DNA of 64,000 nucleotides from Salinicola peritrichatus (GTDB taxonomy: Bacteria > Pseudomonadota > Gammaproteobacteria > Pseudomonadales > Halomonadaceae). Below, one piece after another: positions 1 to 64,000 of this stretch. The first letter of the stretch is position 1. Every line of letters starts with the position of its first letter. A program made the translations under genes and the position numbers. The notes under the pieces were generated by a model. The model saw nothing but the letters and a program-made list of their open reading frames with translations. It was not told the origin of the DNA and did not search any database. Location of the stretch: assembly GCF_003206715.1 (NCBI RefSeq), contig NZ_PZJU01000008.1, positions 217,533 through 281,532 on the forward strand. Direction: 5' to 3'.

Positions 1-41
1 CGGCCTTCTTCGTTTGGTTCTCGCGTCCGACCGTGCCGGGA

Positions 42-365
42 TCAGCGTTCCAGCAGCTCGATCTTGTTAGGCTTGCCGTCCCACTCCTTGGCGTCTTCCG
101 GCGGGTCTTTCTGCTCGGTGATGTTGGGCCAGACCTCGGCGAGTTCGGCGTTGAGCTCGATGAACTGCTGTTGACCGTCGGGCAATTCGTCTTCCGAGAA
201 GATCGCCTCGGCAGGGCACTCCGGCTCGCACAACGCGCAGTCGATACACTCGTCCGGGTGAATGACGAGAAAGTTGGGCCCCTCGTAGAAGCAGTCCACC
301 GGGCAGACTTCGACGCAGTCGGTGTATTTGCACTTGATGCAGTTCTCGGTGACGACGAACGTCAT
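42..365 (-). CDS. fdxA: 7Fe ferredoxin FdxA
   Basis: This 107-residue protein is a seven-iron ferredoxin, a small soluble electron carrier in the cytoplasm. The cysteine pattern matches the Azotobacter FdI type. Cys9, Cys17 and Cys50 would hold the [3Fe-4S] cluster, and Cys21, Cys40, Cys43 and Cys46 the [4Fe-4S] cluster. The length and the acidic C-terminal tail are normal for the FdxA family. It lies downstream of mutS on the same strand, across a 225-bp gap large enough for its own promoter. The linkage of mutS and fdxA is common in Pseudomonas-like gammaproteobacteria. The redox partner cannot be read from the sequence. Confidence 0.95.
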
Positions 366-590
366 GGGTGATCTCTCCTGGTTGACGGCCCGGTCGCTGG
401 CCCCTTGGTCACGGTCTCGGCGGGATATGATGACTTTTTGAAATCACCGCTTTCACGGCGCCGCCCGAGGATATCTGAATGGCGCCATATTCTAGGCGGG
501 TGGCGTTGGCCCCGGCAAGCGGGGGCTGGGAATGTCTGGGAATGGTGTTATAGCTCACCGGTTGTTGTCATGGCCTGTGTATGGCGGGTT

Positions 591-3173
591 TCAGTACTGC
601 TCGCGCCATTGGTAGAGCAGTTCCAGCGCCGCACGCGGCGTCAGCGAGTCGACATCCAGCGACTCCAGCGCTTCCAGCACCGGGTGCGGCGTGGCGGCGA
701 ACAGGTCCGCCTGCTGCGGTTGCGCCGTCGGCGTCGAGGAGGTTGACGCGACGGGCGTGGCCGGTGGCTGTTCCAGGCTCGCCAGCTTGTCGCGGGCGCG
801 GGCGATGACGCTCTGGGGGACGCCGGCGAGCTGGGCGACCTGTAGGCCGTAGCTTTGACTCGCCGGCCCCTCTTCGACCCGGTGCATGAAGACGATGCCG
901 TCCTTGTGCTCGGCGGCGGTGAGGTGAACGTTGGCCACCGTCTCCTGCTGCTCGGCCAGCGCGGTCATCTCGAAATAGTGGGTGGCGAACAGTGTGAAGG
1001 CGCGCTGTGCCGCGAGATGCTCGGCGCTGGCCCAGGCCAGCGACAGGCCATCGAAGGTACTGGTGCCACGGCCGATCTCGTCCATCAGCACCAGGCTTTC
1101 GGCGGTGGCGTTGTGCAGGATGCTGGCGGTTTCGGTCATCTCCACCATGAAGGTGGAGCGACCGCCGGCCAGGTCGTCGCTGGAGCCGATGCGGGTGAAG
1201 ATACGGTCCAGCGGGCCGATTTCGGCGCGGTCGGCGGGAACGAAACAGCCAGTGTGGGCGAGCAGCGCGATCAGTGCCGCCTGACGCATGTAGGTCGATT
1301 TACCGCCCATGTTGGGGCCGGTGATCACCAGCATGCGGCGATTGTCGTCGAGCACCAGATCATTGGGCACGAAGGGATGCTGGCTGACCTGCTCGACCAC
1401 CGGATGGCGGCCGCCGAGGATGTTGAATCCCGGCGTTTCCGTCAGGCGCGGGCGCACGAAGTCGAGACTCTGGGCGCGTTCGGCAAAGGCGCACAGTACG
1501 TCCAGCGCCGACAGCGAATGGCCGGTGGCCTGCAGCGCGTCGAGATCGGCATTGAGCGTGTCGATCAGGCTCTCGTAGAGCAGCTTTTCGCGCGCCAGCG
1601 CGCGGGACTTGGCCGATAGCGCCTTGTCCTCGAACTCCTTGAGCTCGGGGATGATGAAGCGCTCGGCGTTCTTCAGCGTCTGGCGGCGGATGTAGTCCGC
1701 CGGCACCTCGCGCGCCTGGGCGCGGGGAATCTCGATGTAGTAGCCGTGAACGCGGTTGTAGCCGACCTTGAGCCCGGCCAGTCCGGTGCGTTCGCGCTCG
1801 CGTATTTCCAGCTGTACCAGGTAGTCGCCGGCGTGCTCGGCCAGGCCGCGATACTCGTCGAGTTCGGCATCGAAGCCCTCGCGAATCACGCCGCCATCAC
1901 GGATCACCACCGGCGGGTTGTCGATCAGTGCTTGGCTCAGGGTCTCGGCAAGCGCCGGATAGGGGCGGATATGGCGCGCTAGGTCGTCGAGCGCACTTTC
2001 GCCTTCGATGCGCTCGAGGTCGCCCTGTAGCGTCGGCAGCACGTTGAGCGCGTCGCGCAGGCGCGCGAGGTCCCGCGGCCGGGCGCTACGCAGCGCGACG
2101 CGGGCGAGAATGCGCTCGACATCGCCGACCGCGTTGAGAGAGTCGCGAATCACCACATGTTCATCGTTGTCGAGCAGCAACTGCACCGCCGCCTGGCGGG
2201 CACCGATCTGAATCCGGTCGCGCAGCGGCCGGTTGAGCCAGCGCTTGAGCAGCCGCGAGCCCATCGGTGTGACGGTGGTGTCGAGCACGCTGGCGAGTGT
2301 ATTGTCGCCGCTGCCGCCGAGGTTTATGTCGATCTCCAGGTTGCGCCGGCTGGCGGCATCGATCACCACCGCTTCGTCGCGACTCTCTACGCCCAGCGCG
2401 GTGACGTGGGGCAGGCGCGAGCGCTGGGTGTCGCGGGCATAGTCGACCAGCACGCCGGCGGCGATCAGCGCCGTTTTCAAATGGGTGCAGCCGAAGCCGC
2501 GCAGGTCGGCGACGTTGAACTGGTCGCACAGCAGCCGGTTGGCCGTTTCCCCATCGAAGTGCCAGTCGTTCTGGCGCCGTAGCCCGGTCCGTTCGGCCAG
2601 CGATGGCGGTAGCTCGAGACTCTCGGCGGCCAGCAGTTCGGCTGGCTGGAGGCGATGAATCTCGGCCAGCATGTCGGCCTCGCCCTCGACTTCGAGCACG
2701 TTGAAGCGACCGCTGGAGAGTTCCAGCCAGGCGATGCCCCAGCAGTCGCCCGTTCGATGCACAGCGACCAGCAGGTTGTCGCGGTTGGCGTCCAGCAGCG
2801 CTTCGTCATGCAGCGTACCGGGGGTGACGATCCGTACTACCTTGCGCTCGACCGGCCCCTTGGCGGCGTTGGGGTCGCCGATCTGTTCGCAGATCGCCAC
2901 CGACTCGCCGGATCTGACCAGCCGTGCGAGATACGACTCAACGCTGTGGTAGGGCACGCCGGCCATGGGAATCGGGTTGCCGGCGGATTGGCCGCGGGCG
3001 GTCAGCGTGATATCGAGTAGCTGCGAGGCGCGTTTGGCGTCGTCATAGAACAGCTCGTAAAAATCACCCATGCGGTAGAAGAGCAGCACATCGGGATGCT
3101 CGCGCTTGATCTTCAGGTATTGCGCCATCATCGGCGTATGCTGGGTCGTCTTGCTGGAGGCCGCGTCCTGCAT
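591..3173 (-). CDS. mutS: DNA mismatch repair protein MutS
   Basis: The 860-residue product is the mismatch-recognition ATPase of methyl-directed repair, which works with MutL. The mismatch-wedging Phe-Tyr-Glu motif sits at residues 38-40, within GDFYELF. Near residue 620 is the Walker A loop GPNMGGKST. It is followed by the Walker B region [15 protein letters not shown] and the ATPase signature [11 protein letters not shown]. The C-terminal tail with a run of Thr, Ser, Pro and Gln before the dimerisation helix is usual. Length is close to the 853 residues of E. coli MutS. The start is the first ATG of the frame and aligns with the family N-terminus (HTPMMAQYL). No strong Shine-Dalgarno is visible. 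Confidence 0.97.
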
Positions 3174-3410
3174 GGTGTTTCGCTAAACTCCGTCGATTCT
3201 GGGGCAACGATTCTAGGGCAAGGGGAGCATCGACTCGTCGTTCGCCGACGCATTGCTGAGCAAGGTTATCACGCAGCGTCGGGCGTCGACATGCGCCGCG
3301 GTCGATAGTCAGCGCTAGCTCGGTTCATGCGCCGAGGTCTAGGGATTTCAACCTGGGTCTCCGCTACGAAGCCGTTACAGTGTGTGAAACCGGCATCCGA
3401 GGACCCACAT

Positions 3411-3596
3411 ATGGCCCGGCTGGTGCTCAACCACCTCAGTGATTCGACTTACCGGCAACTTGCTGTCGAAGCCAACAAGCGCAACGTCAATGTCAGCGAA
3501 CTTGCCGTCATTCTATTGGAGCTAGCCGTTGCCGACCTGGCCGCCGGACCGTCCGCGCAGCCAGCGGCATCCCCTCGCCCTCGAGACCCCAAGTGA
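3411..3596 (+). CDS. small ribbon-helix-helix-like protein, putative
   Basis: This 61-residue frame begins at ATG 3411 behind a GAGGA ribosome-binding site. The frame opens further upstream, but that part does not look coding. The N-terminal 40 residues (MARLVLNHLSDSTYRQLAVEANKRNVNVSELAVILLE in outline) read as a beta strand followed by two helices. This resembles Arc/FitA-type ribbon-helix-helix DNA-binding proteins, often antitoxins. The tail is Ala/Pro-rich and probably disordered. No toxin gene lies next to it: a 197-bp gap leads to pncC. Family assignment is by appearance only, so the role remains unknown. It could be a solitary regulator. Confidence 0.55.
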   Translation: MARLVLNHLSDSTYRQLAVEANKRNVNVSELAVILLELAVADLAAGPSAQPAASPRPRDPK

Positions 3597-3696
3597 AGGC
3601 GAGCGGGTCCTATCGATGGCGGATACCCGCCCTGTTGCGCAGTGCCGGAATCTCCGCATACTAGGTCTATTAATACTAGCTGGGCCTGTAAATACC

Positions 3697-3754
3697 ATGC
3701 GTCGCGAGCCGCGTTGCCGGGCCAAATGCGTTCAGGCAAGGCGCGGAACGTCGA
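3697..3754 (+). repeat. dispersed repeat, copy A
   Basis: This 58-bp stretch between the small RHH gene and pncC matches 27837-27894 without gaps at 48 of 58 positions, counted by eye. Both copies lie in intergenic DNA upstream of a plus-strand gene. It is probably part of a family-specific intergenic repeat. The surrounding gap (3597-3793) holds nothing else recognisable apart from the ribosome-binding site of pncC. Confidence 0.6.
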
Positions 3755-3793
3755 CGTTCAGCCCGCCCGTGACCGGAAGAAGGAGAACTGCCT

Positions 3794-4357
3794 ATGTCAG
3801 CGGCGTCAGACTTCGACATGCCGGCCGATGCCGACAAGGATGCGGAGCCATTGGCGCGGCGTCTGGGGGAGGTCTGTCTGGCGCACCAGGCCCATGTGAC
3901 CACGGCGGAATCGTGTACCGGTGGCGGCGTTGCCTGTGCCATTACCGCCGTGGCCGGTAGTTCGGCCTATTTCGAGACCGGTTACGTGACCTATTCGAAC
4001 CAGGCCAAGCAACGTCTGCTGGGGGTCGCGGAAGCCACTCTCTCCACCTATGGGGCGGTCAGTGCTGAAACCGTGCGAGAGATGGTTGCCGGTGCCTGTC
4101 GCGACAGCGGTGCGACGCTCGGTGTCGCCGTCAGCGGAATAGCCGGCCCCGACGGCGGTAGCGCGGAAAAGCCGGTCGGTACCGTCTGGTTCGCCTGGGG
4201 CGACGAACGCAGGCAGCGCGTGAGCCACTTCCAGATCCCGGGCGACCGGGCCCAGGTCCGTGAGCGCTCGGTATCCATCGCCCTGGCGGGCCTGATCGAA
4301 TGGCTAATGGATCAGGCGGGCGCCCGCGGTGCTACTCATCGCCACTTGCAGCGATGA
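3794..4357 (+). CDS. pncC: Nicotinamide-nucleotide amidase PncC (CinA C-terminal domain)
   Basis: The 187-residue product is a stand-alone CinA C-terminal domain. This enzyme hydrolyses nicotinamide mononucleotide to nicotinate mononucleotide and ammonia, recycling pyridine nucleotides in the cytoplasm. The family signature TAESCTGGGVA is at about residues 36-46, and the conserved SGIAGPDGGSAEKPVGTVWFA block follows near 115. There is no N-terminal MoaB-like half, as in E. coli YgaD/PncC. The start at ATG 3794 is preceded by AGAAGGAG. It sits directly upstream of recA with its own stop 128 bp before recA. This pncC-recA-recX order is conserved in many gammaproteobacteria. Confidence 0.93.
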   Translation: MSAASDFDMPADADKDAEPLARRLGEVCLAHQAHVTTAESCTGGGVACAITAVAGSSAYFETGYVTYSNQAKQRLLGVAEATLSTYGAVSAETVREMVAGACRDSGATLGVAVSGIAGPDGGSAEKPVGTVWFAWGDERRQRVSHFQIPGDRAQVRERSVSIALAGLIEWLMDQAGARGATHRHLQR

Positions 4358-4403
4358 AAAAACGCTGCTAGGGGATAGGCGCGGGAGGATTTTTTCGCCA
4401 TAC

Positions 4404-4423
4404 TACTGGCTAGCCATACAGTA
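4404..4423 (+). promoter_or_regulatory. LexA (SOS) box upstream of recA
   Basis: The 16-mer CTGGCTAGCCATACAG fits the gammaproteobacterial LexA consensus CTG-N10-CAG. It extends to TACTG...CAGTA at both ends. It lies 63 bp before the recA start codon, where the recA promoter is expected. DNA damage should therefore induce recA, and recX by readthrough. Confidence 0.88.
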
Positions 4424-4485
4424 TGTGAGTCTGGTGCCGTTGCCGGCATGCCTCGTCTCACCTCGTGCATTCATAGGAGACTTCC

Positions 4486-5550
4486 ATGGCACAAGACGAA
4501 AACCGCAGCAAGGCACTCAATGCGGCTTTGTCACAGATCGATCGCCAATTCGGCAAAGGCACCGTGATGCGCCTGGGCGACTCGCCACGTACGGCGGTGC
4601 CGGTGGTGTCTACGGGGTCTCTGGGGCTGGACATCGCGCTCGGCGTCGGCGGCCTGCCCTATGGCCGCGTGGTCGAGATATTCGGTCCGGAATCCTCGGG
4701 CAAGACCACGCTGACGCTGTCGGTGATCGCGCAGGCCCAGAAGCAGGGCAAGACCTGCGCCTTCATCGATGCCGAACACGCGCTCGATCCGAGCTATGCG
4801 GAAAAGCTGGGTGTCGATCTCGACGAACTGCTGGTATCCCAGCCGGATACCGGCGAGCAGGCGCTGGAAATCTGCGACATGCTGGTTCGCTCCGGTGGCG
4901 TCGACGTGATCATCATCGACTCGGTGGCGGCGCTCACGCCGCGGGCCGAAATCGAGGGCGAAATGGGTGACTCCCACGTCGGTCTGCAGGCGCGTCTGAT
5001 GTCCCAGGCGCTGCGCAAGGTCACCGGAAACATCAAGAACGCCAACTGCATGGTGGTGTTCATCAACCAGATCCGCATGAAGATCGGTGTGATGTTCGGC
5101 AGCCCCGAAACCACGACCGGCGGTAACGCGCTCAAGTTCTATTCCAGCGTGCGTCTCGACATCCGGCGTATCGGCTCGGTCAAGCAGGGCGACGAGGTCA
5201 CCGGCAACGAGACCCGGGTCAAGGTGGTCAAGAACAAGGTGGCACCGCCGTTCCGTCAGGCCGAGTTCCAGATTCTCTACGGCAAGGGCATCTATCACGC
5301 CGGCGAGGTGATCGATCTTGGCGTGCAGTGCAATCTGGTCGACAAGGCCGGCGCCTGGTACAGCTATCAGGGCAACAAGATCGGTCAGGGCAAGGCGAAC
5401 GCATCGCAGTATCTGGAAGAGAATCCGGCCATCATGGCGGAGATCGAGGAGCAGATTCGCGCGCAGTTGCTCGCCGTGCCGGCGCCCAAGGAGAAGGAGT
5501 CCGAGGCGGCGGTCGCCGATGGCAACGACCCTGGCGACTCCCTGCTGTAA
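4486..5550 (+). CDS. recA: Recombinase RecA
   Basis: The 354-residue protein is the RecA strand-exchange ATPase and LexA co-protease. It forms filaments on single-stranded DNA in repair and the SOS response. The Walker A loop GPESSGKT is at residues 67-74. The Walker B region [10 protein letters not shown] and the L2 loop with [12 protein letters not shown] follow as expected. The acidic C-terminal tail ([16 protein letters not shown]) is usual. The start ATG follows the ribosome-binding sequence AGGAGA. A LexA box lies upstream, and recX begins 32 bp downstream, so the two are probably co-transcribed. Confidence 0.98.
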
Positions 5551-5582
5551 GCCAGGTTCCGTATCGGCAACGGAGAGCGTGA

Positions 5583-6047
5583 ATGGCTGGCGCCGTCGAT
5601 TTGTCTCCGCGTGATCTGGCGATTCAATTGCTGGCCCGGCGTGAATATTCCCGGGCCGAACTGATCCAGCGACTCGGCGCCAAGGGCGTCGAGCCCGCGG
5701 CGATCGACGCGACGCTGAAGGCGCTTGCCGAAGAAGGCCTGCAGTCGGATGCGCGTTTCGCCGAAGTCTTCGTGCGTTCGCGCATCGCCCTCGGCCACGG
5801 CCCGCTCAAAATTCGCGTCGAATTGGGCCAGCGGGGTATCGCTGATTCCCTGATGACGCCCGCCTTCGAAGCCGAGGCGCCCGATTGGCGGAAGCTGGCT
5901 TGCCTGGCTCTCGCCAAGCGTTTCGATGGTCCCGGTGCCACGCCGCGCGAACGCGCCAAGCGGGAGCGCTTTCTCGCCGGGCGCGGTTTCGAGTTCGACC
6001 AGGTCCGTTATGCCATGAACCATGCCTGGGGCGGTGACGACGAATAG
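5583..6047 (+). CDS. recX: RecA regulator RecX
   Basis: This 154-residue protein belongs to the RecX family, which binds RecA filaments and limits their activity. The sequence shows the three-helix repeats of RecX, for example AIQLLARREYSRAELIQRLGAKG near the N-terminus and ALAKRFDGP in the third repeat. Length matches the family. It follows recA by 32 bp with a GGAGAG ribosome-binding site before ATG 5583. It is therefore probably expressed by readthrough from the SOS-controlled recA promoter. Confidence 0.94.
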   Translation: MAGAVDLSPRDLAIQLLARREYSRAELIQRLGAKGVEPAAIDATLKALAEEGLQSDARFAEVFVRSRIALGHGPLKIRVELGQRGIADSLMTPAFEAEAPDWRKLACLALAKRFDGPGATPRERAKRERFLAGRGFEFDQVRYAMNHAWGGDDE

Positions 6048-6185
6048 CTTTTCGAAACCCCCCATTCTTTCCCGCACTCTCCTCATGCCTGGTTCTCATG
6101 GAGCTTCGGCAATTTAGCCTGCCTTTCGACACGCCTTGCTTATACTGCCTGGAAGCGACAAATAATGACGACATGGGTGTCGCAC

Positions 6186-6216
6186 TCGACAGACTGACTG
6201 TCGACCACGTTATACT
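6186..6216 (+). promoter_or_regulatory. candidate alaS promoter with palindromic operator
   Basis: A -10 hexamer TATACT (6211-6216) has a -35-like TCGACA (6186-6191) upstream, at a rather long 19-bp spacing. Overlapping the -35 is the inverted repeat CGACAG-ACTGA-CTGTCG (6187-6203). E. coli AlaRS is known to repress its own gene by binding a palindrome at the promoter, so this could be an operator. No experimental support exists here, and a second TATACT at 6141-6146 is an alternative. Confidence 0.35.
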
Positions 6217-6330
6217 AACGCGCTTTGCGATGGCCCGAAGCGGTAGCATCTGGCCGTTTCGCAGCCCGTTTTTGCGTCGCCACGTGGTCCGTTCGCCGCC
6301 GTGGGCACGCCTATCGCCACGGATGTTTCC

Positions 6331-8934
6331 ATGAAAAGTGCAGATATCAGACAGGCCTTCCTGAGCTACTTCGAGGAGCGCGGACACACCATCGTGCCTT
6401 CCGCCTCTCTGGTACCGGAAAACGACCCGACGCTTCTCTTTACCAATGCCGGCATGGTGCCGTTCAAGGACGTCTTCCTGGGGCGCGATCCGCGTCCCTA
6501 TGTGCGTGCCACCTCGGCCCAGCGCTGCGTGCGTGCCGGCGGCAAGCACAACGACCTCGACAACGTCGGCTACACGGCCCGTCATCACACCTTCTTCGAG
6601 ATGATGGGCAACTTCAGCTTCGGCGACTATTTCAAGGCTGACGCCATTCGCTTCGCCTGGAACTTCATCACCGAGGTGCTGAAGCTGCCCAAGGAACGCC
6701 TCTGGGTCACGGTTCACGTCAGCGATGACGAAGCGGCCAGGATCTGGACCGACGACATCGGCGTCGACCCGGCGCGCATGTCGCGCCTGGACGAGGACAA
6801 CTTCTGGCAGATGGGCGACACCGGTCCCTGCGGCCCGTGTTCGGAAATCTTCTATGACCACGGACCCGAGGTCTGGGGTGGACCTCCCGGTAGCCCGGAA
6901 GAGGACGGCGACCGCTACATCGAGGTGTGGAACCTGGTCTTCATGCAATTCGACCGCGACGCCACGGGCAAGCTGACGCCACTGCCCAAGCCGTCGATCG
7001 ATACCGGCATGGGGCTGGAGCGCATGGCCGCGGTGATGCAGGGCGTTCACTCCAACTACGAGATCGACCTGTTCCAGAATCTGCTGGCCGCCGCCGCCGA
7101 GGTTACGGGGCACAGTGACACGGAAACACCGTCGCTGCGGGTGATCGCCGACCATATCCGTTCCTGCGCCTTTTTGATCGTCGACGGCGTATTGCCGTCC
7201 AACGAAGGTCGCGGCTACGTACTGCGCCGCATCATCCGTCGCGCCATTCGCCACGGTCACAAGCTCGGCGCCAGCGAACCGTTCTTCCACAAACTGGTGG
7301 CGGCGCTGGACGCCGAGATGGGCGAGGCCTATCCCGAACTGCACCAGGCGCGCGCGCAGATCGAGCGGGTGCTGTTGAAGGAAGAACAGCAGTTCGCGCG
7401 CACGCTGGATCACGGCATGGGGCTGCTCGAAGAGGCGCTGGCGTCTCTCGAGGGTGACGTGCTGCCGGGCGAGACGGTGTTCAAGCTCTACGATACCTAT
7501 GGCTTTCCGTACGATCTGACTGCCGATGTCTGCCGCGAACGCGGCGTGACGCTGGACGAGGCCGGCTTCGAGCGCGAACTTGAAGCCCAGCGTCAGCGCG
7601 CCCGGGCCGCCAGCCAGTTCGGCGGCGATTACGCTGCGGCCCTGGAGCTGGAAGGATCGACCGAGTTCACCGGCTACGACCGCCTCGAGGACAGTGCGAC
7701 CGTGACCGCCATCGTCGATGGCCAGGGCAATGCGCTCGAATCGCTGGAAGAGGGACAGAAAGGCGTCGTCGTGCTAGACCGTACGCCGTTCTATGGCGAG
7801 TCCGGCGGGCAGGTCGGCGACACCGGCTATCTGATTGCCGACGGCGGGCGTTTCCAGGTTACCGATACCCGCAAGCAGGCAGGCCATCATCTGCACGAAG
7901 GCGTCATGGTCAGCGGCAGCCTGCAAGTTGGCGAAGGCATCAAGCCGCAGGTCGACGCTTCGTTGCGCCAAGCGACCATGCGCAACCACTCGGCGACCCA
8001 TCTGCTGCACGAGGCGCTGCGCCGCACGCTCGGCGACCACGTTCAGCAGAAGGGCTCGCTGGTCAGCGCCGAACGCCTGCGCTTCGACTTCAGTCATTTC
8101 GAGCCGGTCACGGCCGAGCAACTGACCCGGATCGAGCGGATCGTCAACGCTCAGATTCTGGCCAACGCGCCGACTCGGGTCGAGCAGATGACGCTGGACG
8201 AGGCCAAGGCCAAGGGCGCGCGAGCCCTGTTCGAGGCCAAGTACGCCGATAATGTGCGCGTGTTGACGATCGGCAGCGACGATTTTTCGATCGAGTTGTG
8301 CGGCGGCACTCACGTGGCGCGCACCGGTGACATCGGTCCTTTCCACATCGTCGCGGAGTCCGGCACGGCGGCGGGCGTGCGACGTATCGAGGCGGTCACC
8401 GGCGAAGGGGCGCTGGCGTGGTTCGCGACCCAGGAGCGTGAACTGAACGCCGTCGGCGAACGGCTCAAGGTCAAGCCGGAACAGATCGTCGAACGCCTGG
8501 ATGTGGTGCTCGAGCGCCAGCGCACGCTGGAAAAGGAGCTCGAACGGCTCAAGGCCAAGCTGGCCAGCGCTGCCGGCAACGAGCTACTGGATCAGGCGCA
8601 GGAAGTGGCCGGCGTGCGCGTGCTGGCGACCCAGATCGAGGGCGTCGGTGGCAAGGATCTGCGCAACCTGCACGACCAGCTCAAGCAGAAACTGGGCTCC
8701 GGTGCGCTGGTCCTGGCCGCCGCCCGGGATGGCAAGGTCAGCCTGATCGCCGGGGTCACCGACGATCTGACCGCCCGCATCAAGGCCGGCGAGCTGGTCA
8801 ACCACGTTGCCGCGCAAGTCGGTGGCAAGGGCGGCGGACGCCCGGACATGGCGCAGGCGGGCGGCAGTGATCCGAGTCAATTGCCGGCGGCGCTGGCCAG
8901 CGTGCCGGCCTGGGTCGCCGAACGGCTCGGCTAA
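6331..8934 (+). CDS. alaS: Alanine--tRNA ligase
   Basis: The 867-residue enzyme charges tRNA-Ala. The class II catalytic core begins [19 protein letters not shown] and contains the motif 1 and 2 blocks ([25 protein letters not shown]). The editing domain has the zinc-binding [11 protein letters not shown] and CGGTH motifs. The C-Ala domain ends with the glycine-rich [15 protein letters not shown]. The frame is open 30 bases upstream from a GTG, but ATG 6331 matches the family N-terminus exactly and was chosen. The gene is followed by lysC and csrA in the usual gammaproteobacterial order. Confidence 0.98.
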
Positions 8935-8994
8935 ATGCATTCCGGCCGCTGCACCGGCGGCGGCCGACAACGCTAGGGAGCGACAAACAGACTC

Positions 8995-10239
8995 ATGGCG
9001 CTATACGTACAGAAGTTCGGTGGGACCTCCGTCGGTTCGGTCGAGCGCATCAAGGCCGTGGCCGAAAAGGTCAAACGCTTTCGCGACGAAGGCCATCAAG
9101 TGGTTGTGGTGGTCTCGGCAATGAGCGGCGAAACCAATCGGCTGATCGATCTTGCCAGCCAGATCAACGACGATCCGACGCCGCGCGAGATGGATATGCT
9201 CGTTTCCACCGGCGAGCAGGTGACCATCTCGTTGCTGGCCATGGCCCTGCACAAGCTGGGCGTGCCGGCAACCTCCTACACCGGTGCCCAGGTTGGCATC
9301 CGTACCGATAGTGCCCACACCAAGGCGCGCATCCAGCGGATCGAAACCGATGAGCTCAAGGAAGACCTGGCGGAAGGCCAGGTGGTCGTCGTGGCGGGTT
9401 TCCAGGGCGTCGACGAGGAGGGCAACATCACCACCCTCGGCCGCGGCGGCTCGGACACCACTGGCGTGGCGCTGGCGGCGGCGTTGGGCGCAGACGAGTG
9501 CCAGATCTACACTGACGTCGATGGCGTCTATACCACCGACCCGAGGGTCTGTTCCAAGGCCCAGCGCTTGGAGAGAATCACCGTCGAGGAGATGATCGAA
9601 CTGGCCAGCCTCGGCTCCAAGGTATTGCAGATTCGCTCGGTGGAGTTCGCCGGCAAATACAATGTACCGCTACGGGTGTTGTCGAGCTTCGAGGATGGGC
9701 CCGGCACGCTGATCGTTGCAGACGAGGAAATCGAATCGATGGAAGAACCGCTGATCTCCGGTATTGCCTTCACCGCCAACGAAGCCAAGCTGACGCTGCT
9801 TAACACGCCCGACGTGCCCGGCGTTGCCTCGCGCATCCTGGGGCCGATCGCCGACGCCAACATCGAAGTCGACATGATCGTCCAGAACGTGGCACCGGCC
9901 GGCGACTACACCGACTTTACCTTCACCGTGGCCAAGAGCGACTACAAGCAGACCACGCGTATCCTGCAGAACGACGTCATCCCCGCGCTTGGCGGCGGAG
10001 AGCTGCGCGGCGACGACAACATCGCCAAGGTATCGCTGGTCGGCGTGGGTATGCGTTCCCACGCAGGGGTCGCCTCCAAGATGTTCCGCGTGCTGGCCGA
10101 GGAGAACATCAACATTCGTATGGTCTCGACTTCGGAGATCAAGATTTCGGTAGTGATCGACGAAAAGGCCATGGAGCTCGCGGTGCGCGCACTGCACACT
10201 GCCTTCGGTCTCGATAAAGACAGCATTCAAAGCGAATAA
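8995..10239 (+). CDS. lysC: Aspartate kinase, ACT-regulated
   Basis: This 414-residue monofunctional aspartokinase phosphorylates aspartate, the first step to lysine, threonine and methionine, and to ectoine in halophiles. The N-terminal kinase domain has the KFGGTS motif at residues 7-12 and GRGGSDTTGVALAAAL near 148. Two ACT domains (starting around LTLLNTPDVPG and KVSLVGVGMRSHAG) provide feedback control. Size and layout fit the Pseudomonas-type single aspartokinase. The 60-bp gap after alaS leaves no room for a lysine riboswitch, so regulation is probably allosteric. A GGGAG sequence lies upstream of ATG 8995. Confidence 0.96.
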   Translation: MALYVQKFGGTSVGSVERIKAVAEKVKRFRDEGHQVVVVVSAMSGETNRLIDLASQINDDPTPREMDMLVSTGEQVTISLLAMALHKLGVPATSYTGAQVGIRTDSAHTKARIQRIETDELKEDLAEGQVVVVAGFQGVDEEGNITTLGRGGSDTTGVALAAALGADECQIYTDVDGVYTTDPRVCSKAQRLERITVEEMIELASLGSKVLQIRSVEFAGKYNVPLRVLSSFEDGPGTLIVADEEIESMEEPLISGIAFTANEAKLTLLNTPDVPGVASRILGPIADANIEVDMIVQNVAPAGDYTDFTFTVAKSDYKQTTRILQNDVIPALGGGELRGDDNIAKVSLVGVGMRSHAGVASKMFRVLAEENINIRMVSTSEIKISVVIDEKAMELAVRALHTAFGLDKDSIQSE

Positions 10240-10469
10240 TCGAATAACACCTTCAAGAATGTCTCAGGCGTTCTACGCTTAGGATGGTTGAAACAAAGTG
10301 AAAGGAATCCAGCGCTTTTTCAATGCAACCGGGTTGTCACGGAACGGTGTCATTGGCCTGATGGCCTGTATGGCGCATAATCGCTCTGCGGGCGGCAGGC
10401 CATCTTTGCTGGCGGTCCGTGTGAGCGTGACTCGAGAATGGAAGAAGGCCCTGAGAAGGAGATCAGATA

Positions 10470-10667
10470 ATGCTCATCCTGACCCGTCGAGTGGGAGAGA
10501 CTCTCATGATCGGCGACGACATTACCGTCACGGTTCTGGGAGTGAAAGGGAATCAGGTGCGCATCGGCGTGAATGCGCCCAAGGATGTGGCCGTCCACCG
10601 CGAAGAGATCTATCAGCGCATCCAGCGCGAGAAATCCGAAGACGAAGACGGCGGTCCCGGCGTATAA
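10470..10667 (+). CDS. csrA: Carbon storage regulator CsrA
   Basis: This 65-residue RNA-binding protein is a global post-transcriptional regulator that binds GGA motifs in mRNA leaders. The sequence opens [18 protein letters not shown] and carries the conserved [19 protein letters not shown] block. The C-terminal tail is acidic and variable as usual. AAGGAGATCAG before the start holds a GGA overlapping the ribosome-binding site, and another GGA lies about 15 bp further upstream. This is compatible with autoregulation, though that is inference. It sits between lysC and the tRNA-Ser gene, as in many gammaproteobacteria. Confidence 0.97.
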
Positions 10668-10841
10668 ATAAGAAGTGCGCTACGCGTATCTCTGGAACCG
10701 CCTGGGCTGGTGAAGTCGTCCCCCTTATCGGCTCGGGCCTGTCTCACGAACCTCCTCTCATCGTCTCGATCCCGCAGTTCCCGTCTTCGGTAACTTCTTC
10801 TTCCTTTGAGGTTTTTCGCATAAAAAGTTTGGGTTTTCTGC

Positions 10842-10870
10842 TGGACAAAGCCCAGCGGAGTCGGTAACCT
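10842..10870 (+). promoter_or_regulatory. candidate promoter of the tRNA cluster
   Basis: TGGACA (10842-10847) and TAACCT (10865-10870) are separated by exactly 17 bp and end 18 bp before the tRNA-Ser gene. A transcription start near 10877 would give a short 5' leader. Assignment rests on the two hexamers and position only. Confidence 0.5.
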
Positions 10871-10888
10871 ACGCGCCGTGTTGATCGG

Positions 10889-10983
<95 letters not shown>

Positions 10984-11031
10984 GCCGGTAGCGCCGGTAC
11001 AGCGATCGACACTGGTAGCATGTTGTGAAAA

Positions 11032-11108
11032 GCGCCCGTAGCTCAGCTGGATAGAGTACCTGACTACGAATCAGGTGGTCGGAGGTTCGAATCCTCCCGG
11101 GCGCGCCA
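11032..11108 (+). tRNA. tRNA-Arg(ACG), copy 1
   Basis: The 77-nt cloverleaf has acceptor stem GCGCCCG/CGGGCGC, discriminator G and encoded CCA. The anticodon arm CCTGA-CTACGAA-TCAGG gives anticodon ACG. The first A is presumably converted to inosine by TadA, allowing CGU, CGC and CGA decoding. It is identical to the next copy. Confidence 0.98.
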
Positions 11109-11156
11109 CACCTCCGGCTGTCGAGGTTCGTGTTCCAGCATTTGCACAGATTATCA

Positions 11157-11233
11157 GCGCCCGTAGCTCAGCTGGATAGAGTACCTGACTACGAATCAGG
11201 TGGTCGGAGGTTCGAATCCTCCCGGGCGCGCCA
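11157..11233 (+). tRNA. tRNA-Arg(ACG), copy 2
   Basis: This is a perfect copy of the 77-nt tRNA-Arg(ACG) gene located 48 bp upstream, again with encoded CCA. The two copies, together with tRNA-Ser, probably form one transcript ending at the hairpin at 11241-11270. Tandem identical arginine tRNA genes at csrA are usual in this group. Confidence 0.98.
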
Positions 11234-11240
11234 TCTAGCG

Positions 11241-11270
11241 ACACCCGCACGCATTGCGTGCGGGTGTTTT
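11241..11270 (+). terminator. Rho-independent terminator of the tRNA cluster
   Basis: A perfect 12-bp stem (ACACCCGCACGC with GCGTGCGGGTGT) and an ATT loop is followed by a T run. It begins 8 bp after the last tRNA-Arg. Confidence 0.9.
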
Positions 11271-11311
11271 CGTTTATCGGCGCTGTCTTCGAAGATTGGC
11301 GTCGGGACTAC

Positions 11312-12397
11312 TCAGGCCGGCTCGCTGAGCATATCCCTGTTCGATGAGACGCATGCTTCGCCGCGTCTGCCTGACGGCTGCTGCAACCCTGCCAAAAACG
11401 GGGCGAGAGCGGTTTCCCGGCGTAGCGCCATGAAGCGCTCGGCTGCCTCCACGTCGCGACCGCGCATGATGTTGAGCCACTGCTTGAGCAGCGCAACGAT
11501 GAACTTCTCCGCCATGCCGCTTGCCTGCTTGCGGCGTGCATAGCGGCATAGCATGTCGGCGCGTGCCGACCACGGCGTGGGAGCCAGGCGTTCGCCGCCG
11601 CTTGCCTGCCAGTAACGGACGCGCCGGGCCAGCCACGGATCGGCAAGCATGCCGCGACCCAGCATGACGTCGCGGCAGCCGGAGAGTGTGCGTGCCTTCC
11701 AGTACTCCTCCAGCGTCCAGATGTCGCCGTTGGCGATCACCGGAACATTCACTGCCGTGCGGATGCGCGCGATCCATTCCCAATGCGCGGGTGGACGATA
11801 ACCCTCCCGGCGGGTGCGCGCATGCACCACCAGTTCACAGGCGCCACCCGCTTCGGCAGCGCGGGCACAGGCCAGCGCCATGCGACGGTCGTCGAAGCCC
11901 AGGCGTAGCTTGGCGCTGACCGCCGCTCCGTGGCGCGCGCCCACGTTCGCTACGGCGGCGACGGCGCGCTCCACGCGCGCGGGCGTGCGCAACAGCGAGG
12001 CGCCGCCGTCGTGACGATTGACGGTCTTGGCGGGACAGCCGAAGTTGAGATCCAGCCGGGTCGCCCCCAGCGCGATCGCCTGCTCGGCGTTGGCGGCCAG
12101 CGCCTCGGGATCGGAGCCCAGCAATTGCAACGTGACCGGCGTATCGCTCGGAGTCTTGGGTCCGTGGTCGCCGGCCGTGGCGAGCTCGGGGCAGTGGCGC
12201 AGAAACACCCGTGGCGGCAGCCGGGCATCCACCACGCGCACGAACTCGGTCACGCACCAGTCCAGCGCGCCATCGGCACTGAGCAGGGCACGGGTGTCGG
12301 CGTCGATGACGCCTTCCATCGGCGCCAGGCCGATACGACCGGCATCGAGAGCGCGAGTGTCGAGGGGCGTGCTGAGAGAAAAGTCGGGTTGTGCCAT
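11312..12397 (-). CDS. dusC: tRNA-dihydrouridine(16) synthase DusC
   Basis: The 361-residue flavoenzyme reduces uridine to dihydrouridine in the tRNA D-loop using FMN and NADPH. The N-terminal LAPMEGVIDADTR and the block CVTEFVRVVDARLPPRVFLRHCPEL match the DusC branch better than DusA or DusB. The catalytic cysteine lies in LNFGCPAKTVNRHDGGASLL. It has a 20-residue N-terminal extension and a longer C-terminus than E. coli DusC (315). It is convergent with the tRNA cluster terminator, an apt but probably coincidental neighbour. Confidence 0.92.
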   Translation of the reverse strand: MAQPDFSLSTPLDTRALDAGRIGLAPMEGVIDADTRALLSADGALDWCVTEFVRVVDARLPPRVFLRHCPELATAGDHGPKTPSDTPVTLQLLGSDPEALAANAEQAIALGATRLDLNFGCPAKTVNRHDGGASLLRTPARVERAVAAVANVGARHGAAVSAKLRLGFDDRRMALACARAAEAGGACELVVHARTRREGYRPPAHWEWIARIRTAVNVPVIANGDIWTLEEYWKARTLSGCRDVMLGRGMLADPWLARRVRYWQASGGERLAPTPWSARADMLCRYARRKQASGMAEKFIVALLKQWLNIMRGRDVEAAERFMALRRETALAPFLAGLQQPSGRRGEACVSSNRDMLSEPA

Positions 12398-12490
12398 GAC
12401 GAGCTCCGGAAGACGGTCGCCACGCTAGCACAGCTGTCGCTCGACGCGAACGGAAAAATGGGCGGCGGCCTTGCGCCACCGCCTGTCAGA

Positions 12491-14002
12491 TCACGCCTGG
12501 GCCGCCATGCGCTTGCGCTGCCGCAGGATACGGCGAACGGTGAAGGCGACGGAAAGCACGGCAAGAACCAACAGCCCCGCCGAGATGGGGCGCGTGAAGA
12601 ACAGCGTCCAGTCTTCGTCGGCCATCAGCGCCCGGCGCAGATTGGTCTCGGCGATCGGCCCTAGAATCACGCCCAGCACCAGCGGCGCCAGCGGGTAGTC
12701 GAGCTTGGCCAGCAGATAGCCGACCAGGCCGACGCCGATCAGCAGATAGAGGTCGGTGATGCGGTTGTTGAGCGCCAGCGCGCCCACGGCGCAGCAGACC
12801 AGCACCACCGGCACGATGATCGACTTCGGGATCGCGGTGATGCGCAGAAACCAGCGCATGCTGAGCAGGCAGAAGACCAGCACCATGACGGCGGCCAGGA
12901 ACATCGCCAGGAACATGCCGTAGACCAGATCGGCGTTATCCATGATCAGTCTCGGGCCGACGCTGATGCCCTGGACCATCAGCGCCGCCATCAGCACGGC
13001 GTCGACGGCACTGCCAGGAATGCCCAGCGCGATCATCGGAATCAGACCGCCGCCGGCGGTGGCCGAATTGCCCGACTCCGAGGCCACCACGCCGTCGGCG
13101 ATACCGGTGCCGAAACGCTCCGGCGTCTTGGAGGCGCGCTTGGCCTGGTCATAGGCGATCAGGTTGGCGATGCTGCCGCCGGCGCCGGGCACCGCGCCGA
13201 TCACCACACCGACCATCGACGAGCGCAGCAGATTGAGAGGCCGGCTCAGGACCTCGCGCATGACCGCCAGCGGTTGGAAGTGCAGCGTGCCGCGGATCAG
13301 CGCCTGCCCTTGGTGAAGCTCGGCCGGGTTCTCGACCTCGCCGGCGAGTTGGCTGACGGCGAAGATGCCGATCAGCACCACCAGGAAGGGAAAGCCCGCC
13401 GCCAGCACATCGACCCCGAACGTGAAGCGTGGCACGCCCATCATCGGGTCCTGTCCCACGGTGGCGATGAATAGCCCCAGCAGGCTCATCATCAACCCTT
13501 TGAGGATCGATTTGCCGACCAGGCTGGCGACCACGGTGATGGCGAACAGGATCAGCGAAAAATACTCCCAGGGCCCCAGCTTGACCGCGATCAGCGCCAG
13601 CGGCGGCGCCGCGATGATCAGCACGATGGCGCTCACCAGGGCGCCGAAGAACGACGCCCAGATGCCCAGGCCGAGCGCGCGGCCGGGCTCGCCATTGCGC
13701 GCCATGGGGTAGGCGTCGAAGGTCGTCGCCACCGAAGAGGGAGTGCCGGGGATGCCCAGCAACGCGGCGCTGATCAGCCCGCCCGAACAGCCGCCGACAT
13801 AGACTGCCAGCATCGTCGCCACGCCCTGCAGCGGCGGCATGGAAAAGGTCACCGGCAGCGTCAGCACGATCGCCATGGTTACCGTAAAACCGGGGATGGC
13901 TGCGGCAATCACGCCTGCCACTACACCGATCATCATGCTGACCAGGGTGGCCAGCGAAAACAGTTGTTCGACGCTGGAAAGCAGCGCATCGGTCATCGGC
14001 AT
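12491..14002 (-). CDS. tctA: Tripartite tricarboxylate transporter, large membrane subunit TctA
   Basis: This 503-residue protein with about 11-12 hydrophobic segments is the large permease subunit of the TTT family, which takes up carboxylates together with a periplasmic binding protein. The family motifs GIPGTPSSVATTFDAYPMARNGEPGRALGLG near residue 80 and GAVPGAGGSIANLIAYDQAKRAS near 265 are present. It is the last gene of tctC-tctB-tctA. The substrate cannot be predicted from sequence. A 51-bp gap separates it from tctB. Confidence 0.93.
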   Translation of the reverse strand: MPMTDALLSSVEQLFSLATLVSMMIGVVAGVIAAAIPGFTVTMAIVLTLPVTFSMPPLQGVATMLAVYVGGCSGGLISAALLGIPGTPSSVATTFDAYPMARNGEPGRALGLGIWASFFGALVSAIVLIIAAPPLALIAVKLGPWEYFSLILFAITVVASLVGKSILKGLMMSLLGLFIATVGQDPMMGVPRFTFGVDVLAAGFPFLVVLIGIFAVSQLAGEVENPAELHQGQALIRGTLHFQPLAVMREVLSRPLNLLRSSMVGVVIGAVPGAGGSIANLIAYDQAKRASKTPERFGTGIADGVVASESGNSATAGGGLIPMIALGIPGSAVDAVLMAALMVQGISVGPRLIMDNADLVYGMFLAMFLAAVMVLVFCLLSMRWFLRITAIPKSIIVPVVLVCCAVGALALNNRITDLYLLIGVGLVGYLLAKLDYPLAPLVLGVILGPIAETNLRRALMADEDWTLFFTRPISAGLLVLAVLSVAFTVRRILRQRKRMAAQA

Positions 14003-14053
14003 GGAGAGTCTCTTGTCCGTTGGTCTTGTTTGGTTCGGACTACCGGAGCGGGG

Positions 14054-14587
14054 CTACCAGAGGCGCCCCGGGGGCAGCGAAATCAGGAACACATGGCTGA
14101 ATAACGCATAGAGGCCGAGACTGCAGACCACGGCGACAATGACGGCAACCAGCAGTCGGCGTCCGCGACGGGCGCCCAGGATCACCTGCACGGCGAGCAG
14201 GAACACCAGAGAGGCCAGGGCGAATCCGATCCACGGCATCAACAGCGCATAGAGGGCGAATGCCGCCAGGGTCGCGAAGGCCAGACGGCGCTGCAGGAAC
14301 CATCGACCGACGCCCACGCTCGCGGTGCGGTCGGCGCGACGGAACGCCGCCGTGGATTGCGCCATGATCGCCAGGTTGAACACCACCAGGGCGCCGAGAA
14401 CCAGCCTAGGAAAGGAGCCGGCTCCCAGCGGCTCCCACATCGAAGAAGGCAGTTCGCCGGCCTGTATGAACAGGGTGACAAAGAACACGGCCAGCGCTGC
14501 GTTGAACATAACGTTGGCCAGCGCCCTGCCACGCTCGCTGCTGACCTCCCGTCCGGAATGGGAGGCCGCTTCGGACTGATCGCTCAT
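14054..14587 (-). CDS. tctB: Tripartite tricarboxylate transporter, small membrane subunit TctB
   Basis: The 177-residue protein has four hydrophobic helices, at about residues 27-45, 64-78, 106-128 and 131-165, with a charged N-terminus. This is the normal architecture of the poorly conserved TctB subunit. Identification relies on size, topology and position between tctC and tctA. Its ATG overlaps the tctC stop region by four bases, indicating translational coupling. Confidence 0.88.
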   Translation of the reverse strand: MSDQSEAASHSGREVSSERGRALANVMFNAALAVFFVTLFIQAGELPSSMWEPLGAGSFPRLVLGALVVFNLAIMAQSTAAFRRADRTASVGVGRWFLQRRLAFATLAAFALYALLMPWIGFALASLVFLLAVQVILGARRGRRLLVAVIVAVVCSLGLYALFSHVFLISLPPGRLW

Positions 14588-15591
14588 CGCGCCAGCTTCC
14601 CGGAGAGCCGCTTGATGGTGGCGTCGACCTCAGACAGATAATCGGTGTAGTCTTGTGGCCCCATGAACTCGACCTGTGCTCCGGCCCGACGCGTCTTCTC
14701 GATGAAATCAGGATCTTGGGACATCGCCTCGAAGTCGTCCGCCAGTGTCTGGACCTTGTCCGCATCGGTGCCCTTGGGCGCGACGATGCCACGATTGACG
14801 CTCAGCTTGAGATTGTCGTAGCCGAGCTCCTTGAAGGTCGGCACGTCGGGCGTGGCATCGACGCGTGCGTTGCTGCCGACGGCGAGGAAGCGCAGATCGC
14901 CGTTCTTGACGAATTCGAGGCTGGAGGAAATATCGCCGATGGCGGCGTCGACATGACCGCCGACCAGGCCACGAATCCGCGCGCCGGTGCCCTCATAACC
15001 GACGTAGCGGAACTTCGCCCCGATGGCATCCTCGATCATCGCCGCATGCACGTGGGGAATGCCGCCGAGGGTCGCACCGACACGAATCTCGCCGGGGTGC
15101 GCCTTGGCGTACTCGGCAAATTCCTCGAAAGTCTGCCAGTCGCTGTCGGCATTGACCACGAGGTATTGCGGCGAGGACGCCAGCGAAGCGATCGGCTGGA
15201 AGTCGTCCCAGTTAAGCTGGGTCAGCCCGGTGGCGTTGGCTGCCATCAAGCCCTCATGGATCTGGCCGATGGTGTATCCGTCCGGATCACGCCGGGCCAG
15301 CTCCTTCAGTCCCAGCGTGCCGCTGACGCCGGGCATGTTGATCACCGGCAACGGCTGGCCGATGTGCTTCTCCGCCGCGTTGGAAATGATCCGCATCAGC
15401 GTGTCGCTGCCGCCGCCTGGCGACCACGGGACGATGAACTCGATGGCATGATCGGGGTAATCGTCTGCCTGCGCGGTCTGAGCGAATCCGCCCGCCGTGA
15501 GACCGGCGGCGAGCGACACGATAGCGCTAGCGGCGGTAAGCAGTCGGCCGAAACGGCCCGTGGTTGCCTTGGCTAGGTTGTGATTGCGCAT
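14584..15591 (-). CDS. tctC: Tripartite tricarboxylate transporter, periplasmic binding protein TctC
   Basis: The 335-residue product is a Bug-type (TctC) solute-binding protein. A signal peptide with a hydrophobic core (LLTAASAIVSLAAGLTAGGFA) probably ends near QTAQA at about residue 41. The mature protein starts DDYPDHAIEFIVPWSPGGGSD, the family hallmark loop that contacts the carboxylate of the ligand. Further family blocks are PVINMPGVSGTLGLKELA and PTFKELGYDNLKLSVNRGIVAPKGT. It heads the tct set, and AAGGACAA precedes the start codon. Confidence 0.94.
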   Translation of the reverse strand: MRNHNLAKATTGRFGRLLTAASAIVSLAAGLTAGGFAQTAQADDYPDHAIEFIVPWSPGGGSDTLMRIISNAAEKHIGQPLPVINMPGVSGTLGLKELARRDPDGYTIGQIHEGLMAANATGLTQLNWDDFQPIASLASSPQYLVVNADSDWQTFEEFAEYAKAHPGEIRVGATLGGIPHVHAAMIEDAIGAKFRYVGYEGTGARIRGLVGGHVDAAIGDISSSLEFVKNGDLRFLAVGSNARVDATPDVPTFKELGYDNLKLSVNRGIVAPKGTDADKVQTLADDFEAMSQDPDFIEKTRRAGAQVEFMGPQDYTDYLSEVDATIKRLSGKLAR

Positions 15592-15671
15592 CTGTTGTCC
15601 TTGTTGATTGATATTGGAAAAGACTTGCAGTTCGTCGGGTCATTGGTTTACTGGGGTCGCGGAACCGGCGA

Positions 15672-16202
15672 TCAGCCGAGCAGCAGCCCGCCATAGACCA
15701 GCCCCAGCAATACCGCCCACACGGGGTGGAGTCTGAATCGCCACAGCATCAGCGCTGCCGCAATGCCGATGATGGCGGTGTGAATCCAGCCGGCGCTTGC
15801 GACGCCCTCGCTGAGAAACGACCAGGTCAGGTAGGCCATCAGCACCATGATCACCGGCCTGACCCACTGGCTCATCGACTTGACCTTGATCGAGTCGCGG
15901 TAGCGGTAGAGCGTGCCCAGCGCGGCCAGCATCAACAGCAGCGACGGTGCCACGGTGGCGAAACTGGCGATCAGGCTGCCGCCGATGCCGCCGACCTCGT
16001 AACCGATGTAACCGGCCATCTTGGTGGCGATCGGACTGGGCAGCGTATTGCCGAGCGCCAGGGTCTCGGCGAACTGCTGCGATGTCATCCAGCCGTAATG
16101 ACCGACCACCTCGTTCTCGATCAGCGGAATGATCGCCGGGCCGCCGCCATAGCCGACGATATTGGGGATGAAGAAGGCGAGAAACAGCTCCCAGTAGATC
16201 AT
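15672..16202 (-). CDS. Half-size CHR-family transporter, second subunit
   Basis: This 176-residue membrane protein is one half of a chromate-type (CHR) transporter. It carries the repeated motifs GYGGGPAIIPLIENEVV near residue 17 and GNTLPSPIATKMAGYIGYEVGG near 51, followed by four to five hydrophobic helices. The start at complement 16202 overlaps the stop of the upstream CHR gene by four bases (ATGA). This fixes the start and shows coupling. A longer open frame through the next two genes is an antisense artefact. Short CHR proteins work as heteropairs. Chromate efflux is the known role of the family, but the substrate here may differ. Confidence 0.9.
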   Translation of the reverse strand: MIYWELFLAFFIPNIVGYGGGPAIIPLIENEVVGHYGWMTSQQFAETLALGNTLPSPIATKMAGYIGYEVGGIGGSLIASFATVAPSLLLMLAALGTLYRYRDSIKVKSMSQWVRPVIMVLMAYLTWSFLSEGVASAGWIHTAIIGIAAALMLWRFRLHPVWAVLLGLVYGGLLLG

Positions 16203-16780
16203 CCGTCCGCCTCCGTCCGCGCTCGACGAGAGCGGTCGGGACGCAGCAGCGCGGCGATCAGAATGGCGGCGATCACCAGTCCCGGATGCACGTCGAGCCA
16301 GTAGATCAGACCGCCTGCCACCAGGCCCATGACCAGGGTGGCGATCCACCCCAGCGCGGCGCGGGATTTCTGCCAGAAGTCCCAGGTCAACTGCGCCATC
16401 ATGATCATCACCACGGGCATCACGCCCTCGCTCATGCCCTGGATCCAGCGCTGATCGCGATAACGGGTGAACAGTCCCAGCAACAGCACCATGGCGACGA
16501 TACAGGGCAGGATGACCGCCAGTACCGCATTGATGCAGCCCACCACGCCACCGACCCGATAGCCGATGTAGCCCGCCATCTTGGTCGCGATCGGCCCCGG
16601 CAGGGTATTGCCGATCGCCAGCACGTCGCCGAACTCCTCGTCGTTCATCCAGGCATGGCGGGTCACCGCCTCGGCGTGCACCAGCGGGATCATCGACGGT
16701 CCGCCGCCGAAGCCGAGCAGGCCGATGCGCAGGAAGGCCAGGAACAGTTGCCCTTGCGTGTGTACGGAACGTGTCGGCAT
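16199..16780 (-). CDS. Half-size CHR-family transporter, first subunit
   Basis: This 193-residue protein is the partner half of the preceding CHR protein. It has GLLGFGGGPSMIPLVHAEAV near residue 17 and GNTLPGPIATKMAGYIGYRVGG near 52, then several hydrophobic helices. It begins three bases after the end of the gamma-glutamyltransferase gene and overlaps the second CHR gene by four bases. The three are therefore almost certainly one operon. Placement with a peptidase-like enzyme suggests a transport role other than chromate resistance, which is inference. Confidence 0.9.
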   Translation of the reverse strand: MPTRSVHTQGQLFLAFLRIGLLGFGGGPSMIPLVHAEAVTRHAWMNDEEFGDVLAIGNTLPGPIATKMAGYIGYRVGGVVGCINAVLAVILPCIVAMVLLLGLFTRYRDQRWIQGMSEGVMPVVMIMMAQLTWDFWQKSRAALGWIATLVMGLVAGGLIYWLDVHPGLVIAAILIAALLRPDRSRRARTEADG

Positions 16781-16783
16781 GGT

Positions 16784-18415
16784 TCAGAGCACCGCAATGC
16801 TGGAATCGGTGCGTGGCTCGGTACCGCCGCAGTACACGCCGTTGGCTGGATCGCGCAGGATGATCTGGCCGCGACCGTAGGCGGTACTGTCGACGGCCAT
16901 GGTGATCTGATGGCCACGTGCCGCCATGTCGCGGACCAGGTGCAGCGGATAGCCGGGCTCGATGCCGATCTTGCGTCCGCCCATCCACTGCCAGCGCGGC
17001 GCATCCAGCGCTGCCTGCGGATTGAGCCCGTAATCGACCAGATTCATCACCACCTGCAGATGGCCCTGGGGCTGCATGAAGCCGCCCATCACGCCGAATG
17101 GCCCTAGCGGCGTATCGCCGTGGGTCAGAAAACCGGGGATGATGGTATGGAAAGTGCGCTTGCCGGGAGCGAGCACGTTGACGTGGCCGGGGTCGAGACT
17201 GAAACCGTGGCCGCGGTTCTGCAGCGAGATTCCGGTATCCGGCACCACCACACCGGAGCCGAAGCCGTGATAGTTGCTCTGGATGTAGGAGACCATGTTG
17301 CCGGCATCGTCCGCGGTGGCCAGATAGACCGTGCCGCCGGCCTGAGGCTGGCCGGGCTCCGGATCGATCGCCGTCTCCTTGATCAGCCGTCGGCGCGTCG
17401 CCGCATAGTCGTCGCTGAGCAACGATTCCACACTGACGCGCATGTGCTCGGACTGGGTGATGTGATAGTGGCCATCGGTGTAGGCCAGCTTCATCGCCTC
17501 CAGCTGGCGATGCACCAGCTGCGGGTCGTCGCGCACGCTGGGATCGAATCCTTCCATCAATCGCAGTGCCATCAGGGCGACCATGCCTTGGCCGTTGGGC
17601 GGAATCTCCCACACGTCGTAACCGCGATAGTTGACCGAGATCGGCGCCACCCATTCGGGCCGATAGGCGGCCAGATCGTCGGCGCGCAGGTAGCCGCCGG
17701 TTGCCTGCGAGAAGGCGTCGATCTTCGCCGCCAATTCGCCGCGATAGAAACTCTCGCAGCGGCTTTCGGCCAGCGCCTCCAGGGTTCTGGCCTGGGCTTC
17801 GTTGCGATAGAGCTCGCCGGGTGCGGGAGCGTGCCCGTCGGGGGCGAAGGCGTCGCACCAGGGTGCTAGGGCCGGATCGTCGGAGTTGGCGCGGAATTCG
17901 GCCTCGGCGCGCTGCCACAGCTGGCTGATGACCGGAGAGACCGGGAAGCCTTCGCGGGCGATGCGGATGGCCGGCGCGAGCAAGGTGGCGAAATCGAGTT
18001 TGCCGTACTGTTGCGACAGCTCCGCCCAGGCGGCCGGGATGCCCGGAACGGTGACCGGAGTCCAGCCGTGCAGCGGCATCTCGTCGTGTCCGGCCGCCCT
18101 GACCGCTTCCGGTGTCAGGCGCGAGGGAGCGTGGCCGCTGGCGTTGAGACCGTGCAATTTGCCCCGGCCGCCGTTGTCGTTGGCCAGCCAGACCAGCGCG
18201 AAAGCGTCGCCACCGATGCCGTTGCCGGTCGGCTCGACCACGGTCAGTACCGCCGCCGTGGCGATGGCGGCGTCGATGGCGTTGCCGCCCTGCGCCAGCA
18301 TATCGCGGCCGGCCTGGCTGGCCAGCGGCTGCGAGGCGGCGACCATGCCACGGCGGGCATAGGTAGCGCTGCGACGGGAGGGATAGGGGTTGTTGTGACC
18401 GAAGGCGAGCGACAT
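16784..18415 (-). CDS. Gamma-glutamyltransferase family Ntn-hydrolase
   Basis: The 543-residue protein belongs to the gamma-glutamyltranspeptidase/cephalosporin acylase family of self-processing N-terminal nucleophile hydrolases. The N-terminal region has MVAASQPLASQAGRDMLAQGGNAIDAAIA and GNGIGGD. The predicted autoprocessing threonine is Thr362 in AGGTVYLATADDAGN, splitting the chain into subunits of about 361 and 182 residues. The oxyanion-type block RTFHTIIPGFLTHGDTPLGPFGVMGG lies near 420. There is no obvious signal peptide, so it resembles cytoplasmic YwrD-like members rather than periplasmic Ggt. The substrate is unknown. It leads the ggt-CHR-CHR operon with tctCBA downstream. Confidence 0.88.
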   Translation of the reverse strand: MSLAFGHNNPYPSRRSATYARRGMVAASQPLASQAGRDMLAQGGNAIDAAIATAAVLTVVEPTGNGIGGDAFALVWLANDNGGRGKLHGLNASGHAPSRLTPEAVRAAGHDEMPLHGWTPVTVPGIPAAWAELSQQYGKLDFATLLAPAIRIAREGFPVSPVISQLWQRAEAEFRANSDDPALAPWCDAFAPDGHAPAPGELYRNEAQARTLEALAESRCESFYRGELAAKIDAFSQATGGYLRADDLAAYRPEWVAPISVNYRGYDVWEIPPNGQGMVALMALRLMEGFDPSVRDDPQLVHRQLEAMKLAYTDGHYHITQSEHMRVSVESLLSDDYAATRRRLIKETAIDPEPGQPQAGGTVYLATADDAGNMVSYIQSNYHGFGSGVVVPDTGISLQNRGHGFSLDPGHVNVLAPGKRTFHTIIPGFLTHGDTPLGPFGVMGGFMQPQGHLQVVMNLVDYGLNPQAALDAPRWQWMGGRKIGIEPGYPLHLVRDMAARGHQITMAVDSTAYGRGQIILRDPANGVYCGGTEPRTDSSIAVL

Positions 18416-18467
18416 GGCGGTTTCTCTGTTGTTATGCTGCTGATCGATGGGAATCGGTTATGATGTG

Positions 18468-18481
18468 AAAAATCGATTTTT
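18468..18481. promoter_or_regulatory. palindrome in the GGT/GntR divergent region
   Basis: AAAAATCGATTTTT is a perfect 14-bp palindrome. It lies between the divergently transcribed gamma-glutamyltransferase gene and the GntR regulator gene. It is a candidate operator for the GntR protein. The remainder of the 184-bp gap is AT-richer than its surroundings and probably contains both promoters. Confidence 0.4.
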
Positions 18482-18599
18482 ACTATGACGTCGGATTCCC
18501 TCACGGGTCAACACCCGCTTGTCTCCATCCTCAAGCGCGACCGGGAATGCGTCGATGAATGACAACAATCGAACGTAAACGGCAGGAAATTTCGAATTC

Positions 18600-19262
18600 A
18601 TGGCACTGCAGGAGCCGGCGGGAATGACCGCTGCCAGCCAGATCTACGCGGCCTTGAAGCGCGACCTGATCAATGGGCGCTTCACCGCGGGAGAGAAGTT
18701 GGCGATCAACGCGCTGAAGCAGCATTACCGGGTAGGGTTGAGCCCATTGCGGGAGGCGCTCAATCGGCTATCGGCCTATGGGCTGCTGGAGCAGGAGAAC
18801 CAGCGCGGCTTTCGCGTGCCGGCACTGGCCAGGGCCGAACTCGACGATATCGCCCAGTTGCGTCAGCGCTTCGAGGGCCAGGCGCTGGAGCAGGCGCTGG
18901 CACGCGGTGGCGAACGTTGGGAGGCGGAGCTGCTGGCGGCCTATCACCGGCTCAAGCGTGCCGACGAGACGCCGGGCGATCTCGAGCACTGGGAGCAGAT
19001 GCATCTGCAGTTTCACCGCCACCTGCTGGAACCTTGCGGTTCGCGCTGGCTGTTGCGCTTCATCGAGCAGTTGCACGACCAGTTCGATCGCTATCGGCGT
19101 ATGGCCCCGGCCAATCCGGCCATTCGTTCGACATTGAACACGCAGCATGCCGAGCTGGTGGAATTGGCGCTGGCACGGCGCATCGAGGCTGCGCGTGACC
19201 TGCTGCACGAGCATATTCGGCTATCCTACGAAGTCGCCAAGGAGGCCTGTCGCGACGGCTGA
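18600..19262 (+). CDS. GntR-family transcriptional regulator (FadR/FCD type)
   Basis: The 220-residue protein has an N-terminal winged helix (AALKRDLINGRFTAGEKLAINALKQHYRVGLSPLREALNRL in outline, residues 17-57) typical of GntR proteins. An all-helical FCD ligand-binding domain follows from about residue 75 (RAELDDIAQLRQRFEGQALEQAL). FCD regulators usually sense small carboxylates. It is divergent from the gamma-glutamyltransferase/CHR/tct block and is the likely regulator of that block. GGCAGGAAA precedes ATG 18600. Confidence 0.9.
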   Translation: MALQEPAGMTAASQIYAALKRDLINGRFTAGEKLAINALKQHYRVGLSPLREALNRLSAYGLLEQENQRGFRVPALARAELDDIAQLRQRFEGQALEQALARGGERWEAELLAAYHRLKRADETPGDLEHWEQMHLQFHRHLLEPCGSRWLLRFIEQLHDQFDRYRRMAPANPAIRSTLNTQHAELVELALARRIEAARDLLHEHIRLSYEVAKEACRDG

Positions 19263-19286
19263 TTTGGTGCCGCAGATCATGAAGGC

Positions 19287-19898
19287 TCAGCGCCGCACCA
19301 GGCCCCCGCGCAACCGCCGTTCCAGCGCTTCCAGAGAGACGCTGTCGTCGGTGGGCCAGCCCAGGATCAGGGTGACGCCCTGGCTGTCGTAGTCCGCCCT
19401 TTCGACCGGAATGTCGCGCTCGCTCAGCCAGTGTCGTGCTTCCGCCTCCTGACTGAAGTCGAACTGGATGGCGCAGGCCCGGCGTTCGGTGAAGTCACGC
19501 CGGGGCAGGCTTTCCAAAGCCTTCATCACGGCCTGGGTATAGGCGCGGACCAGACCGCCAGTGCCCAGCTTGGTACCGCCGAAGTAGCGCGTGACCACGG
19601 CGCCGATTTGGCCCAGGCCGCTGCCCTCCAGTGCCTGGAACATCGGCCGACCGGCGGTGCCGCCGGGTTCGCCGTCGTCGGAAAAACCGATCGCGAACTG
19701 CTCCCCCGGCGCCCCGGCAATGAACGCCGAACAGTGATGACTGGCGTCGGGATAGGTTTCGCGCGCCTCCTTCAGTAGCCAGTCGAAGGCGGCATTGTCG
19801 GGTACATGGCAGAGCCAGCAAATGAAGCGACTCTTTTCGATCTCGATGCTGCTGGCATGTATTTCATGTAAGGCGAGGTCGGGGACTGGATACCGCAT
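19287..19898 (-). CDS. yigZ: YigZ/IMPACT family protein
   Basis: The 203-residue product is a UPF0029/IMPACT protein. The N-terminal domain shows the family signature of the ASHHCSAFIAGAPGEQFAIGFSDDGEPGGTAGRPMFQAL region (residues about 51-90). TRYFGGTKLGTGGLVRAYTQAV lies near 103, and a small C-terminal domain follows. Eukaryotic IMPACT proteins modulate Gcn2. The bacterial function is not established. Its start overlaps the stop of the LexA-like gene by one base, so the two are probably co-transcribed. Confidence 0.92.
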   Translation of the reverse strand: MRYPVPDLALHEIHASSIEIEKSRFICWLCHVPDNAAFDWLLKEARETYPDASHHCSAFIAGAPGEQFAIGFSDDGEPGGTAGRPMFQALEGSGLGQIGAVVTRYFGGTKLGTGGLVRAYTQAVMKALESLPRRDFTERRACAIQFDFSQEAEARHWLSERDIPVERADYDSQGVTLILGWPTDDSVSLEALERRLRGGLVRR

Positions 19899-20371
19899 CA
19901 GGCCGCCTGGGGAGGGTTGCGCATCACGCCCATCACCAGCCCCAACACCTGCACGTCCTCGTTCTTCAGATAGATCGGCGGCATGCTGTCGTTGGCGGGT
20001 TGCAGCCGTACGCCGGATTTCTCGATGAACAGCTTCTTCAGCGTGACCTCCTGATTATTGATCAGGACGACGGCCGTTTCGCCATTCTCGGCGGATTCGT
20101 AGCGTTCGATGATGATGACGTCGCCATCGAAGATGTTGCAGTCGATCATCGAATCGCCACGCACGCGAAGGGCATAGGTATTGCGCCGCACCAGCCGGGC
20201 CGGCACGTGCACGGTGGCGTTGTCGAGGCAGGCCTCCATCGGCAGCCCCGCGGCCACTTGCCCCAGCAGCGGGATCTCGACCAGATCGGTGGCGTCGATG
20301 GGCTCCCAGTTGCCGTCGATCAGCGGCAGATTGGGTTGGCGTTGCAGATAGCTCGGAGCGGAAATTGTCAT
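19898..20371 (-). CDS. LexA/UmuD-type S24 autoprotease lacking a DNA-binding domain
   Basis: This 157-residue protein is an S24 peptidase of the LexA/UmuD fold. The self-cleavage site is probably Ala41-Gly42 in IPLLGQVAAGLP, the catalytic serine Ser74 in VRGDSMIDCNIFDGD, and the lysine Lys112 in EVTLKKL. Only about 35 residues precede the cleavage region, too few for the LexA winged helix, so the size is nearer to UmuD. ATG at complement 20371 was chosen because GGGAGAAG stands just upstream. A longer frame starts 10 codons earlier inside that site. No umuC adjoins it, and no CTG-N10-CAG box was found upstream. The role may be a stand-alone SOS-responsive subunit or regulator, which is uncertain. 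Confidence 0.82.
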   Translation of the reverse strand: MTISAPSYLQRQPNLPLIDGNWEPIDATDLVEIPLLGQVAAGLPMEACLDNATVHVPARLVRRNTYALRVRGDSMIDCNIFDGDVIIIERYESAENGETAVVLINNQEVTLKKLFIEKSGVRLQPANDSMPPIYLKNEDVQVLGLVMGVMRNPPQAA

Positions 20372-20443
20372 CGTCTTCTCCCGAGTGGACGGCCACATCA
20401 TAGCAAGGGATCGGCGTACGGCAACACGCCGCTGAATCGATGT

Positions 20444-20467
20444 CGCACCGATCCGCGCATCGGTGCG
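20444..20467. promoter_or_regulatory. inverted repeat between the LexA-like gene and ccmA
   Basis: CGCACCGAT and ATCGGTGCG form a perfect 9-bp inverted repeat around a 6-base spacer. It lies in the 166-bp divergent intergenic region. It could be an operator for either direction or an RNA hairpin in a leader. No T run follows it. Confidence 0.4.
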
Positions 20468-20537
20468 GAATGACGACGCCGGCGGAACACGATGTTAGAG
20501 TGACGCCTTTCATCGAGCTCTTAAGGAGTGGTGGTTC

Positions 20538-21167
20538 GTGAACGTCGCGCTGGATGCCCGCCAACTTGCCTGTGAGCGCGACGACCGCTGGCTCTTCGAA
20601 TCGCTGGACCTGCATGTGGGGGACGGCGATATCCTGCGCATCGAGGGCGCCAACGGCAGCGGCAAGACCACGCTGCTGAAGATGCTCACCGCACAGTTGT
20701 CGCCACAGGCCGGGACGCTGACATGGCATGGCCGGCCGCTGGCCAGGGCCCGCGATGCCTTCTTTCGCGCGCTGCTGTATATCGGCCATGCGCCCGGCGT
20801 GGCCGCGGCGCTGACCGCCGAGGAGAATCTGTCATGGTCCGCGGCGATGGCGGGCATCAAGGCCTCGCCGGCGGAGATCGAACGCTCGCTCGCCGCCGTC
20901 GGCCTCGCCGGTTTCGAGAATCTTCCCGCGCAACAGCTCTCCGCCGGCCAACAGCGCCGCATCGCGCTGGCCAGGCTGGAACTGATGAAGCGCCCCCTGT
21001 GGATACTGGATGAGCCATTCACCGCCATCGATCGTGACGGCGTGGCCTGGCTGGAGCGGCGCATCGCGACGCACTGCGAGGAGGGCGGCGCCGTCATTCT
21101 GACGACGCATCATACTTTTCAGGCTAACGATCGTGTAACATCGGTTGTCCTGGGAGTGGCCGATTGA
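20538..21167 (+). CDS. ccmA: Heme exporter ATP-binding protein CcmA
   Basis: The 209-residue ABC ATPase starts the cytochrome c maturation operon. It powers release of holo-CcmE from the CcmABCD complex at the inner membrane. Walker A GANGSGKTT is at residues 37-45. The signature LSAGQQRRIALARL is near 134, and Walker B LWILDEPFTAID is near 154. The start is GTG 20538, nine bases after AAGGAG. The stop codon overlaps the ccmB start (TGATG). Confidence 0.95.
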   Translation: MNVALDARQLACERDDRWLFESLDLHVGDGDILRIEGANGSGKTTLLKMLTAQLSPQAGTLTWHGRPLARARDAFFRALLYIGHAPGVAAALTAEENLSWSAAMAGIKASPAEIERSLAAVGLAGFENLPAQQLSAGQQRRIALARLELMKRPLWILDEPFTAIDRDGVAWLERRIATHCEEGGAVILTTHHTFQANDRVTSVVLGVAD

Positions 21168-21916
21168 TGCCGAGATCCACGACAGGCATGAAGTTCACAG
21201 ACGAGGAGCGATCGCTGGCGCCGGTGGCTGGAACGACGATCGGTCTGTCCGCGGTGTGGCGCGCTCAGGTGAAGCGAGAGCTGGCACTGGCGCGCCGACG
21301 CGGTGGCGATCTATTGAATCCGCTGCTGTTCCTCGCCCTGGTGGTCGTGCTGTTCCCGCTGGGCATCTCGCCGCAGCCGGATCTGCTGGCCGAGATCGCC
21401 CCCGGGTTGCTTTGGGTGGCGGCGCTGCTGGCCATGCTGCTGTCGCTGGATGCGCTGTTTCGGACCGATTTCGCCGACGGCAGCCTCGAACAGCTGCTGT
21501 TGTCGCCGCAGCCGTTGCCGCTGCTCTGTTTGGCCAAGGTCTTCGTCCATTGGCTGCTCACCGGCATGCCGCTGGCGCTGTGCGCGCCGCTGATGGGTGT
21601 GCTGCTGTCGCTGCCGGGGACGGGCTACCTGACGCTGGCGGCATCGCTGGCACTGGGCACGGCGAGCCTGAGCCTGATCGGCGCCATCGGCGCCGCGCTG
21701 ACCGTGGGGCTGCCGCGCGGCGGCGTGTTGCTCTCGCTGCTGGTGCTGCCGCTTTACATTCCGGTGCTGATCTTCGGCGCCGGTGCCGTTCAGGCGGCGA
21801 TACAGGGCGGTGGCACCGCGCCGGCCCTGGCGCTGCTGGGCGCACTGCTGGCGCTGGCTGTCGCCGCTGCGCCCTTTGCCATCGCGGGGGCGCTGCGCAT
21901 CAGCGTGAACGGATGA
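21167..21916 (+). CDS. ccmB: Heme exporter permease CcmB
   Basis: The 249-residue protein has six hydrophobic segments and is the membrane partner of CcmA. Family features include QVKRELALARRRGGDLLNPLLFLALVVVLFPLGI and DGSLEQLLLSP. ATG 21167 overlaps the ccmA stop and has GGGAG ten bases upstream. With this start the N-terminus is about 25 residues longer than usual, so ATG 21188 is a possible alternative start. Confidence 0.93.
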   Translation: MPRSTTGMKFTDEERSLAPVAGTTIGLSAVWRAQVKRELALARRRGGDLLNPLLFLALVVVLFPLGISPQPDLLAEIAPGLLWVAALLAMLLSLDALFRTDFADGSLEQLLLSPQPLPLLCLAKVFVHWLLTGMPLALCAPLMGVLLSLPGTGYLTLAASLALGTASLSLIGAIGAALTVGLPRGGVLLSLLVLPLYIPVLIFGAGAVQAAIQGGGTAPALALLGALLALAVAAAPFAIAGALRISVNG

Positions 21917-21963
21917 CCGGTGGCGCCAGCGGCACCGGAGAAAACTGAGGTAGCGGTTAAGGC

Positions 21964-22695
21964 ATGTGGACCTTCATACACAAGCTGGGCTCGCCCAAGT
22001 GGTGCTATACGCTGTGCGGTCGGCTTCAGCCCGGATTCTGGGCGGCGGCGGCACTGCTGCTGTGCGTGGGCTCGGTATGGGCGTTGGGCTACTCCCCGCG
22101 CGATTACCAGATGGGTGACAGCTACCGCATCATCTATGTTCATGTCCCCTCGGCGATTCTGGCCCAAAGCATATTCATCGCCATGGCCGTCGCCTCGGCG
22201 GTATTGCTGGTGTGGAAGATCAAGGTGGCCGACATGGCGGCCCGCGTGATGGCGCCATTCGGCGCGGCAATGACCTTTCTGGCGCTATTCAGCGGCTCGC
22301 TGTGGGGCGTGCCGACCTGGGGCACCTGGTGGACCTGGGACGCCCGGCTGACTTCGATGCTGATTCAGCTGTTTCTGTACCTGGGCGTGATCGCGCTGCG
22401 CGGCGCCTTCGGTAGCGCCGACCAGGGCGCCAAGGCCGTGGCGGTGCTGACGCTGGTGGGCGTGGTCAACATCCCGATCATCAAGTATTCGGTGGTGTGG
22501 TGGAACACGCTGCATCAGCCGGCCACTTTCACCCTGACGCAGCCTCCGGCGATGGTGGCGAGCATGTGGATGCCGCTGTTGGTCATGGTGCTGGGCTTTT
22601 ACTGCTTCTTCATCGCCTTGACGCTCTACCGGCTGCGCAACGAGATATTGAGACGCGAGTCACGTACCCGTTGGGTGCAGGAACTCGCCGACTGA
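21964..22695 (+). CDS. ccmC: Heme handling protein CcmC
   Basis: The 243-residue protein has six predicted transmembrane helices. It carries the periplasmic tryptophan-rich WGVPTWGTWWTWDARLTS motif (around residues 117-134) that presents heme to CcmE. Flanking histidines, for example in YVHVPSA near residue 60, are the usual axial heme ligands. It follows ccmB by 47 bp. Confidence 0.95.
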   Translation: MWTFIHKLGSPKWCYTLCGRLQPGFWAAAALLLCVGSVWALGYSPRDYQMGDSYRIIYVHVPSAILAQSIFIAMAVASAVLLVWKIKVADMAARVMAPFGAAMTFLALFSGSLWGVPTWGTWWTWDARLTSMLIQLFLYLGVIALRGAFGSADQGAKAVAVLTLVGVVNIPIIKYSVVWWNTLHQPATFTLTQPPAMVASMWMPLLVMVLGFYCFFIALTLYRLRNEILRRESRTRWVQELAD

Positions 22696-22739
22696 GGCGT
22701 GGCCGGGGTCGTGCCCGGCTGCGCCAGGAGAACCGTGAC

Positions 22740-22919
22740 ATGGCCTTCGATTCGTTTTCCGCCCTGCTGGCGATGGGCGGCTATGCCAAGTATGTGTGGC
22801 CGGCCTGGGGGCTGGCGGCGCTGCTGTTGCTCGGATTCGTGTGCTGGGCGCGACACGAGCGGCGCCAGCTGTTCGAGCAGTTGAGACGACGGCGTCGCCG
22901 CGAGGCGCGAGCGGCATGA
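22740..22919 (+). CDS. ccmD: Heme exporter small membrane protein CcmD
   Basis: This 59-residue protein has one transmembrane helix (about residues 19-36) and a strongly basic C-terminal tail (RRRRRREAR). It begins [23 protein letters not shown], as CcmD proteins do. CcmD tethers holo-CcmE release to CcmABC. CAGGAG lies upstream of the start. The stop overlaps the ccmE start (ATGA). Confidence 0.93.
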
Positions 22920-23371
22920 GAGCGAACCGCAAACGTCGTCTCGTCATCGTCGTCGGCCTGGTCGCGCTGGTGGCGGTGGCCGTCGGGCTGACGCTCTATG
23001 CGTTGCGCGCCAACATCAACCTGTTCTTCACGCCATCGCAGATCGCCGCCGGAGAGGCGCCCCACGACCGCACGATGCGTATCGGAGGCGTGGTGAAGAA
23101 AGGCAGTGTCGAGCGCAGTGGCGATTCGCTGCAGGTCGCTTTTAGCGTGACCGATTTCGCCAGCGACGTGCGTGTCAGCTACGACGACATCCTTCCCGAT
23201 CTGTTCCGCGAAGGTCAGGGCGTGGTGGTCATCGGTCGACTTCGTGACGACGGCGAGTTCATCGCCCAGCAGGTGCTGGCCAAACACGACGAAAACTACA
23301 TGCCGCCCGAAGTGGCCGAAGCGCTGAAGGCGACCGGAAATCTGCCGGATGGCAGCGTGCCGTCTTCCTGA
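22916..23371 (+). CDS. ccmE: Periplasmic heme chaperone CcmE
   Basis: The 151-residue protein has one N-terminal membrane anchor (residues 8-27) and a periplasmic beta-barrel. The heme-binding histidine is in [13 protein letters not shown] near residue 123, followed by the conserved tyrosine. ATG 22916 overlaps the ccmD stop, which fixes the start. Heme is attached covalently but transiently to this histidine before transfer to CcmF. Confidence 0.95.
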
Positions 23372-23404
23372 GACGGCATCTTGGTATAAGGTGCGGGTAA
23401 TTGC

Positions 23405-25429
23405 ATGTTGATCCGAATTCTCCCCGAATTGGGACATTTCGCGCTGATTCTGGCGCTGGGAATGGCACTGCTGCAGGCGCTGGTGCCGCTGGCCGGGGCG
23501 ACGACGCGCCGACCGCTGTGGATGGCGTTTGCCAAGCCCATGGTCCGGGGGCAATTCGCCTTCCTGGTGATCGCCTACCTGTGCCTGACCGCGAGCTTCG
23601 CGCTCGACGACTTCAGCGTCGCCTACGTCGCCGACAACTCCAACTCGCTGTTGCCCTGGTACTACAAGTTGAGCGCGGTTTGGGGCAGCCATGAAGGCTC
23701 GGTGCTGCTGTGGGTGCTGATTCTGGGAGGCTGGAGTTTCGCCGTGAGCCTGTTCTCGCGGCGCCTGCCGCAAGACATGCTGGCCCGCGTGCTCGGCGTG
23801 ATGGGCTGGATCAGCAGCGGTTTTCTGCTGTTCATCCTGCTCACCTCCAACCCGTTCGAACGCCTGCTGCCCAACGTGCCGAGCGATGGCGCCGATCTCA
23901 ATCCGCTGCTGCAGGACTTCGGCCTGATCGTGCATCCACCGATGCTCTACATGGGCTATGTCGGCTTCTCGGTGGTCTTCGCCTTTGCCATCGCGGCGCT
24001 GCTCGGCGGTCGCCTGGATGCGGCCTGGACCCGCTGGGCGCGGCCCTGGACCAACGTCGCCTGGGCCTTTCTGACCGTCGGAATCGCCCTGGGCAGCTGG
24101 TGGGCCTACTACGAACTGGGCTGGGGCGGCTGGTGGTTCTGGGATCCGGTCGAGAACGCCTCGCTGCTGCCGTGGCTGGCGGGCACCGCGCTGATCCATT
24201 CGCTGGCGGTGACCGAGAAGCGCGGCACCTTCAAGAACTGGACCGTGCTGCTGGCGATCTTCACCTTCTCGCTGTCGCTGCTCGGTACCTTCCTGGTGCG
24301 CTCGGGCGTGCTGACCTCGGTGCACGCCTTCGCCAACGACCCCTCCCGGGGCACCTTCATCCTGATCCTGCTCGGTGTCACCGTCGGTCTGTCGCTGTTG
24401 ATCTTCGCCCTGCGCGCGCCCAGGGTGCAGTCGCTGTCGGGATTCGGCTGGCTATCGCGGGATTCGCTGCTGCTGATCAACAATATCCTGCTGGTGGTGA
24501 TGACCGTGACGGTGCTGCTGGGTACGGTCTACCCGCTGCTGCTGGATGCGCTCGACCTGGGCAAGATCAGCGTCGGCCCGCCGTACTTCAACGCGCTGTT
24601 CGTGCCGCTGACGGCGTTGCTGTGTCTGTTCATGGGATTGGGGCCGCTGGCGCGCTGGAAACGCATGCCGGGGCGCGAGCTGGTGCGTCGATTGGCGCTG
24701 TCGGCGTTGCTGGCGGTGGTCATCGCCGCCGCTCTGCCGCTGCTCTATGGCGGCAGCTGGAGCCTTGGCGTGACGCTCGGGCTGCTGCTGGCGCTGTGGC
24801 TGGTGCTGTCATTGGTGCGCGACGTGCTCGACAAGAGTCGCAGCGCCCAGGGGCGCATGGCTGGGCTCGGGAAGCTCCGCCCTGCCTATTGGGGCATGGT
24901 ACTCGGCCATTGCGGTCTGGCGGTGACCATCGTCGGCGTGGCGATGGTGACCCACTACAACGTCGAGCGTAACGTGCGCCTGGCGCCGGGCAAGAGCGTC
25001 GAGGTTGGCGGCTACCGCTTCGCCATGACGGATTTCAACGAGCACCGCGGGCCCAATTACGTCGCCGATACCGCGACCATCGAGGTGACGCGGCCGGGAC
25101 GCTCCAGTTTCGTCATGCAGCCGGAAAAGCGCTTCTACCTCGCCAGCGGCATGCCGATGTCGGATGTCGCCCTGCGTCCCGGTCTGCTGATGGATCTCTA
25201 CGTCGCCCTCGGTGAAGAGCTGGACGGCGGCGACTGGTCGTTGCGTATCCAGCTCAAGCCGTTCGTGCGCTGGCTGTGGCTGGGTGGGCTGATCATGGCC
25301 GCCGGTGGCATCCTTGCGGTGATCGATCGGCGTTATCGGCGCGAGTCGAAACGCTCGACGGTCGTCCGGGAGGACGCCGGCTCGGAAGCGATGCTCATCA
25401 CCGCTGCTGCAGGGAAGGGAGCGCAATGA
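23405..25429 (+). CDS. ccmF: Heme lyase CcmF
   Basis: The 674-residue protein has more than a dozen transmembrane helices. It carries the tryptophan-rich WGGWWFWDPVENASLLPWL motif near residue 242. Near residue 90 is WGSHEGSVLLW, another family hallmark. CcmF joins heme to apocytochrome c in the periplasm with CcmH and CcmI. Its stop overlaps the ccmG start (ATGA). Confidence 0.96.
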   Translation: MLIRILPELGHFALILALGMALLQALVPLAGATTRRPLWMAFAKPMVRGQFAFLVIAYLCLTASFALDDFSVAYVADNSNSLLPWYYKLSAVWGSHEGSVLLWVLILGGWSFAVSLFSRRLPQDMLARVLGVMGWISSGFLLFILLTSNPFERLLPNVPSDGADLNPLLQDFGLIVHPPMLYMGYVGFSVVFAFAIAALLGGRLDAAWTRWARPWTNVAWAFLTVGIALGSWWAYYELGWGGWWFWDPVENASLLPWLAGTALIHSLAVTEKRGTFKNWTVLLAIFTFSLSLLGTFLVRSGVLTSVHAFANDPSRGTFILILLGVTVGLSLLIFALRAPRVQSLSGFGWLSRDSLLLINNILLVVMTVTVLLGTVYPLLLDALDLGKISVGPPYFNALFVPLTALLCLFMGLGPLARWKRMPGRELVRRLALSALLAVVIAAALPLLYGGSWSLGVTLGLLLALWLVLSLVRDVLDKSRSAQGRMAGLGKLRPAYWGMVLGHCGLAVTIVGVAMVTHYNVERNVRLAPGKSVEVGGYRFAMTDFNEHRGPNYVADTATIEVTRPGRSSFVMQPEKRFYLASGMPMSDVALRPGLLMDLYVALGEELDGGDWSLRIQLKPFVRWLWLGGLIMAAGGILAVIDRRYRRESKRSTVVREDAGSEAMLITAAAGKGAQ

Positions 25430-25953
25430 AACGTCGTTTGTTGCTGCTGATTCCGCTGCTGCTGTTCGCGGTGCTGGCGGTGTTTCTCTACCGCGGCTTG
25501 TCGAAGGACCCCGCGGCGCGGGACTCGGCGCTGCTGGCCAAGGCATTTCCGGCCTTCGATCTCTCGACCCTGGCCGACCCGGACAGGCGCCTGGATCGCT
25601 CACTGCTGCAAGGCCAGGTGACGCTGGTCAACGTCTGGGGCGAGTGGTGCCCGACCTGCAAGCAGGAGATGCCGCAACTGCTGGAGCTGGCCGAGCGCGG
25701 CGTGCGTCTGGTCGGCGTCGACTACAAGGATACCCGGGAAAACGGTCGCCAGTTCCTCGACGAGTTCGGCAACCCGTTCGAGGTCTCGCTGTTCGATCCC
25801 GAAGGCAGCCTCGGCTTCGACCTCGGCGTCTACGGGGCGCCGGAGAGCTTCCTGGTCGATGCCGAGGGCATTATCCGCTATCACCATACCGGCTACATCA
25901 CGCCGCAGGACGTGGAGCAGGTGATCCTGCCCAGGGTGGAACGATGGCAATGA
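25426..25953 (+). CDS. ccmG: Thiol:disulfide interchange protein CcmG/DsbE
   Basis: The 175-residue thioredoxin-like protein is anchored by an N-terminal helix (residues 5-22). The active site is WGEWCPTCKQE near residue 73. It keeps apocytochrome CXXCH cysteines reduced. ATG 25426 overlaps the ccmF stop, so the frame upstream of it is not part of the gene. It also overlaps the downstream ccmH gene. Confidence 0.95.
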   Translation: MKRRLLLLIPLLLFAVLAVFLYRGLSKDPAARDSALLAKAFPAFDLSTLADPDRRLDRSLLQGQVTLVNVWGEWCPTCKQEMPQLLELAERGVRLVGVDYKDTRENGRQFLDEFGNPFEVSLFDPEGSLGFDLGVYGAPESFLVDAEGIIRYHHTGYITPQDVEQVILPRVERWQ

Positions 25954-26432
25954 TCCGCTGGCTGCTGCTGACCTTGCTGCTCGCTGCGGGCATGGCCCAG
26001 GCAGCGATCGAGGTTCAGGATTTCGACGATCCGTCGCTGGCCCAGCGTTATCAGGAGCTGACCTCGCGGCTGCGCTGTCCCAAGTGCCAGAACGAATCGA
26101 TCGGCGCCTCCAACTCGCCGATCGCCGCCGACATGCGCGCGCATGTGGCACAACAACTGAAACGAGGGGCTAGTGACGCCGAAATCGAAGGCGCCATGGT
26201 CGATCGCTTCGGCGACTATGTGCTCTACGATCCGCGGCTCGAATCGCGGACCTGGCTGCTGTGGGGACTGCCTTTCGCGCTGATCGCGGTCGGCGGTGGC
26301 GTGATCGCCGTCTTCGTACGGCGTCGACGCCGTGGCCGTACCGCCGAGCTCGACGACGAGGAGCGCCGTCGCCTGGCCGCGCTGGTCTCCCGCCACGCCG
26401 ACCCCGACGCTAGCAACAGGAAGCCCTCATGA
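25950..26432 (+). CDS. ccmH: Cytochrome c maturation protein CcmH (N-terminal thioredoxin-like part)
   Basis: This protein of about 160 residues has a signal peptide (MIRWLLLTLLLAAGMAQA), the redox motif LRCPKCQNESIGASNSPIAADMR near residue 42, and a C-terminal transmembrane helix. ATG 25950 overlaps the ccmG stop as ATGA and has GGTGGA at a proper distance. An ATG six bases upstream is possible but too close to that site. It corresponds to CcmH of the split CcmH/CcmI type. Confidence 0.93.
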   Translation: MIRWLLLTLLLAAGMAQAAIEVQDFDDPSLAQRYQELTSRLRCPKCQNESIGASNSPIAADMRAHVAQQLKRGASDAEIEGAMVDRFGDYVLYDPRLESRTWLLWGLPFALIAVGGGVIAVFVRRRRRGRTAELDDEERRRLAALVSRHADPDASNRKPS

Positions 26433-27307
26433 CACCACTATGGATCGGCATCGGCCTGCTGTTGCTGCTTGCGCTGTGGCTGACGTGGCTGCCGCTGCGG
26501 CGTGCCGCTGGCGTGCGGGATGCGCTGACGGCCTTCGAGGCGGACGATCGCAACAATGCCGAGAACGTCGCCATCTACCGCCAGCGGTTGGCGGCACTGG
26601 AGGCTGCGTTGGCGGAAGGGGAGATCGACCGGGAACGGTTTGCCGAGGATCGGGCCGAACTCGACCGGCGTCTGCTGGAAGACGCCGGTGGTGGCGGTCG
26701 TCGCCCGCTGGCCGCGGCCACGGCCGGTCGCTGGCTGCCGCTGCTGGCGGCGGCGCTGCTGGTCGGCGGTTCGCTGACGTTTTATGGCCTGACCGGGAGC
26801 CGCGACGATCTGGCGCTCTATCAGGTCGTGCAGCGGCTTTCGCACGCACCGCAGGAAACCCGTATCGCCGGGCTGGCGGCGGAAGCGCGGCGCCAGGGCG
26901 ACAATCCCAAGGCGTGGGCCGAACTGTTTCCGCTCTACCGCGACGACGGACGGTTCGACAAGGCGATCGACGTGCTCGATCGGCTGATCGAGCTACAGGG
27001 ACGCCAGCCGGCGTTGCTGGCGCAGCTGGCGCAGATGAAGTTCTTCGCCGCCGACCGCACGCTGACCGATGAGGTGCAGGCACTGGTCGACGAGACGCTC
27101 ACCGCCGATCCGCGTCAGCCCACCGTGCTCGGGATGCTCGGCATCGACGCCTTCGACCACGCCCGTTACGCGCAGGCGATCGACTACTGGCGACGCGCCA
27201 TGGCGGGTTATCAGGACGCCGAATCCGGCAAGGCGCTGCGCCAGGCGATCGACGTCGCCCGGCAGCGGCTGGCGGCCCAGCAGGGCGAGCCTGTTCCTTC
27301 CCGATAA
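26429..27307 (+). CDS. ccmI: Cytochrome c maturation protein CcmI (TPR)
   Basis: The 292-residue protein has a first transmembrane helix at residues 3-22, a cytoplasmic loop with a leucine-zipper-like stretch (IYRQRLAALEAALAEGEI), and a second helix near 105-125. A periplasmic region of TPR-like repeats begins around QVVQRLSHAPQETRIAGLAAEA. CcmI chaperones apocytochrome c to the heme lyase. It overlaps ccmH by four bases and ends the operon. The next gene is convergent, only 11 bp away. Confidence 0.92.
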   Translation: MTPLWIGIGLLLLLALWLTWLPLRRAAGVRDALTAFEADDRNNAENVAIYRQRLAALEAALAEGEIDRERFAEDRAELDRRLLEDAGGGGRRPLAAATAGRWLPLLAAALLVGGSLTFYGLTGSRDDLALYQVVQRLSHAPQETRIAGLAAEARRQGDNPKAWAELFPLYRDDGRFDKAIDVLDRLIELQGRQPALLAQLAQMKFFAADRTLTDEVQALVDETLTADPRQPTVLGMLGIDAFDHARYAQAIDYWRRAMAGYQDAESGKALRQAIDVARQRLAAQQGEPVPSR

Positions 27308-27318
27308 CCTCCGGGCGA

Positions 27319-27780
27319 CTATTCCCTTTCAAAGCCCGCTTGCGCCAATGCCTGGCGGACCAGCCCGATCTTCCGGTCGCTGAACTGGCGATAGTCGGGG
27401 TAGGGCGTCAGCAGCAGCTTGTGCTCGGTGTCGATGAAGAGATCGTCGCTGCCGGCCAGTGGCGTGATCGTGCTTGGCAAGTCGTCGAAGCGGGCTTGGT
27501 TCGCCTTGCCGCCGATCCAGTGCCAGGCATCGTTCGGTAGCAGGGCAGGCGTGAAGCACAGCGCAATCCGGTCGAAGAAATGCTTGTCGCGAAAGCCGCG
27601 CCAATCCGCGTCGGGTGCCGCGATCTTGGCGGCGATGGTGACGATCTTGCGCCAATGGTTGGAGTTGTGGGCAATCAGCCGCTCGGCGGTGGGCATCTGT
27701 CGGTACTGCTCGATACCCTGTGGAAGATGGGGCAGGTAGAGCACCAGCCTTGGCAGCGTACTGCCCAACGTGTCGCTCAT
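27319..27780 (-). CDS. uncharacterised protein (possibly DUF6942)
   Basis: This 153-residue soluble protein has no signal peptide or membrane segment. It contains aromatic and histidine-rich stretches such as LIAHNSNHWRKIVTIAAKIAA and HWIGGKANQARFDDLP. I believe it fits a conserved uncharacterised family found in marine gammaproteobacteria (I recall DUF6942), but I cannot confirm this without a search. It is convergent with ccmI and divergent from smc. No function can be proposed. Confidence 0.75.
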   Translation of the reverse strand: MSDTLGSTLPRLVLYLPHLPQGIEQYRQMPTAERLIAHNSNHWRKIVTIAAKIAAPDADWRGFRDKHFFDRIALCFTPALLPNDAWHWIGGKANQARFDDLPSTITPLAGSDDLFIDTEHKLLLTPYPDYRQFSDRKIGLVRQALAQAGFERE

Positions 27781-27836
27781 GATGGGATAACGGTCCGATG
27801 ACGAGAGGAATCGGCAGTCTAGGGTGTGTCGACCCT

Positions 27837-27894
27837 ATGCGCCACGAGCCGCGTTGCTGCGCCGAATGCGTCCGCGCAAGGCGCGGGACGCCGA
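27837..27894 (+). repeat. dispersed repeat, copy B
   Basis: This 58-bp sequence matches 3697-3754 without gaps at 48 of 58 positions. It lies in the 330-bp gap between the uncharacterised minus-strand gene and smc. The rest of the gap, 27895-28110, shows no convincing gene, and the smc promoter must lie within it or just upstream. Confidence 0.6.
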
Positions 27895-28110
27895 TAAGCA
27901 GCGGGCCCGGCGTGGCCTGCGTGGGGATGGCTGCGGGGGCCCGCCGTCCTGCTCGTTCTCGCCGCCGTCTTGCTGAAGGCCACGTTCTTCCACTGGGACA
28001 CTGGATATCGAACAAACGCTGCCGTAGGCTCTGCCGGAACCTGCTCGGCCGCGGCGTGGCTCATGCCCGCCCGGCCGGGTCGAATCGGTAGCAGGAGTGT
28101 TTCCGCCCGC

Positions 28111-31100
28111 ATGCGTCTCAAGTCCATCAAACTGGCCGGCTTCAAGTCGTTCGTCGATCCGGTGACGGTGCCGTTCGATGGCAACATGACCGCCATCGTC
28201 GGACCCAACGGCTGCGGCAAGTCCAACGTCATCGATGCCGTGCGCTGGGTGATGGGCGAGTCCTCGGCCAAGACGTTGCGCGGCGAATCGATGACCGATG
28301 TCATCTTCAACGGCTCCACCGGCCGCGCGCCGGTCGGACAGGCCTCGATCGAACTCACCTTCGACAACCGCGACGGCGGCCTCGGCGGCGCCTACGCCGG
28401 CTATAACGAGATCGCGGTCAAGCGCCTGGTCACCCGCGATGCCCAGTCCACGTACTTCCTCAACGGCCAGAAATGCCGTCGTCGCGACATTGCCGATATC
28501 TTTCTCGGCACCGGGCTGGGGCCGCGCTCCTACGCGATCATCGGCCAGGGCATGATTTCGCGGCTGGTCGAGGCGCGCCCTGAAGAGCTGCGTCACACGC
28601 TGGAAGAGGCGGCCGGTATCTCCAAGTACAAGGAGCGCCGGCGCGAGACCGAAAATCGCCTGCGCCGCACCCAGGAGAACCTCGAACGCCTCGACGACAT
28701 CCGCGAGGAACTCGACAAGCAGCTGGAGCGGCTCAAGCGTCAGGCCGAGGCGGCCAAGCGCTACCGCAACCTGAAGGAGGAGGAGCGCCGGCTGCGGGGC
28801 GAACTGGCGCTGTTGCGGGAGCGGGCGCTGCGTGCCCAGCAGGAGGAAGAGGCCGCGCGGGTGCGCGACTACGAAACCCAGGTCGAGCGCGAAGTGCTCG
28901 GCTTGCGCCAGTGCGAAACGCGCCTGGCCGAAGGGCGCGAGACTCACGACGAGGTCGCGGCCGAGCTGGAGCGGCATCAGGCCGCTTTCTACCAGACCGG
29001 CGCCGACATCGCCCGGCTCGAGCAGTCGCTGGAGCACGCTCGCCAGCGCGACCAGCAGCTCGGTGCCGATCTCGAGAGCGCCCGGCGCGAACGCGATGCC
29101 CTGGCCCAGCTGGCCGCGCAGGATGACGAACGCCGGGAGACGCTGGACGCACGTCTGGAAACCCTGCTGCCCGATGTCGAGATCGCCGACGAGACCGTGT
29201 TGACACTGGAGGCGGAACTCGAGACGGCAGAGTCCGAAGCCCGGGAACGTCAGGCACAGTGGGAGAATTTCAGCGGGCAGGAGCGAGATGCCCGGCATCG
29301 TGCCGAGCGCGAACAGGAGTCGATTCAGCACCTGGAACGTCAGCTCGAGACGCTGGGCCGCGAGATCGAGCGCTATCGACAACAACAGGCCGAGTTGCCG
29401 GACGTCAGCGCACTCGAAGCCGAGCGCGAGGCGTTGCGGGAGTCGCTGGCGGTGCTCGACGAGCGCCAGCAAACCCTGGAGATCCGGCGCGAGGAGCGCC
29501 AGCAAAGCCGCGAGGAAGCCCGTCGCTCGCTGCAGCAATGGCAGGCCGAGCGCGAAAGCCTGCGCGAACGCCATCATCGTTGCCAAGGCGAGATCGCCTC
29601 GCTCGAGGCGCTGATCGAAGCGGCATTGGAGGACGGTGAAGCCAGCCTGGCCGACCAACTGGGCGATCACCCGCTGGCATCGGCGCCTCGGGTGGCCGAG
29701 CGGCTGGATGTCGAGTCCGGCTGGGAGCGCACCGTGGCCTGGGTACTGGCACCGTGGCTCAAGGCACGGCTGATGGATCTCGATGCCGCACGCGAGCCGC
29801 TCCAGCATCTCAACAGCGGCGAGCTGCCGGTGGTCGAGGCCTCCGGGACGACCGAAGCCGCGCCGGCGGATTCCCTGGCCGCCAGGACCCGGGGCGCTGG
29901 CGCGCTCGCCGCGCTGCTGGCGACGATCCGCTGCGCCGAGGATGCCGATGACGCCTGGCGCCGGCAGCCGATGCTGGCGCCGGGAGAGAGCGTGATCACT
30001 GCCGAGGGCCTGTGGCTGGGCCCGGGGTGGGCGCGTCGCCTGGGCCGGGACGATGTCGACAGCGACAGCGTGCTGCTGCAGCGTCAGCGTCGCGACAACC
30101 TGCAGGAAGAGCTGGTGACCCTGGATCGACACCTGGCCGAGTTCGATGAGCGTTTGCGCCAGTGCGAGGAGGCGATCGAGAACAACGAAGCGGCGCTGGA
30201 GTCCTTGCGCCAGGACGAGGTTCAGCTTTCGCGACAACGTCAGCAGCAATCGACCCAACTGGCGACGCTGGATGGCCGGCTCGAACATGTCGCCTCGCGT
30301 GCCCGCGATCTCGACGAGGCGCTTGGCGAACGCCGGGAACGGATGGAGACGTCGCGGCTGGAACTGGAGAGCGCGCGCGAGCGTTGGCAACAGGCGCTGG
30401 AACAAGTCGAGACGCAGACCTCGCAGCGCGAGGATCTCGAGGCGGCGCGGCGTCAGGCGCAGGAGCGTGTGAGCGCGTTGCGCCAGCAGCAGCAGCAGGC
30501 GCGTCAGCGGCAGCAGGAACTGGCACTGGAACGCCAGCGTCTCGAGACCCAGCGCGGCGAGCTAGAACAGCAGTCCGAACGCAGCCGGACGCAACTGGCG
30601 AGTCTGGACGAGCGCTGTGAACTGCTGATGGCCCAGCGCGAAACGCTCAACGAGCCGGACGACGAACAGCGCGAACGACTCGAGGTACTGCTCGAGCAGC
30701 GCACCCACCAGGAAGCCACGCTCAACCGCTGCCGGGACCGAGCCAACCAGATCGGCGAAAGCCTGCGTCAGGCCGAGATCGAGCGTCAGCAGCACGAACG
30801 CAATCTGGAAGGATTGCGCCAGCGCCTGCAGGAGGCCCGCCTGCAGGTACAGGCGCTCACGCTCAAGGCCGACGCACAGAAGGAGCAGTTGGACGAGCAG
30901 CAGCACGATGTCGATGCGCTGCTCGCGGCGCTCGACCCCAACGCCACCGAATCGGCCTGGCAGACCCGGCTGGAGGAGACCGGCGAGCGCATCCGCCGGC
31001 TCGGTGCCATCAACCTGGCAGCGATCGAGGAGTACGAGCAGCAGGCCGAGCGACGCGACTACCTGGAAGCCCAGCACGCCGAACTGAGCGAGGCGATCGA

Positions 31101-31617
31101 AACCCTGGAGCGGGCGATCAAGCGTATCGACCAGGAGACACGGACCCGTTTCCGGCAGACTTTCGATGAAGTCAATCAGGGACTGATGACGCTTTTTCCG
31201 CGAGTCTTCGGCGGCGGGGCCGCATGGTTGACGCTGATGGGGGAGGATTTGCTGGAAACCGGCGTGGCGATCATGGCGCGTCCCCCTGGTAAGAAAAACA
31301 GCACCATTCATCTGCTGTCGGGAGGCGAAAAAGCCCTCACGGCACTTTCCTTGGTATTTGCCATCTTCCAACTCAATCCGGCACCTTTTTGCATGCTCGA
31401 CGAGGTCGATGCGCCACTCGACGATGCCAATGTCGGCCGCTATGCGAAACTGGTTAAAGAGATGTCGGAGAGCGTGCAGTTCATCTTCATCACCCACAAC
31501 AAGATCGCGATGGAAGCCGCCGAACGCTTGATGGGTGTCACCATGCAGGAGCCCGGAGTGTCCCGTCTGGTTTCGGTTGGTGTCGACGAGGCGGCATCGA
31601 TGGCGGAGGCCTCCTGA
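28111..31617 (+). CDS. smc: Chromosome partition protein SMC
   Basis: The 1168-residue protein is a full-length SMC ATPase that organises and segregates the chromosome. Walker A VGPNGCGKSNV is at residues 30-40. Two long coiled coils flank a hinge at roughly residues 520-670. The C-terminal head has the signature LLSGGEKALTALSLVFA and Walker B FCMLDEVDAPLDDANV. ATG 28111 (MRLKSIKLAGFKSFVDP) matches the family start, and the open frame before it is discarded. It is followed by zipA and ligA, the usual gammaproteobacterial order for genomes that use SMC rather than MukB. Confidence 0.97.
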   Translation: MRLKSIKLAGFKSFVDPVTVPFDGNMTAIVGPNGCGKSNVIDAVRWVMGESSAKTLRGESMTDVIFNGSTGRAPVGQASIELTFDNRDGGLGGAYAGYNEIAVKRLVTRDAQSTYFLNGQKCRRRDIADIFLGTGLGPRSYAIIGQGMISRLVEARPEELRHTLEEAAGISKYKERRRETENRLRRTQENLERLDDIREELDKQLERLKRQAEAAKRYRNLKEEERRLRGELALLRERALRAQQEEEAARVRDYETQVEREVLGLRQCETRLAEGRETHDEVAAELERHQAAFYQTGADIARLEQSLEHARQRDQQLGADLESARRERDALAQLAAQDDERRETLDARLETLLPDVEIADETVLTLEAELETAESEARERQAQWENFSGQERDARHRAEREQESIQHLERQLETLGREIERYRQQQAELPDVSALEAEREALRESLAVLDERQQTLEIRREERQQSREEARRSLQQWQAERESLRERHHRCQGEIASLEALIEAALEDGEASLADQLGDHPLASAPRVAERLDVESGWERTVAWVLAPWLKARLMDLDAAREPLQHLNSGELPVVEASGTTEAAPADSLAARTRGAGALAALLATIRCAEDADDAWRRQPMLAPGESVITAEGLWLGPGWARRLGRDDVDSDSVLLQRQRRDNLQEELVTLDRHLAEFDERLRQCEEAIENNEAALESLRQDEVQLSRQRQQQSTQLATLDGRLEHVASRARDLDEALGERRERMETSRLELESARERWQQALEQVETQTSQREDLEAARRQAQERVSALRQQQQQARQRQQELALERQRLETQRGELEQQSERSRTQLASLDERCELLMAQRETLNEPDDEQRERLEVLLEQRTHQEATLNRCRDRANQIGESLRQAEIERQQHERNLEGLRQRLQEARLQVQALTLKADAQKEQLDEQQHDVDALLAALDPNATESAWQTRLEETGERIRRLGAINLAAIEEYEQQAERRDYLEAQHAELSEAIETLERAIKRIDQETRTRFRQTFDEVNQGLMTLFPRVFGGGAAWLTLMGEDLLETGVAIMARPPGKKNSTIHLLSGGEKALTALSLVFAIFQLNPAPFCMLDEVDAPLDDANVGRYAKLVKEMSESVQFIFITHNKIAMEAAERLMGVTMQEPGVSRLVSVGVDEAASMAEAS

Positions 31618-31711
31618 ACTTGTCGAAAATAGCCAAACCGGCTAGCGACGTAATAGGATGTCTCTCATTAGGGAAAATTGAAGGGCGATTGCTGGTGGCC
31701 AAAAACTTTAC

Positions 31712-31782
31712 TTGACAAAGAAAAAAAGTGGCCCATTTTTGAAAAATCACGCTATGCTAGGGCCGACATGCCTTAGGCATGT
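31712..31782 (+). promoter_or_regulatory. zipA upstream region: TTGACA element and palindrome
   Basis: A consensus -35 hexamer TTGACA (31712-31717) lies in a very AT-rich stretch, but no good -10 stands 16-18 bp after it. A TATGCT hexamer at 31753-31758 lacks a spaced -35. Just downstream is a perfect inverted repeat ACATGCC-TTA-GGCATGT (31766-31782), which could be an operator or leader hairpin. The zipA promoter is probably here, but its exact elements are unclear. Confidence 0.35.
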
Positions 31783-31827
31783 TGTCCTCTTCTAGCACAG
31801 TGGCACCGCGAACAGGCAAGACGACCC

Positions 31828-33149
31828 ATGGAACTAAGAGAGTGGCTGATCATCCTAGGGCTGGTTTTGGTGGCGACCATCGTGATCGATGGCTTCCGTC
31901 GCCTTCAGCGCCAACGTCGGGTTCCGCGCCTTGATCGGGCGATCGGAGAGAGCGGAACGGACGCCGGATCCGAGACGGATCCGGAAGAGGCGGCCCGTGA
32001 GGCCGAGATCAACTGGGAACTGCCCAATGGAGGGGCCCGTGTCGTTCGGCCGGCGACGTTCGAACGCAGCGGAAGCGGCTCGGAACCGGTCAGGCCCTCG
32101 GCGCCGAAGCGCCAGGAGCGAATCCCGGACGAGGAACTGCAGCGCAGCGTTCTCAACCGCAAGTCGCGTTCCTCCTTCGCCGGCATGCAGAAGAACGTCA
32201 AGAGCGCCATGCGCGCTGGCGCCAAGCGTGTCAGCGAATCGGCCCAGTGGCTGAACCACAAGCGCGACGAGCCGGAACGCGGCGGCGAAGAGGACCGTGC
32301 CCCGCAGGCGGCTCGCCGTGATACGCCCGCGGCCGGATATGAAACGCCCTTGGCTGGTCATGAAACGCCTGAGGCTAATCATGAAGAGCCGAAGCCGAGC
32401 TCTCGCCAGCCGCTCGGGGAAACTCGTGTGGAGCCGCGAGTCGAGGCGGATGCGGTTCCGGAAGGCCTGCAGATCACCACGCTGACGCCGCATGAGGAAG
32501 ATGACTGGGCTCCGCAGGCAGAGAGCGAAGCGCATGGGGCGGCCGATCCGGGCTATGTCGAGCCGCCTTCCACCGAGTCCGTGGCTCAGGTCGAGTCCGA
32601 GGTGCCGGTGGAAGAGCCGGCGCCGCGCCACGACGTGGTCACGCAGCACCCAGCGGTCGAACGCGCCAAGCGCCATCATGTCAGCGCCGCGCGGGCTCGC
32701 GAGACGCTGGCGCACGCCGAGGAAGTCATCGTCATCAGCGTGCTGGCGCGTACCGAGGACGGTTTCGACGGTACCACCTTGCTCAACCTGATGCTCGCTT
32801 GCGGGCTGCGATTCAGCGAGATGGGTATCTTCCATCGCTACGAAACCGAATCGAGCGACAGCGAACTGCAGTTCTCGATGGTCAATGTGCTCAAACCCGG
32901 CGTATTCGATCTCGACAACATGCAGAACATCGTTACCCCGGGTGTCACCTTCCTGATGCCGTTGCCGGGTGCCAATGATACTTCGGCCGCCTTCGAAGCG
33001 ATGCTGGAAACGGCCATGGTATTGGTGCGCAACCTCGGCGGCGAGCTGAAAGACGAGAACCACAGCGTGATGACCGCGCAGACCATCGAGTTCGCCCGCC
33101 AGCGCGTGCAGGAGTTCGAGCGTCGTCATCGACTGCATCGTTACCAAGC

Positions 33150-33156
<7 letters not shown>
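31828..33156 (+). CDS. zipA: Cell division protein ZipA
   Basis: The 442-residue protein anchors FtsZ to the inner membrane at the division site. It has an N-terminal transmembrane helix (EWLIILGLVLVATIVIDGF, residues 5-23) with a short periplasmic tip. A long charged, proline- and glutamate-rich linker follows to about residue 290. It contains a short repeated stretch around residues 170-190 (GYETPLAGHETPEANHEEP). The C-terminal FtsZ-binding domain starts near EVIVISVLARTEDGFDGTTLLNLM. It lies between smc and ligA, as usual. Confidence 0.94.
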
Positions 33157-35395
<2,239 letters not shown>

Positions 35396-35396
35396 A

Positions 35397-35669
35397 ATGA
35401 GCGGACGCTTCGTCGAGGTTCCCCATCGCATGTTGCCGGCGGAGACGCTGGATGCGCTGCTGGAAACCTTTGTCACCCGCCAGGGCTACGACACCACCGA
35501 TGTCGCAACGGACATGCATGACTGGGTGCGGGATCTCAAGCGCCAGCTCGAGCGCGGCGAGTTGTTGATCGTCCACGACCTACAGACCGAGAGCACCGAG
35601 GTGATGACGCTGGCCCAGTGGCGCAGTTTCGGGCGGGATCTGGCCGATGATGAAGAAGAAGGTGACTAG
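35397..35669 (+). CDS. YheU family (UPF0270) protein
   Basis: The 90-residue protein matches the YheU/UPF0270 family, with the motifs LDALLETFVTRQGYD and WVRDLKRQLERGELLIVHD. Function is unknown. It starts two bases after the ligA stop, and its ribosome-binding site GGGAGG lies inside the end of ligA, so it is translationally linked to ligA. Its N-terminus is slightly longer than the E. coli protein. Confidence 0.88.
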   Translation: MSGRFVEVPHRMLPAETLDALLETFVTRQGYDTTDVATDMHDWVRDLKRQLERGELLIVHDLQTESTEVMTLAQWRSFGRDLADDEEEGD

Positions 35670-35776
35670 CTACCGGTAGAAAGTGCTGGACGCTGCTGAT
35701 CAAGCCACAATGGAGGAATTTCCCACCCTATGACACCTTCCAGAACGGCGCTGAACGATTGAGCGATGAACCGGGG

Positions 35777-35910
35777 CTTGCGACATGGATGTCGCAAGAG
35801 GCGCGTTGGGCAGGATGCCCTTTCGCGCCGACCCGAGTTCAGCGCTCGGGCGTTCAGGGTTTCGCCGTCTGTGGTGTCAAAAAGGGGAGCGCGAGGGGCT
35901 TGCCCCTCGC
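35777..35910. repeat. intergenic element of serial perfect hairpins
   Basis: The 395-bp gap between yheU and the transporter gene holds no gene but four hairpins in 134 bp. They are CTTGCGACAT/ATGTCGCAAG (35777-35798) and GCGCG plus GGGCA/TGCCC plus CGCGC (35801-35828). Next come CCCGAG/CTCGGG (35832-35850) and GCGAGGGGC/GCCCCTCGC (35891-35910). The stems are perfect and closely spaced. This suggests a mobile or dispersed structured intergenic element, or a structured RNA. Copies elsewhere in the genome cannot be checked here. Confidence 0.6.
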
Positions 35911-36003
35911 AATAACGAGCAAAAGGGTGGTTGAGGCTCGGTCAGTGGTAGGCTGATTCTGCTGGAATGCGTTGCCTCGGCAACATGGGATTTAGCGCCC
36001 AAC

Positions 36004-36041
36004 CAAAACGGCGCCTCCGTTCTTGAGAACAGGGCGCCGTT
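36004..36041 (-). terminator. Rho-independent terminator of the 2HCT transporter gene
   Basis: AACGGCGCC (36007-36015) pairs with GGCGCCGTT (36033-36041), with an inner GTTCT/AGAAC stem. On the minus strand the stem runs into TTTTGG. It lies 24 bp past the stop of the transporter gene, so it should end that transcript. It may also work weakly on the plus strand. Confidence 0.8.
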
Positions 36042-36064
36042 TCCGTTTCCGCGGGGCTGCTACG

Positions 36065-37381
36065 TCAGGTAAACAGCATCGGCACCGCGATACTCGAAAT
36101 CAGCAGGATCAGCGCACCGCCGAGTCGCGAGGAGATCTGCGCGAACGGCATCAGTTGCATGCGTTTGGCGGCGGAGAGCACGGCGACGTCGCCGGTGCCG
36201 CCCATGTTGGCCATGCACAGGCCGGCGGTGATCGCCGACTCGATCGGGTAGAAGCCGACCAGCTTGCCGACCAGGCCTGCGCCGAACGCCGCGCCGGCGA
36301 CGACGGCGAAGACGATCAGCACATAGATGATGGAGATCGCATCGATGACCTGGCCGAGATCGGTATAAGCGATGCCGATGCCGAACAGCAGGGCGAAGGT
36401 CCAGTTCTTGGCGACGAACTGGAACCACTGCGAGGCCGCGTCATTGATGAACTCCGGCACGATGTTGGTGATTTTGAGCACGGCGACCAGAATGATCATC
36501 AGCGCGTAGGGATGCAGCGGGATGAAGTCACCCAGGATCTGACCGGCGACGAAGAAGGTCAGCGCGGCGACGACGCCGATGCCGAGTTTGGACAGGTCCA
36601 AGTTGCTCTCTTTCTCCTCGATTTCCACACCCGGCATCATCTGGCCGTTGCCGGTCAGGCTTGGCATACGCTTGGCGAGGCCATTGAGCAGGCCGGCGAT
36701 GATGATCGCGAAGACGTTGCCGAGCGCCAGCGCCGGTACCAGGACAGAGATGTAGTAGCTGGCCGGTTGGCCAAGCAGCTGCTCATAGATCTGGCTCATC
36801 GGTACCGCGCCGGCACCCATGCCGCCACCCAGGATAGGCAGGGTAATGACCACCACCGCGTCCTGGGCCGAGAAGCCGAGCAGCCAGCCGACGGCAACGG
36901 CGAATAGCGCCGCGAACAGAACGGCGAAGATCAGCGGCAGAGCATAGCGCGAACCGACCTTGACCAGTACCCGAGAGTCCATGCCGAGGATGCTGCCGGT
37001 GATCAGCGCGGCGATATAGAAGTTGAGGAAGCCGCCACCTTTCATGAACTGGGTGACGTTATCAGCCACGCCGCTCGGCAGCCACTGGACATAAACCAGC
37101 GCGGCGGCGCCGAACAGGGCGAGAATCGCGCCGCCGCCGAGATAGCTTCTGACGATCGGCAGGCGATCGCCGATGAAGCCCAGCAACTCACCCAGCAGCA
37201 TCATCACCAGCAACGCACCGATCATGCCGGTGGGGAGGGTGTCGGTCGCCATGGAAATGATCAGAGCGGCGGTGGCGATAGCGAAAAGCGGTAACGGAAT
37301 GCCGAATATCGGCGTCGACAGCCAGTGGTGGCTCCGGCGCTCGGCTCCGGCGTGAACATGTTGTGTCACGGTTGAGGTCAT
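36065..37381 (-). CDS. 2-hydroxycarboxylate transporter (CitS/MaeN type)
   Basis: The 438-residue membrane protein belongs to the 2-hydroxycarboxylate transporter family, which imports citrate, malate or similar acids, mostly with sodium ions. The family signature GGGMGAGAVPMSQIYEQL is near residue 193. A second glycine-rich reentrant loop, AGLCMANMGGTGDVAVLSAAKRM, is near 395. About 11 hydrophobic helices are visible. The gene is divergent from a CitA/DcuS-like sensor kinase and response regulator, which very likely control it. Citrate versus malate cannot be decided by eye. Confidence 0.9.
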   Translation of the reverse strand: MTSTVTQHVHAGAERRSHHWLSTPIFGIPLPLFAIATAALIISMATDTLPTGMIGALLVMMLLGELLGFIGDRLPIVRSYLGGGAILALFGAAALVYVQWLPSGVADNVTQFMKGGGFLNFYIAALITGSILGMDSRVLVKVGSRYALPLIFAVLFAALFAVAVGWLLGFSAQDAVVVITLPILGGGMGAGAVPMSQIYEQLLGQPASYYISVLVPALALGNVFAIIIAGLLNGLAKRMPSLTGNGQMMPGVEIEEKESNLDLSKLGIGVVAALTFFVAGQILGDFIPLHPYALMIILVAVLKITNIVPEFINDAASQWFQFVAKNWTFALLFGIGIAYTDLGQVIDAISIIYVLIVFAVVAGAAFGAGLVGKLVGFYPIESAITAGLCMANMGGTGDVAVLSAAKRMQLMPFAQISSRLGGALILLISSIAVPMLFT

Positions 37382-37499
37382 GGTTGGTTCCCCAAGGATT
37401 CTCGCCCGAAAGGCGGCAAACGGAATTCACGCCCGAAGGGCAGTACGCGAAGAGGATAAAAGCTTGGCGAGGCTGACCAAATTTTCGGAAGTTATTTAA

Positions 37500-37522
37500 G
37501 CCTTTATAAAATATTGAAAGGC
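37500..37522. promoter_or_regulatory. inverted repeat in the transporter/two-component intergenic region
   Basis: GCCTTT-N11-AAAGGC lies in an AT-rich core of the 274-bp divergent region. It is a plausible binding site for the adjacent response regulator. The rest of the region must contain the two promoters, but I see no clear pair of hexamers. Confidence 0.35.
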
Positions 37523-37655
37523 ATCGTTCATCGAAGAGCACACAGATGGCAGAGAGGGTATACAACGTTGGTCTAAGATTGCTGGCGCCCCGGATCTCGA
37601 TACATGGGCGTATCGAGGCGCGTATGCTGCGACGACACATTTTCAGGAACCGCTA

Positions 37656-39257
37656 GTGAAACGATTGCGATTGAGTGCGCAGATATTCTTGCTCGTCGCC
37701 AGCATGATCGTGCTGACGCTCGGGATGGCGTTTCTGCTGTTCAATTATCAACTCAGGGATAACCTGGAACGTGCCCAGGGCGAACGGGTCATGGGCCTCG
37801 CCGAGGTGCTCGCCGACCGCAGCGACATTCGTCAGGCGCTCGCGGCGCGTCCCATCGTTCACGATGCGGGCTCCGCGCTGCGCCTGCATGTCGAGGCACT
37901 GCGCGAGCGCCTCGGCGTCGATTTCATTACCGTGATGGATCGCGATCACCTGCGCCTGACTCACCCCAAGCCCGCGGAGGTCGGTCGCCACTTCCGCGGC
38001 GGCGACGAGGATCCGGCACTCGAGGGCGAATCCTACGTGTCGCGCTCGGAAGGTACGCTCGGTATCAGCATTCGCGGTTTTGCGCCGGTGCTCGACGCCG
38101 ACGGCCGGGTGATCGGCGCGGTGGCCACCGGCGTGACCTTGAGCCGGGTCGGGCTGCTGCTGGCCGAAAATCGTCAGGTGGTGATGCTGGGGATCGCGCT
38201 GCTGATGCTGGTGGGCGGCCTCGGCGCCTGGTGGTTGGCGCGCTATATCAAACGCATTCTGCTGGGGTTCGAACCGCATCAGATCTCGCAATGGGTGCAG
38301 GAACGCCAAGCGCTGCTGGCGTCACTCCACGAAGGCGTGCTGGCGGTCGGTGGCGACGGCAGGATCACTCTGATCAACCCGGCGGCGCGCGAACTACTGG
38401 GCCCCGGGCCTGCGGGCAACGATGCGGAAGTGCCGGAGACGGCGCTCAGGACGCTGTTCGATGATCGGGCGGCGGCGCTCAACCGGCGCCTCACGCTCAA
38501 CGGTCGGGCACTGATCGTCAACCGGGTGCCGATACGCGATCGTCACGATGCCGGCGGCAGCGTCGTCACGCTGCGCGATCGCAGCGAGGTCAACCGGCTC
38601 GCCGAGGAGCTGACCGGTGTCAGTCGGTATGCCCAGGCACTGCGGGCCTCGACGCATGAATTCAAGAACCGGCTGCACGTCATCCTGGGCCTCGTGCAAC
38701 TCCGGGATCTCGGCCGGCTCGAGCGCTATCTGCGTGAACTCGACGATACTCTGATCGCGCCGGCGGCGGCGCGTGTCTCCGGGGTCAAGGATCCGGTGCT
38801 GGCCGGCTTCCTGCTGGCCAAGGGGAGCGAGGCCCGCGAGCGTCGGATCGAACTCGACATCGAACTGGAGAGCGACATCCCGACGGCGGCGGAAGAGGAG
38901 ACCTGCCATCTGCTGGTGACGATCATCGGCAACCTGCTGGAAAACGCCTTCGAGGCCGTCGCCGGCCGTGACGATCGCCGGGTGACGCTGACGCTGAGCC
39001 TCGATGCCGGCGCGCTGTCGCTGCACGTGGCCGACAGCGGCGTGGGCATGAGCGAGACGGGCAAGGCGCGCGCCCTCGAACAGGGCGTCTCGACCAAGGG
39101 CGAGGGGCGCGGCTATGGCCTGGCGATGGTGCAGTCCCATGTCGAGTCCCGTGGCGGGCTGCTGACGATCTATTCGACACCGGGGCGTGGCACCCTGGTC
39201 GAGGTGACATTACCCTATGCCGTGGCCGTGACCCCGGTGACCGATGGAGTGATATGA
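37656..39257 (+). CDS. Sensor histidine kinase, CitA/DcuS type
   Basis: The 533-residue protein has a first transmembrane helix (residues 8-27) and a periplasmic PASc domain of about 135 residues ending near ISIRGFAPVLDADGRVIGAVATG. A second helix lies around 170-195, followed by a cytoplasmic PAS. The histidine is in the atypical H-box STHEFKNRLHVILGLVQL, as in CitA and DcuS, followed by HATPase boxes (NLLENAFEAV, DSGVGM, GRGYGLAMVQSHVESRGG). The start is GTG 37656 with AGGAA upstream. It probably senses an external di- or tricarboxylate for the divergent transporter. Confidence 0.92.
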   Translation: MKRLRLSAQIFLLVASMIVLTLGMAFLLFNYQLRDNLERAQGERVMGLAEVLADRSDIRQALAARPIVHDAGSALRLHVEALRERLGVDFITVMDRDHLRLTHPKPAEVGRHFRGGDEDPALEGESYVSRSEGTLGISIRGFAPVLDADGRVIGAVATGVTLSRVGLLLAENRQVVMLGIALLMLVGGLGAWWLARYIKRILLGFEPHQISQWVQERQALLASLHEGVLAVGGDGRITLINPAARELLGPGPAGNDAEVPETALRTLFDDRAAALNRRLTLNGRALIVNRVPIRDRHDAGGSVVTLRDRSEVNRLAEELTGVSRYAQALRASTHEFKNRLHVILGLVQLRDLGRLERYLRELDDTLIAPAAARVSGVKDPVLAGFLLAKGSEARERRIELDIELESDIPTAAEEETCHLLVTIIGNLLENAFEAVAGRDDRRVTLTLSLDAGALSLHVADSGVGMSETGKARALEQGVSTKGEGRGYGLAMVQSHVESRGGLLTIYSTPGRGTLVEVTLPYAVAVTPVTDGVI

Positions 39258-39260
39258 CGC

Positions 39261-39974
39261 ATGCGTGTACTGGTGGTGGAAGACGACCCGATGGTGATGC
39301 GCCTCAACGTCGAGTTTCTCAATCGCATCGACGGCGTCAGTCTGGTCGCCCAGTGCGAGGATCTGCCGACGGCGCGCGACATTCTGGCCAGCGAGCCGGT
39401 CGATCTGCTGCTGCTGGACGTCTACCTGCGCGAGTACAACGGCTTGTCGCTGGTGCGTGAGTTGCGCCGACAGGCCCAGGGTGTGCAGATCGTCTTGATC
39501 ACCGCCGCTTCCGAGATGGAAACCGTGCGCGAGGCCAAGCATCTCGGGGTCAGCGACTATCTGGTCAAACCGTTCGAGTTCCAGCGTTTTCAAAAGGCGC
39601 TGCATCACTGCCTGGAAACCCACCAGCGTCTGGCGGGTCTGCCGGCACGGGCGCATCAGCGTGACGTCGACGCCCTGTTCCGGCGCGATGTCGGCGCCCC
39701 GGCGTCACTGCGTCCGGGTGACCTTCCCAAGGGGCTCACCGCCAATTCGCTGGCCCAGGTCGCGCGCGCGGCGATTGCTCATTGCGATGGCGTCTTCACC
39801 ACCGAGGCGTTGAGCGAGGACACCGGCATGTCGCGAGTGTCGGTTCGCAAGTATCTCAAGCACCTGGTCGATCGGGGCGTGCTCGAGGAATCCTTCCACT
39901 ATGGCCAGATCGGCCGGCCTTCCTTCACTTATCGCTGTCTGGACGCAAAGGCATTGTCGCGCCTGGGCGCGTGA
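39261..39974 (+). CDS. Response regulator, CitB/DcuR type
   Basis: The 237-residue regulator has a receiver domain with acidic residues near 7-9 (VVEDDP), phosphoacceptor Asp53 (LLLLDVYL) and Lys near 104 (YLVKPFEF). A C-terminal winged-helix domain of the CitB/DcuR type follows (EALSEDTGMSRVSVRKYLKHLVDRGVLEE). It begins four bases after the kinase stop and must act with it. The divergent 2HCT transporter gene is the likely target. Confidence 0.92.
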   Translation: MRVLVVEDDPMVMRLNVEFLNRIDGVSLVAQCEDLPTARDILASEPVDLLLLDVYLREYNGLSLVRELRRQAQGVQIVLITAASEMETVREAKHLGVSDYLVKPFEFQRFQKALHHCLETHQRLAGLPARAHQRDVDALFRRDVGAPASLRPGDLPKGLTANSLAQVARAAIAHCDGVFTTEALSEDTGMSRVSVRKYLKHLVDRGVLEESFHYGQIGRPSFTYRCLDAKALSRLGA

Positions 39975-39998
39975 TACCGGTTCGCAGCGTGGCCGGTA

Positions 39999-41993
39999 TC
40001 AGTTGCCCTTGATCAGGTCGGCAATGATGCGTCGACCGGGATGCAGATGATCCACCAGTTCACGTTCGAGCGGCAGCGGATCATCGTGAATGCGCGAGGC
40101 GATCAGTTCGGCGCACAGGGGGGCGCTGACCATGCCGCGGGAACCGTGGGCGGCGCTGACCCAGAGCCCCGGATAGTGACTGCCGGGCGTGTGAAAGCGG
40201 CGCCGGGCGTCCTTGGCGAGCTCCGCATAGTCTCGCCGCCACTGAGTCGCATCCGGTAACGGACCGGCATAGGGGGTCTTGTCGGGGCTGGCGGCGCGCA
40301 CGCTGGCGCGGCCCCGAAGCATGCCGGGCGTTATCTCGCCGAGACTTGCCATGAGCGACGGCGCCGTACGTGCCAACTCGTCGAGATTGCGTCGATGGTC
40401 GGCCTCGCTCACCTCGGCGTTGGTGTCGTTGGGCGAGAAGGTGGCGCCGAAGGTCAGCTCGCCACCACGCGGCGGCAGCACATAGCCCTCGGCGCACAGC
40501 ACCTTGGATAACGCCACCCTGGCTGGGTCGGGGCATGAAAGGGTCGATATCTGGCCGCGAATCGATTGCAGCGGCAGCCCGTCGAGCCAGTCGCGACTGG
40601 CGTAACCGGTAGCGAAGACGACCTGATCCACGGCCAGCGTCGTGCCTGCCTGCTGGAGTTGCCAGCCGGTCTCGGTTTCCCGCAGCGATCGCAGCTCCGC
40701 CTGGCGGAACTCGATGCCCGGTTGCGACGCCAGACAACGACACAGCGCCACCGGATCGACCCAGCCGGCCTGGGGATAAAGCAGCGCGTCGGAGTCGATC
40801 TCGATGCCGGCCGCCCGAGAGGCGCCATATCGGTCGCAGCCAGAAACGACGGCTTCCGGCAGGGCGTGGTTGGCGAGGAACTGCTGCTGACGCCGCCGTT
40901 CCCGGTCATTGCCGGCCAACTGCAACAAGCCGCTGTCCGACCACCAGCGACGCCCGGGGTCGAGTCGGGCCAGCCAGCGCTGGGTATAGAGGAGCGCCGC
41001 CAGGTAGAAGCGGCTCTGCAGGTTGGCCTCGGCGGCCAGTTTGACGTAGAGCGCCGCTTGCGGATTTCCAGAAGCGCCGGCGGCAATGCCGGCGCGGTCG
41101 ACCAGGATGATCTCGCTGCCGCGCCGTGTCAGGGCCTCGGCGACGCTGGCGCCGGCGATGCCCGCGCCGATCACCGCGACGCGCTCGGCGCGGCGCGGCG
41201 GCGGTGGCGTGAACCAGGGCGTGGCGGCGCGTGCCACGGGCCGTTCACGCGCTTGCCATTCGCCGCATAGCATCTCTCGCTTGCGACCGAAGCCGGGCAC
41301 CTTGCGCCAGGCGAAACCGACGGCGGCCAGGCCACGCTTGACCGGCCCGGCACAGGTGAAGGTGGCGAAGGTCGTGCCGGGGCGGCTGGCCGCGGCGAGC
41401 GCCTCGAACAGCGGCGGTTGCCACATGTCCGGATTCTTGGCCGGGGCGAAGCCATCCAGGAACCAGGCATCCACGCTGCCATCGAGTCGCGCCAGGCAGG
41501 CGGCGGCATCGCCGAAGTGCAGATCCAGCGTGACCCGCTCAGCCAGTTGCAGACGATGCACGCCGGGCACCGCCGCTGGCCATTGCTCGATCAGGGCCTG
41601 CGCGCGCTCGGCCAGATCCGGCCAGCCGGCCCACACGCGAGCCAGCGAGTCCCGGGTCAGCGGATGTTTCTCGACCGAGATCAGATGCAGTCGGGCACCC
41701 GCGGGCGCAACGCGATCGAAGCACTCCCAGGCGCAAAGCATGTTGAGGCCGGTGCCGAATCCCGTCTCGCCGATCACGAAGGCGCGTGACGCCCGCCAGT
41801 TGGCCAGTCGCTCGGGCAACTCGTTGTGCTGCAGGAAGACGAAGCGGGTCTCCTCGCGACCATCATGACGCGAGAAGTAGACGTCATCGTAGCGTCTCGA
41901 AAAGGGGGCTTCGTGCTGTCCCGTATCGAGATGCCAATCGAGCTCGGCGGGCTCGATGCGCTGCCGGAAAGGATTCGAGTGTTCGTCGCTCAT
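39999..41993 (-). CDS. mnmC: Bifunctional tRNA (mnm5s2U34) modification protein MnmC
   Basis: The 664-residue protein completes mnm5s2U at the wobble position of several tRNAs. The N-terminal methyltransferase domain (about residues 1-240) has the SAM loop GETGFGTGLN and DAWFLDGFAPAKNPDMW. The C-terminal FAD-dependent oxidase domain begins near 260 with VIGAGIAGASVAEAL, and removes the carboxymethyl group. ATG at complement 41993 has AGGAGG upstream. A GTG four codons earlier lies within that site and is rejected. Length agrees with E. coli MnmC (668). Confidence 0.96.
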   Translation of the reverse strand: MSDEHSNPFRQRIEPAELDWHLDTGQHEAPFSRRYDDVYFSRHDGREETRFVFLQHNELPERLANWRASRAFVIGETGFGTGLNMLCAWECFDRVAPAGARLHLISVEKHPLTRDSLARVWAGWPDLAERAQALIEQWPAAVPGVHRLQLAERVTLDLHFGDAAACLARLDGSVDAWFLDGFAPAKNPDMWQPPLFEALAAASRPGTTFATFTCAGPVKRGLAAVGFAWRKVPGFGRKREMLCGEWQARERPVARAATPWFTPPPPRRAERVAVIGAGIAGASVAEALTRRGSEIILVDRAGIAAGASGNPQAALYVKLAAEANLQSRFYLAALLYTQRWLARLDPGRRWWSDSGLLQLAGNDRERRRQQQFLANHALPEAVVSGCDRYGASRAAGIEIDSDALLYPQAGWVDPVALCRCLASQPGIEFRQAELRSLRETETGWQLQQAGTTLAVDQVVFATGYASRDWLDGLPLQSIRGQISTLSCPDPARVALSKVLCAEGYVLPPRGGELTFGATFSPNDTNAEVSEADHRRNLDELARTAPSLMASLGEITPGMLRGRASVRAASPDKTPYAGPLPDATQWRRDYAELAKDARRRFHTPGSHYPGLWVSAAHGSRGMVSAPLCAELIASRIHDDPLPLERELVDHLHPGRRIIADLIKGN

Positions 41994-42121
41994 GCGCTTC
42001 TTCACCTCCTCGTCGGCCAGGTTCCTGACCGACTCTCCAAGAGGTGTTCATAAAATGATCAGTTGGCGCCAACGGGCGAGGCAATAGCGGATGAGCAAGA
42101 CGTCCGCGGGATTTTAACAAT

Positions 42122-42171
42122 GTTATCCACAGTCAGTGTGCAAAACCGGCCGCGCACCCACTGTGGATAAC
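42122..42171. promoter_or_regulatory. inverted pair of perfect DnaA boxes
   Basis: TTATCCACA occurs at 42123-42131, and its reverse complement at 42162-42170. Each is an exact match to the strongest E. coli DnaA box. They are embedded in a 12-bp perfect inverted repeat (GTTATCCACAGT and ACTGTGGATAAC) with a 26-bp centre. The site lies in the 187-bp gap between yciI and mnmC. It could bind DnaA or act as a hairpin after yciI. There is no T run. Confidence 0.6.
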
Positions 42172-42180
42172 AACGCCGAA

Positions 42181-42480
42181 TCAGGGCAATACGCGCTTGA
42201 ACGGCTTGACCTTGACCTCGGCGTAAACCCCGGCGGCAACGTAAGGATCCGCGTCCGCCCACTGCTGAGCCGCCTCCAGTGACTCGAACTCGGCCACCAC
42301 CACGCTGCCGCTGAAACCGGCCTCGCCCGGATCGTTGCTGTCGATCGCTGGCGTCGGGCCGGCCAGCACCAGGCGTCCCTCGTCGCGCAGCGCTTCCAGT
42401 CGCTTGAGATGATCCGGGCGCGCCTGCATGCGCTTTTCCAGACTGTTGTCGATGTCTTCACTGATGATGGCGTAGAGCAT
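42181..42480 (-). CDS. yciI: YciI-like protein
   Basis: The 99-residue protein has the YCII ferredoxin-like fold. Conserved positions include the His in [22 protein letters not shown] and the Asp-Pro of [13 protein letters not shown]. The family is thought to be enzymatic but lacks a firm general role. Its ATG overlaps the yciB stop by one base, so the two genes form an operon as in E. coli. A short leading segment ([10 protein letters not shown]) fits the family start. Confidence 0.92.
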
Positions 42481-43031
42481 CAGGGACCTTCCTCCGATTG
42501 TGAACGGGACAGATGGCGCGCCAGGAACAGGGCCTGTCCGAAGACGAACAGCAGTGTCAGTCCCAGCATGCCGAACAACTTGAAATCGACCCAGGTGGCT
42601 TCGTCATAGTGCTTGAACACGTAGACGTTGAGTGCCGCCATGGCCAGGAAGAACAGCACCCAGGCGAGATTGAGCCGTCGCCAGGTGGCGGCCGGCAGCG
42701 TCACGGCCTTGCCCATCATGCGCTGCGCCAGCGTCTGGCCGCCGAACAGCGGCGACAACAAGAAAGCCACGCCGAACAAGGCATTGATCACGGTCGGTTT
42801 CCACTGAATGAAGGCCGGGTCGTGAAAGACCACCGTGGCGGTTGCCGAGACGATGACGATGATCGAGGTGATCAGCAGCATTTTCTCGACCCGCCGCTGG
42901 CGCCACCAGACGATCCCCAACTGTGCCAGGGTGGCGGGTATCAGCACCAGTGTCGCAGTGATGATGTCGCCACTGAAGTGATAGACGGCGAAGAAGATCG
43001 CGATGGGAAGAAAATCGAACAGCAGTTTCAT
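42480..43031 (-). CDS. yciB: Inner membrane septation protein YciB (IspZ family)
   Basis: The 183-residue protein has five hydrophobic helices and starts [23 protein letters not shown], the family N-terminus. Further conserved blocks are [22 protein letters not shown] and [13 protein letters not shown]. YciB acts in cell envelope synthesis and septation. It is followed without a gap by yciI and is divergent from the PHP gene. Confidence 0.93.
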
Positions 43032-43137
43032 GCACGCAAGACCTCTGGCGGGCGGTGGGGGCGCAATTGACCCGGCTCTCCGCGCCCCTCACCATAAGCG
43101 CTCTATTCTGACAAAGACGTCGTCCGGCGTCATGCCT

Positions 43138-44058
43138 ATGTCCATTGCCAACGTCGATCTTCCTGTCCCGGGCTCTGCGCTGCCCGATGCGCTCGACCGT
43201 TCGCGCGGTATCGACCTTCACCTGCATTCGAACGCTTCCGATGGCGTGCTCGCGCCCGGCGATCTGGTCGATCTATGCCACGCTCGTGGATTGACCCATC
43301 TGGCGTTGACCGATCACGACACCCTCGAGGGTGTCGCCGAGGCGCGTCGCCGCTGTGAGCGCCACGGTATCCGGCTGTTGTCGGCCTCCGAGCTGTCGTG
43401 CCAATGGCGGGGGATCGCCATCCATGTCGTCGCCCTGTTGCCCCGGGGGGCGTCGCCGGCCTTCGAGGCGAAACTCGAGGTCCTGGCAGAAGCTCGTCGG
43501 ACTCGAGCGCGGGAAATTGCCCACCGCCTGGAGAAGATCGGTCTCGACGATGGCCTCGCCCGGGCGCGCCGCGAGGCCGGTAGTGAGCGCCCACTGGGGC
43601 GGCCCGATTTTGCCGCGGCGCTGGTCACGGCCGGGCTGGTGCCGGACCGCAAGACCGCATTCAAGCGTTATCTGGGGGCCGGCAAGCGCGGTGACGTCAA
43701 GACCCACTGGCCGCTGATGGAGAGCGTGGTCGGCTGGATTCGTGACGCCGGTGGCGTGGCGGTGATTGCCCATCCGCTGCGCTACGGCATGACTCGGCGC
43801 AAGCGCGACTTGCTGTTCTCGGCATTCATCAAAGCCGGTGGCGAGGCGGCGGAGTTGGTCAGTGGTTACCAGAATCCGGACGCGACCTTCGATCTGGCCC
43901 GTCAGTTGGACTTTCACGGCCTTTACGGCTCGCTCGGCAGCGACTTTCACTATCCCGGCGGCGCGCTGGCGCCGGGGACGATCAGCCCGCCGCCGCGCTC
44001 CCACGTCAAGCCGATCTGGCGTCACCCGGCACTGCACGCCTTTGCCAGTGGCGCGTGA
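43138..44058 (+). CDS. PHP-domain phosphoesterase (Rnm/YciV/TrpH type)
   Basis: The protein of about 306 residues has a PHP metal-binding core. It shows DLHLHSNASDGVLAPGDLVD at the N-terminus, ALTDHDT, ASELSCQ, and near the C-terminus GSLGSDFHYPGG. E. coli Rnm (YciV) removes the 5' nucleotides of rRNA precursors and hydrolyses 3',5'-nucleoside bisphosphates. ATG 43138 and ATG 43132 are both possible starts. No clear ribosome-binding site separates them. The neighbours yciI, yciB and yciO match the E. coli trp-region neighbourhood. Confidence 0.88.
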   Translation: MSIANVDLPVPGSALPDALDRSRGIDLHLHSNASDGVLAPGDLVDLCHARGLTHLALTDHDTLEGVAEARRRCERHGIRLLSASELSCQWRGIAIHVVALLPRGASPAFEAKLEVLAEARRTRAREIAHRLEKIGLDDGLARARREAGSERPLGRPDFAAALVTAGLVPDRKTAFKRYLGAGKRGDVKTHWPLMESVVGWIRDAGGVAVIAHPLRYGMTRRKRDLLFSAFIKAGGEAAELVSGYQNPDATFDLARQLDFHGLYGSLGSDFHYPGGALAPGTISPPPRSHVKPIWRHPALHAFASGA

Positions 44059-44125
44059 AGGCTGGCAGCGAATGACGCGGCATCTGTTACGCTTGCTGCG
44101 ACGGTCTTTTTCAGGAGGGGACGAG

Positions 44126-44746
44126 ATGACCCAATTCTTCCAGATCCATCCGCAGAACCCGCAGAAACGCCTGATCGATCAGGCCATTGGCATCCTGCGC
44201 CAGGGAGGAGTGATCGCTTACCCTACCGATTCCGGCTATGCGCTGGGTTGTTGTCTCGGCGAGAAGAAGGCGATCGAGAAGATCAAGTGGCTGCGCCAGC
44301 TCGACGATCGCCACAACTTCACTCTGGTCTGTTCGGATCTTTCGGAGATCGGTACCTACGCCAAGGTCGACAACAGTGTCTTCCGTCTGCTCAAGTCGCA
44401 CACGCCCGGGCCCTACACCTTCATTCTCAACGCCACCAGCGAAGTGCCACGCCTGCTGCTGCATCCCAAGCGCCGTTCGATCGGCGTGCGCGTGCCCGAC
44501 CACAAGATCACCCTCGCGCTGCTGGGTGCGCTGGGCGAGCCACTGATGAGCGTGACGCTGATTCCAGTCGGGGAAGAGCTGCCGATGACCGATGCCGAAG
44601 AGATTCGCGATCGTTACGGCGCCCATCTGCAACTGATCATCGACGGTGGTGCCTGCCATCTCGAACCGACCACGGTGGTCGATCTGCGCGAGATTCCGCC
44701 GATGGTAGTGCGCGAAGGGCGCGGCGATACCACGCCGTTTCGCTGA
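44126..44746 (+). CDS. yciO: YciO, Sua5/YrdC-family protein
   Basis: The 206-residue protein has the YrdC/Sua5 fold, with GGVIAYPTDSGYALGCCLGEKKA near residue 27 and the KR-type nucleotide-binding block SHTPGPYTFIL near 92. It begins MTQFFQIHPQNPQKRLIDQA, typical of YciO rather than TsaC. ATG 44126 has a strong AGGAGGGG upstream, so longer starts are rejected. YciO can make a little threonylcarbamoyl-AMP in vitro in the related TsaC reaction, but its cellular role is unsettled. Confidence 0.92.
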   Translation: MTQFFQIHPQNPQKRLIDQAIGILRQGGVIAYPTDSGYALGCCLGEKKAIEKIKWLRQLDDRHNFTLVCSDLSEIGTYAKVDNSVFRLLKSHTPGPYTFILNATSEVPRLLLHPKRRSIGVRVPDHKITLALLGALGEPLMSVTLIPVGEELPMTDAEEIRDRYGAHLQLIIDGGACHLEPTTVVDLREIPPMVVREGRGDTTPFR

Positions 44747-44788
44747 AAGGCTTTTACAACGCTGGCGCTTCGGGCACAACGCTGACGC

Positions 44789-46402
44789 TTACGCGGGCAG
44801 CGCTAGCGGAGCATTGCCGTCGGTGGCCGCTTCCTCGCCCACGCTCTCGTTCTCGCTCTCTTGCCCGGTGCTCAGGCGGAAGGCGGCCGCGCGATCCCGC
44901 TGCTGTCGGGCGCGGGAGTCGAGACCCCGGGTCGCCTGGAAGGTGTGTTCGGCCAGCGCGACGTTGCGTTGGGTGACGCCGTCGATGGCGACGATCGCCT
45001 GGTCGATCTGATGAATGCCGTCACGCTGCTGCTGGCAGGCGAGGGTAATGCTGTCGAGCAGTTCGCTCAGCTGCTCGCTGGAACGTACGGCGGTAGCCAG
45101 CGTCTGGCCGGCCTGGGCCAGCACGCCGGCGCCCTGGCGTACCTGCTGGTGAGTCCCTTCGATCTGCTCGCGGATGGTCCGCGCGGCCTCGGCCGAGCGC
45201 GCGGACAGACTGCGGACTTCCTCGGCCACGACGGCGAAGCCACGCCCCTGGGTGCCGGCCCGCGCCGCTTCCACCGAGGCGTTGAGTGCCAGCAGGTTGG
45301 TCTGGAATGCCAGCGAATCGATCATCGCGATGACTTCCAGCGAGGCTTGCGAACGGGATTGCGCTTCTTCCATTTCGGCAATCGCCGATGCCAGCTGTTC
45401 GCCGCTATGGTCGATCTGGCGCCGGTTCTCCGAGGCGAGCTGTCGACCCTGCTCGGCATGATCCGCGGTGTGAGACACCGTCGCGGTGATCTCTTCCATA
45501 CTGGCCGAGGTCTGCTGCAACGCCTGCGCCTGGTCCTGGCTCTGAGTGTTGAGCGCCTGGCTGGCCTCGGTCAATTGGGCGGCATCCCGGCGTAGCGCGT
45601 CGCTCTCCTGCTGGAGCTGCTCGACCAGCGCATACAACGCTTCGTGCATGGCGTTGACGCCCGCCTTGAGCCGGCGCATCTCGCTGACGCCGTTGACTGG
45701 CAACTGGGCACTGAGATCGCCGTCGGCGATTCGTGCCAGATGCCGGCGGACATCGTTGAGCGGGCCGAGCAGATGGCGCCTGAGCATGATGAAGGTCGCG
45801 GCGATCGCGACGATGGCCAGCAACAGTGCCAGTAACAGGCCTATCTCCAGGGAATGCATGTTGCGTGCCATGTCGTCGGCGCCATTGGTGGCGCTGATAT
45901 TGGCGCGCTGGGTCAGCTCGTCCAGGGCGTCGTTCAGTGTGGCGGTGAGTTCGCTGGCATGCTGGGCGCTTTCCTGGTAGCCCTGGACGTCCCAAGCCTT
46001 GAGGGTTGCGAAGCCGGGGAGAATGCCATCGTTCATCAGCGCCTCGAAGCTGGCATTCAGGTTGTCTTCACCGGCGGGCAGGGTGGCAAATTTGTCTTGC
46101 GCCTTTTTGAAGGTTGTTTCCGCCTGAGCCCAGGACTGCTTGGCGGACTTGACGCGCAGACGGTTGTAATCGGTCTGATAGCTGTTGAGCAGGGAGCGGG
46201 TTTCCATCAGGTCGGCATAGACCGCTCGTGCGGTACCGAGTCGTTCCACATTCAGTATATAGAGCGTGTCGAACGTCTGTTTCGCCTGCTTCATCGCCAC
46301 ATAGCTGCCGCCGCCGATCAGCGAGAGCATCAGCGCGAAGAGAATCAGCATGGCGATCAAGCCGCTGCGAAGGGTAAAGCGTGGAAATGGCATGACGAAC
46401 AC
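44789..46402 (-). CDS. Methyl-accepting chemotaxis protein
   Basis: The 537-residue chemoreceptor has a transmembrane helix at about residues 13-33, a helical four-helix-bundle-type periplasmic domain of about 155 residues, and a second helix near 187-208. A HAMP segment follows. The cytoplasmic signalling tip has the canonical [26 protein letters not shown] near residue 390. The ligand cannot be predicted. No che genes are adjacent, so it is an orphan receptor gene. Starts at codon 1 or 4 are both possible. Confidence 0.93.
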
Positions 46403-46495
46403 TCCGATGGATACGCACGGTCTGGCATGACCGGAGAGTGTGTCGTCTTCATGTCACAGCAAGATGACAAAACGTTACACGGCGCCGGCGCTATC

Positions 46496-47392
46496 TCAGC
46501 TCGGTCTTGCGTCACCTTCTGGCGCGTCGTCCGGTGCTTTTTCTTCAGGCGGTGCCTTCGGGTCGGGCGTCTCTTCGTCGAGCCAGGTGCCGCAGAGTCG
46601 GCAGTACTTGGCGTCGCGCTCATGGCCTTCGTGTCCACAGCCGGGGCAGGCTTCGTCGGAGTAGCGCTCTTGGTGGATCGAGCGGATCACTTCGGCGGAA
46701 AAGACCCCGGTCGGTACGGCGATGATCGAATAGCCCAGGATCATCATGAAGGCCGAGATGAACTGGCCGAGCGGTGTCACCGGGGCGATGTCGCCATAGC
46801 CGACGGTGGTCAGCGTGACGATGGCCCAGTACATCGAGCGCGGCATGCTGGTAAATCCAGCCTCCGGCGGTTCGATCAAATAGATGAGGGCGCCGAAGAC
46901 GGTGATGATCAGCAATACCGTCAGCAGAAACAGCAGGATCTTGCGCTGGCTGCGCTTGAGCGCCTGGACCAGCATTTGGCCCTCGCCGACGAATTCCATC
47001 AATCGCAGGACCCGGAACACCCGCAGCACGCGCAGCACCCGCAATACCAGCAGCGACTGGGCGCCGGGCAGCAGCAGGCTCAACCAGGTCGGCATGATGG
47101 CGAGCAGGTCGAGGATGCCGTAGAAGCTGCGCAGATAGCGCAGCGGACGATCCAGGCAATATAGGCGAAGTGCCAACTCCAGGGTGAAGACGAGCGTAAA
47201 CATCCACTCCACAACGTAGAAAAGCTCACCGTAGCGTTCATGCAGTCGGGGAACGCTGTCCAGAAAGACCACGCCGACGCTGAGCACAATGAGCGTGATC
47301 AGAACGATGTCGAACGTCTTTGCCGGGCGTGTATCGGATTCGAAGATGATCTGGAAAACCCGCTTGCGCAATGAAGGTGAGTCGGATTGCAT
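46496..47392 (-). CDS. Voltage-gated K+ channel with C-terminal zinc ribbon
   Basis: The 298-residue protein is a six-helix ion channel. Helices S1-S3 lie within residues 27-105. The S4 voltage sensor has arginine at every third position (LRVLRVLRVFRVLRL, 117-131). S5, the pore helix and the potassium selectivity filter TTVGYGD (195-201) follow, and S6 ends near 230. The cytoplasmic tail contains a putative zinc ribbon with Cys249, Cys252, Cys264 and Cys267 (CPGC...CRLC), then an acidic, proline-rich end. The ribbon is an unusual addition to a Kv-type channel. It has no operon partners. Confidence 0.92.
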   Translation of the reverse strand: MQSDSPSLRKRVFQIIFESDTRPAKTFDIVLITLIVLSVGVVFLDSVPRLHERYGELFYVVEWMFTLVFTLELALRLYCLDRPLRYLRSFYGILDLLAIMPTWLSLLLPGAQSLLVLRVLRVLRVFRVLRLMEFVGEGQMLVQALKRSQRKILLFLLTVLLIITVFGALIYLIEPPEAGFTSMPRSMYWAIVTLTTVGYGDIAPVTPLGQFISAFMMILGYSIIAVPTGVFSAEVIRSIHQERYSDEACPGCGHEGHERDAKYCRLCGTWLDEETPDPKAPPEEKAPDDAPEGDARPS

Positions 47393-47438
47393 GAACGAAG
47401 GCGCCTATCCTTGAGGTTGTGCGTGGTTCCGAGGGTAA

Positions 47439-48293
47439 TCAGCCGGCCCGCTGCAGTGTCGACCAGGCCCGGGCGTCCCAGGGAATCCGGCCTTCGCGAA
47501 GCGTCGCCAGCAGGCGCTGGCCGGCATCCCGCAGGCTGGGCGAAGTGGCCATCAGATGTTCGAGGCGGCTCATGGCCGCTCGATGCCAGGCGTCATCCTG
47601 GCTGTCCTGCCACTGGTCGACGGCATCGATGACATCGTCGAGGGCGATCGTCGGTGGCGGCTCGGGATGCGGCCAGCCACGGCGAAGCGCGTTGGCCCTG
47701 CTCGCCTTGCTGTGGTTGGCCGGGCGGGCTGGCAGCGGAGGCTGGCCGCCACAGAGGCGCTCGGCCAAATCCCAGAGCGCCTCGGGATGACCCGATTTCA
47801 GTTCCAGCTCCAGTTCGCAAATGGGCAGCCTTGCCGCCCCGGCGCGAATCTCGCCCTGGTCGAGGGCAATCTCGATATCGACTTCGCCCTTCCGGAAACG
47901 CCACAGGCGGCGTTCGAAATCGGTGGCGAAAACCGGACGCAGGCGCTCGAGATCCAGCGCTTCCAGGGCTGGATGATGCAGCGCGCGCAGCCCATTCAGG
48001 TCGAGTCCGGCGGCACTGCGTTCGGTGTCGTCGATCGACCACTCCCATTCGCCGCGACTCGACAATCCTCCGTGGCTTTGCGCCGCGCTTTTCAGGGTCT
48101 GCAATCGTCGCTCTCCCATGCGCCGCACCCGCAGCGCCACGCGGGCCGATTCCAGCGCACCCTCGAGTGTATCGTAGTAGAGATTGCCGAGCGTGATCGA
48201 CCGTGTGTCCAGGCCACTGAGCAGTGGATGCGCAAGCAGGCGTTGGGGCCCTTCGGAGGAAAGCATCAATTTGAGTTCGATTTCGTCGCTCAT
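47439..48293 (-). CDS. CYTH-domain triphosphatase (YgiF-like)
   Basis: The 284-residue protein starts MSDEIELKLMLSSEG, the EXEXK signature of CYTH enzymes. These hydrolyse inorganic triphosphate or similar compounds in a beta-tunnel. Further CYTH elements are NLYYDTLEGAL, ALRVRRMGERRLQTLKS and DIEIALDQGEI. The C-terminal 90 residues (RRGWPHPEPPPTIAL onward) are helical, and may be a shortened remnant of the CHAD domain seen in E. coli YgiF (433 residues). The stop and start agree with intergenic gaps on both sides. Confidence 0.87.
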   Translation of the reverse strand: MSDEIELKLMLSSEGPQRLLAHPLLSGLDTRSITLGNLYYDTLEGALESARVALRVRRMGERRLQTLKSAAQSHGGLSSRGEWEWSIDDTERSAAGLDLNGLRALHHPALEALDLERLRPVFATDFERRLWRFRKGEVDIEIALDQGEIRAGAARLPICELELELKSGHPEALWDLAERLCGGQPPLPARPANHSKASRANALRRGWPHPEPPPTIALDDVIDAVDQWQDSQDDAWHRAAMSRLEHLMATSPSLRDAGQRLLATLREGRIPWDARAWSTLQRAG

Positions 48294-48422
48294 GCAGGTT
48301 CCCGCCGATGATCAATCGCGAAAATGGAGACAAGTGGCCGCCATGAACATGAATTTTTCATGACGCATCCGGGCGCAGTCATTATACTGGCGCCGCCACT
48401 TCCAACGCATCCAGGCCTCGTT

Positions 48423-49103
48423 ATGGTGAGTACCAATCCGTTCTCGGCGCTGTTTGGACGTTCGCCGTTCCAGCCGTTGCTGGCCCACATCGTCAAGACC
48501 AGCGAATGCGCCAGCCAGCTGCTGCCGTTCTTCGATGCTGCTCTCGGCGGCGATTGGGAGGAAGCCCGGCGTCACCGAGAAGCGATCACCCAGCTCGAGC
48601 ACGAAGCCGACGAGCTCAAGACCCAGCTTCGCCTCAATCTGCCCAATACCATGTTCCTGCCGGTGTCGCGCTCCGATCTGCTGGAGTTGATCAGCGTACA
48701 GGACAAGATCGCCAACAAGGCGCGCGACATTACCGGGATCATGCTTGGGCGCAACATGAACATCCCCGAGTCGCTGGCCGAACCGATGCGCGACTACCTG
48801 CGCACCGCCGTGGCCACGGTAGAACAGGCGCGCAAGGCGCTCGAAGAGCTCGAGGACCTGCTCGAATCCGGCTTCGGCCGCAATGTCTCCGACGTGATGC
48901 AGGAATTGATCCGCGAACTACACGAACTCGAGCATCAGGCCGACGATCAGCAGATCGCGATCCGGCGGCAGTTGTTCCAGCTCGAGGACGAACTGCCGCC
49001 GGTCGATGTGATCTTCCTCTACAAGATCATCGAATGGATCGGCGAGCTCTCCGACCGCGCCGAGCGCGTGGGCAGTCGCCTGCAAATTCTAACGGCCCGC
49101 TGA
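48423..49103 (+). CDS. PhoU-like DUF47 protein (TIGR00153 family)
   Basis: The 226-residue all-helical protein starts MVSTNPFSALFGRSPFQPL, the N-terminus of the TIGR00153/DUF47 PhoU-like family. The middle carries acidic metal-binding-like helices such as LEHEADELKTQLR and LEHQADDQQIAIRR. ATG 48423 fits the family start. The frame upstream is not coding. It is followed 60 bp later by a Pit phosphate transporter gene, the normal pairing, and probably modulates that transporter. A hairpin CCCGCTG/CAGCGGG overlaps its stop codon and could partly attenuate transcription into pit. Confidence 0.9.
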   Translation: MVSTNPFSALFGRSPFQPLLAHIVKTSECASQLLPFFDAALGGDWEEARRHREAITQLEHEADELKTQLRLNLPNTMFLPVSRSDLLELISVQDKIANKARDITGIMLGRNMNIPESLAEPMRDYLRTAVATVEQARKALEELEDLLESGFGRNVSDVMQELIRELHELEHQADDQQIAIRRQLFQLEDELPPVDVIFLYKIIEWIGELSDRAERVGSRLQILTAR

Positions 49104-49163
49104 ATACAGCGGGTCTTCGTTTTCCCAGTCTCTTCGTCACGCCACTCATAGCGAATTCAGCCT

Positions 49164-50432
49164 ATGTCCATCATTGCGCAATACGGTGATGTCTTCATCA
49201 TCCTCGCCTGTGTCTTTGGATTCTTCATGGCCTGGGGGGTCGGTGCCAACGACGTCGCCAATGCCATGGGTACCTCGGTGGGGTCCAAGGCGATCACCAT
49301 CAAGCAGGCAATCCTCATCGCGGTGGTCTTCGAATTCCTCGGCGCCTGGCTGGCCGGCGGTCAGGTAACCGAGACCATACGCAAGGGAATCATCGATCCC
49401 CGGCTGCTCGAAAGCGATCCGCAGTTGCTGATCTACGGCATGCTGGCATCGCTGCTGGCGGCCGGATCGTGGCTGATGATCGCATCGTTGAAAGGCTGGC
49501 CGGTTTCGACCACTCACTCGATCGTCGGCGCCATCGTCGGTTTCGCCGTTGCCGGGCTGGGCGTGCAATCGGTCGACTGGGGCTCGGTGGGGACGATTGC
49601 GCTGAGCTGGGTGACATCGCCGCTGATTGCCGGGGTGATCGCCTACGTGCTGTTCCGTTCGGTTCAGGTGCTGATCTTCGACAACCCCGACCCGTTCGCC
49701 GCCGCCAAGCGTTACGTGCCCGGCTATATCTTTCTGGTCGGCTTCATCGTCTCGATGGTAACCCTGGTCAAAGGGCTTTCCCACGTTGGCCTGGATCTGA
49801 ATTTCGGCGAGAGTCTGCTGTTGGCCGTGGCGTTCGGGGTGGTCATCATGATGCTGGGACTGCTGCTCGAAAACCGTATCAATCGCGGCGCCCGGCGCTC
49901 GCGCAGCAACTACGACTTCTCCAGCGTCGAGCGCATCTTCGGCGTGCTGATGATGTTTACCGCCTGTGCCATGGCGTTCGCCCACGGCTCCAACGACGTA
50001 GCCAACGCGGTCGGCCCGCTGGCCGCAGTCATCAGCGTGGTCGAGAGCGCCGGCAACGTGGGCGGCTCGTCGACCATGCCATGGTGGGTACTGGTGCTGG
50101 GCGGCGGCGGTATCGTCGTCGGCCTGGTGAGCTATGGTCACAAGGTCATCGCCACGGTGGGCTCCGGCATCACCGAATTGACCCCGAGCCGTGGTTTCGC
50201 GGCGACGCTTTCCGCGGCCTCGACCGTGGTTCTCGCCTCCGGTACCGGGTTGCCGGTTTCCACCACCCATACCCTGGTCGGCGCCGTGTTGGGCGTGGGG
50301 CTGGCTCGCGGCATGGCGGCGCTCAATCTGCGCGTACTCGGTTCGATCGTGCTTTCTTGGCTGATCACGTTGCCGGCCGGGGCGCTGCTGTCGATCATGT
50401 TCTTCTTCATGTTCAAGGGCATGTTCGGCTGA
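49164..50432 (+). CDS. Inorganic phosphate transporter, PiT family
   Basis: The 422-residue membrane protein has two homologous halves, each with a PiT signature. These are GVGANDVANAMGTSVGSKAIT near residue 26 and AHGSNDVANAVGPLAAVIS near 275. Each half also has a GWPVSTTHSIVGA/GLPVSTTHTLVGA motif. It imports phosphate with protons or sodium ions. It is coupled to the upstream PhoU-like gene. The low-affinity Pit and PhoU-like pairing is common in halophilic gammaproteobacteria. Confidence 0.95.
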   Translation: MSIIAQYGDVFIILACVFGFFMAWGVGANDVANAMGTSVGSKAITIKQAILIAVVFEFLGAWLAGGQVTETIRKGIIDPRLLESDPQLLIYGMLASLLAAGSWLMIASLKGWPVSTTHSIVGAIVGFAVAGLGVQSVDWGSVGTIALSWVTSPLIAGVIAYVLFRSVQVLIFDNPDPFAAAKRYVPGYIFLVGFIVSMVTLVKGLSHVGLDLNFGESLLLAVAFGVVIMMLGLLLENRINRGARRSRSNYDFSSVERIFGVLMMFTACAMAFAHGSNDVANAVGPLAAVISVVESAGNVGGSSTMPWWVLVLGGGGIVVGLVSYGHKVIATVGSGITELTPSRGFAATLSAASTVVLASGTGLPVSTTHTLVGAVLGVGLARGMAALNLRVLGSIVLSWLITLPAGALLSIMFFFMFKGMFG

Positions 50433-50532
50433 TCGCCGATGCGCGGGCGTCCATGCCCGCCGCAGAAAACGCTCTGGTATAGTTAAGGCTCGATCGTTTC
50501 AAGCCTTGCCCACCTGCCGGAGCGTCACTTCC

Positions 50533-51843
50533 TTGGACTCGCGCTTTCCCTTCGTCGACTGGTTCCGTAATTCGTCGCCCTATATCAACGCCCATCGCGG
50601 CAAGACCTTCGTCATTCTGATCGAAGGCGAGGCGATGGCGTCGTCACGCTGGGATCAACTGCTGCAGGATCTCGCGCTGCTGCATACCCTGGGCGTACGG
50701 CTGGTGCTGGTCTATGGCATCCGCCCCCAGGTCAACCAGGCGCTCGAGGCCGCCGGTGTCACGCCCTACCGGGTCGAGGGGCGTTGGGTCGCCGACCGCC
50801 GGATCATGGAGCATGTCGAGCGTATCGCCGCGCGCCAGCGTCTCGATCTCGAAGCGCAACTGTCGCTGGGCCTGCCCAACACGCCGCTGCATGGCGTCGA
50901 GTTGACTGCCGTTTCCGGCAACCTGGTCACGGCGAAGCCGCTCGGCGTGCGCGAGGGGATCGATTTCGATCACGCTGGCGAGGTCCGCCGCGTGCGCAGT
51001 CAGGCGATCGAGAGTTTGCTGGCCGATGGCAACCTGGTGATCTTGCCGCCGCTGGGCTATTCGCGCACCGGCGAAGTCTTCGACCTCGATGCCTCCGAGA
51101 TCGCCCAGCACGTGGCGATCGCGCTCAAGGCGGACAAGCTGATCCTACTCGGCGAATCGGCCGGGCTGCATGACGACAGCGGGCAGTTGCAGCGCCAATT
51201 GACACCGGGCGAGGCCGAGATGTTGCGTCAGCAGGCGGCACCGGGCAGCGAACTCTCGCGCCATCTGGGCGCCGCCTGCGAAGCGGCACGGCACGGCGTC
51301 GGCCGTACCCATCTGCTCTCCTGGCGGGATCACGATGCGCTGCTCGGGGAGCTATTCACCCGCGACGGCGTGGGCACCATGATCACGCAGAATCGCTACG
51401 AACAACTGCGTCAGGCCGTGCTCGACGACGTCGGCGGTCTGCTGGCGCTGCTCAAGCCGCTGGAGGCCAGCGGCATGCTGGTGGCCCGAACCCGCGAGCG
51501 GCTGGAGCACGAGATCGACGATTATGTCGTCATCGACCGCGACGGCATGGTGATCGGCTGCGCGGCACTGCACCGTCATCCGGACGCCGGCATGGGCGAA
51601 CTGGCCTGTCTCGCCGTGCATACCGACTACCGCCGCGGCGCCCGCGGCGAAACCCTGTTGGCGGAAATCGAACGTCGGGCGCGTCGATCCGGCCTGACGC
51701 AATTGTTCGCGTTGACCACGCACACCACGCACTGGTTCTTCGAGCGCGGGTTCTCGCTGGCGTCGCTGGAGGCGCTGCCCGAGGTCAAGCGCGAGACTTA
51801 CAACCAGGCCCGGCGCTCCAAGGTGTTGTTGAAGTCGCTATAA
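50533..51843 (+). CDS. argA: Amino-acid N-acetyltransferase (N-acetylglutamate synthase) ArgA
   Basis: The 436-residue enzyme acetylates glutamate to begin arginine synthesis. It has an amino-acid-kinase-like domain at residues 1-285 (FVILIEGEAM, LVLVYGIRPQVNQAL, LLGES), which carries arginine feedback. A C-terminal GNAT domain follows (ELACLAVHTDYRRGARGETLL, near residue 355). The most likely start is TTG 50533 (LDSRFPFVDWFRNSSPYIN), ten bases after GGAG. An earlier in-frame TTG at 50506 lacks a site. There is no ATG close to the family start. It probably has its own promoter. Confidence 0.95.
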   Translation: MDSRFPFVDWFRNSSPYINAHRGKTFVILIEGEAMASSRWDQLLQDLALLHTLGVRLVLVYGIRPQVNQALEAAGVTPYRVEGRWVADRRIMEHVERIAARQRLDLEAQLSLGLPNTPLHGVELTAVSGNLVTAKPLGVREGIDFDHAGEVRRVRSQAIESLLADGNLVILPPLGYSRTGEVFDLDASEIAQHVAIALKADKLILLGESAGLHDDSGQLQRQLTPGEAEMLRQQAAPGSELSRHLGAACEAARHGVGRTHLLSWRDHDALLGELFTRDGVGTMITQNRYEQLRQAVLDDVGGLLALLKPLEASGMLVARTRERLEHEIDDYVVIDRDGMVIGCAALHRHPDAGMGELACLAVHTDYRRGARGETLLAEIERRARRSGLTQLFALTTHTTHWFFERGFSLASLEALPEVKRETYNQARRSKVLLKSL

Positions 51844-51877
51844 AGCGACACCTGGAAAGCGGGGTTTTATGCCGGGG

Positions 51878-51895
51878 CGTCTCCAAATGGAGACA
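51878..51895. promoter_or_regulatory. candidate GlrR (QseF) binding site
   Basis: CGTC-N10-GACA matches 7 of 8 fixed positions of the enterobacterial GlrR site TGTC-N10-GACA. It also forms a 16-bp palindrome, GTCTCC-AAAT-GGAGAC. It lies about 200 bp upstream of the sigma54 promoter, a normal enhancer distance. A related GTC-N7-GAC sequence at 51947-51959 shares the AAATGG centre, and is enclosed in an 8-bp inverted repeat GCCGAAAT/ATTTCGGC (51934-51969). Confidence 0.55.
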
Positions 51896-52066
51896 ATATA
51901 ACTTGATGATAAATAAGCAAATTTACGGTTCTCGCCGAAATGTGCTGTCAAATGGCGACGTATTTCGGCCAATTTTCCCTCTCCTAGTCGATCCCTCTCG
52001 ACCCTGGCCAGAAAGCATTCGCCGGCAATGAGTTCAAGCTATTGATTTTTAAAAATAAAACCAATG

Positions 52067-52083
52067 TTGGCACGGCTTTGGCA
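52067..52083 (+). promoter_or_regulatory. sigma54 promoter upstream of the glrK locus
   Basis: TTGGCACGGCTTTGGCA has the invariant GG (52069-52070) and GC (52081-52082) separated by exactly ten bases, as sigma54 requires. The -24 half TTGGCACG is perfect, and the -12 half TGGCA differs by one base from TTGCA. Transcription would start near 52094, about 710 bp before glrK. A sigma54 activator, GlrR, is encoded in the same locus. Confidence 0.75.
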
Positions 52084-52093
52084 CTAGTATTTA

Positions 52094-52551
52094 CCGAGAG
52101 CGACGAGATGACATCTTGAATGTTGTTTCGGCGAATCTTGCTCAGGGGCCTCGACAACCCTGTGCAGGGTCCTAGCAAGGTTCGATAGTGTCTGCTCCAT
52201 GCGATGTGTGACTTAGGTTGCGATGAGACGGGTGCGGCCTTCGGGCAGGGAGATGCACCATTCGGGCAAGGATGCCCCGGCAAGGATGCCTTCCCCCTCG
52301 CGAGAGGGGACCCATTCACGATCGGCCGCCTGGTTTTGAAAGCTAGGCGACCGCTCAGGAATCGAAGCAGGCGGTTCGCCGCCACGGAAGCCGACAGCCC
52401 CTGAATGGCTTATGTCGCCTCTCCGGCTTCGGGGGCCTTCGGGCCCGCAGGAACGCTTTCGAACAGCTGATTCAGGCAGTTTTTCAAGAGCGTTCTTTTG
52501 ACCCTTCAGTTCCCTGCGTACCTTGGGCCGGCTCTGCCGGCCCTCTTTTTT
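52094..52551 (+). ncRNA. putative GlmY-like small RNA (extent uncertain)
   Basis: The stretch between the sigma54 start and a strong terminator is about 458 nt and has no credible gene. The first 100 nt fold well. GAATCTTGCT-C-AGG (52133-52146) pairs with CCTAGCAAGGTTC (52171-52183), enclosing an inner ACCCT/AGGGT hairpin (52157-52170). Further on are GGGCA/TGCCC (52264-52277), GGCA/TGCC (52279-52290), CCCCTC/GAGGGG (52294-52309) and GGGCC/GGCCC (52433-52446) hairpins. Enterobacterial glmY lies in the same place, before glrK-qseG-glrR, under sigma54 and GlrR, but is only about 180 nt. The mature RNA may be shorter, and the 52204-52310 part may be an inserted repeat. Homology to GlmY itself is not shown. 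Confidence 0.45.
52525..52551 (+). terminator. Rho-independent terminator before glrK
   Basis: A perfect 8-bp GC stem (GGGCCGGC with GCCGGCCC), with loop TCT, is followed by TCTTTTTT. It would end any transcript from the sigma54 promoter about 250 bp before the glrK start. This implies that promoter makes a separate RNA. Confidence 0.92.
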
Positions 52552-52803
52552 GGTCGCTGCTTCGACAGGCTTCGAGCCGGCGAAGCGATGCTCTGGCCGG
52601 CACCATGACGAATTTCGGGAATAGGGCTTCGAGCGATGCTGGTACGCGGCGATAACGGGTCAAAAACGGGAACGATAAACAGCGGCAGCTCTACCCAGGC
52701 GGCGCGGCAAGTACTCCAAAGCCCCGCATTGGCGTTCAATAAAAATGTTATCCTTGCGAAACGATCCATGACACGAATGGGCCTCCTGCATAGAGCCACT
52801 CTT

Positions 52804-54318
52804 ATGACCACTGAGCTCTCCCGACGCTGGCGTCCGCGCTCGCTGATGCAACTGGTGCTATTGGCGTTTCTCGTCGTGATGCTGCCCATCGCCGTGCTGA
52901 TGTTCCAGGCCGGCCAGGCGCTGTCCGAACTCTCGTCTCTGGCCGACCAGAGCGCCCGACAGGCGGTGGAGGAGACTCGCCGCGCGCGCATGCTGAGTTC
53001 ACTGGCGCTACAGATGGAGCGCAGCGCGCGCCAGTATGCGGTGATCGAAGAGGAGGGCCTGCGCGATATCTACAATCAGAAGGCGCAACAGTTCGGCGAG
53101 CTGTTGGCGCAGCACGAGCCGTTGATGCATGACAATCCCGATTTCCAGTCGCTGGTCGAGCGCTACCGGCAACTCAAGGTGCTGCCCGAGATGCCGGTTG
53201 CCAACATGGATGCCTTCCTGCAACGCTTTTCCGGTTTCGGGGCGGAATCCGACGCCGTGCGCGATGACACCAACCAGCTGATCGACGATCGTATCGCGCG
53301 CATTCGCGAGCAGGCCAACGCGGTCAAGACGCGTCTATGGATGCAGACCGCTGCGCTGGTTTCCGCCAGCCTGATGCTGATGCTGTTCTTTACCTGGCTG
53401 ATCACGCGGCCGATCCGCCAGCTGGAGCGACGCATCTTCGGCTTGGGCAGCGGCGATCAGGCGGAAACGACGAAGCGCATTCAAGGCCCGGCGGAGCTGG
53501 TGCAGTTGGGCGATCGACTCAACTGGCTGGCCAATCGCCTGTCCGAACTCGAAGCGCAGAAACAGCAGTTCCTGCGTCACATGTCGCATGAATTGAAGAC
53601 GCCGCTGGCAAGCATCCGCGAGGGCACCTCCTTGCTTTCCGACGGCGTGGCGGGCGAGCTCAACGAGCGCCAGGACGAGATAGTCCAGCTGATCGACGAG
53701 AACGGTCAGGAATTGCAGACCCTGATCGAGCAGTTGCTCGACTACAATCTGCTGCAGAACAGCCAGCGCATGAAAGTCTCGCGATTCGACGTTGCCACGG
53801 TGATCCAGGAGGTTCTCGCCAAGCACCGGCTGGCCTTGGACAACAAGGGAATGCAGGTCTCGAGCCCTCACCATCCGCTGGAATGGCAGGCGGACCGCGA
53901 GCGTACGGCCCGAATCCTGGACAACCTGATCTCCAACGCCATCGCCTACGGCGAGGATGGCGGCAGGCTGACGATACGCCTCGATCATCAGCGCGATTGG
54001 CTGGCGCTCGAGGTGGCCAACAGCGGCGAGCCGATCGCCAGCGTCGACCGCGAGCACCTGTTCGAAGCCTTCTATCAGGGTAGTACGAAACGCAAGGGGC
54101 CGCTAAAGGGATCGGGAGTCGGGCTGTCGGTGGCGGCGGACTGCGCGCGGCTGCAGCACGGCCAGCTGGCCCTGGTCGACGATGCCGAACTGCCGGTCTG
54201 TTTCCGGCTCACGCTGCCCTGGGCTGCACGCGGCTCCGATCGTGGTAACGACGCCAGCACAGCGGAAAAGGTGGTACTGGCCGACGACGCAAGGAAGGAA
54301 ACATGGTCACTAAAGTGA
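52804..54318 (+). CDS. glrK: Sensor histidine kinase GlrK (QseE)
   Basis: The 504-residue kinase has two transmembrane helices, at about residues 16-38 and 180-200, around a helical periplasmic domain. A HAMP segment, the H-box QFLRHMSHELKTPLASIREG (near residue 260) and HATPase boxes (NLISNAIAYGEDGG, GSGVGLSVAADCARLQ) follow. The start MTTELSRRWRPRSLMQLVLLAFL resembles the E. coli GlrK N-terminus (PRSLRQLVMLAFL), so ATG 52804 was chosen. ATG 52768 is an alternative. No strong ribosome-binding site is seen. The lipoprotein gene qseG and regulator gene glrR follow, identical in order to the enterobacterial locus. Confidence 0.9.
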   Translation: MTTELSRRWRPRSLMQLVLLAFLVVMLPIAVLMFQAGQALSELSSLADQSARQAVEETRRARMLSSLALQMERSARQYAVIEEEGLRDIYNQKAQQFGELLAQHEPLMHDNPDFQSLVERYRQLKVLPEMPVANMDAFLQRFSGFGAESDAVRDDTNQLIDDRIARIREQANAVKTRLWMQTAALVSASLMLMLFFTWLITRPIRQLERRIFGLGSGDQAETTKRIQGPAELVQLGDRLNWLANRLSELEAQKQQFLRHMSHELKTPLASIREGTSLLSDGVAGELNERQDEIVQLIDENGQELQTLIEQLLDYNLLQNSQRMKVSRFDVATVIQEVLAKHRLALDNKGMQVSSPHHPLEWQADRERTARILDNLISNAIAYGEDGGRLTIRLDHQRDWLALEVANSGEPIASVDREHLFEAFYQGSTKRKGPLKGSGVGLSVAADCARLQHGQLALVDDAELPVCFRLTLPWAARGSDRGNDASTAEKVVLADDARKETWSLK

Positions 54319-54851
54319 AGAGCGCGCTGGCGTTCGCCGTCGTCATGACGCTGGCGGGTTGCCAGTCGCTGTCCGGTGGGGCATCGACGCCCCACGGCTG
54401 CGGCGACGTGCCGACATTCGCCGACAACGTCTGCTTGCTCGACTCCTGGGTTGCCTTCGGCCTTGAGGCGCAGCGCGGCGACGCTGCCTGGCGCCAGCAG
54501 GTCCTGTCCGAAATCGGCGCCAGCCGGGCCGAGCAGAAGGCGGCACGGGCGGTCGTGCTCTCCTGGGATGGCCCGAGTGAGTGGCGGCAGGCCTCGAATC
54601 TCTACAAGGCGACGATTTCCACGGCCCCGGCGCGTTTGCAGCCATTGCTGCAACAGTGGCTGAACGGCCTGGAGGAGCGGCGAGAACTCTACGCCCAGCA
54701 GGGAGCGGGCGGTAGCCGACAGGGAGGAAACAACGATGATACGCAGGCGCTGAAACGCGAAAACCGGAAGCTGAAGCAGCAGCTCGAGGAGATGTCGGAC
54801 AAGCTCGATGCCTTGACCGATATCGAGCGAACCATTAATTCACGCGACTGA
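54303..54851 (+). CDS. qseG: QseG-like lipoprotein
   Basis: The 182-residue protein has a lipoprotein signal with lipobox LAGC (Cys near residue 20), so it should be anchored in the envelope. The rest is helical, and the last 50 residues form a coiled coil (LKRENRKLKQQLEEMSDKLDAL). It overlaps the end of glrK by 16 bases and sits between glrK and glrR. E. coli QseG occupies this position and stimulates the kinase through its periplasmic domain. Sequence resemblance is weak by eye, and the assignment depends on position and type. Confidence 0.78.
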   Translation: MVTKVKSALAFAVVMTLAGCQSLSGGASTPHGCGDVPTFADNVCLLDSWVAFGLEAQRGDAAWRQQVLSEIGASRAEQKAARAVVLSWDGPSEWRQASNLYKATISTAPARLQPLLQQWLNGLEERRELYAQQGAGGSRQGGNNDDTQALKRENRKLKQQLEEMSDKLDALTDIERTINSRD

Positions 54852-54956
54852 GCCATCCGTGCGGCGTCAAGGAGTGGCGGCGTACCGACGCGTCACATTG
54901 ATCGTGGCAAGCCATCATCCGGTGGCGAACGAGAGATGGCAGGAGGTGTCCATTCC

Positions 54957-56384
54957 ATGTCATTGAATACCGAAGTTTCCAAACGGCCGGTGAGAACGCC
55001 CGCCATGCAGCCGGGAAAGAGCGCGAACACGGCGCACATCCTGTTGGTGGATGACGACAAGAGCCTGCTCAAGCTGCTGGGCATACGCCTGGAGAGCCGG
55101 GGGTTTCGCGTCACCACCGCCGAGAGCGGTCGTGAAGCCCTTGGCCACATCGAGGAAGATACGCCGGACCTGGTACTCTCCGACCTGCGAATGGACGAGA
55201 TGGATGGCCTGGCGCTGTTCCATGAGCTGCAGCGCCGCATGCCCGGCATGCCGGTGATCATTCTCACGGCGCACGGCTCGATTCCGGATGCCGTCAGCGC
55301 TACGCGACAGGGTGTATTCAGCTTCCTGACCAAGCCGGTCGATCGCGATGAGCTGTTCGAGGCGATCGACGAGGCACTCAAGCAGACGCCGACCACGAGA
55401 GGCGAGGGCGGTGAAGCCTGGCGCTCGCAGATCATCACCCGCAGCCCGCAGATGGAGCGCATTCTCGAGCAGGCCTACATGGTCGCCGCCTCCGATGTGA
55501 GCGTGTTGCTGACCGGCCCCAGCGGTAGCGGCAAGGAGCTGTTGGCCAACGCCATGCACCAGGCCAGTCCGCGGGCCGACAAGCCGTTCGTGGCGATCAA
55601 CTGCGGGGCATTGCCGGAACAGTTGCTGGAGAGCGAGCTGTTCGGCCATGCCCGTGGCGCCTTCACCGGCGCGGTCAGCCAGCACGAAGGCCTGTTCCTG
55701 GCCGCCAACGGCGGCACGCTGTTCCTGGACGAGATCGGCGACATGCCGCTGACGCTGCAGGTCAAACTGCTGCGTGCGCTGCAGGAGCGCCAGATCCGCC
55801 CGCTCGGTAGCACCAAGTCGGTACCGATCGACGTGCGCATCATCTCGGCTACCCATCGCGACCTCGACCGCGCCATGCACGAAGGCGATTTCCGCGAGGA
55901 TCTCTACTACCGCCTCAACGTGGTCAATCTCAAGCTGCCGCCGCTGCGCGAGCGCGCCGAGGACATTCCGCTGCTGGCCAAGCACATGGTGGCGCAGGTC
56001 GCCGCTCGGCATAAGCCGTTCGTCAAAGGCTTCTCGCCGGAAGCACTCAACCTGCTCGCTTCCAGCGCCTGGCCCGGCAACGTGCGCCAACTGGTCAACG
56101 TGGTCGAGCAGTGCGTGGCGCTGACCAGCACGCCGATGATTCCCGAAGCGCTGGTCTCCCAGGCGCTGGCCGCCGAGGAGAATGCGCTGCCTTCGTTCAG
56201 CGAGGCGCGTGCTAGCTTCGAGCGCAGCTATCTGATCAAGGTACTCAAGATCACCGAAGGCAACGTCACCCAGGCGGCGCGCATCGCCGGACGCAACCGT
56301 ACCGACTTCTACAAGCTGCTGTCGCGCCACGATCTCGACCCCAGCAGCTTCAAGCCGAGCGCGGTGCCGGATCAGGAAATCTGA
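54957..56384 (+). CDS. glrR: Sigma54-dependent response regulator GlrR (QseF)
   Basis: The 475-residue protein has a receiver domain with phosphoacceptor Asp76 (LVLSDLRMDEMDG). Its AAA+ domain has Walker A GPSGSGKE, the sigma54-contacting GAFTGA loop, and Walker B GGTLFLDEIGDMP. The C-terminal Fis-type helix-turn-helix (KITEGNVTQAARIAGRNRTDFYKLL) matches GlrR. The start ATG 54957 has a perfect AGGAGGTG nine bases upstream. It carries an extra N-terminal stretch of about 20 residues before the receiver. It is the expected activator of the sigma54 promoter at 52067-52083. Confidence 0.93.
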   Translation: MSLNTEVSKRPVRTPAMQPGKSANTAHILLVDDDKSLLKLLGIRLESRGFRVTTAESGREALGHIEEDTPDLVLSDLRMDEMDGLALFHELQRRMPGMPVIILTAHGSIPDAVSATRQGVFSFLTKPVDRDELFEAIDEALKQTPTTRGEGGEAWRSQIITRSPQMERILEQAYMVAASDVSVLLTGPSGSGKELLANAMHQASPRADKPFVAINCGALPEQLLESELFGHARGAFTGAVSQHEGLFLAANGGTLFLDEIGDMPLTLQVKLLRALQERQIRPLGSTKSVPIDVRIISATHRDLDRAMHEGDFREDLYYRLNVVNLKLPPLRERAEDIPLLAKHMVAQVAARHKPFVKGFSPEALNLLASSAWPGNVRQLVNVVEQCVALTSTPMIPEALVSQALAAEENALPSFSEARASFERSYLIKVLKITEGNVTQAARIAGRNRTDFYKLLSRHDLDPSSFKPSAVPDQEI

Positions 56385-56514
56385 AGAGACAACACAGAGC
56401 GAAGAAGGAAGAGATAAGAAAGTACCAACGCCGTATACGAGAACGCCATCGTCGGCAAGCTGATCCGGCGGTGGCCAATCCGCAGCCGCTCTTCGCCAAC
56501 GCGAGCCTGCTGAC

Positions 56515-57366
56515 TCAGACCGAAATATCGATGTTGATGCCCTGAGCTGCCCCAATCTGCGGGGCGAAGAGTTGCAATCCGGCCACTGAGTAGGGCGCGT
56601 CGCTGGTTGACATGGCCAGTGTTCGGTCGAGTTTGGCGAGCTGTTTCTCAGCCTGGCGTAGAGCCTTCTTGCCATCTCGGTTCTCTTCGTCGAGAGCGCT
56701 CTTGAGCAGGGCGATCGCTTCTTTCAGGGATTTTCTGGCATCCCTGAGCAAGTCCAACAGTGCTTTATCGTCCGCTTCGGCAGTGGTCGCTGCTTGTTCC
56801 GGGACATGGGAATAGGCGACGCCGGAAGGAGGCTTCTCTTCACCCGCCTTCCCCGAACCCACCGGAGCGGGCGTCGTGCCGTCTGGCAGGCCGGTGGAAG
56901 CGGTCGTGGCACTGCCTGACATTAGGGAAGCTGCCACGCTCTTGGCAGATTGGGCACTCGCCAGTGCGGTGCCAATCTCTTGTGTCTTCGGAGCTGCGTT
57001 CAGGGCTGGCGCAGGCAGGGCCGTTGTCATGCCGCTGCCGCCCAGCCCCTTGGCGATGCGGTTAAATTCGCTGGCGATGCTCTTGAGTTCCTTGGCGATC
57101 GAGGCGAGTTGCTTGGATGAGGCGAACATCATCAACGACTTGAGCATCTCCAGACGTTGCTTGAGAAAACCGGCCTTGTTCATATCGACCTCGCGGGGCA
57201 TTGCCTGGAGGCGCTGCAGGCCCTCTTGAAGTTCCTGGAAACGCTGGGCTACCGGGTCGGGCGTCGCTCCTTCGGTCTCGCCGCGCTGGACGACGGCAGA
57301 CGCCTCGATGCGCTCCGAACTGTCCGTGCGTGGCGCAGAGTAGTAGGAATATGGGCCGATCTTCAT
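56515..57366 (-). CDS. uncharacterised helical protein
   Basis: I do not recognise this 283-residue protein. It begins MKIGPYSYYSAPRTD, with no signal peptide or membrane helix. Two helical, coiled-coil-prone regions lie at about residues 38-110 (RFQELQEGLQRLQAM; SIAKELKSIASEFNRIAKGL) and 195-250 (ALLDLLRDARKSLKEAIALLKSALDEE). They are joined by a low-complexity Ala/Thr/Ser/Pro linker. The C-terminus ends with Ile/Val alternation (GINIDISV). It is convergent with glrR and divides that locus from xseA. A structural or secreted role is possible but unsupported. Confidence 0.75.
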   Translation of the reverse strand: MKIGPYSYYSAPRTDSSERIEASAVVQRGETEGATPDPVAQRFQELQEGLQRLQAMPREVDMNKAGFLKQRLEMLKSLMMFASSKQLASIAKELKSIASEFNRIAKGLGGSGMTTALPAPALNAAPKTQEIGTALASAQSAKSVAASLMSGSATTASTGLPDGTTPAPVGSGKAGEEKPPSGVAYSHVPEQAATTAEADDKALLDLLRDARKSLKEAIALLKSALDEENRDGKKALRQAEKQLAKLDRTLAMSTSDAPYSVAGLQLFAPQIGAAQGINIDISV

Positions 57367-57473
57367 GGGTATGCCTTCCTGGAAAGCTAGAACGACTCTA
57401 TTTGAGAGCGTTATCGACAGCCCGACCGATTATTGAATGGTCATGCTCCGTATGGAGCCTTCGGAATACTGAT

Positions 57474-58865
57474 TCAGCGCTTCAGCCGCCGCTTCACCTC
57501 CAGCTTCAGCCGCCCCTCGCCGAGACGGGCCGTCAGCGTCTGGCCGGGTTGGGTCTGGCTGGCGGCGCGCACGACCTGGCCGGCATCGTCTTGCAGGATC
57601 GAGTAGCCGCGACCGAGCACGGCGAGCGGGCTCACCGCATTCAGTTCGCGGGCGAAACCTTCCAGCCGCTGGCGTTCCTGACGCAGGCGGAGGCTTTGAG
57701 CCGCCTCCAGGCGCTGTCTGAGCTGGTCGATCCGTTCGCGGGAGTGACGCAGTGCGCGGCTCGGATCGTGCAGCGTGAAACGTCGTATGGTGGCGTCCAG
57801 ATGCTGGCGTCCGCGCTGCAGGCGCTGACGCATTGCCAGTTGCAGCCGACGATCCAATGTCTGCAGGTGCCGGCGCTGTTGGGCCAGGCGCTCGCCGGGA
57901 TGGCGCAGCCGCGCGCGCAGATGATCGAGGCGCTGGGACTCGGCATTGGCCCGGTGCTGCCAGGCGCGTGCCAGACGCTGGCGCTGCTGACGTAGCGTCG
58001 CTTCGAGATCGCGGCGGTTCGGCACCAGTCGCTCGGCGGCGGCGGAGGGCGTCGGCGCGCGTACGTCGGCGGCGAACTCGGCCAGGGTGACGTCGACCTC
58101 GTGACCGACAGCCGCCATCACCGGCAATTGGGAGTGGAAGATCGCCCGCACCAGATGCTCATCGTTGAACGCCCACAGATCTTCCAGGCTGCCGCCGCCG
58201 CGGGTGATCAGAACCGCATCGAACGGATCGCCGTCGAGTTCCTGGGCCTCGCTGCGGGCTTGGCGGTTGGTTCTCGCCTGACGATTAACTAAGGCCAGCG
58301 CGCGGATCAGCGCCGGCGGTGCCTCGCGGCCCTGCACCGGGACAGGAAACAGGCTCACCCGTACCATCGGCCAGCGCGCCTGCAGCACCGCCAGCACGTC
58401 GCGCACGGCGGCGCCGGTAGCGGAGGTGATCAGCGCCAGATGGCGTGGCGGATAGGGCAGCGCTCGCGCGTTGGCGAACATGCCCTCGGCCTGGAGCTGA
58501 CGTTTCAGCCGCTCGTAGGCCGCCATCAGCTCGCCTTCACCACTCGGCTGCACCGCATCGACGATCAACTGGTAGTCGCCGCGGGGCTCGAAGATCGACA
58601 CCCGCCCGCGCACCTTGATGCGATCGCCATCCTTCAATGGTGTTCGTGACAGGCCGGCACGGTTGCGGAAGAACGCGCAGCGCAGCTGGGCCTTGGCATC
58701 CTTCAGCGTGAAGTAGATGTGCCCGGAAGCGGGCCGCGCCAGCCCGGAAATCTCGCCCTCGACCCAGCAGTCGCCGAAGCCGCGCTCCAGCATCTGGCGG
58801 GCCTGGCGGTTGAGGTCGCTGACGGAGATCGCCTGTGGAGAAGGTCGTGACGTGAACGCGGACAT
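57474..58865 (-). CDS. xseA: Exodeoxyribonuclease VII large subunit
   Basis: The 463-residue subunit of ExoVII degrades single-stranded DNA with the small subunit XseB. The N-terminal OB fold has ISVSDLNRQARQMLERGFGDCWVEGEISG. The catalytic core has the conserved ITSATGAAVRDVLAVLQARWP, ALITRGGGSLEDLWAFNDE and AVGHEVDVTLAEFAADVRAPTPSAAAE. A long helical region and a short C-terminal domain follow. ATG at complement 58865 is preceded by GGAAAG, and earlier starts are not conserved. It is divergent from guaB. Confidence 0.96.
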   Translation of the reverse strand: MSAFTSRPSPQAISVSDLNRQARQMLERGFGDCWVEGEISGLARPASGHIYFTLKDAKAQLRCAFFRNRAGLSRTPLKDGDRIKVRGRVSIFEPRGDYQLIVDAVQPSGEGELMAAYERLKRQLQAEGMFANARALPYPPRHLALITSATGAAVRDVLAVLQARWPMVRVSLFPVPVQGREAPPALIRALALVNRQARTNRQARSEAQELDGDPFDAVLITRGGGSLEDLWAFNDEHLVRAIFHSQLPVMAAVGHEVDVTLAEFAADVRAPTPSAAAERLVPNRRDLEATLRQQRQRLARAWQHRANAESQRLDHLRARLRHPGERLAQQRRHLQTLDRRLQLAMRQRLQRGRQHLDATIRRFTLHDPSRALRHSRERIDQLRQRLEAAQSLRLRQERQRLEGFARELNAVSPLAVLGRGYSILQDDAGQVVRAASQTQPGQTLTARLGEGRLKLEVKRRLKR

Positions 58866-59078
58866 GGACTTTCCGAGAACGATGACAAGTGCCGGGCAGC
58901 CTAACATGAAGCGACTCGCCGACGCTTGTTGGCACCCAAGAGCATTGAGCGTCATCGAGCAAATCACTATAATGCGCGATTAACTTTTCGCAGCACCCGC
59001 CGCGTCGTTCGAGCCAAACACGGCTTCCGGCGGTTGTTGCCACCGGCCCCTCACCACCTGCCAATTGGGTTTCCGACT

Positions 59079-60548
59079 ATGCTACGTATGGCGCAAGAAG
59101 CTCTTACGTTCGATGACGTATTACTCGTACCCCGCTACTCGGATGTCCTGCCCAGAGACGTCGACCTCAAATCCCGCCTGACCCGCAACCTGACCCTGAA
59201 CATTCCGCTGCTCTCTTCGGCCATGGATACCGTGACCGAAGCGCGTCTGGCGATTGCCATGGCTCAGGAAGGCGGCATCGGCATCATTCACAAGAGCATG
59301 TCGATCACCCAGCAGGCCGCCGAGGTCCGCAAGGTCAAGAAGCACGAGAGCGTCATCGTCAAGGACCCGGTCACCGTCGGTCCCAACGCCAAGCTGCAGG
59401 ACCTGCTGGAGATGGCCTCCGAGTACGGCTATTCCGGCTTCCCGGTGGTCGAGGGCGAGACCCTGGTCGGTATCGTCACCGGGCGCGACATGCGCTTCCA
59501 GCCGGATCACAGCGATAGCGTCGAAGCGATCATGACCCCGCGCGACAAGCTGGTCACTGTGCTCGAAGGCACCCCGCTGGACGTGATCAAGTCCAAGCTG
59601 CAGGAAAACCGCATCGAGAAGATCCTGGTCGTCGACAAGGACTTCCACCTGCGCGGCCTCGTCACCGTGCGTGACATCGAAAAGGCCCGCACCTACCCGA
59701 ACGCCGCCAAGGATGCCGATGGCCGTCTGCTGGTCGGCGCCGCCGTCGGCACCGGCCCGGAAACCCCGGACCGCATCGCCGCGCTGGTCGAAGCCGGCGT
59801 CGACGTACTGGTCGTCGATACCGCCCACGGCCATTCCAAGGGCGTCATCGACCGCGTGCGCTGGGTGAAGGAGCGCTACCCGGACCTGCAGGTGATCGGC
59901 GGCAACATCGCCACCGGCGAAGCTGCCGTGGCGCTGGCCGAAGCCGGCGCCGACGCGGTCAAGGTCGGCATCGGCCCCGGCTCCATCTGCACCACCCGCG
60001 TCGTCACCGGCGTCGGCGTTTTGCAGATCACCGCTGTCGCCAACGTCGCCGAAGCGCTCAAGCCGTTCGACATCCCGCTGATCGCCGATGGCGGCGTGCG
60101 CTACTCCGGGGATATCGCCAAGGCGATCGTCGCCGGCGCCAGCACCGTCATGCTCGGCAGCATGCTCGCCGGCACCGAGGAGGCGCCGGGCGAAGTCGAA
60201 CTGTTCCAGGGGCGGACCTACAAGGCCTATCGCGGCATGGGCTCCATGGGCGCGATGTCCCAGACCCAGGGCTCCTCGGATCGCTACTTCCAGAGCAAGG
60301 ACGAAGGCGTCGAGAAGCTGGTGCCGGAAGGCATCGAAGGCCGCGTGCCCTACAAGGGCCAGATGAGCGCCATCGTGCATCAGATGATGGGCGGCCTGCG
60401 CGCCTCCATGGGCTACACCGGTTGCCACAACATCGAAGAGATGCGCACGCTGCCGGAGTTCGTCAAGATCACCGGCGCCGGCGTGGTCGAGTCGCACGTT
60501 CACGATGTGCAGATTACGAAGGAAGCGCCGAACTACAGAGCAGGCTGA
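59079..60548 (+). CDS. guaB: IMP dehydrogenase
   Basis: The 489-residue enzyme oxidises IMP to XMP, the first committed step to GMP. The start [25 protein letters not shown] matches the family, so ATG 59079 was preferred over an upstream open frame. Two CBS domains occupy residues about 95-205. The catalytic loop [16 protein letters not shown] has the active cysteine near residue 307, and the flap region ends with GMGSMGAM...SSDRYFQ. guaA follows by 147 bp, so both are probably transcribed together. Confidence 0.98.
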
Positions 60549-60578
60549 TGCCTGCTCGAGAAGGAAGAAAGAAGAGAT

Positions 60579-60636
60579 AAGAGGGAAGAGAAGAGGCGGG
60601 ATAGGGCCGCCTCTTACTTCTTCATTCTTCCCTCTT
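60579..60636. other. long hairpin between guaB and guaA
   Basis: AAGAGGCGG pairs with CCGCCTCTT around a 7-base loop (60591-60615), and the flanking AAGAGGGAAGA (60579-60589) pairs with TCTTCCCTCTT (60626-60636). The stem is therefore long with a small asymmetric break. It may act as a processing or attenuation signal between the two gua genes. The purine-rich side shares GAAGAGATAAGA with 56408-56419. Confidence 0.6.
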
Positions 60637-60695
60637 GATTTCGAGGCAGTGATCCAGGCCTCGATGCTTGAGTCCACAACGGCGGTGTCCACTTC

Positions 60696-62270
60696 ATGCA
60701 AGATATCCATTCGCACAAGATCCTGATCCTCGACTTCGGTTCCCAGTACACGCAGCTGATCGCCCGTCGCGTGCGCGAGATCGGCGTCTATTCCGAGATC
60801 CGCGCCTTCGATATCACCGAAGAAGAGATCCGCGAATACAACCCCAACGGCATCATCCTCTCCGGCGGGCCGGAGTCGGTCTCCGAGCTGGGCTCGCCGC
60901 GGGCGCCCAAGTGCGTGTTTGAGATGGGCCTGCCGATCTTCGGCATCTGCTACGGCATGCAGACCATGGCGGAACAGCTTGGCGGCGCCACCGAAGGCTC
61001 CGACAAGCGCGAGTTCGGCTACGCCCAGATCAGCGTCGCGGCGGAAGACGACCTGCTCGGCGGGATCATGGACCATGTCGGCCACGACGGCGGGGCACTG
61101 CTGGACGTGTGGATGAGCCACGGCGACAAGGTCGCCCGCGCCCCGGCCGAATTCACCGTCACCGCCTCTACGCCGAGCTGCCCGATCGCCGCCATGACCT
61201 GGCCGGAAAAACGCTTCTACGGCGTGCAGTTCCACCCGGAAGTGACCCACACCCTGCAGGGCCAGCGCATTCTCGAGCGCTTCGTGCTGGATATCTGCAA
61301 GGCCGAACGCCTGTGGACCCCGGCGCAGATCATCGAAGACCTGACCGAGCGCGTTCGCGAACAGGTCGGCGACCGCCACGTGCTGCTCGGCCTCTCCGGC
61401 GGGGTAGACTCCTCCGTCGTCGCCGCGCTGCTGCACAAGGCGATCGGCGACCAGCTCACCTGCGTCTTCGTCGACAACGGCCTGCTGCGCAAGAACGAAG
61501 GCGACCAGGTGATGGACACCTTCGCCAGCCACATGGGCGTCAAGGTGATCCGCGTCGATGCGGAAGACGAATTCCTCACCAAGCTGGGTGGCGAGAACGA
61601 CCCCGAAGCCAAGCGCAAGATCATCGGCAACACCTTCATCGACGTGTTCGACCGCGAAGCGGCCAAGATCGATGGCGTTGACTTCCTCGCCCAAGGCACC
61701 ATCTACCCGGACGTGATCGAATCCGCCGCCAGCAAGACCGGCAAGGCCCACGTGATCAAGTCGCACCACAACGTCGGCGGCCTGCCTGAGACCATGAAGC
61801 TCAAGCTGGTCGAACCGCTGCGCGAACTGTTCAAGGACGAAGTGCGCAAGCTTGGCCTCGAACTCGGCCTGCCCTACGACATGGTCTACCGCCACCCCTT
61901 CCCGGGGCCGGGCCTGGGCGTGCGCATCCTCGGCGAAGTGAAGAAGGAGTACGCCGACATCCTGCGCGAAGCCGACGCCATCTTCATCGAGGAACTACAC
62001 AACGCCGACTGGTACCACAAGACCAGCCAAGCCTTCGCCGTCTTCCTCCCGGTGAAATCCGTTGGCGTCGTCGGCGACGGCCGCCGCTACGAATGGGTTA
62101 TCGCCCTGCGCGCGGTCGAAACCATCGACTTCATGACCGCCCGCTGGGCCCACCTGCCGTATGAGTTGCTGGAGAAAGTCTCCAACCGCATCATCAACGA
62201 AATCAGCGGCGTATCGCGTGTGACGTATGACGTCAGCAGCAAGCCGCCCGCTACGATTGAGTGGGAGTGA
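60696..62270 (+). CDS. guaA: GMP synthase (glutamine-hydrolysing)
   Basis: The 524-residue enzyme converts XMP to GMP. The class I amidotransferase domain has catalytic Cys85 in [10 protein letters not shown] and the histidine-glutamate dyad in [10 protein letters not shown]. The ATP pyrophosphatase domain has the PP-loop [14 protein letters not shown] near residue 233. The C-terminal dimerisation domain ends KPPATIEWE, the family end. The reading frame is intact even though an integrase gene sits just downstream, so any integration at the 3' end has restored the last codons. Confidence 0.98.
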
Positions 62271-62300
62271 AAATGCGTCTTTCAGGGACTATCGGTAGCG
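62235..62300 (+). other. probable attachment site (attL) at the guaA 3' end
   Basis: The 3' end of guaA is a known integration target for tyrosine integrase-borne islands. Here the integrase gene lies 310 bp beyond it in the same direction. The core site should be in the last codons and stop of guaA. The matching attR is outside the window, so the exact boundary cannot be set. Confidence 0.45.
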
Positions 62301-62397
62301 ATCGGAAAAGCGGCGTAACTTTATGATTCTTATGAATTTACGTCGCATTACCTATCGGTGGCTATCGCCGGCCAGCAAAAAAAGTTGACGATAGCGC

Positions 62398-62561
62398 TGA
62401 CGGTAAAAATCGAGGCCAAATTAAGACATTCTCGTTCACTATTCAGACTTTTACCGTCTTTGACGGTAAAAATCTTCTCAGGAAAGCTTGTTTTATGCGG
62501 CTTTCCGGGCATCAGCAGGTCTCCAGGTCCCTGACGGTAAAACCTGACGGTAAAGCCGTCA
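62398..62561. repeat. TGACGGTAAA repeats upstream of the integrase
   Basis: TGACGGTAAA occurs four times, at 62398-62407, 62461-62470, 62532-62541 and 62545-62554. At 62449-62458 is TTTTACCGTC, which forms a perfect 10-bp inverted repeat with GACGGTAAAA at 62462-62471. The last direct copy also forms TGACGG-TAAAG-CCGTCA. The spacing suggests arm-type sites for the integrase, or operators for its regulator. The 310-bp gap 62271-62580 is AT-richer than the flanking chromosome and contains no gene. Confidence 0.8.
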
Positions 62562-62580
62562 AAAGCCGGAGGAAACCTCG

Positions 62581-63837
62581 ATGCTTACTGACGCTGCTCT
62601 ACGAAATCTGAAGCCTAAGTCCAAGATTTATAAGGCTTCTGACCGGGACGGAATGTATGTGACGGTATCGCCCAGCGGTACCGTCACCTTCCGCTACGAC
62701 TACCGGCTCCACGGCCGCCGCGAAACACTGACCCTGGGGCGCTATGGCCCGGGCGGTATCTCGCTGGCGATGGCGCGCGAACTGCTCCTGGAGGCGCGCA
62801 AATCCGTTCGGGCAGGCATATCCCCTGCGCTTGAGAAGCAACGTGATAAACGGCGCGTGAAGGCCATCGAGACCTTTGGTACGGCGATGGAGGTCTGGTT
62901 GGCCAATGCCAAATTGGCCGATAGCACCCGCGCCATGCGCAAGCACATCATCGACCGGGACATCCTTCCGGTCTTCCAAAACCGCTTGCTGACCGAAATT
63001 CTGCCCGAGGACCTGCGGGCCTTGTGCAATAAGGTCAAGGAACGTGGGGCGCCTGCCACGGCGGTGCAGATTCGCGACATCGTCAAGCAGGTCTATGTCT
63101 ACGCCATCGCCCACGGCGAAAAGGTGGCGAACCCGGCGGATGCCGTGAAAGCCTCATCGATTGCGACGTTCGCGCCGAAGGATCGCGCCTTGTCGCCGCT
63201 GGAAATCCGATTGATGGTGCAGCAACTGGAGTTGGTCGCCACTTTTCCGACGATCAAGCTGGCGCTGCGCTTGATTCTGCTGACCCTGGTGCGCAAGAGC
63301 GAATTGATTCGTGCCACCTGGGATGAGGTCAACTTCGAAGCGGCGACCTGGACGATTCCGAAGCAACGGATGAAGGGGCGTAAGCCGCACGTGGTCTATC
63401 TGTCGAGCCAGGCGCTCGACATCTTCGTCACGCTGCATGCCTGCGCGGCCGGCTCAAGGTTCGTCTTTCCTGCGCGTAACGACGCCGAGCGATGCATGTC
63501 CAATGCGACCTTGAATCGGGTCACTCAACTCGTGGTGAAGGCTGCAAAAGCCAAGGGGCTGCGGTTGCAACCGTTCACCGTCCATGACCTGCGGCGTACC
63601 GGCTCGACGCTGTTGAACGAAATCGGCTTCAACCGCGACTGGATCGAGAAGTGCCTGGCCCATGAAGACGGGCGCTCCTCACGCTCGGTCTACAACAAGG
63701 CCGAGTATGCCGAGCAACGGCGGCACATGCTGCAAGAGTGGGCCAACCTGATCGACGCCTGGGGCGGCGGGCAGACCTATGTACCGAAGCTGATGCCAGA
63801 CGACATGGCCGTGCCGGCGTTGACGCCGTCCATATAG
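62581..63837 (+). CDS. Tyrosine-type site-specific integrase (P4-like)
   Basis: The 418-residue protein is an island-type tyrosine recombinase. An N-terminal arm-binding domain (residues 1-85, with DGMYVTVSPSGTVTFRYDYRL) is followed by a SAM-like core-binding domain (about 100-185). The catalytic domain has Arg238 (LVRKSELIRATW), His335 and Arg338 (HDLRR), His361 (LAHE) and nucleophile Tyr371 (SVYNKAEY). All catalytic residues are present, so it is probably active. ATG 62581 has GGAGG upstream. It lies next to guaA and should catalyse integration there. The mobile element continues to the right, beyond the window. Confidence 0.95.
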   Translation: MLTDAALRNLKPKSKIYKASDRDGMYVTVSPSGTVTFRYDYRLHGRRETLTLGRYGPGGISLAMARELLLEARKSVRAGISPALEKQRDKRRVKAIETFGTAMEVWLANAKLADSTRAMRKHIIDRDILPVFQNRLLTEILPEDLRALCNKVKERGAPATAVQIRDIVKQVYVYAIAHGEKVANPADAVKASSIATFAPKDRALSPLEIRLMVQQLELVATFPTIKLALRLILLTLVRKSELIRATWDEVNFEAATWTIPKQRMKGRKPHVVYLSSQALDIFVTLHACAAGSRFVFPARNDAERCMSNATLNRVTQLVVKAAKAKGLRLQPFTVHDLRRTGSTLLNEIGFNRDWIEKCLAHEDGRSSRSVYNKAEYAEQRRHMLQEWANLIDAWGGGQTYVPKLMPDDMAVPALTPSI

Positions 63838-63844
63838 TCCACTT

Positions 63845-63874
63845 CGCCATGGTTGTCACTTGACAACCATGGCG
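63845..63874. promoter_or_regulatory. 14-bp perfect inverted repeat between integrase and next gene
   Basis: CGCCATGGTTGTCA and TGACAACCATGGCG are exact reverse complements separated by CT. The site lies 7 bp after the integrase stop and 24 bp before the next start codon. It lacks a T run, so an operator for the following gene is more likely than a terminator, though both are possible. Confidence 0.6.
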
Positions 63875-63898
63875 AGCATCCCGATACTGGAGATCAGC

Positions 63899-64000
63899 AT
63901 GAGTCGTCCCTTTCACCCGAAGAAAGAGGTCGAGGAGGTGCTCCGATATGCGGAAGCGTGCGGTTGGCGCGTGGAAATGCGCAGTGGTCACGCCTGGGGC
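63899..64000 (+). CDS. unknown small island protein, cut by the window end
   Basis: The first 34 residues are visible: MSRPFHPKKEVEEVLRYAEA then CGWRVEMRSGHAWG. The arrangement of an amphipathic helix, GWRVE strand and a Gly-His-Ala-Trp-Gly motif recalls small proteins of integrated elements with a HicA-like fold, but this is only an impression. GGAGATCAGC lies just before ATG 63899. The 14-bp palindrome upstream may regulate it. The end and function lie outside the window. Confidence 0.6.
   Translation, partial: MSRPFHPKKEVEEVLRYAEACGWRVEMRSGHAWG

Follow-up and report, generated by a model that had tools for sequence, protein, structure and literature searches.

The GlrK/GlrR two-component system is known mainly through GlmY, a small RNA (sRNA) of Enterobacteriaceae. 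The Qrr sRNAs of Vibrio, of which there are several per genome, are under one sigma54 activator (LuxO) and share a seed, and CrcZ of Pseudomonas is a ~400-nt RNA under CbrB/sigma54 that lies beside its two-component genes and titrates an RNA-binding regulator, its partner being Hfq/Crc and its motifs A-rich. The QseF/GlrR consensus is given in the cited passages as TGTCN10GACA (PMC8745638) and also as TGTN12ACA, with three sites at E. coli glmY and IHF assisting (PMC6075780); the stimulus of GlrK/GlrR in E. coli K-12 is described there as unknown (PMC6075780). CsrA, according to another paper, recognizes GGA motifs presented in hairpins, and RNAs with several such hairpins titrate it; the E. 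coli sRNA McaS both targets flhD and binds CsrA via a few GGA sites (PMC10729762). For Halomonas anticariensis, one published table gives the CsrA-titrating RNA as unknown (PMC7366521).

Locus and promoter

We analyzed a window of 64,000 nt from the 4.62 Mb, 109-contig genome of Salinicola peritrichatus, in which ~960 nt without a gene separate argA (50506-51843) from glrK-qseG-glrR. Within this interval the plus-strand segment 52093-52551, whose start is placed by the sigma54 promoter and whose end is placed by the terminator, is apparently a conserved, non-coding RNA gene of ~460 nt. It is followed on the same strand by a GlrK-like sensor kinase (52804-54318), assigned from its position and generic kinase matches with no match to a GlrK-specific model, a QseG-like lipoprotein (54303-54851; NF007997, E 1.3e-9, 37.7 bits, under the cut-off of 234) and the response regulator GlrR (54936-56384; NF011695, 811 bits against a cut-off of 763). 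The window also holds csrA (10470-10667, plus strand), the presumed partner of the RNA. The first-pass annotation had claimed for the interval a sigma54 promoter at the glmY position, a GlrR-like site, a stem-loop within the first 100 nt, a terminator and no gene, and all of these are borne out here.

There is no sign of a coding gene inside the RNA, since the longest ORFs of 50 relatives differ in both length and place, although this is a weak test. The predicted minimum-energy fold of the whole RNA has a z-score of -4.5 against 100 shuffles and begins with two 5′ stem-loops (52105-52184, plus strand), one of 10 pairs at 52105-52129 and the other a longer bulged arm of 21 pairs at 52132-52184. 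At the other end lies an intrinsic terminator, GGGCCGGC...GCCGGCCC plus a T run (52525-52551, plus strand), which is strong and kept in 30 aligned copies; with its U tail it would form an Hfq-type 3′ end, as in trans-acting base-pairing sRNAs.

The predicted sigma54 promoter TGGCACGGCTTTGGCA (52066-52081, plus strand) has one mismatch to TGGCACGNNNNTTGCW. All 30 homologous loci have a match with at most two mismatches in the equivalent position, as do 55 of the 56 named records; the exception is a fetched piece that starts 50 nt before the core. Upstream lie two GlrR/QseF-type palindromes, each agreeing with TGTCN10GACA at 7 of 8 positions. The first, AGTC-N10-GACA (51833-51850), overlaps the argA stop codon; a site stands at this offset (-234/-235) in 13 of 55 relatives, and it recurs in other Salinicola. 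The second, CGTC-N10-GACA (51878-51895), stands at -188, and relatives have a near counterpart at -189 to -192. Across the 55 upstream regions there are 76 sites matching at 7 or more of 8 positions, against 4.3 ± 2.1 (maximum 10) in 50 shuffles. Those of the relatives fall at fixed offsets near -235, -222, -211, -190, -179, -125 and -115; in several of the 55 upstream regions none reaches this threshold. An IHF consensus site on the minus strand (YAANNNNTTGATW as read on the plus strand, 52035-52047) recurs with at most one mismatch in 41 of the 55 upstream regions, standing at -33/-34 in 36; the share among shuffled regions is ~15%. Because GlrR-type sites, an IHF site and a sigma54 promoter are combined as published, the predicted promoter is of the glmY type, and we infer that GlrR binds at the TGTCN10GACA-type sites.

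Distribution and related copies

By DNA similarity the RNA region is present in 44 of 61 sampled genomes of the family, covering 17 of 24 genera. A covariance model of the 3′ end recovered the same 44 genomes plus two weak matches that we took as chance, as we did all hits of this module model that scored 25-36 bits, G017 and G037 among them. By this search the Salinicola genome itself has a single copy. Just upstream of the hairpins described below lies an almost invariant 43-nt core (52188-52230, plus strand); its sequence is GTGTCTGCTCCATGCGATGTGTGACTTAGGTTGCGATGAGACG, which hardly varies among the relatives that bear it and has been lost in some divergent orthologs. A pattern for the core returned 56 named records, of which one is a 'Gammaproteobacteria bacterium' and 55 belong to Halomonas-related genera or Halomonadaceae, genera that we presume to lie in the Halomonas family. 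Six of 244 genomes drawn from the order matched the core model, five in the family and one elsewhere (24 bits), under stricter filters that missed G015 and G036, both of which have the 3′ module. The 24-bit match, in G234 of another family, was taken as chance because that genome has no GlrK relative at E<=1e-60.

We looked for glrK in nine of the 17 family genomes that lack the RNA. In five of them (G004, G010, G024, G028, G033) no close GlrK turned up at E<=1e-60; in the four that have glrK (G002, G016, G017 and G018; loci L181, L182, L184 and L185) the argA-glrK gap measures, by eye, roughly 10-160 nt. RNAalifold applied to 50 relatives reported both-sided change and at least 90% standard pairs at 33 of 117 pairs, a count made without a null model; the 5′ hairpin is among the pairs with both-sided change, and long-range pairs were set aside.

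Some genomes have further copies. In G008 and G032 (L025 and L029) a second, shorter RNA of ~230 nt with a predicted sigma54/GlrR-type promoter and the same 3′ end stands in tandem before glrK. The 3′ seed discussed below is carried by both tandem RNAs and by the unlinked copies L125, L126, L127, L129 and L130, and with one change by L131, while L128 has the core and hairpins and no seed in the stretch read. A sigma54-like GG-N10-GC site with two or three mismatches, a threshold that has no shuffle control, precedes six of the seven unlinked copies (L126 fails). GlrR-like sites matching at 6 or more of 8 positions, likewise without a shuffle control, occur at -179 to -181 in L125, L127, L128, L131 and both tandem RNAs, and at -114 to -116 in L125, L127, L130 and both tandem RNAs. 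Judged from these predicted elements, the seed together with the GlrR/sigma54 promoter is the more general part of the family, and CsrA-type sites are found in most members.

Hairpins of the CsrA type

The core is followed on the plus strand by three hairpins. Hairpin A (52231-52259) has CANGGA on the 3′ side of its inner stem, and hairpins B (GGGCA-AGGA-UGCCC, 52264-52277) and C (GGCA-AGGA-UGCC, 52279-52290) each present a CsrA-type site; we take CANGGA to be the signature of a CsrA/RsmA site. Their conserved forms are GGUAC.GCC...GGC.ANGGA..GUACC for A, GGGCA-AGGA-UGCCC for B and GGCA-NGGA-UGCC for C. Over 25 named pairs in 29 distinct sequences, 98.3% of cells are standard pairs as against 32-46% with slid partners, a comparison that favors a structure drawn from the consensus. 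Within orthologs covariation is modest, with both sides changing in 4 of the 25 pairs (1.5 in shuffles), three of them in hairpin A. Divergent orthologs and paralogs have altered stems around a retained loop: GGGGUA-AGGA-UACCCC, CGGCA-AGGA-UGCCG, GGGAA-AGGA-UUCCC, CGGGA-AGGA-UCCCG and CGCCA-AGGA-UUGGCG.

CANGGA loops average 2.04 per RNA in 50 RNAs, against 0.07 in shuffles, only 0.2% of which have two or more. GGA loops of any kind are mildly enriched (2.62, compared with 1.75 in shuffles and 2.22 on the opposite strand). The family thus has several A(N)GGA-loop hairpins, as Csr/Rsm-type RNAs do, two or three of them conserved and missing in some members. We infer that CsrA binds hairpins A-C. 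The all-Rfam scan gave no Csr/Rsm family in 51900-52800 at E<=10. The Rfam RsmZ model matched 12 of 13 genomes at E<=1, never above its cut-off, and several of these weak matches look by eye like genuine Rsm RNAs.

A separate Rsm-type RNA is discernible by eye elsewhere in the Salinicola genome (contig C25, about 66.9-67.1 kb; L220/L237). It has some five GGA-loop hairpins, a sigma70-like promoter and a terminator, lies under the Rfam cut-off, and has homologs in the other four Salinicola genomes.

The RNA could instead be a base-pairing sRNA only, serving as the GlrR output through its 3′ seed, with CANGGA hairpins that are structural and do not bind CsrA. Each RNA has just two or three CsrA-type sites, and the seed is kept in members in which no CANGGA hairpin was found, namely the G022 orthologous RNA, the paralog L131 and the tandem RNA of L029. 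Yet the loop persists as the stems change, with the variable N where a CsrA site would have it, all 56 core-bearing records have two CANGGA motifs in tandem, and csrA is present. We consider this explanation unlikely, with a small but real chance of being correct.

The 3′ seed and its predicted targets

The seed region AGTTCCCTGCGTA (52508-52520, plus strand) is complementary to the ribosome-binding region of flhD. Its word AGUUCCCUGCGUA precedes the terminator and is invariant in 30 aligned copies (30 of 32 found, two near-duplicates having been left out). As the copies were picked by the word AGTTCCCTGCG, it is the 3′-end model search that lends this invariance independent support. The predicted openness of the seed is 0.46, against an RNA mean of 0.34, and is the higher of the two in 41 of 50 predicted ensembles.

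The seed includes a complement of the Shine-Dalgarno sequence, which by itself favors gene starts. A search for GCAGGGAA 3-9 nt upstream of ATG returned 141 places in eight genomes with the RNA, against 23 for the backward-read pattern; since reading backward is an unfair control for Shine-Dalgarno-like words, we relied on a comparison of flhD leaders instead. flhD (PF05247) was taken from 30 genomes, a set not chosen by the seed pattern, and is present in 24. The 26-nt module of the window is predicted to pair with the flhD leader at a mean of -21.1 kcal/mol in 18 loci from genomes that have the RNA and -11.8 kcal/mol in 8 loci from six genomes that lack it (one-sided Mann-Whitney p 8.7e-5, relatedness ignored); the latter genomes are few and form clades, so these are not independent points. 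Contiguous complements of at least 7 nt are found in 14 of 18 loci with the RNA, 0 of 8 without it and 85 of 1993 random pieces of the window; for at least 9 nt the counts are 9 of 18, 0 of 8 and 5 of 1993. Matches reach 12 nt, beyond the Shine-Dalgarno core, and the site covers the Shine-Dalgarno sequence, for example UACGCAGGGAAC at -17 in the Salinicola genome itself. The flhD site is missing in G007 and G013, which have the RNA, and is kept only with wobble or mismatch in G008 and G043. The seed is the very best flhD partner among all 18-nt windows of its RNA in just 5 of 18 cases, with a median of 0.9% of windows better. Predicted target complementarity is shown to track the presence of the RNA.

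Of the 141 places, 139 were analyzed; of the remaining two, one is the sRNA gene and the other duplicates an overlapping place. The 139 open 59 ORFs of at least 60 aa, which were scanned as proteins (ten at E<=1e-3, 49 at 1e-6), and 39 have a Pfam match. Among the annotated ORFs behind GCAGGGAAN{3,9}ATG, 17 of 39 encode a flagellar regulator, pilus protein or chemoreceptor, a raw share that has no chance baseline and is 7 of 24 when counted by kind. These are FlhD (6, one each in six genomes), pilins (4), PilC/GspF-like (2), PilT/PilU family (2) and PilQ-like (1) proteins and chemoreceptors (2); the NCBIfam scores of the pilus-assembly proteins lie under curated cut-offs, most being fragments of the fetched stretch. 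Among the remaining 22 are GntR regulators, transporters, enzymes and, in five Salinicola, a TonB receptor. This TonB-dependent receptor, with GCAGGGAACGCCATG in its start region in each of the five Salinicola genomes searched (L229-L233, L193), may be a further target. A conserved seed and complementary sites at predicted target ribosome-binding sites are traits of a base-pairing sRNA.

These data also bear on the converse explanation, a CsrA-titrating RNA of the Rsm/Csr type whose 3′ end merely provides termination or stability and whose flhD match is a by-product of the Shine-Dalgarno-like complement. The CANGGA hairpins and the composition of the seed fit this explanation, which is nonetheless hard to square with the contrast between flhD leaders of genomes with and without the RNA, with matches of up to 12 nt that run beyond the Shine-Dalgarno core, with the small number of CsrA-type sites relative to CsrB and with the members that have no CANGGA hairpin. 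We judge it decidedly improbable.

Relation to GlmY

Like GlmY (PMC6075780, PMC8745638), the Salinicola RNA lies upstream of glrK-qseG-glrR behind predicted GlrR/QseF-type sites, an IHF site and a sigma54 promoter, and RapZ is encoded in the genome. A diverged GlmY/GlmZ, binding RapZ and controlling glmS, would account for this arrangement. However, the all-Rfam scan of 51900-52800 found neither GlmY nor GlmZ (RF00128, RF00083) at E<=10, and the GlmY model had no match in the genome at the same threshold; in control genomes this model matched 3 of 14 named genomes including E. coli, one of them above the cut-off, and the GlmZ model was run within the window. Pairing of seed and core with the Salinicola glmS leader does not surpass that of random 240-mers taken from the window, and other RNA segments have chance-level partners there. 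In the glmS leaders of 13 genomes the seed ranks at the 32nd percentile of windows (median) and is never best. Taken alone, the presence of RapZ is no indicator of GlmY, because the same search is positive in 6 of 14 control genomes. With its different length and conserved elements, the RNA is not recognisably GlmY, and we reject GlmY/GlmZ homology for want of an Rfam match and of special glmS complementarity; a diverged member of that family is very unlikely. A similarity at 52474-52558 to SorY (35 bits against a cut-off of 111) and mmgR (22.8 bits against 41) consists mostly of the terminator and was set aside.

The first-pass annotation had proposed a GlmY-type sRNA, to be checked by Rfam models, by the presence of rapZ and by pairing with glmS. 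The sRNA gene, its glmY position and its glmY-type control sites stand; homology to GlmY does not, the model and glmS checks having come out negative and the rapZ check positive in an unspecific way. Its alternative of an unrelated RNA as the GlrR output is supported by the combination of glmY-type control sites with no GlmY match.

That the RNA is not independent and simply serves the glrK-qseG-glrR operon as a long, regulated leader, as its place upstream of glrK on the same strand and the co-transcription of P. mirabilis glmY with qseEGF (PMC8745638) might suggest, is scarcely credible given the strong terminator in 30 aligned copies and the paralogs at unlinked places.

Discussion

We propose that the RNA probably represents a GlrR/sigma54-controlled sRNA family whose members repress flagellar and pilus mRNAs and, in most cases, bind CsrA as well. 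GlrR at TGTCN10GACA sites, aided by IHF, would activate the sigma54 promoter in the arrangement published for E. coli glmY. The seed AGUUCCCUGCGUA would pair with the Shine-Dalgarno region of flhD and block its translation, and may similarly block type IV pilus and chemoreceptor mRNAs in several genomes. The CANGGA loops of hairpins A-C would bind CsrA, and the bound RNA might either draw CsrA off mRNAs or have its own action modified. Both arms would then favor a sessile over a motile state.

The best reading is that a McaS/Qrr-like analog sits at the GlmY position. On the evidence of sequence, the RNA would work like McaS, through flhD and CsrA, and be driven like GlmY or Qrr, and it matches no Rfam family. 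Unlike GlmY, it has no Rfam similarity to that RNA, is ~460 nt by prediction, has CANGGA hairpins and an flhD-directed seed and gives no sign of glmS control. McaS shares the flhD and CsrA connections (PMC10729762), whereas the Salinicola RNA is larger, has another regulator and promoter and a 3′-terminal seed directed at the Shine-Dalgarno sequence with predicted repression, the sequences being compared via the Rfam scan only. The likeness to Qrr lies in several sRNAs per genome in some species, a single sigma54 activator and a shared seed; regulator, targets and sequence differ, and the Salinicola genome has one copy. CsrB/RsmZ-type RNAs have similar ANGGA-loop hairpins but differ in that here only two or three sites are conserved, sigma54/GlrR takes the place of Gac and a seed is added, in a genome that seems to hold a separate Rsm-type RNA. 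By description alone, CrcZ is comparable as a ~400-nt sigma54 RNA beside two-component genes that titrates an RNA-binding regulator, and is set apart by its Hfq/Crc partner and A-rich motifs. We found no description of the Halomonadaceae RNA in the literature within our scope, which takes in few subscription papers.

More broadly, GlrK/GlrR of Halomonadaceae may well act via a family of sigma54-dependent, two-armed sRNAs, multi-copy in some species, that combine CsrA hairpins with a shared flhD/type IV pilus seed, so that Csr would gain a second input beside the Rsm-type RNA. Since the RNA differs while its location and promoter logic match those of glmY, a single regulator would act through one RNA in one lineage and through an unrelated RNA in another. 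Predicted targets for such a second output open the system to experiments in other bacteria, where assays of motility or pili could disclose its stimulus. If true, this would join the GlrR and Csr networks and clearly illustrate how control can be conserved while the RNA under it has been replaced or acquired independently.
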